The notes beneath the pieces are model-generated. The model ran no database searches, was not told where the DNA came from, and was given only the letters and a program-made list of their open reading frames with translations. Below, one piece after another: positions 1 to 34,506 of a stretch of 34,506 bases of DNA. Location of the stretch: positions 1-34,506 of IMG/VR virus record IMGVR_UViG_3300034073_001797; one strand, written 5' to 3'. Made by a program: the position numbers and the translations under genes. Origin of the DNA: a virus. The first letter of the stretch is position 1. Each line of letters begins with the position of its first letter.

Positions 1-91
1 CCTGCCCGCAGTGCTGGCACTTGAAGTCGCCATACGTCGGGGCGTCGGTCAAGACGCCGCATAGGTCGCATTTGAACAGGTAGGAACTCAT
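1..91 (-). CDS. Small zinc-ribbon protein, partial (runs off the left edge)
   Basis: The visible 30 residues hold two CxxC knuckles (KCDLCG and KCQHCG) about 17 residues apart, the pattern of a zinc ribbon. The function is unknown. The C-terminus lies outside the window. The ATG at 91 is preferred over the one at 100 because a -10 box (TACGAT, 104-99) overlaps the latter. A promoter closely matching the one before the 201-residue gene at 487-1092 sits just upstream, so this gene is probably transcribed on its own with a very short leader. Zinc ribbons recur in this phage, in the lipoproteins at 1139 and 3078 and in the protein at 29989. Confidence 0.6.
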   Translation of the reverse strand, partial: MSSYLFKCDLCGVLTDAPTYGDFKCQHCGQ

Positions 92-98
92 GCCCGCC

Positions 99-130
99 AT
101 CGTACCCGGCTGGGCAAACGAGTCTACGCC
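99..130 (-). promoter_or_regulatory. Promoter, extended -35 type, for the zinc-ribbon gene
   Basis: Read on the minus strand: -35 TAGACT (126-121), a 16-base spacer and -10 TACGAT (104-99). Seven bases then separate the -10 from the ATG at 91, so the mRNA is leaderless or nearly so. The 12-mer GGCGTAGACTCG (130-119) recurs exactly at 1130-1119. Confidence 0.55.
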
Positions 131-151
131 TGTTTCGACCAGCCAGTGGCG

Positions 152-454
152 TCACAATTCGCCGCAGTGCCAAGACACCGAGTCGAATCCAAACGTGCCG
201 CCGCCATCCGCGCGGACTACCGGGTGGTAGCCCCATAGCCATACGACCGTTCCGTAAGCCGGCGGCCGTTGGTCGGCGATCCAAAACAGCACTCTGCTGC
301 CATGCTGCAATGCGTATTCCTGCGCTCGCGGCTCAGATTCCCAGACCGACCGAAGCGGCTGGGCGGCAGGAACACGCTTTCGCGTCATGGGCGGTTCGCT
401 GCTGCTCCGTCCAACAAGTCCTGCCGCTCCAGCCAGCAGCGATCCAATAACCAA
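152..454 (-). CDS. Small membrane-anchored or exported protein, unknown function
   Basis: A 100-residue frame. Its start is uncertain: the TTG at 454 is the only usual start codon, but the open frame continues upstream to 475 and encodes a basic, then hydrophobic stretch (about KAAKVGLLCIALVIGSLLAG) that looks like a signal or anchor segment. A rarer start upstream, placed after the AGGTGA at the end of the previous gene, is therefore possible. The rest is soluble, with aromatic residues near the C-terminus (VLFWIAD, VVWLWGYHP) and a final Cys. It follows the 201-residue gene by 32 bases. No family was recognised. Confidence 0.45.
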   Translation of the reverse strand: MVIGSLLAGAAGLVGRSSSEPPMTRKRVPAAQPLRSVWESEPRAQEYALQHGSRVLFWIADQRPPAYGTVVWLWGYHPVVRADGGGTFGFDSVSWHCGEL

Positions 455-486
455 AGCGATGCACAGCAGTCCAACTTTAGCGGCCT

Positions 487-1092
487 TTATTTTTCTTCAC
501 CTAGCCGATCCCGCAATTCCTCAATGACGTTTGCTGCTAGATATAAGACACCCCTGTCTTCCTCCGAAAGGTCGCCCATGTGAGCCACATCACGCAAGGC
601 ATCGCATATTTCTACGTTGTCATATTGCACACCCACTGCGTCATTCGCCTCTGCTGCCTGCGCCTCGCTTGTCTCTTTATGTGTTTTCGGCGATCCATAG
701 AGCGGCGAAACACTAGCGCGCACATGCGGGAATGTTTTGAGATGCCAATCGCAATTTCGTTCAGCATCTTCTCGCGTCGGGAAAATGCTGGCCGTGTGGC
801 CGTCATGCAGAACAGCCCAAGCAAGTGGGGGCTGTTCCAAATCCTCTGCCGCTTTTTCTGAAGTCATAGGATTTGTAACACCACAATACACTGAACACTC
901 TCCCCGTCTTGCCTTCTGGTATCTCCGCAACGCCTCCTCCAGCATCTGCGGCCACGCCTTGCCGCAGTAGGCACGGAGGTCGGCGATAGCCTCTATGGCC
1001 TTATCGTTGTCGCCACCGATGGCATCATTGACGCGGTGAATCCGCTCAACCTCGCCGGGCGTCATGTTCCGGAGTTCTTCTAGGCGGCTCAT
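487..1092 (-). CDS. Conserved phage-type protein of unknown function, 201 aa
   Basis: The ATG at 1092 opens MSRLEELRNMT. The N-terminal 75 residues are charged and helical (EVERIHRVNDAIG, EEALRRYQKARRG). The middle carries a short domain reading W-A-V-L-H-D-G-H ... PTREDAERN ... VSPLYGSP. That form (dg, then eeA, then a final xPLY) is common in small phage proteins that look up a parameter or argument, but its function is not known. The C-terminus is acidic and helical and ends DRLGEEK. The gene has its own promoter, with -10 TACAAT only 6 bases before the ATG and no Shine-Dalgarno, so it is probably translated from a leaderless mRNA. This suggests a separately regulated accessory gene. Confidence 0.65.
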   Translation of the reverse strand: MSRLEELRNMTPGEVERIHRVNDAIGGDNDKAIEAIADLRAYCGKAWPQMLEEALRRYQKARRGECSVYCGVTNPMTSEKAAEDLEQPPLAWAVLHDGHTASIFPTREDAERNCDWHLKTFPHVRASVSPLYGSPKTHKETSEAQAAEANDAVGVQYDNVEICDALRDVAHMGDLSEEDRGVLYLAANVIEELRDRLGEEK

Positions 1093-1098
1093 GCGGGA

Positions 1099-1130
1099 AT
1101 TGTATGCCCGCCGTCCAGCGAGTCTACGCC
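1099..1130 (-). promoter_or_regulatory. Promoter, extended -35 type, near-leaderless
   Basis: Minus strand: -35 TAGACT (1126-1121), 16-base spacer, -10 TACAAT (1104-1099), then 6 bases to the ATG at 1092. The bases 1119-1134 on the plus strand (CGAGTCTACGCCTGTT) are an exact 16-base copy of 119-134. Confidence 0.6.
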
Positions 1131-1138
1131 TGTTCCGG

Positions 1139-1354
1139 CTACCGTCCCCTGCCAATCAGCGCATCCAGTTCCTCTGGCGTAATAGGGCAGTTAGGGCATT
1201 TGGTTATTGGCTTTGGCTGGCCCGGCCCCATCGACTCCCACTTGGTGCCGCAGCCGCTGCAAACCGTGATGACCGGCCTGGGAGGTTCCGGCTTGACGGC
1301 ATCGCCGCAACCAGAAAGTGCGAGGCAGGCGACGAAGAGGGAGAGGTGTTTCAT
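1139..1354 (-). CDS. Small lipoprotein with zinc-knuckle cysteines, 71 aa
   Basis: The ATG at 1354 begins MKHLSLFVACLALSGCGD, a signal peptide ending in the lipobox LSGC, so the mature protein should start at an acylated Cys16 anchored in a membrane. The remaining roughly 55 residues contain CSGCG and, about 20 residues later, CPNCP, a pair of CxxC knuckles able to bind zinc. It resembles in plan, though not closely in sequence, the lipoprotein at 3078-3332. Phage lipoproteins are often outer spanins or superinfection-exclusion factors; which role applies here, if either, cannot be told. Its start lies 24 bases after the end of the upstream 94-residue gene. Confidence 0.65.
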   Translation of the reverse strand: MKHLSLFVACLALSGCGDAVKPEPPRPVITVCSGCGTKWESMGPGQPKPITKCPNCPITPEELDALIGRGR

Positions 1355-1377
1355 GTCGCAAGATTGTGCGTCTACGG

Positions 1378-1662
1378 TCACGGGCCGACCGGCAACGCGG
1401 CCAGGTACTGCTCCCGCGTGACCTCTTCGATGGCACCGCTCGCCAGCAGTCCCGGCAGAACGGCGGCGACCTCGTCCCATTGGCACCACTCATCGGTAAC
1501 GGCCAGATAAATGCGGCCGGTGTTGTCGATGGGTGCGGTCGGATCGTCAGCCGGCAGAAAGCAGGAAGCCGTCCCGGCATTGGGGAATCCCCAGGCGGCG
1601 TTGAGCGAGTTTCGCACCGTTTCGTATGTGCCAACGTCGGAGCGGAAGTATCGCTGGATCAT
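1378..1662 (-). CDS. Unknown protein downstream of the LamG gene, 94 aa
   Basis: The ATG at 1662 overlaps the stop of the LamG-like gene by 4 bases (ATGA), so the two are translationally coupled. The protein is small and soluble-looking, begins MIQRYFRSDVGTYETV and ends REQYLAALPVGP. It contains two cysteines and several tryptophans (EWCQWDEV). No known domain was recognised. Coupling to a carbohydrate-binding-like protein suggests that the two act together on the particle or the cell surface, but this is inference from position only. Confidence 0.6.
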   Translation of the reverse strand: MIQRYFRSDVGTYETVRNSLNAAWGFPNAGTASCFLPADDPTAPIDNTGRIYLAVTDEWCQWDEVAAVLPGLLASGAIEEVTREQYLAALPVGP

Positions 1663-2432
1663 GCGAAGCCCCATTTCTTCCGCAGGTACTGGTACACGGC
1701 AGCGAGTTCACCGGCCGAGAGCGTGCGGTTGTAGATTAGGTATTCAGCGATGGGGCCATTGATAAAGTTGTTGAAACCTACGTTGCTTCCGATGTGAATG
1801 GTCGCCGCTCCGCTGGCCGTTGTTGCCGGGATTGCTGTGCCGTTTGTGAACGTCTGCGACTGTTCGACGTTGTTGAATCGCACCGTAAGTGTGCCAGCCG
1901 CACCGTCATACACGCTCGTATACACCGCAGCTGGCGGCAAGCCTCCTCTAGCAACGCCGCGAATTGCGGCTGACGCTGATGTGTCTACTCTGTTCGATAC
2001 TGCTTGAAATGCAGTTCCGCCACCTGCCTCTGCGAACGTCGAAACATTTAGCGTGCGAGACATGATTGACGCGGCCGACGTACTGAACACCGCGACTCGC
2101 GTAAGCCCAGCCAGACCGCTCTGCGCCGTGTAGTTGGACCTGAGCAGCGTGTTGTTGCTGCCGTTGAAAAGCAACGCAATCCTGCCGTTGACCTGATTGG
2201 ATGTCAGCGTGGGCCGATTGGCTCCATTGCTTTGCGTCACATGAGCCGCCGTCGCGCTTTTGTCTTTCCAGTAGCCGACCTGATCGCCCACCGCGACGGC
2301 TCCCGTGCCGTCCGTGTTTTGGGCCATCGCCGTGAGATCAAGCGAGTCATACCATCCAACGCAGCCGCTGATTGCCAGCGGCGATGCGATGCCGCTGGCC
2401 CGTGGCACCAAGAGTCTCGGGTTCATCGGCAT
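1659..2432 (-). CDS. LamG/concanavalin-like (jelly-roll) protein, possible fibre or receptor-binding component
   Basis: 257 residues from the ATG at 2432 (the ATG at 2426 is the alternative). After a short N-terminal segment comes SGCVGWYDSLD, then KDKSATAAHV, NRPTL, GRIALLFNGSNN and finally IAEYLIYNRTLSAGE followed by YQYLRKKWG. This order (D, 'w.d.sg', 'p.l', 'fdGs.d', then 'i.E.liYnr.Ls..E' and a terminal YL..KWG) is the usual signature of LamG-like lectin domains in planctomycete and phage surface proteins. The fold binds sugars or polysaccharide in other proteins. It lies far from the tail genes, so it may be an added fibre tip or a surface protein made in the lysogen. There is no signal peptide. 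Confidence 0.7.
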   Translation of the reverse strand: MPMNPRLLVPRASGIASPLAISGCVGWYDSLDLTAMAQNTDGTGAVAVGDQVGYWKDKSATAAHVTQSNGANRPTLTSNQVNGRIALLFNGSNNTLLRSNYTAQSGLAGLTRVAVFSTSAASIMSRTLNVSTFAEAGGGTAFQAVSNRVDTSASAAIRGVARGGLPPAAVYTSVYDGAAGTLTVRFNNVEQSQTFTNGTAIPATTASGAATIHIGSNVGFNNFINGPIAEYLIYNRTLSAGELAAVYQYLRKKWGFA

Positions 2433-2464
2433 GGGAGCGTCCGTAGAGTGGTGATGTCCGGCCG

Positions 2465-2743
2465 TTAGTTGTTGCCCGGCTCGGGTTCGGTGGCGTCCAC
2501 GGTTCGCAGCCCGTGAACCGGCTTGCCTGACTGTATCGAGAGCAGCAAGCGTGTCTGGTCGCCGATGGCGTCGGCAATCTCCCGCTGCGTCTCCCTGACT
2601 TCCTTGAGCGTCAGCCGGTGCTCCTCGAGCAAGGGCAGCAGTAAGTCCTGGCGGATGAAAAACGCCAGGGCCAGGGCCACGAGCGTCGGGAAGCCCCACC
2701 GCTCGAGGATGCCGAAAACGGTCTCTTTGGTTTCTGCCGTCAC
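2465..2743 (-). CDS. Single-pass membrane protein, holin- or spanin-like candidate, 92 aa
   Basis: The GTG at 2743 overlaps the previous stop by 4 bases (GTGA). One hydrophobic segment (FPTLVALALAFFI, residues about 18-31) is followed by a long charged helix with heptad character (LEEHRLTLKEVRETQREIADAIGD in outline) and a proline/glutamate tail. One membrane helix plus a coiled-coil tail is typical of inner-membrane spanins and of some holin partners. It is the second of two adjacent one-helix proteins and follows a lipoprotein and a cysteine peptidase, so a place in the lysis cassette is likely but unproven. Confidence 0.6.
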   Translation of the reverse strand: MTAETKETVFGILERWGFPTLVALALAFFIRQDLLLPLLEEHRLTLKEVRETQREIADAIGDQTRLLLSIQSGKPVHGLRTVDATEPEPGNN

Positions 2744-3081
2744 CGTGCCGCCTCCTGCCGCATGACCAACATCAGCACCCTGTTGGATCGCCGGTCGAGC
2801 CACCACTTGAGGATGACCTGGAACACGGCCGACGCCAAGGCCGTGAGCAGCAGCGTCCAGATCATGCCGTACTGACGCTCCCGGATCCGGCGGCGCATGT
2901 TCGCCACGGTGGCATCGGTCACGATCTGCTGCTCAGCCTCGTCTCGGCACTCGCCGAGCACCTCGGCCGGCCAAGTCCGAACCGCCATCTCGACGAGCTC
3001 GGCAACACGCTGCCGGCCGGCGAGGTGCTTCCTCGGGCCGAGCTGCTCCCACACGTAGTCCGTGAGCTGGTTGCTGGTCAT
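2740..3081 (-). CDS. Single-pass membrane protein in the putative lysis cassette, 113 aa
   Basis: The ATG at 3081 overlaps the lipoprotein stop by 4 bases. Residues 1-70 are soluble and helical (WEQLGPRKHLAGRQRV, ECRDEAEQQIV). A transmembrane segment (MIWTLLLTALASAVFQVIL, about 74-92) and a short basic tail rich in Arg (DRRSNRVLMLVMRQEAAR) follow. The topology, a soluble N-terminus, one membrane helix and a basic C-terminus, suits a holin or a membrane regulator. The gene is coupled to both neighbours, a tiny lipoprotein before it and a second membrane protein after it. Function is inferred from this context only. Confidence 0.6.
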   Translation of the reverse strand: MTSNQLTDYVWEQLGPRKHLAGRQRVAELVEMAVRTWPAEVLGECRDEAEQQIVTDATVANMRRRIRERQYGMIWTLLLTALASAVFQVILKWWLDRRSNRVLMLVMRQEAAR

Positions 3082-3332
3082 TTCACCTTCCCCGTCCCGT
3101 CGCACGGCTGGCACTTCACCTGCACCCGGCCGTCGCCGACGTACCCACGGCCCTCGCAGTTAGGGCACTTGTCGCCCGGCTTTGGCTTGTCGTCCGGCGT
3201 GTCGGGCCGGGCTCGCTCGAGCACCAACGCCCGGGCGGCCTCGCAGGCCAGGTCGGCCGAGATGCTGGCGTCGTCGGGCAGCGTGGCGACGCAGCCGGCC
3301 AGCACGACGAGCGAGACGATGAGGAACCTCAC
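3078..3332 (-). CDS. Small lipoprotein with DnaJ-type CxxCxGxG cysteines, 84 aa
   Basis: The GTG at 3332 overlaps the peptidase stop (GTGA). The signal peptide MRFLIVSLVVLAGC carries a lipobox, so Cys14 should be lipidated. The C-terminal 30 residues hold CPNCEGRGYVGDG and CQPCDGTGK, two CxxCxGxG units like those in the zinc-binding centre of DnaJ. A lipoprotein between a peptidase and two membrane proteins is the usual position of an outer-membrane spanin, but spanins do not normally carry DnaJ cysteines, so a redox or zinc-binding role at the envelope is equally possible. Confidence 0.65.
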   Translation of the reverse strand: MRFLIVSLVVLAGCVATLPDDASISADLACEAARALVLERARPDTPDDKPKPGDKCPNCEGRGYVGDGRVQVKCQPCDGTGKVK

Positions 3333-4252
3333 AGCACGTCTCCAGTCCAGTCGGGGAGCTTGGTGGGCTGGAAGCCGCTGTAGCCGGCGTAGACGTAGGA
3401 GTCACGGCCGGAAAGCATCTTGGTGCACACGTCGGCGTCGATCCAAAAAGAGCAGTTGCGTACCGCCGTGGGCATCGTCTCTGGGTAATGCTTGCCCACG
3501 GTGTTGCTATCACCCCATGAGTTAAAGCAAAGCAGCCCGGGACGCTTACCCCAGCGCACGGCCGCCAGAACCATGGCATGCCACCACACCCCACCTGGGC
3601 GCGCGAAGCCCATGTCATCGCGCGACATGGAAAATCCTTGGCCACTGCAGACCACGCACGCAAAACCGTTTTGGATCGCTGCAGCTGCCTGCTCAAAGTT
3701 GACGACAAGCGTGGTCTCGCTGCACCGCCGCTGCTTGGCGTAGGGCTCGAGCTCGTCGGGCACGCCGTTGCGGCCCCAATCCCGGTCACGCTGCTGCTTG
3801 TTCTCCTCCTTGATGACCACGCCGCCGTAGTCGACGCCGTAGTGCAGCGCCCCGAAGTCTCGGATTGCCTTAGCAGCGTGGAATCCAGTGGAACCATCCC
3901 CTCCGTTGTTCCGGGTCAGCCCACGACTTTCCACGCGCGAAAAACCGTACAAGCTTGATTCGATAGTGCGGCCCTTCACGACCTCGGACTCTTTGCGATA
4001 GACGATGTCGCAACTGGCCACGAAGTCGACGCACAAACTGGCCGCCCAGCCGACGCAGCTGCCAACGTTTCCCTGCGAGCCGCGACGCCATCCGGGCAGG
4101 CACTTGAGCAGCGCCGGGTAAAGCATCACCTCGCGCTGCTCGTCGGCCACGAATCCCGGGGCCGCCGTCGACAGCGTCGGGTGCGGCAACGTCCGCACGA
4201 AGGCGTCGGCACCTGCCGGATCCGGGTCGTAGCCAAAAGCGTGAGGCTCCAC
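3329..4252 (-). CDS. Papain-like (C1-type) cysteine peptidase, 307 aa; lysis or entry candidate
   Basis: The GTG at 4252 follows GGGAGG at a 7-base spacing. The papain catalytic set is visible in order: Cys66 in GNVGSCVGWA (papain has QGQCGSCWAF), His225 in WWHAMVLA and Asn244 in CFNSWGD. Residues 1-60 may be a short pro-region. There is no signal peptide, so export would need a holin or another route. In this family the enzyme cuts peptide bonds in proteins; phage enzymes of this fold are uncommon and the substrate here is unknown. Its position beside one lipoprotein and three membrane proteins suggests that it opens the host envelope. Alternatives are a virion-associated peptidase or a toxin-like factor. 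Confidence 0.75.
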   Translation of the reverse strand: MEPHAFGYDPDPAGADAFVRTLPHPTLSTAAPGFVADEQREVMLYPALLKCLPGWRRGSQGNVGSCVGWAASLCVDFVASCDIVYRKESEVVKGRTIESSLYGFSRVESRGLTRNNGGDGSTGFHAAKAIRDFGALHYGVDYGGVVIKEENKQQRDRDWGRNGVPDELEPYAKQRRCSETTLVVNFEQAAAAIQNGFACVVCSGQGFSMSRDDMGFARPGGVWWHAMVLAAVRWGKRPGLLCFNSWGDSNTVGKHYPETMPTAVRNCSFWIDADVCTKMLSGRDSYVYAGYSGFQPTKLPDWTGDVL

Positions 4253-4255
4253 GGT

Positions 4256-4864
4256 TTAGCCTCCCAGCCCAGCCCAGGCAATCGCTCTGGCCACGTCGGC
4301 GTACGAGCCACGGATTTGCTCTGTGACGGGCGTGCTGTCGAGCCCAAGGGCTGACCGCATCGCACCCTCAACGGCCTCCCTGAGCCCGTCCACGGAGCCC
4401 GGTGCGTGCTTCCCGATACGACGCCAAGCGATGTCAAGAGCCACGGTCGTAAACAGCCGCAGGCTCGGCGTGTCACGGAACGCCTCCACGCTCGTCGTGC
4501 CGTCGGCCTCGACGACCAGGGCGGCCTTCGCCCACGTGGCAGCCCACAGGTTGCGGTCTGCCTGCGACATGCCGGCGAGGGCCTTCCGCACAGGCTCGAC
4601 GGCGGTCTTGAGCTCGGGGCTCGGCTCGGGCACGTTAATGCTCACGGCCGGCACGACCGGCTGGAACTCGGGCATCGGCACGACACCCCAGGCGGCGGCC
4701 ACAATCAGCCCTGCGGCGGCGAGCCGGCTGAGGGCTTTGGCGTTGGCTTGGGCGGCGGCGATTCCCGCTTGGACAGCGTCAGCCACCACACGCCAGTACG
4801 GCGCGGCCAGGATCGCCACTGCGACGGCGACAGCAGCGGCGCGAATGACGGTCTCATGGCTCAC
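4256..4864 (-). CDS. Membrane protein with one or two N-terminal helices, 202 aa
   Basis: The GTG at 4864 overlaps the preceding stop (GTGA). The N-terminus has a hydrophobic run (AAAVAVAVAILAAPYW, about 8-24) and a second one near 48-66 (AAAGLIVAAAWGVVP). A proline-rich linker with SINVPEPSPE and a soluble helical domain of about 120 residues follow (NLWAATWAKAALVVEAD, SLRLFTTVALDIAWRRIG). It ends 3 bases before the peptidase gene starts. No family was recognised. Two membrane helices beside the peptidase make it a holin candidate, but the large soluble domain is unusual for one. Confidence 0.6.
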   Translation of the reverse strand: MSHETVIRAAAVAVAVAILAAPYWRVVADAVQAGIAAAQANAKALSRLAAAGLIVAAAWGVVPMPEFQPVVPAVSINVPEPSPELKTAVEPVRKALAGMSQADRNLWAATWAKAALVVEADGTTSVEAFRDTPSLRLFTTVALDIAWRRIGKHAPGSVDGLREAVEGAMRSALGLDSTPVTEQIRGSYADVARAIAWAGLGG

Positions 4865-5163
4865 CGAATCGCCTCCACCTGAGCCACGCCCCACCGCACG
4901 AGGGCCTCGCCCTCCTTGGTCCGCAGGATGTCGGCCACGAGCCGCACCGCCTGGTCGTCTGCCTTGGCGTCGGTCTTGCTCGCCAGCCACTCCACGGCCT
5001 CGGCCACGATCAGGCCTTTCCGGTACGGATCCGACTCGCCGAGGAACGTCTGGGCGTATGTCACTAAGGGTGCATACGTTTGCAGCAAACGCAGCGCCTG
5101 CCAGATGTTGAGGGCGTTGCCGTACTGCTGCTCTTCGGCAGCCGTCATCTCATACGCGGGCAT
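4861..5163 (-). CDS. Unknown soluble helical protein, 100 aa
   Basis: The ATG at 5163 opens MPAYEMTAAEEQQYGN after GGAGA. The protein is alpha-helical and acidic, with repeated short helices (IWQALRLLQTYAPLV, AEAVEWLASKTDAKADD, RLVADILRTKEGEAL). There are no cysteines, membrane segments or known motifs. It overlaps the start of the following membrane protein by 4 bases and begins 2 bases after the stop of the preceding 89-residue gene, so it belongs to the same operon. It may be a partner of the downstream membrane protein. Confidence 0.6.
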   Translation of the reverse strand: MPAYEMTAAEEQQYGNALNIWQALRLLQTYAPLVTYAQTFLGESDPYRKGLIVAEAVEWLASKTDAKADDQAVRLVADILRTKEGEALVRWGVAQVEAIR

Positions 5164-5164
5164 G

Positions 5165-5434
5165 TTACGTCTCCGGTGTCTCTCCTGAGTCTGCCTCGTC
5201 GTCCTCGTCCCTTGCAGTTGCGGCCCAGAGGATGGTGTCCTGTAAGTGCTGGTACACGGCATCAAAACAATCTTTCACCTCGTCCTTCACGTCCTTGAAA
5301 TCGAGCCGGAACGGCTGCTTGAAGCTCTCGTCCTCGAGCACTTTGCCGTCCTGGTCTGTGACGTACACGTACGCATACAACCGGCCGTACTCGATGACGA
5401 TGCGGCGGTACACGTAGTCCTTTTCCTGGGCCAC
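5165..5434 (-). CDS. Unknown acidic protein, 89 aa
   Basis: The GTG at 5434 shares one base with the stop of the HTH gene (TAGTG). The N-terminal half is beta-rich (YVYRRIVIEYGRLYAYVYV, then TDQDGKVLEDESF), the middle is helical (VKDEVKDCFDAVYQHLQDTI) and the C-terminus is strongly acidic (DEDDEADSGE). It has a single cysteine. No family was recognised. The acidic tail next to a DNA-binding protein could suggest a protein-protein or DNA-mimic interaction, but there is no direct evidence. Confidence 0.6.
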   Translation of the reverse strand: MAQEKDYVYRRIVIEYGRLYAYVYVTDQDGKVLEDESFKQPFRLDFKDVKDEVKDCFDAVYQHLQDTILWAATARDEDDEADSGETPET

Positions 5435-5778
5435 TACTCGTCCTCCTGCCCGGGAAGCTCCACGTCGTGCAGCTCGATGCGGCGCAGCGTCACGTGCTGC
5501 GTCTTCTGCACGGCCCGCAGCTCACGCGTCCGCTCGTCCCACGTCGCCTGAATCCGTAGGCAGGCCGCCTCAATCTCGGTCGGAGTGGGGTCACGTTGGC
5601 GGCGTGGCTTGGCCCGCAGCCGGCGGTCGTTGCGAAGCGGCAACGCCCATACGTCACGCAGCCGGATCACCTGATCCTTGGTGATCGTGTAGCGCGAGCA
5701 GAGCTCGCTGATCGGCGTGTGATCCAGCCAGTCCGCCCGGAAGGCGTCAATGCTGATCGTCGCTGTGCTGCCCGCCAT
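5434..5778 (-). CDS. HTH DNA-binding protein, paralogue of the gene at 8428, 114 aa
   Basis: Residues about 12-50 read DWLDHTPISELCSRYTITK and DQVIRLRDVWALP, a helix-turn-helix of the kind found in small phage regulators and homing proteins. After a basic linker (RNDRRLRAKPRRQRD) comes DPTPTEIEAACLRIQATWDE. The gene at 8428 has the same plan and a matching block (DPTPEQIEERKLEIRERHL). The two differ enough to be old duplicates or separately acquired. It overlaps the glycosyltransferase end by 32 bases. It is probably a transcription factor or a packaging/DNA-targeting accessory; its site is unknown. Confidence 0.65.
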   Translation of the reverse strand: MAGSTATISIDAFRADWLDHTPISELCSRYTITKDQVIRLRDVWALPLRNDRRLRAKPRRQRDPTPTEIEAACLRIQATWDERTRELRAVQKTQHVTLRRIELHDVELPGQEDE

Positions 5779-6664
5779 CGGATGGTTCCTCGTCCTCGTC
5801 TGCCAGCCAGGTCATCACGCAACGCTGCGCCGGGTTGAGGTGAATCGTCCATCCTTTGCTCTTCATCATGCGGTGAAAGTGCACATGCTCGCAGTCCCCG
5901 TCGTCACCGCTGTACTCGGCTTCGAGGTACGCCTTGGTCTTGTAGATGCCGCAGCCGCCAAAGGCTGAGTTGACCTCGATGGGAGGCGCTCCAGGCGGCG
6001 GCAGCCAGAACGTGAACCACGGCCCGAGGCGTGGCGTCCAGCCAAGCCAGCGGTAGGCCCAGTTGTCGTAGTGAGCCCACGGCGATTTGCCGTCAATGAG
6101 CGTGCCGGGGTGCTTGAACAGGGAAGTGCTGGCCATGCAGCCGGCATCGGGCATCCGGGCGTGCCAGCCGATCCCGTTGGTGATGCCGTGAAGGCTCCAC
6201 CCGCCCCAGGCGTCGAGATCCAGCACGATGACGTAGTCGGCCTCTGGCATGTGTTTCTGCACCAACTCCCGGCAGCGGTTGCGGTAGTCGGCCATGGCCA
6301 CGACCCGATCGCGCTCGAACCCGTGCAGGTGCGGCCGGCCGTTGTCGACCAGCTGCACCACGACGTGCTCCGGGTCGTCGATGGCCCACTGCCGCAGCAC
6401 GTCCTTCGTGCCGTCGGTTGAGTCGTTCTCAAACACCACGGCCTTCCAACCGGCGAAGTGTCGCACCGTGTCCTGGATGCGTTTGATGCTCGTCGGCAGG
6501 ATTCCGGCGATGTCCCGCGCCAGCCCGACGATGCACACCGTGCTGCGGGCGGCCACCAATGCACCTTCGCATGTCACGTCGGCGTACAGCCCACAAAACT
6601 CGTAGTCGACTGGCAGCGCCACGTCGGGGTGCTTGCTCTTGTCAAACGTGATGGTCTTGCTCAT
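5747..6664 (-). CDS. GT-A fold glycosyltransferase, CAP59-like, 305 aa
   Basis: The ATG at 6664 overlaps the methyltransferase stop by 4 bases. VCIVGLARDIAGILP (43-57), VVFENDSTDGT (77-87) and the metal-binding DLD in VIVLDLDAWGG (149-151) mark a nucleotide-sugar-dependent GT-A transferase. The 'ENDStDGT ... L..W' form resembles the CAP59-type mannosyltransferase group. A C-terminal part with several Trp, Cys and His residues (GGCGIYKTKAYLE, CEHVHFHRMMKSKGW) follows. There is no membrane helix. It transfers a sugar to an unknown acceptor: DNA, a virion protein or a host surface glycan. It is translationally coupled to an FkbM methyltransferase, so the two probably act on the same molecule. 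Confidence 0.75.
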   Translation of the reverse strand: MSKTITFDKSKHPDVALPVDYEFCGLYADVTCEGALVAARSTVCIVGLARDIAGILPTSIKRIQDTVRHFAGWKAVVFENDSTDGTKDVLRQWAIDDPEHVVVQLVDNGRPHLHGFERDRVVAMADYRNRCRELVQKHMPEADYVIVLDLDAWGGWSLHGITNGIGWHARMPDAGCMASTSLFKHPGTLIDGKSPWAHYDNWAYRWLGWTPRLGPWFTFWLPPPGAPPIEVNSAFGGCGIYKTKAYLEAEYSGDDGDCEHVHFHRMMKSKGWTIHLNPAQRCVMTWLADEDEEPSDGGQHSDDQH

Positions 6665-13056: not shown

Positions 13057-13401
13057 CTACTGCTGCGATGAGTCAGCAGCTGCGGCCAGGGCGGGCCGGT
13101 CGCGTGTCTCCTCTCGTGCCGCCTGCTCGAGCTCGTCGGCCTGGCGTAGCATCCGCTCGGCAATGGCACGCAGGCGTGGTGCCTTCATCGCCAGGGCCTG
13201 GGCCGGCGTGGGGCACCAGTGCTTGTCCGCCTTGTGGCGGATCACTTGGTGCCGCTGCTTGTCCATGCTGATGGTTTCGATCTCCACCCACTCGCCGCAC
13301 GGCGTGAGGTACCCGTACGTCGTGAAGACGCCCATGCCGCTGTCCACGTTCGCCTGCTCGGTCAAGTAGCCCATGTAGCGGCGCTCTCGGTTCTGGCTCA
13401 T
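13057..13401 (-). CDS. Unknown protein coupled to the RecT-like gene, 114 aa
   Basis: The ATG at 13401 overlaps the RecT-like stop by 4 bases. It opens MSQNRERRYMGYLTEQ, continues with a beta-rich stretch (GVFTTYGYLTPCGEWVEIE) and ends with a long helix (QALAMKAPRLRAIAERMLRQ, ADELEQAAREETRDR). It has two cysteines and no known motif. Its coupling suggests a partner of the annealing protein, perhaps an exonuclease accessory or inhibitor. A 77-base gap follows before the second recombinase gene; it holds only a 19-codon frame that I do not support. Confidence 0.55.
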   Translation of the reverse strand: MSQNRERRYMGYLTEQANVDSGMGVFTTYGYLTPCGEWVEIETISMDKQRHQVIRHKADKHWCPTPAQALAMKAPRLRAIAERMLRQADELEQAAREETRDRPALAAAADSSQQ

Positions 13402-14204
13402 GCCGTCACCTCGCTCTCGGCTTCGAGGAACTCGACCTTGGCGTGGATGGCGTCCAGCAGCTCGTCGGCCTGGAACGGGGCGAACACGCCCTGCTTCAGC
13501 CGCTGGTCGATGCGGGCTCGCATGGCGTCGAGCTTGCTGATGTCTCGCTCGGCCTCGATGGCTGCCTTCGCCACCTCAAACGGGTCAGCACGCTCCTCGG
13601 CCGGCTCGGGCGGCGTGTCGAACTTGGGGCGCACCACAACCGGCTCGGGCGTGGCCGGCGTCGTCGGGTAGTCCTGGGCCTCCTCGGCGGTGACCAGGCC
13701 CTTGAGAACGTCTGGGAAGGCGTCACGCAGGGCGAAGCCACGGGCACGCAGCTGCAGCATGCGGCGCGGGTACTGCGTCCACGGGCCGCTCTTGCCCCAC
13801 AAGCCGGCTTTTTTGGCGTCGGCCACCGAGAAGCTCGTCAGCGTGGGCTTCTCGTAGCCACGCCGCTTCGCCTCGCAGTACGCCGTCATGGCGTCGCCGT
13901 CGCCCTCGACTCGCTCCCGGACGTACTCGCAGACCGGGCTGGCCATCGCCACGGCCAGGGCGGCATCCCCCCAGATCGCCGGCCGGCCGTTGATGCAGGC
14001 GATGTTCTGCAGCGACTGCATCGGGCTCAGCCCGATCTCGCTGCCATGCTGGATGGCCAGCATGCAGGACTCGGGCTTGCCCCGAAAGTCCTTAGGGGCG
14101 AAGTCCGACTTGGCCACCATCGTGGCAAAGCGGAAGGCGTCATCAAACGAGGCAAGGGCCAGCCCCCTTGCGGGCGTCGTGTTGGTGCTGATCTCTGTCG
14201 TCAT
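13398..14204 (-). CDS. recT: RecT-like single-strand DNA annealing protein, 268 aa
   Basis: Residues 15-60 (ALASFDDAFRFATMVAKSDF, APKDFRGKPESCMLAIQHG, GLSPMQSLQNIACINGRPAI) and the core (GLWGKSGPWTQYPRRMLQ, LRARGFALRDAFPDVLKGL) match a widespread phage protein often annotated as a RecT-type recombinase. The C-terminal third is Pro-rich and helical. RecT-type proteins anneal complementary DNA strands during recombination-dependent replication. AAGGACGC lies before the ATG. The neighbour at 13057 and the resolvase at 7239 may be its partners. The family call rests on pattern only. Confidence 0.7.
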   Translation of the reverse strand: MTTEISTNTTPARGLALASFDDAFRFATMVAKSDFAPKDFRGKPESCMLAIQHGSEIGLSPMQSLQNIACINGRPAIWGDAALAVAMASPVCEYVRERVEGDGDAMTAYCEAKRRGYEKPTLTSFSVADAKKAGLWGKSGPWTQYPRRMLQLRARGFALRDAFPDVLKGLVTAEEAQDYPTTPATPEPVVVRPKFDTPPEPAEERADPFEVAKAAIEAERDISKLDAMRARIDQRLKQGVFAPFQADELLDAIHAKVEFLEAESEVTA

Positions 14205-14284
14205 CTCTGCGTCCTTTGCGTCTAGCGTCCTTAAAACCAGCGGCGTCCCCGTCCTGCGTCGGCCGCTTTCTGCGTCCTTGCTGC

Positions 14285-14299
14285 CCCGGTTCCACCGGG
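14285..14299. terminator. Short hairpin (possible weak terminator)
   Basis: CCCGGT-TCC-ACCGGG is a perfect 6-bp stem with a 3-base loop in the 108-base gap between the 79-residue gene and the RecT-like gene. No run of T follows on the minus strand, so it may only stabilise or pause the transcript. Confidence 0.3.
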
Positions 14300-14312
14300 T
14301 CTCCTTGTGCGG

Positions 14313-14552
14313 TCAGCCCTCAAGCCGCTCGCCAGTTGGCGTGAGCTCGGTGGGGTAGTAAGCAAGCGTCTCGCCCTGGATCTCGACGAGGCAGTACGTG
14401 CCATTCGTCGCACGCACCACACCTCGGGCTCGGTCGCCGAGGAATGGCCGCTCGCCAATGACAATGTCGCCAGGGCTCGGCCTGTAGCCGTAAGTGGCGG
14501 CCATTCCAGCGACGGCCGCAGCGGCTTCGGCATGGTGGGGGTCGGTACTCAT
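14313..14552 (-). CDS. Small early protein, 79 aa
   Basis: The ATG at 14552 follows AAGGAGG. The protein begins MSTDPHHAEAAAAVAG, continues through a short beta-rich domain (PGDIVIGERPFLGDRARGVV, TYCLVEIQGETLAYYPTEL) and ends GERLEG. The beta pattern with a Gly-rich loop looks like a small SH3- or OB-type fold, possibly nucleic-acid-binding. It has its own promoter upstream (TTGACT, 16 bases, TACAGT) and a second one further upstream with two operator-like palindromes, so it is probably an early, repressed gene. Confidence 0.6.
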   Translation of the reverse strand: MSTDPHHAEAAAAVAGMAATYGYRPSPGDIVIGERPFLGDRARGVVRATNGTYCLVEIQGETLAYYPTELTPTGERLEG

Positions 14553-14583
14553 CTTAGGGGCCTCCTTCTGTGTTGGGTTGCCT

Positions 14584-14611
14584 ACTGTACGCGTGTCCAT
14601 CCGTGAGTCAA
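14584..14611 (-). promoter_or_regulatory. Promoter of the 79-aa early gene
   Basis: Minus strand: -35 TTGACT (14611-14606), 16-base spacer, -10 TACAGT (14589-14584), then a leader of about 30 bases with AAGGAGG before the ATG at 14552. Confidence 0.5.
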
Positions 14612-14629
14612 GCGGCTGTTTTTCTTGCC

Positions 14630-14674
14630 TGCCGATGTCGGCAGTACGGTAGCCGTGTCGGTAGGAAGTGTCAA
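14630..14674 (-). promoter_or_regulatory. Upstream promoter with two operator-like palindromes
   Basis: Minus strand: -35 TTGACA (14674-14669), 17-base spacer, -10 TACCGT (14651-14646). Palindrome O1 (14650-14663, TAGCCGTGTCGGTA) lies in the spacer and overlaps the -10. Palindrome O2 (14630-14643, TGCCGATGTCGGCA, 6-base arms) lies just downstream. Both fit the TRCCGA-N2-TCGGYA pattern, O1 imperfectly in one arm. Confidence 0.5.
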
Positions 14675-14742
14675 CCGGCAAGCCCGGCGGAAACGATCCG
14701 CAGGGCGAGAATCAGCAGCTCGAGCCAGAACTGAGTGTTCAT
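14671..14742 (-). CDS. Micropeptide, 23 aa, hydrophobic
   Basis: ATG at 14742, TGA at 14673-14671: a 23-residue hydrophobic peptide beginning MNTQFWLELLILALRIV and ending in Gly-Leu-Ala-Gly. An unusually strong Shine-Dalgarno (AAGGAGG) precedes it, and the downstream promoter's -35 overlaps its stop. The leucine/isoleucine run suggests membrane insertion. It could be a small membrane peptide or a leader regulating the next gene. It is too short for homology to help. Confidence 0.45.
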   Translation of the reverse strand: MNTQFWLELLILALRIVSAGLAG

Positions 14743-14774
14743 CGTGTGGCCCTCCTTGGCCGTAGAGTCCTGTG

Positions 14775-14798
14775 CCCGCCGGCCCTGGTGCCGGCGGG
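14775..14798. terminator. Perfect 9-bp hairpin after the 63-aa gene
   Basis: CCCGCCGGC - CCTGGT - GCCGGCGGG is a perfect 9-bp stem with a 6-base loop, starting about 10 bases after the stop at 14809. No T-tract follows on the minus strand, so it may be a pause site, a partial terminator or an mRNA stabiliser. Confidence 0.4.
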
Positions 14799-14808
14799 AT
14801 GTTGCGTG

Positions 14809-15000
14809 TCAGCCAGCCACCACGACGTAGCGGCCAGTAGATGCGGACTTGTAGGCCAGCTTGCGAGCGTTGCGGCTGCCGAGCAGCCAGTAGGCGTAGC
14901 CGTCGAAGCCTTGGGCGGCGATGTTGCGGTAGTGCTTGCCGTCGATCCGCTCGACGGTGTAGGTGCGGTTGCCGATTTTAGTGGTTTCGGTCGTGGTCAC
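14809..15000 (-). CDS. Small early protein under an operator-bearing promoter, 63 aa
   Basis: The GTG at 15000 follows AGGGAG at 8 bases. It begins VTTTETTKIGNRTYTVERID and contains IAAQGFDGYAYWLLGSR and ends STGRYVVVAG. The sequence looks like a small beta-rich or ribbon domain and may bind nucleic acid or a partner. It is the first gene behind the strongest promoter and a perfect operator palindrome, so it is probably the first early gene expressed when repression is lifted. No family was recognised. Confidence 0.6.
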   Translation of the reverse strand: MTTTETTKIGNRTYTVERIDGKHYRNIAAQGFDGYAYWLLGSRNARKLAYKSASTGRYVVVAG

Positions 15001-15054
15001 CGTTTTGTCTCCCTGCTTGCGTTTTGCGGGTCTCACTTGCCCGCATCTGCCAGT

Positions 15055-15083
15055 ATATTACCGATATCGGTAGGTAGCGTCAA
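15055..15083 (-). promoter_or_regulatory. Strong early promoter with a perfect operator palindrome
   Basis: Minus strand: -35 TTGACG (15083-15078), exact 17-base spacer, -10 TAATAT (15060-15055). TACCGATATCGGTA (15059-15072) is a perfect 14-base palindrome in the spacer that reaches the first bases of the -10, so a bound repressor would block polymerase. The element drives leftward genes from 15000. Confidence 0.65.
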
Positions 15084-15127
15084 GGGGGATGAGCGGATTT
15101 TCCGAAGCGTGTTTTTCCCGGGGAAAA

Positions 15128-15397
15128 CTAGGTATCCGGCGAGAATCCGCCGGGGCGTGGCCCCTTGGCGATGCCGGCGTCGCGGGCCTTCTGGCGGGCC
15201 TTGGCCAGCTTTTTGACCTGCTCGAGGTCCAGCACCAGGGCCCGGTCGGTCAGCTTGCTGCTCCAGAGCGTGGGCTCGCCGCCGCCCTCGGGAGGGCGAC
15301 ACATCTGCCGCACTCGGCCCATTGTGCAGCCGAGGATCTCGGCCGCCTCACGGCAGGTGCAAAGCGTTCGCTGCGGTTCTCTGAGTGCCACGATCAT
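15128..15397 (-). CDS. Small HTH protein divergent from the integrase (excisionase- or regulator-like), 89 aa
   Basis: Start ATG 15397. Residues 12-31 (LCTCREAAEILGCTMGRVRQ) form a MerR/excisionase-type helix-turn-helix, followed by a Gly-Gly-containing loop and a wing-like strand (WSSKLTDRALVLDLEQVKKL); the C-terminus is basic. It lies 191 bases from the integrase start and is transcribed in the opposite direction, the usual place of an excisionase or integrase regulator. Its promoter (TTGACT, 16 bases, TAGTAT) lies only 10 bases before the ATG, and TACCGA of the operator family overlaps that -10. Several Cys residues (CTC, C24, C33) are unusual and may matter for folding. Confidence 0.65.
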   Translation of the reverse strand: MIVALREPQRTLCTCREAAEILGCTMGRVRQMCRPPEGGGEPTLWSSKLTDRALVLDLEQVKKLAKARQKARDAGIAKGPRPGGFSPDT

Positions 15398-15407
15398 GTC
15401 CCTGGCA

Positions 15408-15439
15408 ATACTACCGACGTAGCAAGCCGAGTCAACGCC
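15408..15439 (-). promoter_or_regulatory. Promoter of the HTH gene, short leader
   Basis: Minus strand: -35 TTGACT (15435-15430), 16-base spacer, -10 TAGTAT (15413-15408), then 10 bases to the ATG at 15397. The stretch GGCGTTGACTCG (15439-15428) matches 11 of 12 bases of the extended -35 at 1130-1119 and 130-119. A half-operator TACCGA lies at 15412-15417. Confidence 0.6.
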
Positions 15440-15455
15440 GGCCGCTCCAGTCCTC

Positions 15456-15526
15456 ACAGGTCTAGTCCTGCGATTCGTCTTGCCGCCCGTCCGCCCCGTA
15501 CACTACACGGGAGCGGACAGGTCTAG
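15456..15526. repeat. 10-base direct repeat in the integrase control region
   Basis: ACAGGTCTAG occurs at 15456-15465 and 15517-15526, spaced 61 bases, in the gap between the HTH and integrase genes. Such a repeat may be an arm site for integrase or excisionase, or part of attP. Nothing else is seen in the gap apart from the promoters. Confidence 0.4.
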
Positions 15527-15541
15527 CGGAGGGCATGGGAC

Positions 15542-15570
15542 TGGACAGATGTTCAGTCGTACTCTACGCT
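15542..15570 (+). promoter_or_regulatory. Integrase promoter
   Basis: Plus strand: -35 TGGACA (15542-15547), 17-base spacer, -10 TACGCT (15565-15570), 18 bases before the ATG at 15589, with AAAGGA as Shine-Dalgarno. Confidence 0.45.
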
Positions 15571-15575
15571 ACAAA

Positions 15576-16544
15576 AAAGGACGTAAACATGCAGGCTACC
15601 ACGTTGCGGGCGGTGCTCGAGAGGTATGCGGTTTTGCAGGGGCTCAGCGACCGGACGGTCACGCTGTACACCCACACGCTCGACCGGTTCGCGGACTGCC
15701 TCGGCCACGAGCCGACGGTCGACGATCTAGACGACTTTGTCGTCGCCAAGTTTCTCAAGTGGCGGGCCACGACGCCGCACCGGGGCCGGCTCTGCTCGCC
15801 GGCCAGTGTCGCCAAGGACAAGGCCCAGTTGGTCAGCATCTCCAACTTCGCCGCCAAGAAGCGGATGCTGCGGAGCGACGGGCAGATCGTGGAGTTCCTG
15901 TCGCTGCCACGGGTCCGCACGATCCGGCACGCGCCGCAGGCGTACACCGTCGACGAGGTCCAGCGGCTCATTCTCAAGGCCCGCACCCGTGAGGGCCACG
16001 TTGGCGGCAAGCCGGCCGGGTGGTGGTGGTCCACCATTATCCACACGGCCTGGGAGACAGCCGAGCGGATCGGGGCTCTCCTGGCCCTCCGGTGGGCCGA
16101 TGTCGACCTGGACGGCATGACGGTGCTTTTCCGGGCCGAGACCCGTAAGGGACGCTCCCACGACCTGCTGCGGCCCATTACGCCCCAGTTGGCCGGCCTG
16201 CTGCGGCCAGAGTCAGGAAAGCCCGAGGAGCTCGTCTGGCCGTGGGACCGGAAACAGCTCACGTCCATCTGGACATCGATGAAGCTACTGTGCCGTCGTG
16301 CCGGGGTCCGGGGCACAGGATTTCACCGGCTGCGGAAAGCGTCGGCCTCGTACGTGCAGGCCGCAGGAGGGGACGCCACGGACCACCTTGGCCACGCCAA
16401 GCCCGAGGTGACCAGGCAGCACTACCTCGACGCCCGGATCACGCAGACGAAGCGGGCCGTCGACTACCTCCCGCCGCTCGATCTGGGCGAGGAGCCGGCG
16501 GCGTGAGCGAGCGGCGAGCGGCGGCGAGGGGAAAGGACGTAAAC
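15576..16544. repeat. 13-base direct repeat flanking the integrase gene
   Basis: AAAGGACGTAAAC is found at 15576-15588, just before the integrase ATG, and again at 16532-16544, just after its stop. The first copy includes the ribosome binding site. The repeat brackets the gene and could result from insertion of the integrase, or could be a recombination-related site. Confidence 0.5.
15589..16506 (+). CDS. int: Tyrosine integrase, 305 aa
   Basis: The ATG at 15589 follows AAAGGA. Core-binding domain residues 1-110 include SDRTVTLYTHTLDRFADCLG. The catalytic set is Arg160 (AERIGALLALRW), Lys187 (TRKGRS), His246-x-x-Arg249 (FHRLRK), His269 (LGHAKPEV) and Tyr279 (RQHYL), all in family order. It joins phage DNA to the host chromosome at att sites, making the phage temperate. 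It is the only clear plus-strand gene. Its promoter, the divergent HTH gene and the nearby repeats form the probable integration module. The gene has no obvious attP next to it. Confidence 0.9.
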   Translation: MQATTLRAVLERYAVLQGLSDRTVTLYTHTLDRFADCLGHEPTVDDLDDFVVAKFLKWRATTPHRGRLCSPASVAKDKAQLVSISNFAAKKRMLRSDGQIVEFLSLPRVRTIRHAPQAYTVDEVQRLILKARTREGHVGGKPAGWWWSTIIHTAWETAERIGALLALRWADVDLDGMTVLFRAETRKGRSHDLLRPITPQLAGLLRPESGKPEELVWPWDRKQLTSIWTSMKLLCRRAGVRGTGFHRLRKASASYVQAAGGDATDHLGHAKPEVTRQHYLDARITQTKRAVDYLPPLDLGEEPAA

Positions 16545-16572
16545 CCTGCCGCCGCTCAAGCCGCTGCCCGGC

Positions 16573-16761
16573 TCAATCTCGGCCCTGCCAGTAGGTCACC
16601 CGCTCCTCGGCCTTGGCCAGTTCCATCAGCAGCCGGCGTCGCTCCTCGAGCAGCCGGATGACATCGGCCGCCAGCGTCCCCGAGGTGCCCGTGTAGGCCC
16701 CCTGGAACCGGCGGGCTCGGTGCTCCATCCGTGCCACGTCATCGGCCGTCAGGGGCTCCAC
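16573..16761 (-). CDS. Small unknown protein, 62 aa
   Basis: The GTG at 16761 has a near-perfect Shine-Dalgarno (AGGAGGAG) at a 5- to 6-base spacing, which fixes this start. The protein is helical and basic (VARMEHRARRFQGAYTG, VIRLLEERRRLLMELAKAEE) and ends VTYWQGRD. It overlaps the previous gene by 23 bases. It may be a small coiled-coil or DNA-associated protein. It is the last gene of the rightmost operon before the convergent integrase; 66 bases lie between the two stops and no terminator hairpin is obvious. Confidence 0.6.
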   Translation of the reverse strand: MEPLTADDVARMEHRARRFQGAYTGTSGTLAADVIRLLEERRRLLMELAKAEERVTYWQGRD

Positions 16762-17197
16762 GGTGCTCCTCCTCAAGCTTGATGAGGCAGATCAGTGCCC
16801 AGTTGGCTGCATCCATCAGGGCGTTCTGCCAATCGACAGGCTGTCCTTGGGCGTACTTCTGCATCCGCACCACGCAGTCGCTCAGGTCGCACAGTGCCCG
16901 CCGCCAGGGCTCGACGCCGCACTTAGCTGAGGCTGTGACGTTCTCAAACGGATCCCGGTCGCCGCCGTACTGGGCGGTCTTCTCACGGTGCAGCTGCGTC
17001 AGGCGGTTGACGGCATCAAGCCAAGCGACACTGGCAGACGGCCGCTCCGGGCTGAACCGCTCCAGCACCTCGGCCGCGCTCGGCCCACGGCTCGCAGCCG
17101 TCGACAGCTTAGGGTCATCGGCCGGCGTGTTGTCGAGCCGTTCCTTCACGGCCTTCCGCATTGCCTTGTTCGCCTCTTCCAACGTCGCAGCAGTCAT
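16739..17197 (-). CDS. All-alpha NTP-pyrophosphatase (MazG-like) or nucleotide-associated domain protein, 152 aa
   Basis: The ATG at 17197 overlaps the phosphoesterase stop by 4 bases. The core reads HREKTAQYGGDRDPFENVTA, then GVEPWRRALCDLSDCVVRMQ, KYAQGQPVDWQNALMDAANW and ALICLIKLEEE. This order ('K...YG...dPf.N', later 'D..nYa..') fits the MazG-like/DUF1599-type helical pyrophosphohydrolases, which clear unusual nucleotides or serve in modified-base pathways. No paired nucleotide-modification enzyme is recognised in this window. The charged N-terminus of about 60 residues is extra. Confidence 0.5.
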   Translation of the reverse strand: MTAATLEEANKAMRKAVKERLDNTPADDPKLSTAASRGPSAAEVLERFSPERPSASVAWLDAVNRLTQLHREKTAQYGGDRDPFENVTASAKCGVEPWRRALCDLSDCVVRMQKYAQGQPVDWQNALMDAANWALICLIKLEEEHRGAPDGR

Positions 17198-18270
17198 GTC
17201 GTCGCCTTTCTCAAATCTCGGTCGCAGAACAGGGGGTACGCTCGCGTCACCTCCTGGCGTCCGTGGTCGACGATGACCATGCCTTGGCACGGCCGCTCGG
17301 GTGATGCGACTCGTTCAGCGTATGGGGAATGTCCAATAACGCTGCCGTTGGCCACGTACCGCGCCCCACGCAGCCAGCCCCAGCAGTGATAGTGCCCGAA
17401 GATCGTCAGGTCTGCTTTCCTTCCGGCGTCCCACCGGGCAATCGCCTTGCTCGCCGGCAGGGCCAGCCCGTAGACGCCGCCGGCGTAGCGGATGCTGTGG
17501 CCGTGAGTCGTCCGCACCAGGAAGCCGTCGAGATCGACGTACCCAAGGTGGCCCTCGGCGATCTGCCACCGCACGTTGGCGTTCTGCTCCTCACGGGCGA
17601 GCGTGAAGTACATGAGCTGCTCCCACGAGTGCTCAAGCTCCGTGGCGATGCGGTTCTTCTCGGTGCTGCGGCCGTGGTTGCCGGCGTTGGTGCAGACGAC
17701 AATCTCGTCGGCGTGTGCGGCGATTGCGTCGATCATTCCCCGCAACCGCTCGGCAATCCACCGGGTGGCGTTCATCGGGCTCAACTGGGCCACCTCGACG
17801 CAGTCCGGGTGAATGTGGCCGGTTATGTGGTCACCTCCCAACCACACCAGCACCCGCCGAATGTCGGCCTGGTTCCGCTCGTGCTCGAGGCAGGCCAGGA
17901 ACCGCTCCTGGAGCTCGGCCATCCGGAGTTGACATACGTCAAGGCTGTAGTCGTTCTCGCCGTTGACGCTCTCAGGCAACACCCGCTCCTCGCAGTGAAT
18001 GTCGCTGAGCATCAGTATGGCCGTGGCCGGATGCTTGGCGTGTTTCCTCGCCTTGACAGATTTGGTCAATGGCTTGGGTGTTACGCCTTGCAACGCCGTG
18101 AAACGGTCGGCCCGCTCGCGCTCGGTGTCGATCTGAGCCAGGGCCGCCTTGTACTTCGTGCGAAGTCCGGCCACCTCGGCCCGCAGCCGTGCCAGCTCAG
18201 CGTCGGCCTGGAGCTGCTGCTGCTGGGCAACGTCGACCAGCACCTCGTCCTTCAGCGTCCGCTTAGCCAT
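17194..18270 (-). CDS. Calcineurin-like metallophosphoesterase, 358 aa
   Basis: The ATG at 18270 follows AGGTGA. Residues 15-60 look coiled-coil (VAQQQQLQADAELARLRAEV). The metal motifs appear in order: SDIH (89-92), GGDH (145-148), GNHG (197-200), THGH (255-258) and FGHYH (291-295). This is the complete di-metal set of the family, which includes phosphatases, nucleases and phosphodiesterases. The substrate is unknown; a nuclease role in DNA processing is possible. It overlaps the small basic gene before it by 19 bases and the MazG-like gene after it by 4. Confidence 0.85.
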   Translation of the reverse strand: MAKRTLKDEVLVDVAQQQQLQADAELARLRAEVAGLRTKYKAALAQIDTERERADRFTALQGVTPKPLTKSVKARKHAKHPATAILMLSDIHCEERVLPESVNGENDYSLDVCQLRMAELQERFLACLEHERNQADIRRVLVWLGGDHITGHIHPDCVEVAQLSPMNATRWIAERLRGMIDAIAAHADEIVVCTNAGNHGRSTEKNRIATELEHSWEQLMYFTLAREEQNANVRWQIAEGHLGYVDLDGFLVRTTHGHSIRYAGGVYGLALPASKAIARWDAGRKADLTIFGHYHCWGWLRGARYVANGSVIGHSPYAERVASPERPCQGMVIVDHGRQEVTRAYPLFCDRDLRKATT

Positions 18271-18497
18271 TGCGTCACCTGTTTCTCGCCAGGGATGTGC
18301 CAGCCACGCTTCTCGCCGGCGGCCTTGATAGCCTTGTAGAAGGCCCGCTTCTGATGCTTTGCCGGGTCAAAGCTGGCACGCACATCGAGCAGCTCGGCCT
18401 GGGCCTCCGGCGGCAGCCGGTCGAACCAGGACGACGGGCCGGTCTGCGAGTTGGTTACGTGCTCGAGCACCTCCGCAAGCAGGCTGCCGTCACTCAC
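18252..18497 (-). CDS. Small basic protein, 81 aa
   Basis: The GTG at 18497 follows GGGAGG at about 6 bases and overlaps the metalloprotein stop by 8 bases. The sequence begins VSDGSLLAEVLEHVTNSQTG, contains WFDRLPPEAQAELLDVRASF and a basic C-terminal half (KHQKRAFYKAIKAAGEKRGW, EKQVTQWLSGR). The C-terminus has the shape of a small helix-turn-helix, but this is not certain. It overlaps the phosphoesterase by 19 bases. No family was recognised. Confidence 0.55.
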   Translation of the reverse strand: MSDGSLLAEVLEHVTNSQTGPSSWFDRLPPEAQAELLDVRASFDPAKHQKRAFYKAIKAAGEKRGWHIPGEKQVTQWLSGR

Positions 18498-18774
18498 GTG
18501 GCACCTCCCGGTATCCAAGGTTCCACAACGTCCGCCGGATGACGCGGGCCGCTTCCGTGACGGCCTCCTCGCTGATCGTCGGGCCGAGGCTGGCGTGGAG
18601 GAGCTCATGCACGATGGTCTCCAAGCGGGTGCCGCCACGCAGGCGGTCGTCAATGAGGATGCGAGGCCGGGCTGAGTTATCGAAGAAGGTCCAGCCGGCG
18701 GCGTCGCCCTTTAAGCGGGTAAACCGCAGCAGCCACCGCTTGCCGTCAATCGTTATTTGGTGGTCTTCTGCCAC
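18490..18774 (-). CDS. SprT/zincin-like HExxH metalloprotein, 94 aa
   Basis: The GTG at 18774 has GAGAGG upstream. His56-Glu57-Leu-Leu-His60 (IVHELLHASLG) is the zinc-binding HExxH motif, and the following helix (EEAVTEAARVIRRTLW) could supply the third ligand. The length and plan, a beta-rich N-terminus (ITIDGKRWLLRF, PRILIDDRL) before HELLH, fit a small SprT-like or related zinc metalloprotease. It may cut protein-DNA adducts or phage proteins. It starts 36 bases after the tail gene stop, at the boundary between late tail genes and this cluster. Confidence 0.7.
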   Translation of the reverse strand: MAEDHQITIDGKRWLLRFTRLKGDAAGWTFFDNSARPRILIDDRLRGGTRLETIVHELLHASLGPTISEEAVTEAARVIRRTLWNLGYREVPRE

Positions 18775-18809
18775 GGGCGGTCCTCTCGCCCGTCAGTGTG
18801 GGGAGCGTG

Positions 18810-19199
18810 TCAACTTGCCGCCTTGCAGGCGTTGCGGATGGCACGCTTCACGAGCAGGCGGCCCGCAGCGTCGAGAAACGGCAGGCCGCGCTTTGTCGCC
18901 TCCTCGCGGAGCCAGCCAACGATCGTGTCAATGTTCTCTTCGCACCAGTCGCAGCCGTTGGCGTCCATCGTGCGGGCACGGGCGTTGCAGGAACAGTTCG
19001 GCGTGGCGGTAATGTTAATCAGCTTCAGCAGTTTCTTGAGTTCGGTGCCTGGGCCGCCAAGAGGAGCCTCGCGTGAAACGGCGGCGAGAGGGCGATTGCA
19101 GAAATGCACCACCGTGTTCCGGCACGACACACGAAACCCGCAAGCGCACGAAGCAGTGCCTTCTCTGCACTCAAGCCTAGTTGGCGATGAGTTCGACAT
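18810..19199 (-). CDS. Cys-rich protein, last tail gene, 129 aa
   Basis: The ATG at 19199 lies inside the end of the previous gene (23-base overlap). The N-terminal half carries CREGTASCACGFRVSC and NTVVHFCN, then a joint region (GGPGTELKKLLKLINI) and CSCNARARTMDANGCDWCEE, with many cysteines that may bind zinc or iron-sulphur or form disulphides. The C-terminal half is helical and basic. It is coupled to the 27-cysteine tail protein and probably lies at the tail tip. It may also be a separate, non-structural gene. Confidence 0.55.
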   Translation of the reverse strand: MSNSSPTRLECREGTASCACGFRVSCRNTVVHFCNRPLAAVSREAPLGGPGTELKKLLKLINITATPNCSCNARARTMDANGCDWCEENIDTIVGWLREEATKRGLPFLDAAGRLLVKRAIRNACKAAS

Positions 19200-19932
19200 T
19201 GACGATGCCGCCGTCACAGAACCGCTCCTCATAGCCCAGAAGCTCAAGCACACACCCTGCGCCGGTGTCGCAATCGCAGCCTTCATCAACGAGTTTTAGG
19301 TAGATGGTGGCACCGCCGCACGAGTCCGGCGGCGGGTTGCATAAGTCAACGTCGAAGTCTGGTGTTAGCGTCACGAGGCAGCCATTTTCGACCGCTACAG
19401 AATCGATCTCCACGTCATATGTAGTGGTGTCGCAGTCCAGGCCGTATGCACTGGAAAACGTGACCCTAAGCGTGTAGTCCAACCCGAATACAGCCTCGCA
19501 GAAACATGGGCACGGGTTTGGTTCACATGGCCCTGGAGTCCACGTCCCTGGTGCGGCAACAGGGCCGCAACTCTCAAAAATGATGAGCCCCGGCGCGATG
19601 AAGGCACCAGGGTCTTCCGGGTCGCGCTCAACATCAAACGGCCCGCAGTCGTCGCACGAATCTACTTCGTAGGTCTTCACGCAGTAGCCTGGGAACACCT
19701 CCGCATAACCGTCGGGGCACGGATCGCAGTTGAACTCGCCGGCGCAGTTCGTGAATTGCCCAAGGTTGCAAACAAGTATTTCACGATTTTCGCACTGCTC
19801 TTGTGTCAGGCCGCTGCTGCATGTGCCATCCGGCAGGCAGCACACGTTGGTGCTACAGCAGCACGCCTGCTCCGTGCCGACCGCGCCGTCGCGAAACACG
19901 ACCTTGCCGTCCTGAAACGTGATAAGCGTCAT
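19177..19932 (-). CDS. Cys-rich tail-tip protein, 251 aa
   Basis: The ATG at 19932 overlaps the preceding stop by 4 bases. The opening MTLITFQDGKVVFRDGAVGT is followed by ACCC and then CCLPDGTCSSGLTQEQCE, a repeat-like motif I associate with planctomycete secreted proteins. There are 27 cysteines in 251 residues. The C-terminal half is beta-rich. In virions such proteins would be stiffened by disulphides formed outside the cell. It is likely a tail-tip or fibre protein; the exact role is unknown. Confidence 0.65.
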   Translation of the reverse strand: MTLITFQDGKVVFRDGAVGTEQACCCSTNVCCLPDGTCSSGLTQEQCENREILVCNLGQFTNCAGEFNCDPCPDGYAEVFPGYCVKTYEVDSCDDCGPFDVERDPEDPGAFIAPGLIIFESCGPVAAPGTWTPGPCEPNPCPCFCEAVFGLDYTLRVTFSSAYGLDCDTTTYDVEIDSVAVENGCLVTLTPDFDVDLCNPPPDSCGGATIYLKLVDEGCDCDTGAGCVLELLGYEERFCDGGIVNVELIAN

Positions 19933-20414
19933 GTCGTCGCACAGGTTGTGATGCTGTACCACTGCAGGCACGCCGATTCGTTGTGCCCGAGCAGCTGCAC
20001 TGAGCCGCCTGAGTAGCCTGGGAACTGCGTCAAGTCCACGCCGGCAATGCTCGACGAGCACGTCTGCGCCGTGTCCTGCATCTGCAACTCAACCGCAGAT
20101 TGCGTGCCGTTGACGCGCCCGAATATCACGTACCGTGTGTTAGTCGTGCTGGACGTGTCGCTGCCAACCGCAGCGTTGCACCAGTTGTAGACGCTGACCG
20201 TGTTGGTCGACCCTTGCAGCTTGACCGTCTTGTAGGTGCCGATTGACCAGTCGCCCGTGAACGTGCCGAGGCGAAGCTTAACGCCGTCGCCCTGCAGCCT
20301 TGGCGAAGTCGGTAGCCCGCTGGCATCCCGATTGCCGGCCTCGACGATCCGCACCACCTTGGCGATGCGCTCGGCAGAGCCGGGCGTGAAGGTGACGCGA
20401 TCGGCCACGGTCAA
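19929..20414 (-). CDS. Tail-tip protein, unknown family, 161 aa
   Basis: The ATG at 20414 overlaps the previous stop by 4 bases. The N-terminal part (FTPGSAERIAKVVRIVEAGN) is helical; the rest is beta-rich, with Thr/Ser/Gly-rich strands (LGTFTGDWSIGTYKTVKLQ, NTVSVYNWCNAAVGSDTS) and ends SITTCATT. It lies between two tail-tip genes and is probably a minor tail protein. No recognised domain. Confidence 0.55.
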   Translation of the reverse strand: MTVADRVTFTPGSAERIAKVVRIVEAGNRDASGLPTSPRLQGDGVKLRLGTFTGDWSIGTYKTVKLQGSTNTVSVYNWCNAAVGSDTSSTTNTRYVIFGRVNGTQSAVELQMQDTAQTCSSSIAGVDLTQFPGYSGGSVQLLGHNESACLQWYSITTCATT

Positions 20415-20779
20415 TCCTCAAAAATGGTAAGCACGGCCCGGGTGTCTTCGACGGCCGCCTTGGCAGCGTAATCACCAGGGGCAAGCCGCAGGACGGCCGC
20501 CTCGCCGGCCTTCAGCCGGACGGCGTCGTGTAGCGTCGTGCCGTCGAGCCGGCCGATGCTCACCGTGTGCGTCGTCTCCGTGGCCAGCGACCTGGCGAAG
20601 CACAAGCCCAAGGCACCCAGAGTCGTGGTCGTGATTTGCGTGGTCGTCGTGCCGAGCTCGAGCGTCACCGCCAGGAGCCCGGCCGTCGCCAGGTCCGCCG
20701 TAACGCCCGAAGCCGAGAACGTGTTCTGTAGGGCTCCCTTGTTGAGCTGCCCAGAGATCGTGTAGCTGAGGTCTGCCAT
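20411..20779 (-). CDS. Minor virion protein, beta-rich, 122 aa
   Basis: The start is ATG 20779, 9 bases downstream of the previous stop. It opens MADLSYTISGQLNKGALQ and is rich in Thr, Ala, Leu and Val (GTTTTQITTTTLGALG, VRLKAGEAAVLRLAPGDY). The alternation of strands suggests a small beta-sandwich. It overlaps the next gene by 4 bases. Its place after the tape measure and the 289-residue tail protein suggests that it is a tail-tip or fibre component; the sequence gives no family. Confidence 0.55.
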   Translation of the reverse strand: MADLSYTISGQLNKGALQNTFSASGVTADLATAGLLAVTLELGTTTTQITTTTLGALGLCFARSLATETTHTVSIGRLDGTTLHDAVRLKAGEAAVLRLAPGDYAAKAAVEDTRAVLTIFED

Positions 20780-20788
20780 GAGTGTCAC

Positions 20789-21658
20789 CTAGAGCCAGGA
20801 TGGTGTGCCAAAGTACGTTGAGAAATCGACTTCTCGGTTGACGCGACGGTCAAGGATGTCAGGCAGTTGGCCAGCGGACTTGAGCGTGCCGTTGCTGTTG
20901 AGGGCCACGGGGTTGACGGCCGCCACCTTTTCGCCGCTGTCCGGGTCGATGACGTACGCCCGCTTCTTGACGCTGCCGTCCAAAAAGTTGTATCCAACGT
21001 CGGGCAACTGCAGGTTCCAACCGGTTTGGCGGTACGCCAGTTCACTCGTAATCGCCCAGTAGTTCACCTCAGCACCGTTGACGACTTCGGTCTGCTGTTG
21101 GCCGCTGATGCCGATGCACTTCCAGTGATGGGCGGGAGCGCCGAGGTAGGTGCCTTGGTTAACGGTGTTAGTGACAGCGACGGCAGTGGCCAACGGAAAG
21201 CTGGCCCGGTTGGCGTTGATCGTGGCCCGGCACTCGCCCTCTTCGGTTGTCAGGCCCTCAAAGTAGTCAAACGCTGAGTTGACGAGCGGCTTTTGCGTGG
21301 CACCGTCCCAGTAGAACAACGCCGGCACCGCAGCGCCGCCAGTCGAGAAGCTCCACACGTCTGGCCTGGCCAGCGGGTTGGGGTCTCGCTCGTCTGGGTT
21401 GAGCACCTCGTAGCGATACGTGATCTCGGCGTGAAACGGTGACGGGCTGCCCTCGGTCAACTGGGCATCCGTCATAATCATGAACGGATATTCGGGGTGG
21501 GGTGCCCCGTGGAAGATGCCGACCGTGTTCGCGGCCTCGGTGATGGTCGGCGCTGTGTTGTCGAGCGTGAGAACGAACTTCCGCTCAGCCGACGGCGGCT
21601 CGCCGAACCGGTGCGAGAAGGTGCGTCCAACGAGCTCGCGGTAGGCCAGAACGCTCAC
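20789..21658 (-). CDS. Tail protein after the tape measure, 289 aa
   Basis: The ATG at 21658 overlaps the tape measure stop by 4 bases. It opens MSVLAYRELVGRTFSHRFGE. A beta-rich body (FVLTLDNTAPTITEAANTV, AEITYRYEVLNPDERDPNP, WSFSTGGAAVPALFYWDG) is followed by a C-terminal part with AYVIDPDSGEKVAAVNPVAL. Genes directly after the tape measure usually encode distal tail or baseplate-hub parts. The sequence does not match a known Dit family by eye, so the function is inferred from its place. Confidence 0.55.
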   Translation of the reverse strand: MSVLAYRELVGRTFSHRFGEPPSAERKFVLTLDNTAPTITEAANTVGIFHGAPHPEYPFMIMTDAQLTEGSPSPFHAEITYRYEVLNPDERDPNPLARPDVWSFSTGGAAVPALFYWDGATQKPLVNSAFDYFEGLTTEEGECRATINANRASFPLATAVAVTNTVNQGTYLGAPAHHWKCIGISGQQQTEVVNGAEVNYWAITSELAYRQTGWNLQLPDVGYNFLDGSVKKRAYVIDPDSGEKVAAVNPVALNSNGTLKSAGQLPDILDRRVNREVDFSTYFGTPSWL

Positions 21659-23349
21659 GCTGCCCTCCCGGCACCGCCGATAATCTTGACCTTCTCGGCC
21701 TGCAACGCGGCAATGTTGGCGTTCATCTTCTGGAGCTCGCCGAGCTGCTTGCGGTACTCTCCGATGGCCGGATCCTCACGGCCTGCGGCAATGCTCAGCA
21801 CCTCACTGATGCCGCCTGATCGGATGTCGCCAACTTGTAGGGCCTGGTTGCTGCGGCGGGAAAGGGCGTCCAGGCGGTCGGCTTCGATCTCGGCGGCACG
21901 CTTGGCACGGTCCTCTTCGGCCTTGGCTATCGCCTCATCGGCACGCTCAATAGCCTTCAGCCGCTCTTCCTCAGCCTTGCGGGCCTCTTCGGCTGCTTTT
22001 CGGGAAGCCTCGGCGGCGGCTGCTTGCTGCCGTTGTGCGGCTGCTTGAGCGCGCTGGGCCTCTGACTCGGCCTGGCTGGCAGGATTGTTGCGGTTGGCAA
22101 ACCGATCGCGTGCGGACTGCACCGCCCTGCTCGCAGGACCGTCGGACGCCTGCGGCAAGCCAGAGCCACCAAACACTGCGGCGGACGCTGCTCGTGTTAT
22201 TCCTTCGCCAGCCGACTGCAAATCGGCAACATTTTTTCTGCCTGCTTCCAGTGCGTTGGCTTGAAAATCTTTGCCAAACTGCTCAAGGTCGCTGCTAACC
22301 CAAGACCCTAGCTCCTCAAGGAACTTGCCCAACGCCAATGCGATGCCGTTCCCAATAAGCTCGAACGTGTTAAAAATCGCCCGCAGCGTTTCGCTGATTG
22401 CCGTAAACACATTTGCCACGAACTCAAACACGGTTGCGGCCGTTTGCAGGCTCGCGCCAAACTCTCCGAACTGGGCGATGGCGGCATCAAAGATGCCGGC
22501 TATGTACTCAGCGAAATCCAGCAGTCCTTCAGTTAGAGCGTCGGCGATGCCGCTGCCACCGCCACCACCAAAGCTATTGAAAGACTCGACGAACAGCAGA
22601 AACTCTTCTGCCAATGCAGAAACCACCGGGGCCAAGTTGGCTGTTACTTGGCCGATGATGCCGTCAAACGTCTTGCTGACCAAATCCAGCGAGTCGTTCA
22701 TTTGTTCGATAGCGGCTGTTTGATCGCCCGAAAGCACAATGCCCAAGCGGTTGGCCCTGGCTTCGACTTCCTCGAGGTTGCTGGCAAACAGCGGCAGCAG
22801 TTCGACGCCCGTGCGGCCAAACAAGTCAACGGCTGCGGCAGCCTGTGCGGCAGGATCTGGAATCGTTGCAATGGCTGCGGCCACAGCGCGGAACTGGTCT
22901 TCCGGCGTTAGCCCTGCAAGCTCTTCAACACTCAGGCCGATGTTTGTAAAAGCCTTCTGAGCAGCTGCAGACCCTGCGGATGCGTCACCCAGCGTAATGC
23001 TGAGACGCTGCAGGCCGCCCTCAAGGTTTTGGACGCCAGACAAATCTGCTGCTACTTGGAAGCCTTGCAAGGCCTCGATTGCAATCCCGGTGCGCTGGGA
23101 CAGCTTGGCGGTCTGGTCGATGCTCTGGGCGACACCGAGGGCGTAGTCGGCAGCAGATCGCGCAGCGCCCGAAAATGCCGACGCCAGCCGGGTGCCGATC
23201 TCAATGCCGACGAGAGCGCGAAGCGAGCCTGCGGCACTAGCAGCGGATTTGTTTAGCCGTCCAAGCAGGCGCTCGGTCTGGTTGACACCACGCCCAATCC
23301 CCGCCGTGTCGGCGGTGATCTTCATGTTCAAGCCGACTGCAGTGGCCAT
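21655..23349 (-). CDS. Tail tape measure protein, 564 aa
   Basis: The ATG shares a base with the chaperone stop (TAATG). The N-terminus (ITADTAGIGRGVNQTERLLG, LNKSAASAAGSLRALV) matches the usual tape measure start, with repeated helical and hydrophobic parts (VFEFVANVFTAISETLRAIF, LIGNGIALALGKFLEELG) and a long Ala/Glu/Lys/Gln coiled-coil toward the C-terminus (QAAAAEASRKAAEEARKAEE). It sets tail length and passes into the host envelope with DNA. At 564 residues it predicts a short to medium tail, roughly 80-90 nm at 1.5 angstrom per residue. The preceding genes are the G and GT chaperones. Confidence 0.85.
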   Translation of the reverse strand: MATAVGLNMKITADTAGIGRGVNQTERLLGRLNKSAASAAGSLRALVGIEIGTRLASAFSGAARSAADYALGVAQSIDQTAKLSQRTGIAIEALQGFQVAADLSGVQNLEGGLQRLSITLGDASAGSAAAQKAFTNIGLSVEELAGLTPEDQFRAVAAAIATIPDPAAQAAAAVDLFGRTGVELLPLFASNLEEVEARANRLGIVLSGDQTAAIEQMNDSLDLVSKTFDGIIGQVTANLAPVVSALAEEFLLFVESFNSFGGGGGSGIADALTEGLLDFAEYIAGIFDAAIAQFGEFGASLQTAATVFEFVANVFTAISETLRAIFNTFELIGNGIALALGKFLEELGSWVSSDLEQFGKDFQANALEAGRKNVADLQSAGEGITRAASAAVFGGSGLPQASDGPASRAVQSARDRFANRNNPASQAESEAQRAQAAAQRQQAAAAEASRKAAEEARKAEEERLKAIERADEAIAKAEEDRAKRAAEIEADRLDALSRRSNQALQVGDIRSGGISEVLSIAAGREDPAIGEYRKQLGELQKMNANIAALQAEKVKIIGGAGRAA

Positions 23350-23660
23350 TAGCTACCTCGCAGTTCCTGCTTGAGTTGCCGCAGCGCGGCTGCGATTTGC
23401 TCGGGGTGCTGCGGTGGCTTTGTGATTGGCACGAAGTCGACAGCTTTGGGAGGCCGGCCCTTTGGCGAGTACGGGGCCAGCATCGAAGACGCCAGCACGC
23501 CGGTCTGATGCCACGGGTCGGGCAGCGGCATAAAGTACGTGTGCACCGCCACCCACTCGCTCAGCTCTTGGGAGTCCATCTCGGTGCATATCTGTTTCAC
23601 GCTCTTCCCAAGACATGCGGCCAGCCGGAACAGAAACAACCGGGCGGGCCGCAGGTTTAG
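23349..23660 (-). CDS. Tail assembly chaperone T part, made as a -1 frameshift fusion (gpGT)
   Basis: This frame is open from the slippery site and contains LFLFRLAACLGKSVKQICTE, then QELSEWVAVHTYFMPLPDPW, the usual T-domain landmarks of siphovirus chaperones. A -1 slip at A-AAA-AAC (23666-23660) puts ribosomes from gpG straight into it, giving a predicted fusion of 114+103=217 residues. A separate TTG start at 23639 is possible but needs no frameshift. gpGT escorts the tape measure during tail assembly and is not part of the virion. Its stop overlaps the tape measure start. Confidence 0.8.
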   Translation of the reverse strand, partial: LNLRPARLFLFRLAACLGKSVKQICTEMDSQELSEWVAVHTYFMPLPDPWHQTGVLASSMLAPYSPKGRPPKAVDFVPITKPPQHPEQIAAALRQLKQELRGS

Positions 23661-23666
23661 TTTTTT
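23616..23666 (-). promoter_or_regulatory. Programmed -1 ribosomal frameshift site with hairpin
   Basis: A-AAA-AAC (23666-23660) is a textbook slippery heptamer in the gpG frame, directly before the TAA stop (23659-23657). Six bases after it starts a hairpin: TGCGGCC (23653-23647) pairs with GGCCGCA (23622-23616), and an inner CCGG/CCGG pair lies inside the loop. Confidence 0.85.
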
Positions 23667-24001
23667 GCGAGCTCCTCCACGTCGGCGTCGGTCAGCTTGT
23701 TGTGCTTCATGGCCGCTTCCCAGAGGGTGCCGACGACGCGGGCCGACTTCTTGGCGAGCACGTCAACCTCTTCCTTGGTGAACAGCAGCTCGCCCTTGTC
23801 GTTGCAGAGAACCCGCTGCAGGAACTTGCTGCGGAAGTTGGGGACGCCGGTCGACTTGTTGGCCATCCACTCGTTCTCGTAGCTGTCGCGCTCGCCAACG
23901 CTCATGACGCGGATAAAGACGGACCCGCCCCACTCGGGCACATTCACCTCGAGGAGGCCCAGGTCGTCGGCGGCCAGAATCTGTTCTTTGGTCAGTGCCA
24001 T
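23657..24001 (-). CDS. Tail assembly chaperone gpG, 114 aa
   Basis: The ATG at 24001 begins MALTKEQILAADDLGLLEVN, with PEWGGSVFIRVMSVGERDSY, a short beta-rich domain, and a helical C-terminus (EELAKN). The layout and length fit tail assembly chaperone G, which coats the tape measure. It ends GCA AAA AAC TAA, in the slippery frame for the fusion. The gene lies between the tail tube genes and the tape measure, as in lambda and many siphoviruses. Confidence 0.75.
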   Translation of the reverse strand: MALTKEQILAADDLGLLEVNVPEWGGSVFIRVMSVGERDSYENEWMANKSTGVPNFRSKFLQRVLCNDKGELLFTKEEVDVLAKKSARVVGTLWEAAMKHNKLTDADVEELAKN

Positions 24002-24004
24002 GTG

Positions 24005-24340
24005 TCAGGTGTCCAAGAGTTTGGCCGTGAACGTGTACCGCGTGACTCCGTTGAGCTCAGGCGTCGCGCTCACTGCCGTGCATACTGCATTGAATGTCAA
24101 GGACACGCCGCCTCCGGAAACCATTAACTCCTTGCGCTGGCCGTATTCGGAAATTGTCATGTTGGCCGTGCCGTAGGCAGAGATGGAGATGTCCCCCACC
24201 TCGTCGCTCCACCCGGTAGATGCACCGCTTAGAGAGCGATCTTTCCGGACACCGCCATAGAGCGGAAGGCCGAGCTCGTAGACCTCAGCGAACGCAGAGC
24301 CGCCCCAGGTCGCCGTGATGCCGGTGGAGTAGGTCGCCAT
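24005..24340 (-). CDS. Second tail-tube-like protein, 111 aa
   Basis: The ATG at 24340 begins MATYSTGITATWGGSAFAEV. The body is beta-rich with Gly, Thr and Ser (LSGASTGWSDEVGDISISAY, TANMTISEYGQRKELMVSGG, NAVCTAVSATPELNGVTRYT) and ends FTAKLLDT. It sits between the other tube-like gene and gpG. Two short tube-like proteins in a row may form a mixed tube, or one may be a terminator or initiator component. There is no clear family motif, only the beta-sandwich look and the position. Confidence 0.55.
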   Translation of the reverse strand: MATYSTGITATWGGSAFAEVYELGLPLYGGVRKDRSLSGASTGWSDEVGDISISAYGTANMTISEYGQRKELMVSGGGVSLTFNAVCTAVSATPELNGVTRYTFTAKLLDT

Positions 24341-24355
24341 GCCGGGCCTCCCGGC

Positions 24356-24733
24356 TTAGACGATCCGCACGGTGGCCGAGCCGCGGATCACGTCGTTCAC
24401 GGCCAGCGTTAACGAAGAACTGACCACCGTGCACGCCGTGCCGCTCAACGAAATGCCGCCCGAGATTGCGTAGGCACCGGTTGTGCCGCCAGCCAGTTGG
24501 GTCGTGCCGATGTAGTCGAACGACAACTCTTTGCCGGTGTCACCAGACGCAGCACCCTTGAGCGGCCGGTCTTGTGTCAGGACTGTCTCGCCAGCCGTCT
24601 GCCCCAAGTGCGAAACGTCGATTTTGTCGTCACCGGAGATGTCGGAGAAGTTAACCGTGATGCTGGTCACGGTAAACGTTGACCCGGCTACCGTCAGCGT
24701 TGTGCCCGAGGAATCATGCGGCGTCGCAGCCAT
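24356..24733 (-). CDS. Tail-tube-like protein, 125 aa
   Basis: The ATG at 24733 begins MAATPHDSSGTTLTVAGSTF. Strands such as TVTSITVNFSDISGDDKIDV, GETVLTQDRPLKGAASGDTG and TACTVVSSSLTLAVNDVIRG, with an ending RGSATVRIV, fit the small beta-sandwich subunit of a siphovirus tail tube. It comes immediately after the tail completion protein at 24737. This is the better candidate for the major tail protein of the two tube-like genes. Confidence 0.6.
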   Translation of the reverse strand: MAATPHDSSGTTLTVAGSTFTVTSITVNFSDISGDDKIDVSHLGQTAGETVLTQDRPLKGAASGDTGKELSFDYIGTTQLAGGTTGAYAISGGISLSGTACTVVSSSLTLAVNDVIRGSATVRIV

Positions 24734-24736
24734 GCT

Positions 24737-25150
24737 TTAGCTCTCCTGCCACCAAACGTCGTAAGTCTGTGTGATCTGATATGCCGGCGGCAGGTCGCCG
24801 CCTTGCAGCGTCACAAAGTCGTCGGATTCGCTTTCCAACGATGTCTGTGACACTGTGCAGCCTAGGGCAGAGCCCCCGTAGCCATCCAGAGCCGCACGGC
24901 AGGCGTCGGCCACCTCTCGGGCCTGCTCGTAGCCGCCAGCGTAGACTTGGAGCTCGACGCTGAGTCGAGGCACGCCCATAGGGGCCGCCAGAGTCTGCTC
25001 GCGGTCAACCGCGCTGCGGCGGTACGTGGCGAACGGGTACGTAGCCGACTGGGGGGCCATGACGGCGTAGATCCGCCGGCCCATCAGACGGGCCACGGCC
25101 GGGGACGCCACGAGGGCGCGGAGCAGGACGGCTTCGGGGGATTTGAGCAT
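24737..25150 (-). CDS. Tail completion protein (DUF3168/gp17-like), 137 aa
   Basis: The ATG at 25150 shares its base with the previous stop. Landmarks are EAVLLRALVASPAVARLMG, RRIYAVMAPQSATYPFATYR and RLSVELQVYAGGYEQAREVAD, followed by ALGCTVSQTSLESESDDFVT and a final AYQITQTYDVWWQES. This is the usual pattern of the DUF3168 family (gp17 of several siphophages), which caps or terminates the tail at the head end. It lies between the gp10-like and the tube-like genes as expected. Confidence 0.8.
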   Translation of the reverse strand: MLKSPEAVLLRALVASPAVARLMGRRIYAVMAPQSATYPFATYRRSAVDREQTLAAPMGVPRLSVELQVYAGGYEQAREVADACRAALDGYGGSALGCTVSQTSLESESDDFVTLQGGDLPPAYQITQTYDVWWQES

Positions 25151-25845
25151 CAGACCTGCGTCCCCTTCGGCGGAAACTTGTTGGCCAAATCCTTTTGCGC
25201 CTTTTCAATGGCGGTCTGCATGCCGGCTTTTAACTCAGAGCGGATGGATCCAGACGACTTTTTAAAAGCTGTCGCAATCGGCTTTTCAGGCTGAGTCACG
25301 CCGAGGTAGACGCGCTGGCCGGCAGGAGCACGCTTGAAAAACGCCTTGGGCAACTTGGGCGTGGTCTGCACCCGACTAGACCCGGCAAACTTGCCACGCT
25401 TCGGCGGCGGCTTAAGAACAAACGGCCCAAGTCGGTTGTAACTGGAGGCTATGGATTTCTTTGTGTACCTGGGCTTGGTGCCAAACTCTAAGAACCCGGC
25501 ATGAAAAGCCCGGTCTTTGCCGGTCTTGATGGATTTTGAAGAACCGCTAGCTGCAGCGTACTTGGTCGCCCCGGTCCCTGCCTTGGTAAACCCAACCATG
25601 CCGACAGCGTTGCCGGTCTTCTTGTACGTGACGATCTTGGTGGTGATGGCTCGCCGCAAGTTGCCGGTCGGCCCCTTCTGGTTTGCCCGAACTTCCGCAC
25701 GCAGCGCGTTCAGCCCTGGCTTGCTTGCCTTTCTAATCGCGGCCCCGAGGTGCTTGGCAGCAATGTTGTTAGGAACCTTGCGAAGCTCTTTTCGCAGCTC
25801 CTGCAGTTCAGGGAACTCGACTTTAACGCCAGTAAACCTCCCCAT
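25150..25845 (-). CDS. HK97 gp10-like head-tail joining protein, 231 aa
   Basis: The ATG at 25845 overlaps the adaptor stop (TGATG). The opening MGRFTGVKVEFPELQELRKE, then LGAAIRKASKPGLNALRAEV and TGNLRRAITTKIV match HK97 gp10-type minor tail/neck proteins. The middle is rich in Lys and Gly (TGKDRAFHAGFLEFGTKPRY, where FLEFGT is a typical family element). At 231 residues it is longer than the usual 110-150, with an inserted basic segment (PPPKRGKFAGSSRVQTTPKL). Confidence 0.75.
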   Translation of the reverse strand: MGRFTGVKVEFPELQELRKELRKVPNNIAAKHLGAAIRKASKPGLNALRAEVRANQKGPTGNLRRAITTKIVTYKKTGNAVGMVGFTKAGTGATKYAAASGSSKSIKTGKDRAFHAGFLEFGTKPRYTKKSIASSYNRLGPFVLKPPPKRGKFAGSSRVQTTPKLPKAFFKRAPAGQRVYLGVTQPEKPIATAFKKSSGSIRSELKAGMQTAIEKAQKDLANKFPPKGTQV

Positions 25846-26165
25846 CAGACCGCCTCCTGGCAAATGGCGACGTTCTCGCTGCGGTTGGCGTACTCAAGCA
25901 AGGACACGATTTCCAGCACACGGCCGCGCCACAGCAGTCGCATGTTGTGAGTCATGCCTTCCACGTACCGCATCCGCACCCTGTGCGTGACGCTTACGTC
26001 CGCCTGGCCCAGGTCCAGCGCCTCGCGGCTGCTAACACCTTCCACACTCGCCCATCGCTCGGCAAACGTGGCCCACTCCAGCGTGGTCTCACCGAGCGAG
26101 TTGCGCCGCTCGGTCGCCTGCTGGATGGTCACACGCTCGCGGAGCTTGCCAAGGTCAAGTGCCAT
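25845..26165 (-). CDS. Head-tail adaptor (Phage_H_T_join, SPP1 gp16-like), 106 aa
   Basis: The ATG at 26165 overlaps the previous stop by 11 bases. The sequence ALDLGKLRERVTIQQATERR, SLGETTLEWATFAERWASVE, HRVRMRYVEGMTHNMRLLW and GRVLEIVSLLEYANRSENV is a good match to the head-tail joining family: a small beta-barrel with the 'ER.tiq....t.d..G' start and a 'W.dvg..ravye' feel. It forms a ring on the connector. Neighbours are the connector (26565) and gp10-like protein (25150). Confidence 0.8.
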   Translation of the reverse strand: MALDLGKLRERVTIQQATERRNSLGETTLEWATFAERWASVEGVSSREALDLGQADVSVTHRVRMRYVEGMTHNMRLLWRGRVLEIVSLLEYANRSENVAICQEAV

Positions 26166-26565
26166 AGAAGACGATGGTGTAGGAGGAGGTCGAGCCAGGA
26201 GCGCCAGTGTTACGCACGTAACTCGCTACTCCGCTCCACTTGCAAACTGCGATTGAGCCATCTCCACTATGCAACTCTCCGTACAAATCATTGTTTGTGA
26301 GAACAACGTTTCCGCCAAATGCTTGAAACGCAACACGATCGGGCAAGGCAGGCGAAACAAACGAAACAAGATCACCGGAAGCGTCACGGTATTCGGACGG
26401 ATTAAGGGTGATTGCGACCTGCGTTGTCCCGCAAGTCCCCGTCACAATCGCCACCTTGCCCGAGGTGTACTCGGTCGAGTCCTCAAGGCTCACCACCTTG
26501 AGCGACGCGGTGCCGTCGGTGTCGTGGAACAGCACGTCGACGTTGATGCGGCCGTTGATTGCCAT
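26155..26565 (-). CDS. Unknown virion protein between connector and adaptor, 136 aa
   Basis: The ATG at 26565 shares a base with the connector stop. It begins MAINGRINVDVLFHDTDGTA, with beta-rich sequence (YTSGKVAIVTGTCGTTQVAI, SFVSPALPDRVAFQAFGGNV) and ends SYTIVFYGT. A single cysteine pair (TGTCG, CKWSG) is seen. In many siphophages this slot holds a small structural or decoration protein. No family could be named from the sequence. Confidence 0.55.
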   Translation of the reverse strand: MAINGRINVDVLFHDTDGTASLKVVSLEDSTEYTSGKVAIVTGTCGTTQVAITLNPSEYRDASGDLVSFVSPALPDRVAFQAFGGNVVLTNNDLYGELHSGDGSIAVCKWSGVASYVRNTGAPGSTSSYTIVFYGT

Positions 26566-27158
26566 CAGCGGTAACTCCCCCAGCGGTGCGTGTCGAGCAG
26601 GGCCTTCACGCCCAGCGGCACCTCGGCCATGCTCGGAGCCACCGCCGTGCGGTGCTCATAGAGGTGCGAGACGAGCATCAGGACGGCCGAACGGATGGCT
26701 GCCGGCACGCTCGTGCCGTCGGCCCCGTAGCCGCCCCACCACGTCACGCTCACGGCGTTCTCGTCGTACAGGTGGCCCGGCCAGGTGCCGGCGTACACGG
26801 TGCGGATCACGCCCGGCGTCGCCGCCCGGTCCACCCGGTACTCGCTCGTGTTGAGCGTGGCCGTGGCCTGCGTCTCGAGCGTGTAGGTCACCACCGTGGC
26901 CGTTGTCGTTCCGGCCTGGGCCATCGGCGGCCGGGGCAGCTCAAACTCCCACGGGAAACGGTCGGCCCGCATCGTCCACTGCGTGTGAACCAGCGTCCGA
27001 TCTAGGTACTCCTCGCAGAACTCGCGGGCCGCCTTGATGATGGCCGAGATGAGCGAGTCGTCGTCGGAGATGTCGACCCGCAGGTGTGCCTTGGCCTCGG
27101 CAAGCGTCACGGGCTCGACGGCCGGCTCGGTCGCACGGACAAGGCTGCGGTACTTCAT
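26565..27158 (-). CDS. Head-tail connector protein, gp6/phiE125 gp8-like, 197 aa
   Basis: The start is ATG 27158 (TGATG overlap). EPVTLAEAKAHLRVDISDDD, IIKAAREFCEEYLDRTLVHT and VSVTWWGGYGADGTSVPAAI are the characteristic blocks of the phage gp6-like connector family: the N-terminal 'Lae.k.hLri' helix set and a C-terminal 'P..i..ail.l....y..R'. The protein forms a ring between portal and adaptor. Confidence 0.85.
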   Translation of the reverse strand: MKYRSLVRATEPAVEPVTLAEAKAHLRVDISDDDSLISAIIKAAREFCEEYLDRTLVHTQWTMRADRFPWEFELPRPPMAQAGTTTATVVTYTLETQATATLNTSEYRVDRAATPGVIRTVYAGTWPGHLYDENAVSVTWWGGYGADGTSVPAAIRSAVLMLVSHLYEHRTAVAPSMAEVPLGVKALLDTHRWGSYR

Positions 27159-27361
27159 CACTGCTTCCGGCTCCGCTTTTTGGGCGTGGCGTCGGCCGTC
27201 CTGACCTCGGGCTCAGCGGTCGCAGTGTCGAGCAGCTCCTGCTGCCTCTCCTCCACGGCGTAGCCAGCCACAATCATTTCGTGGGCCTGGCCGCCGGGAA
27301 CGTCCAGCACCGTGCCCTTGTTGTAGGCCCGGTAGGGCCGTATCAGCCTTATCTTCCTCAT
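27158..27361 (-). CDS. Small phage head protein, 67 aa
   Basis: The ATG at 27361 overlaps the glycosyltransferase stop by 4 bases. MRKIRLIRPYRAYNKGTVLD and VPGGQAHEMIVAGYAVEERQ resemble the short beta proteins found in many phage head modules (form 'vrllrpw.gy..G.v...p'). The C-terminus is basic (TPKKRSRKQ). It is translationally coupled to the connector gene. Its exact role in head assembly is unknown. Confidence 0.65.
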   Translation of the reverse strand: MRKIRLIRPYRAYNKGTVLDVPGGQAHEMIVAGYAVEERQQELLDTATAEPEVRTADATPKKRSRKQ

Positions 27362-28092
27362 TCGGGTGCCCTCCATGCAGTTTCCGGTGGCGTCATGTTC
27401 TTCGTGTAGTCGCTGGTGAACTGAAACACTGGCTTGCCGAGATCCCGGCCGGGCCACGTCACCACGTACTCACCGTGGCCGATGCACACCCGTGGCGTCA
27501 CGTAGACCTTGTTGCCAGAGTCTCGCCAGTTGGCCCAGAACCAGATGTCTGAGTCTCGCCGGCCGTCGTTCCACGTGCCGTCCGGGGCCGGCTTGCACCA
27601 GAACCAGGGCTTCTTGCACCGCCTGAGCGCCGCCGTCGAGATGATCGTCAGGCCGAAGTGCGCCGTGTCCACCTCCTGGACCGGCGCGGCAAACCACTCC
27701 CGGGGAACGCTGCTGGAGCCGCCCTCGGGCGGATTGTCGAGATTGCCCTTGAGCGTGAGCATCGGCCGGCCGTCTTCCCGCTTGGTCTGCAGCGGGGCCA
27801 GGGCGTCACACTGGAACGTGAGGGCCAGGGCAAACAGGTGCTCGATGTCGGCCTGGCTGAAGAAGCTGTCGTAGTCGATGCAGAGCAGGTATTCGCAGCG
27901 GTCGATGAACTGCTCCCAGACTCGGGTGTGCACTTGGTCCCAGAACACGCCCGTGCCCATCGTGGGCCGGATGTTGAGCGGCATCAGGGCCTGGACCCAG
28001 CTGAACGTGTTGGCCGTGAACGCCAGCCGAGGCATCGACAGCACGGCCTCAACCCGGACATCGACCTCACTGTTGCCGACGGTGATCTTCAT
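27358..28092 (-). CDS. GT-A glycosyltransferase-like protein in the head module, 244 aa
   Basis: The ATG at 28092 has GGAG 5 bases upstream, which favours this start over one 18 codons upstream. The metal-binding CIDYDSFFS (DYD at 73-75) marks a GT-A fold; FALALTFQCDALAPLQTKRE and VDTAHFGLTIISTAALRRC are the surrounding sheet/helix pieces, and KPWFWCKPAPDGTW and DSDIWFWANWRDSGN form an aromatic-rich C-terminal part. It probably transfers a sugar. It is located between capsid and connector genes, so glycosylation of a virion protein is a reasonable guess. Confidence 0.65.
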   Translation of the reverse strand: MKITVGNSEVDVRVEAVLSMPRLAFTANTFSWVQALMPLNIRPTMGTGVFWDQVHTRVWEQFIDRCEYLLCIDYDSFFSQADIEHLFALALTFQCDALAPLQTKREDGRPMLTLKGNLDNPPEGGSSSVPREWFAAPVQEVDTAHFGLTIISTAALRRCKKPWFWCKPAPDGTWNDGRRDSDIWFWANWRDSGNKVYVTPRVCIGHGEYVVTWPGRDLGKPVFQFTSDYTKNMTPPETAWRAPE

Positions 28093-28166
28093 GGAGGCTC
28101 CAAAAAGCGAAACGGCTGGCCAGGGCGAACCCTGCCAGCCGTCCACTTTCGGGATCGTGTCAAGCG

Positions 28167-28610
28167 TCAGCCGCTGACCACAGCCGCCACGCCGACCTCG
28201 GAGGCCGAGACCGGGCCCACGTCGGCCTTGCCGAGGCGGGCCACGCTCACCACGCGGGTGGCGAACGCCGGGGTGGCGTTGACCTTGAGGTACCGCTGCT
28301 TGCCCCGCAGGTCGACATTCATGCGGACGATGTTCGCCGCACCCGTGACCGAGCTCGCCGGGATCGTGAACCCGCCCGTGCCGCCACCGACGAACTCGGT
28401 GATGTTGGCAAAGGTCGTGTTGTCGTCCGACTGGGACAGGAACAGGGCATTGGCCACGTCGTCGGCCGTCGCCGTCGAAGCCTCAAAGATCACGTCGATG
28501 CTGGCGTAGTCGTAGCCCAGCGTGTCGAGCGTGTGGCTCGCGGTCGCGTCGGTTGCCGTGTCAGCGGTGCTGACGGAGGCGAGCGTCTTGGTCGATTCCA
28601 GATGGTTCAT
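28167..28610 (-). CDS. Small virion protein after the capsid gene, decoration candidate, 147 aa
   Basis: The ATG at 28610 begins MNHLESTKTLASVSTADTAT. It is rich in Thr, Ala and Ser with a beta-sandwich look (YDYASIDVIFEASTATADDV, FLSQSDDNTTFANITEFVGG, FTIPASSVTGAANIVRMNVD, QRYLKVNATPAFATRVVSVA). The phrase 'LSQSDDNTTF' is shared with many small phage proteins. Its position after the major capsid gene is where decoration or head-stabilising proteins often lie. This is a guess from place and look, not a motif match. Confidence 0.5.
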   Translation of the reverse strand: MNHLESTKTLASVSTADTATDATASHTLDTLGYDYASIDVIFEASTATADDVANALFLSQSDDNTTFANITEFVGGGTGGFTIPASSVTGAANIVRMNVDLRGKQRYLKVNATPAFATRVVSVARLGKADVGPVSASEVGVAAVVSG

Positions 28611-28638
28611 GCGTCAGGTTCTCCAGGGAGGCTCAGAA

Positions 28639-29946
28639 TCAGTGACCGACCAGGCCGACGAGCGGGCCGGCCTCGGTGGCCGAGCCGAGCGAGTGCCAGA
28701 CCATGTCCGCACGGGCGATGCCGAGGTACAGCGTCTGGTCGTACTCGACGTACCGCTCGGTGCTGATCTTCGTCGCAAAGGCCGACCGGATGCCGTACAT
28801 CCCGGCGAGGCTGGCGTCTCCGAGGAGGGCCATGACCTTGCCGCTCTGGTCGCCCGACTTGGGAAGAACGTTCGATATGGTCACTGGATAACCAAGAAAG
28901 TTAAACCCGGTGCCGTTCTCGAAGGACACCCGGCCGTTGGCACCAACGTCGAGCCGCTGCATCGACTGTGCGAAGCCGTAGCTCGAGATGTACCAGCGGG
29001 GCTGCGTCACGTAGGTGGGCAGCTTGGCGACGACGCCGAGGAAGTCGTTGACCGTAAGCTCCTCGAAGGTGTCGTTGTCCGTGTCGGCCGTGAAGTAGCT
29101 GCCGGCGCTGGCAAGCAGCTTCTGAGCGACGCCGTACACACCACCGTAGGTGTTGCTGCCGTCACCGTTGACCGCCGCCTGGTCGAGCTTGTCGCTGATG
29201 GCGGTGGCGAACTCGGCGATAACCCAGTCACCAACGGCCGCCGCATCGGCAAGCAGCTCGTTGCTGACACGGGTCGACACGGTCAGCTTCCGAGCCACGA
29301 GGCGGATGTCCGTGGCGGACGGGTCGCTGGCCGAGATCTCGGCGTTTTCGCTGGTCCACGAGGCCGTCACGCCCGAGAGCCGCTTCACCGCAGTGACGGT
29401 GTCGCTGGGCATCTGCACGAGCTGCATGGCGGCGGGCCACACCGAGTTCTCCTCGACGAGCCGCACGACCTGACCACTGGCAATCTCGGGGACGAACACG
29501 CCGCCGGCCGAGTTGACCGACTCGCCCAGCGCCCGGCTCTCAATGCCGTGGTCTTGGCACCACCGCTTGGCGTCGGCGTCGCCGTGCACGTAGCCGGCAA
29601 GCCACCTGCCGAACGAGTAGGCGTCACGCCGGCCCTGCTCGTCGTTGGGGAACGCCTTGAGGCGGCCCCGGTAGGAGACGGGCTCGATGCGGACTGGCTC
29701 TTCACGCACGACCTCGGGGGCCGGCTTGCATCGGTCGGCCACGGCCCGGAGCTCGCCGGCGGCGTCGGCCACCTTCTGCTCGAAGGCGATCTTGCCGGAC
29801 AGATCCTTGGCCTTGTCGGTCAGGCCGGACAGCTCGAGGTTCCGAGCGTCGGTGTCGGCCTGGTTGTCGGTGGGCATGGCGCTGAGCGTCTCGATGCGCT
29901 CGGCGACATCAGCGGCTTCGGCGCGAAGGGCGGAAAGGCGATCCAT
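28639..29946 (-). CDS. Major capsid protein, HK97 fold, 435 aa
   Basis: The ATG at 29946 begins MDRLSALRAEAADVAERIET. Residues 1-100 form a charged coiled-coil, the scaffold-like delta domain cleaved by the protease. The capsid core begins near ESRALGESVNSAGGVFVPEI, followed by RLVEENSVWPAAMQLVQMPS, WTSENAEISASDPSATDIRL (the E-loop to spine region), and ADMVWHSLGSATEAGPLVGL at the C-terminus. This matches the HK97 gp5 plan and is coupled to the protease by way of the small zinc-ribbon gene. Confidence 0.9.
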   Translation of the reverse strand: MDRLSALRAEAADVAERIETLSAMPTDNQADTDARNLELSGLTDKAKDLSGKIAFEQKVADAAGELRAVADRCKPAPEVVREEPVRIEPVSYRGRLKAFPNDEQGRRDAYSFGRWLAGYVHGDADAKRWCQDHGIESRALGESVNSAGGVFVPEIASGQVVRLVEENSVWPAAMQLVQMPSDTVTAVKRLSGVTASWTSENAEISASDPSATDIRLVARKLTVSTRVSNELLADAAAVGDWVIAEFATAISDKLDQAAVNGDGSNTYGGVYGVAQKLLASAGSYFTADTDNDTFEELTVNDFLGVVAKLPTYVTQPRWYISSYGFAQSMQRLDVGANGRVSFENGTGFNFLGYPVTISNVLPKSGDQSGKVMALLGDASLAGMYGIRSAFATKISTERYVEYDQTLYLGIARADMVWHSLGSATEAGPLVGLVGH

Positions 29947-29988
29947 GGTCGGTTTCTCCAGAGGCGTGATTGCCGTCTGGGGTCCAAC

Positions 29989-30168
29989 CTAGGAACGCAC
30001 CCCGGGTGCCTTGCAGTACTGCACTGCGGTTTGTGTTGTGCGCACAAACACACGGGCACGAGCCCCGCACCTCGGGCATCGCAAGTAGCGCAGCTGCTCA
30101 TCGCCCACGGGCCGGCTAGACCGTGTCCGCAGCTGCTCGCCGCACTGGCACCGTGGCTTGTCGCTCAT
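29989..30168 (-). CDS. Small zinc-ribbon protein between protease and capsid, 59 aa
   Basis: The ATG at 30168 overlaps the protease stop (ATGA). Cysteines CQCGE, then CPRCGARARVF about 22 residues later and a final Cys form a zinc ribbon. Spacing and Arg content resemble the small Ogr/Com-like phage activators, which turn on late genes or translation, but the match is loose. Its position inside the head operon is unusual for a regulator and may indicate an assembly role. Confidence 0.55.
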   Translation of the reverse strand: MSDKPRCQCGEQLRTRSSRPVGDEQLRYLRCPRCGARARVFVRTTQTAVQYCKAPGVRS

Positions 30169-31184
30169 ACGTTCCGAAGTCGCAGGAGGGCGGCCCACGC
30201 CTGGGCGACGCCTCGCAGGGCAGAACGCTCGGCAAGCGGGGCCGCTGGCTCCTCCGTTGTCTCCTGGCTGGCAAGCCACGCCTCGTAGCTCCGCTGGGCC
30301 ACGGCAACGCTTGAGGCCGGGTACGCCGGCGTAAGCACGACCGATACGTCGGCCAGCAGGCTCACCTCTCGGATCTCCCGGATGGCCCCCTGCTCGTCGC
30401 TCGACCAGTTGGCACCCTTGCTCTCGTCCACGGCGAACGCGAACGAACTGCCACGCAAATCACGACGACGGATGAGGGAAAGGGTGTCCCGGCCCACCTG
30501 CGTGTCGGGCGGCGTCACCGTGTACCGCAGGCCCTTCTCGTCGCTCGATAGCTCGAGCGTGCCCGAGGACGTGCGGCCGAGGATGAGGTTGCTGTCGTGG
30601 TTGAGCAGGGCCACCACGTCCTGCTTACCACGCTGCCGGTTGAGAATCTTGTCGAACGCGCCCGGCCGGATGATTTCCCGAAACGACGAGCCACCTTCCC
30701 GCAGCGGCAGGCTGAATCGGTTGTACACGGCAGCGTAGCCGGTGATTACTTGCTGGCCGTTGGCCCGCTCCTCGATGACCAGCTCAGCCTCGGGCAGCTC
30801 GTCGAAGTCCAGGCAGCGTCGTTCCAGTTCCATCGTCGTGCTCCTCTTTTCATCCTCGGCGTTCATCTGTCGCACCAGTTTTTCTGCCCACGAGCGGCCG
30901 GCGTCGCCGCCCCACAAGGCCCAGGCGATCCGTCCCGCGCTCGGGTATCCGTCCTGGCTCGGGCTCCAGCCCTGGCCCTCTTGGTCGATCTCGTGGCGGT
31001 CGAAGTACGCCTTCATCCGCCTGGCTGTCTCGGGGCTGATCGTCGTGCCGTTGCTCAGGTCTCTGGCGCGAGCAACGCCGACTTCCGTGCCGCCTCGGCC
31101 GTACTCTCTTCGCCAATCCAGCCCCCTGGCCGCCTCCTCTCTCACGCCCTCGGGTGGCGTGAAGTTGATGTCCCTATACGCCAT
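30165..31184 (-). CDS. Prohead protease (HK97 gp4-like) with an N-terminal phage domain, 339 aa
   Basis: The ATG at 31184 (GAGGA upstream) overlaps the portal stop by 11 bases. Residues 1-105 (NFTPPEGVREEAARGLDWRR, MKAYFDRHEIDQEGQGWSPS, SAGRIAWALWGGDAGRSWAE) form a separate domain often fused to or found near prohead proteases. The protease part shows ITGYAAVYNRFS, VVALLNHDSNLILGRTSSGT (active-site His), LRGSSFAF (active-site Ser) and EVSLLADVSVVLTPAYPASS. It cleaves the scaffold domain of the capsid protein. Confidence 0.85.
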   Translation of the reverse strand: MAYRDINFTPPEGVREEAARGLDWRREYGRGGTEVGVARARDLSNGTTISPETARRMKAYFDRHEIDQEGQGWSPSQDGYPSAGRIAWALWGGDAGRSWAEKLVRQMNAEDEKRSTTMELERRCLDFDELPEAELVIEERANGQQVITGYAAVYNRFSLPLREGGSSFREIIRPGAFDKILNRQRGKQDVVALLNHDSNLILGRTSSGTLELSSDEKGLRYTVTPPDTQVGRDTLSLIRRRDLRGSSFAFAVDESKGANWSSDEQGAIREIREVSLLADVSVVLTPAYPASSVAVAQRSYEAWLASQETTEEPAAPLAERSALRGVAQAWAALLRLRNV

Positions 31185-32469
31185 CGCCGTCCTCATCCTG
31201 CTCTGGCGTGTCGTCTGGCTCCTCAGCCGGCGGTTGCGGAACGGCCGGCTCCTCTGGCATCGGCGGCTCTTGGGCCGGCATCGTCTCGGGCCCGGCCGCC
31301 TGCTGGAGCGTCGTCATGTTGAGCGGCACGAAGTGCTGGTCACCCTCGGGCCCGATCGGGTTGAGGTTCTCAAGCTCTCGCACCTCGTTAATCGTCATCC
31401 ACCCGTTTTGCAGGGCCGAGACGTAGTAGGCCGACCTGCTGGCGTGGTCGCCTCGCAGCAAGCCCGAGACGCTGTGCTCGGCAAAGTACCGCTCGTCGTC
31501 CTCGATGAGATCCCGAGCGATAGCCGACTCCCACCGCTTGAGATGCGGCAGCAAGCAGTGCTGCACAAACTCCGTGCCCTGCACCTCAATGTTTGAGTAC
31601 GTCGAGCGGGTCAGGTCTTGGATCATGTGCGGCGGCACACGGAACGCCCGGCAGATCTCGATGACCTGGTACTGGCGAGTTTCCAGGAACTGGGCCGCCT
31701 CGTTAGAGCCGCTCAGCTCGTGGGCCTTCACGCCGTTAGGCAGGACCGCCGTGCGGAAGGCCCGGTCAGCGCCACGGTGCATCCGCTCCCACTGTTCACG
31801 CAGCCGCTCGGCCGCCTCAATCGGAATCGGGTTGTCGCTCTCCAGCACAATGCCCGGCCGGGCTCCGTTGCCGAAGTACGTGCTGCCGTGGGCCTCCAGG
31901 GCCTGGGCCAGGCCGATGGCGTTGGCGAACGTCTTGTACGTCGGAACGGGCGTGAACCCGTCCTCGGTCGTGAACCGCAGGGCGAAGATCTGGTCCTGCC
32001 GGTAGATCGTGTAGCGGTTGGTGTCTGGCTCGCGGTACTTGTAGCGGAGCTCGCCGTTCTCCAGCCGCTCGACTTCCATACGAGAACTGTGCAGCGGCCA
32101 CAGCTCAGACACCGGGCCTCGAGCACCGCCACGGATCTCGGCGTAGCTGGCCCCGTAGTGCAGGTACAGCCCCGTCATCCAATCCCGGAACTCCTGAGCC
32201 GTTTGCCACGGGTTGGGCTGCGTGTGCAACAGCCGATACAGCGGATTTTCGGTCACCTTCCGCTTGCCGCCGTTGGCCAGCCGCTCGTACAGGTGCAGCG
32301 GCAACGAGCTCACGGCGTCACTGATGACCCGGATGCACGCCGTGTAGGCCGAGCAGGCCATGCTGTTGTCAGCGTTGACCCGGATGCCAGACGGCGTTCG
32401 GTTGCTCGTGTGGCCGTCGTAGTCCCAGTGCCGCAGCGTGTGCATCCGGTAGTCGGTCAGGGTGCTCAT
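31174..32469 (-). CDS. Portal protein, HK97 family, 431 aa
   Basis: The ATG at 32469 overlaps the terminase stop by 4 bases. AYTACIRVISDAVSSLPLHL, QTAQEFRDWMTGLYLHYGAS and EVERLENGELRYKYREPD are the family's N-terminal landmarks; the clip and stem parts follow (ALEAHGSTYFGNGARPGIVL, FLETRQYQVIEICRAFRVPP, HMIQDLTRSTYSNIEVQGTE). The C-terminus is Pro/Glu-rich (PEEPAVPQPPAEEPDDTPEQ). The ring admits DNA into the head. Confidence 0.9.
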   Translation of the reverse strand: MSTLTDYRMHTLRHWDYDGHTSNRTPSGIRVNADNSMACSAYTACIRVISDAVSSLPLHLYERLANGGKRKVTENPLYRLLHTQPNPWQTAQEFRDWMTGLYLHYGASYAEIRGGARGPVSELWPLHSSRMEVERLENGELRYKYREPDTNRYTIYRQDQIFALRFTTEDGFTPVPTYKTFANAIGLAQALEAHGSTYFGNGARPGIVLESDNPIPIEAAERLREQWERMHRGADRAFRTAVLPNGVKAHELSGSNEAAQFLETRQYQVIEICRAFRVPPHMIQDLTRSTYSNIEVQGTEFVQHCLLPHLKRWESAIARDLIEDDERYFAEHSVSGLLRGDHASRSAYYVSALQNGWMTINEVRELENLNPIGPEGDQHFVPLNMTTLQQAAGPETMPAQEPPMPEEPAVPQPPAEEPDDTPEQDEDGDGV

Positions 32470-34046
32470 ATGATCGTGATGTCCCAGGACTGCTCTGGTG
32501 GCGGTGCGGTCGACTTCTGCCACAAGCCAATCGCCATGACGAGCGAGACGATGCCGTCGATGCGTTCCGTGCTCCGTGCCTTGCTGGGCTTGATGTTTCC
32601 TGCTGCCGAGTCGCTCTGAATCGCCACGTTGCCGGCCTGCCAGGTCAGCACCGGGTGGCCACCGTGCAAGACCTTGCCGCTCACGACCCAGTTCTCAAAC
32701 TGCTTGCTCGGGGCCGAGAGCGAGGCATAGCCTTGCCGATATTGTTCCATCGGCAACCCATCCCCTTGCAGTTGCAGGCCCAGCTGCGCCGAGTTCCACG
32801 GGTCAAGACCGACGCCTCGGATGCGGTACTTGCTCGCCAGCGCCCCGATGTCGGCACGCACACGGTCGAAGTCCGTGACGTTGCCGTCAGTCATGTGCAG
32901 ATGGCCCTGCCGGTGCCACGTGAGGTACGGCACCTTGTCGCGGCGCTCACGCTGCTTGGCGTTGTCCTCGGGAATCCAGAAGTGCGGTTCGACCCAGAAC
33001 GTGCCGTCATCGAGCGGAAAAAGCAGCACAAACGCCGTGGTGTCGAACGTGGTGGCCAAGTCGAGCCCGGCCCAGCAGTCCCGGCCCTCGAGCTCGACGG
33101 GGCACGGCTTGTTGCCCTGAGCCCAGTGGTCCATGCGGATCCACCTGGTGCTCACCTCCACCCATTGGTTGAGGTACAGCTGCCGGAAGGCCGACTCGTA
33201 CGCCGGCATCTCAATGGCGCGGGCACACTCGCTCCGCAGGAAGTCGAGATTGACCGATACGCCTAGGTTTGGGTTGGCGGCGGCCCACGTCCGCTCGTCC
33301 TTCCAATCCGCTTGGGGATCTGCCGCAAAGATGGCCGGCAGGAACGTCGGGTCGGTAACCGCACCCGTGGCGACCTTCTCGGCGTACTGCCACACTTCCC
33401 AGCAGACGCTCTTCCGGTCGTAGCCGGCCGTCGTCAGCGCCACCGTCAGCGGCTGCCGCCGCGCCCCCTGGCTCGACAGCATCACCTCCCACATCTCGCG
33501 GTTGCTGACGTGCAGCTCGTCGAAGATGACCCCATGAGCCGAAAGCCCGTGCTGAATCCCGGCCTCGGCAGACAGGGCCTTGTAGGTGGCGTGCGTAGCC
33601 TCTCGCACGATGGCGTTGCGGTACACCTTGAGATGTTTGGACAGCACCGGCGACTGCTCGACGGCAATGCGTGCCATGTCGAAGACCAGCCGGGCCTGGT
33701 CGCGCGACGCGGCACACGAATACACCTCGCAGCCGGGCTCGTTCTCCATGAGCAACCGCAGGGCGATCCCGGCACAGAGGCTCGACTTGCCGTTCTTGCG
33801 TGGCAAGGCCAGCAGGCTCGTCCGCACCTTTCGCCGGCCGTCTTCTTCGGCAAACAACGCCCGCACGTAGTTCTGCTGCCACGGCTGCAGCGTGAACGGC
33901 TTGCCGCCAAGCTCGCCCTTGGCGTGCGTGAAAAGCTTCTCAAAGAACAGCACAGCGCGGCACGACGCACACTTGCCGCACGGCTTGTCAGCCGAACAGG
34001 ATGGCTGCAGCTTCGTCGTCGCCGTCCGCCTTCGGCTTTTCGACAT
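32466..34046 (-). CDS. terL: Terminase large subunit, 526 aa
   Basis: The ATG at 34046 overlaps the small subunit by 59 bases. A cluster Cys17, Cys23, Cys26, Cys29 could bind zinc. FTLQPWQQNYVRALFA leads to Walker A PRKNGKS (82-88) and Walker B VIFDELH (173-179). The C-terminal nuclease domain has CWAGLDLATTFDTTAFVL and GVGLDPWNSAQLG as acidic metal sites. It packages and cuts DNA. The N-terminal Cys cluster lies before the ATPase domain and is not universal in this family. Confidence 0.9.
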   Translation of the reverse strand: MSKSRRRTATTKLQPSCSADKPCGKCASCRAVLFFEKLFTHAKGELGGKPFTLQPWQQNYVRALFAEEDGRRKVRTSLLALPRKNGKSSLCAGIALRLLMENEPGCEVYSCAASRDQARLVFDMARIAVEQSPVLSKHLKVYRNAIVREATHATYKALSAEAGIQHGLSAHGVIFDELHVSNREMWEVMLSSQGARRQPLTVALTTAGYDRKSVCWEVWQYAEKVATGAVTDPTFLPAIFAADPQADWKDERTWAAANPNLGVSVNLDFLRSECARAIEMPAYESAFRQLYLNQWVEVSTRWIRMDHWAQGNKPCPVELEGRDCWAGLDLATTFDTTAFVLLFPLDDGTFWVEPHFWIPEDNAKQRERRDKVPYLTWHRQGHLHMTDGNVTDFDRVRADIGALASKYRIRGVGLDPWNSAQLGLQLQGDGLPMEQYRQGYASLSAPSKQFENWVVSGKVLHGGHPVLTWQAGNVAIQSDSAAGNIKPSKARSTERIDGIVSLVMAIGLWQKSTAPPPEQSWDITII

Positions 34047-34464
34047 GGAGCGATGTCCTGGCGGAAGGGTTGAGCCCGAAGTCCTGCTCGAGCTGTCGCA
34101 GCTGAGTGGCCAGCTTGTGGGCAATGCTGACCTCGGGCCTCTGGGCGACGTACTTAACCTCGCCGGCGTCGTTCAAGATTGGGTACGTGCACCCGTCCTT
34201 CTTGAGAATCGCACGGGTGGCAAGCCACCACTCGTAGGTGTCGCAGTAGCGGGCGAGCGCCTCGACATCGGCGTCGGTCATGACCTTGACGCCCTGGAGC
34301 AGCGGCAGCAGCTCGTGCCACTTGGCCTGGGCTAGTTCGCCGAGGTGTCCAGGCATGACGATGCTGGAGGCCGGAGGTGTCGGCTCGCTTTTAGGTTTTG
34401 ACCTAAGCGTGCCGCGTGCCAGCTTAACGCCGGTCGGAGCCGGACGGGGACCGCGTTTGCCCAT
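33988..34464 (-). CDS. terS: Terminase small subunit, P27 family, 158 aa
   Basis: The ATG at 34464 follows AAGGGGG. MGKRGPRPAPTGVKLARGTL, PPASSIVMPGHLGELAQAKW and ALARYCDTYEWWLATRAIL are the P27-type small-terminase blocks, ending in LRQLEQDFGLNPSARTSLHV. It binds the packaging site and recruits the large subunit. The gene begins the structural operon; only 42 bases lie before it and no promoter box is convincing there. Confidence 0.85.
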   Translation of the reverse strand: MGKRGPRPAPTGVKLARGTLRSKPKSEPTPPASSIVMPGHLGELAQAKWHELLPLLQGVKVMTDADVEALARYCDTYEWWLATRAILKKDGCTYPILNDAGEVKYVAQRPEVSIAHKLATQLRQLEQDFGLNPSARTSLHVEKPKADGDDEAAAILFG

Positions 34465-34506
34465 GGCCTACCCCCTTGCGATTACTCAACAACAAACACA
34501 CAGAGG

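Follow-up and report, generated by a model that had tools for sequence, protein, structure and literature searches.

The window analyzed in this study, i.e., the whole 34,506-nucleotide (34.5-kb) viral contig deposited as IMG/VR record IMGVR_UViG_3300034073_001797, carries on its minus strand structural genes in the order usual for siphophages: terminase, portal, protease, capsid, connector proteins, tail completion, G, T, and tape measure. By both family and predicted fold, G belongs to the tail assembly chaperones. The protein matches PHROG 344, a tail assembly chaperone family, with an E-value of 1.1e-24, and its AlphaFold model, constructed from 18 relatives (pLDDT 79, pTM 0.66), has the tail assembly chaperone of HK97 (2ob9) as its top match in the PDB (Foldseek probability 1.00, TM 0.54-0.57, E 3.6e-3; VIA Z 8.6), with YqbN and a PICI protein ranking behind it. 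The sequence similarity to the HK97 chaperone is, in contrast, merely marginal (E 0.68), and a sequence search of the PDB gave no reliable match. A 28-base stretch at 34253-34280, ~10.6 kb away, shows 89% identity to the end of G (23667-23694), which is probably a chance similarity of coding sequence.

Table 1. Features of the G/T region, with positions in the window
Feature	Position	Strand	Remarks
G, tail assembly chaperone, 0 frame	23657..24001	-	114 codons + TAA; PHROG 344
Shine-Dalgarno-like GGAGG	23674..23678	-	read from sequence; 7 nt before heptamer
Slippery heptamer A_AAA_AAC	23660..23666	-	in G frame; sole copy in window
0-frame stop TAA	23657..23659	-	adjoins heptamer directly
Putative stimulatory hairpin	23616..23653	-	outer stem 23653-23647/23622-23616; inner pairs 23645-23643/23626-23624
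T extension, -1 frame	23349..23660	-	103 codons + TAA (23351-23349); PHROG 337
Tape-measure gene	21655..23349	-	PHROG 9483, E 8.5e-35; ATG overlaps T stop

G ends with GCA-AAA-AAC-TAA, and the heptamer takes in both final sense codons plus the preceding base, just where an earlier account made from the letters alone (the sequence-only reading) had placed it. An X_XXY_YYZ motif in the G frame accordingly lies close to the end of G, where the -1 frame overlaps. On both strands of the window together, AAAAAAC occurs once (1.14 copies are expected from shuffles), and we therefore estimate the chance of its falling in frame within the last ten codons of G at about 1e-4. The GGAGG upstream of the heptamer may act as an additional stimulator of slippage, but Glu-Glu codons probably account for it in part; GGAGG, GAGGA, or GGAG is found at 56 of the 71 distinct junctions described below, and none of them at the other 15.

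The -1 frame starts with CTA at 23660, and a shift at the heptamer would thus join its 103 codons to the 114 of G, giving the fusion of 217 amino acids that the sequence-only reading had proposed. Gene callers usually miss such fusions, and the 217-aa product would therefore be absent from automatic annotation. The T extension matches PHROG 337 with an E-value of 1.3e-9, and its match with Phage_tail_T, the Pfam model of lambda T (5.5e-4), scores 20.7 bits, below the cut-off of 25.9 bits, which is exceeded by the relatives L021 and L180 (28.2 and 31.2 bits, respectively). These profile matches support a T-like domain encoded in the -1 frame. The structure model of T is of low confidence (pTM 0.39), and tblastn with T against isolated phages gave no match. 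The proposal that the pair represents the tail chaperones G and GT agrees with the two families, with the HK97-like fold, and with the location of the pair between the tail completion gene upstream and the adjoining tape-measure gene.

The T stop at 23349-23351 overlaps the start of the tape-measure gene in the sequence TAATG, and several relatives have TAATG or TGATG there. Because this overlap is kept, translation of the tape-measure gene may be coupled to the ribosomes that have made GT. Within the window, no Rfam family was matched and no tRNA was found.

Conservation of the junction among relatives

Searches of IMG/VR with G identified 164 confirmed relatives, and 71 distinct junctions were compiled by querying IMG/VR with G, with T, and with an alignment of T, together with one planctomycete contig. 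The heptamer, the stop, the hairpin, and the -1 frame stay together in these relatives. A_AAA_AAC stands right before the stop in 60 of the junctions, and G_GGA_AAA one codon before the stop in 10, leaving a single deviating junction. The stop itself is TGA in 29, TAG in 23, and TAA in 19 junctions, which indicates that a stop is kept there and not its identity. The spacer between heptamer and hairpin is mostly 3-8 nt long (6 nt here), and almost all relatives have an open -1 frame of ~100 codons.

In the deviating junction (L087), AAAAATC replaces the heptamer, yet the stop, the hairpin, and the -1 frame are intact; either a sequencing error or natural loss of the slip site could account for it. 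In the contig L023/L037, the -1 frame is broken after ~31 codons (69 codons instead of 103), though G and the slip site are intact, and a deletion or an assembly error is possible.

The hairpin downstream of the slip site

The 7-bp outer stem (TGCGGCC/GGCCGCA) begins after the 6-nt spacer TAAACC, as the sequence-only reading had stated. The 4-base inner pairing that it also described was not reproduced exactly, since the fold gives GCC/GGC and not CCGG/CCGG. Across the 71 distinct junctions, the mean folding energy of the hairpin is -20.4 kcal/mol.

The frameshift might be real and the hairpin merely a by-product of GC-rich codons that encode a conserved peptide. In favor of such an explanation, this sequence considered singly has a hairpin that does not stand out from its shuffles (z -0.96 with dinucleotide shuffles) and does not reach significance against synonymous recoding (z -1.6). 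It is, however, opposed by the synonymous control performed with the relatives, in which codons were replaced by synonymous ones sampled from the G and T of the same locus, leaving the peptide unchanged. Among 30 lineages sharing less than 92% identity in T, which are related to each other, so that counts of them are not counts of independent events, the first 45-nt window past the slip site has a mean z of -2.3, and 28 of the 30 are below -1. The remaining windows along T give mean z values from -0.7 to +0.65, the last position being represented by one lineage only. The hairpin is therefore exceptional at this place only, even though the peptide is kept.

Different clades, moreover, keep the hairpin in different registers. 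Individual bases of the stem are not conserved: CGG is paired with GCC in one clade and CGC with GCG, shifted by one register, in another. The Arg/Ala codon pairs of the stem change in concert from clade to clade, with counts of 32 for CGG+GCC, 27 for CGC+GCG, and 1 for CGG+GCG. In the G_GGA_AAA group, a third register predominates. Compensatory changes are found in two inner pairs of clade B, where covariation is modest and its score is matched by only 3 of 500 shuffles. Clade A, to which the window belongs, shows no covariation, a point that would suit a by-product, but its outer stem hardly varies and offers no basis for covariation. Synonymous-site conservation gives no support for the hairpin, as it is no higher across the hairpin codons taken together (0.47) than elsewhere (0.49), probably because the clades use different codons for the different registers. 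Taken over the relatives, and only there, the comparison argues convincingly for selection on the hairpin beyond protein coding, and we consider the by-product explanation improbable. The hairpin is thus stable, apparently selected, and a few nucleotides past the slip site, in the manner of the stimulatory structures of the dnaX and IS3 type.

Evidence for translation of the -1 frame

T might also be translated from a start of its own, perhaps coupled to the end of G, which would make a fusion unnecessary. There is an in-frame TTG at 23639, 21 nt past the heptamer, which the sequence-only reading had itself raised as a possible efficient start, and almost all relatives retain an ATG at T codon 28. 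Neither finds support as an initiation site. Candidate starts of T lack a Shine-Dalgarno sequence in 29 of the 30 lineages, and T codon 8, the position of the TTG, is TTG in only 15 of the 71 junctions and GTG in 7. Conservation of the T protein begins upstream of the TTG, and the invariant residues P5, F11, L13, A14, and L17 all precede the ATG at codon 28. T codons 2-7 differ among lineages at 34, 12, and 58% of codon positions 1, 2, and 3, respectively, and T codons 28-90 at 31, 21, and 51%; a substitution pattern typical of coding therefore extends from T codon 2 on, upstream of the first possible start. An independent start would also leave unexplained why the heptamer is invariant or is swapped for another X_XXY_YYZ motif. 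The conservation of coding type before the TTG, together with the variability of that codon and the lack of a Shine-Dalgarno sequence, argues strongly against independent initiation, which we regard as very unlikely.

Slippage of RNA polymerase on the six-A run at the junction, yielding mRNA of altered length that encodes the fusion, is the least credible explanation, because known transcriptional slippage requires longer runs, G_GGA_AAA in ten relatives fits tandem slippage by the ribosome and not transcriptional slippage, the C at the seventh base of the heptamer is kept in the 60 other junctions, and a selected hairpin lies at the distance suited to stalling a ribosome.

Discussion

The findings of the present study make it very probable that programmed -1 ribosomal frameshifting yields two tail assembly chaperones from one start in this phage. 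Most ribosomes would read A-AAA-AAC and the stop and release G of 114 amino acids. A minority, delayed by the hairpin 6 nt downstream with AAA in the P site and AAC in the A site, would re-pair one base back on AAA-AAA and go on with CTA-AAC-CTG to produce GT of 217 amino acids, whose junction peptide, with Asn kept at the A-site codon, would read ...ELAKNLNLRPAR... if tandem slippage is the exact step. If lambda is a guide, the tape-measure protein would be coated by many copies of G and few of GT, with the T part recruiting the tail-tube subunit. As for efficiency, A_AAA_AAC is much less shift-prone than A_AAA_AAG in Escherichia coli (PMC5009743), but this weakness is no predictor of efficiency in the phage's own host, and frameshifting of 6 and 7% was measured in a published reporter assay for two HK97-type tail chaperone genes (PMC3711429). 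Two loci speak against the explanation by frameshifting with a hairpin: the relative L087, in which the heptamer is replaced, and L191, a distant planctomycete locus that has A_AAA_AAC and the stop but lacks the hairpin (z +0.45 in the synonymous test).

Low-level -1 slippage in lambda yields gpG and gpGT at ~30:1, an arrangement conserved widely among the long-tailed phages. The present locus shares with lambda a chaperone gene with two products before the tape-measure gene, a -1 slip shortly before G ends, and a T-like extension. In lambda, however, G_GGA_AAG is the slip site and lies some codons ahead of the G stop, whereas A_AAA_AAC adjoins the stop here, and the same synonymous test finds no stable hairpin past the lambda site (z +0.88). 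The sequence-only reading had called the junction a textbook case, and this description suits the G/GT shift but not the hairpin. The comparison supports a signal of the lambda type to which the hairpin is an addition.

The Streptomyces phages phiSASD1 (gp35/35.1) and Dubu (13/14) are among the closest known phages by G (37-38% identity). As in Jflix2, another homologue, the pair is annotated in them as one joined CDS that precedes a tail or tape-measure gene. Their heptamer also adjoins the stop, which is TGA, but it is G_GGA_AAC, and phiSASD1 lacks the hairpin (z +1.2), which in Dubu is of moderate strength (z -2.0). A_AAA_AAC has been published for the tail chaperones of phiCbK and its relatives (PMC3556154) and of the archaeal virus HCTV-2 (PMC5009743), and possibly occurs in that of Paenibacillus phage Dragolir (PMC6003738). 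For Acinetobacter phage Loki, the available part of the published account describes A_AAA_AAC as immediately adjacent to the stop (PMC5313236), and the arrangement found here is therefore already known in kind.

We found a strong hairpin after AAAAAAC and the stop in Loki (gp12/gp13; 10020-10070 of the locus analyzed) and also in IME_AB3, and that part of the Loki account mentions the heptamer only. The hairpins of these two phages, whose host is Acinetobacter, lie at the same distance past the site as that of the present phage, and the searches used revealed no relation between them and this phage in the sequence of G or T. In the synonymous test, the region past the site gives z values from -4.2 to -5.4 in Loki, IME_AB3, and the distant planctomycete locus L194. 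One tentative idea, to which we give rather less than even weight, is that A_AAA_AAC set against the stop, combined with a selected hairpin, is a recurring signal of tail chaperones that has arisen or been kept in distant or unrelated phages, such as this family, Loki and IME_AB3, and the planctomycete locus. Perhaps the weak A_AAA_AAC, unlike G_GGA_AAG of lambda, needs a stimulator for the required ratio of G to GT. The repeated pairing of heptamer and hairpin is a lead from few cases and not an established rule.

The results indicate that an uncultivated phage family controls the stoichiometry of its tail chaperones as lambda does. The family also provides a natural series in which the heptamer, the stop codon, and the register of the hairpin vary and the signal is kept. 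Such a series would be useful for understanding why a stimulator is required at some chaperone shift sites and dispensable at others.

One relative is located in a metagenome-assembled genome (MAG) of Planctomycetota. It may be a phage contig that was binned with that MAG, and in a search of Planctomycetota genomes a strong T match was obtained solely in the source MAG, with weaker ones in 6 of the other 391 genomes; a planctomycete host is thus a lead and not a result. In L192, a contig from a Planctomycetota genome, A_AAA_AAC is located 88 bases before the G stop and does not adjoin it, which indicates that the extent to which the G and T frames overlap differs widely from one distant relative to another.
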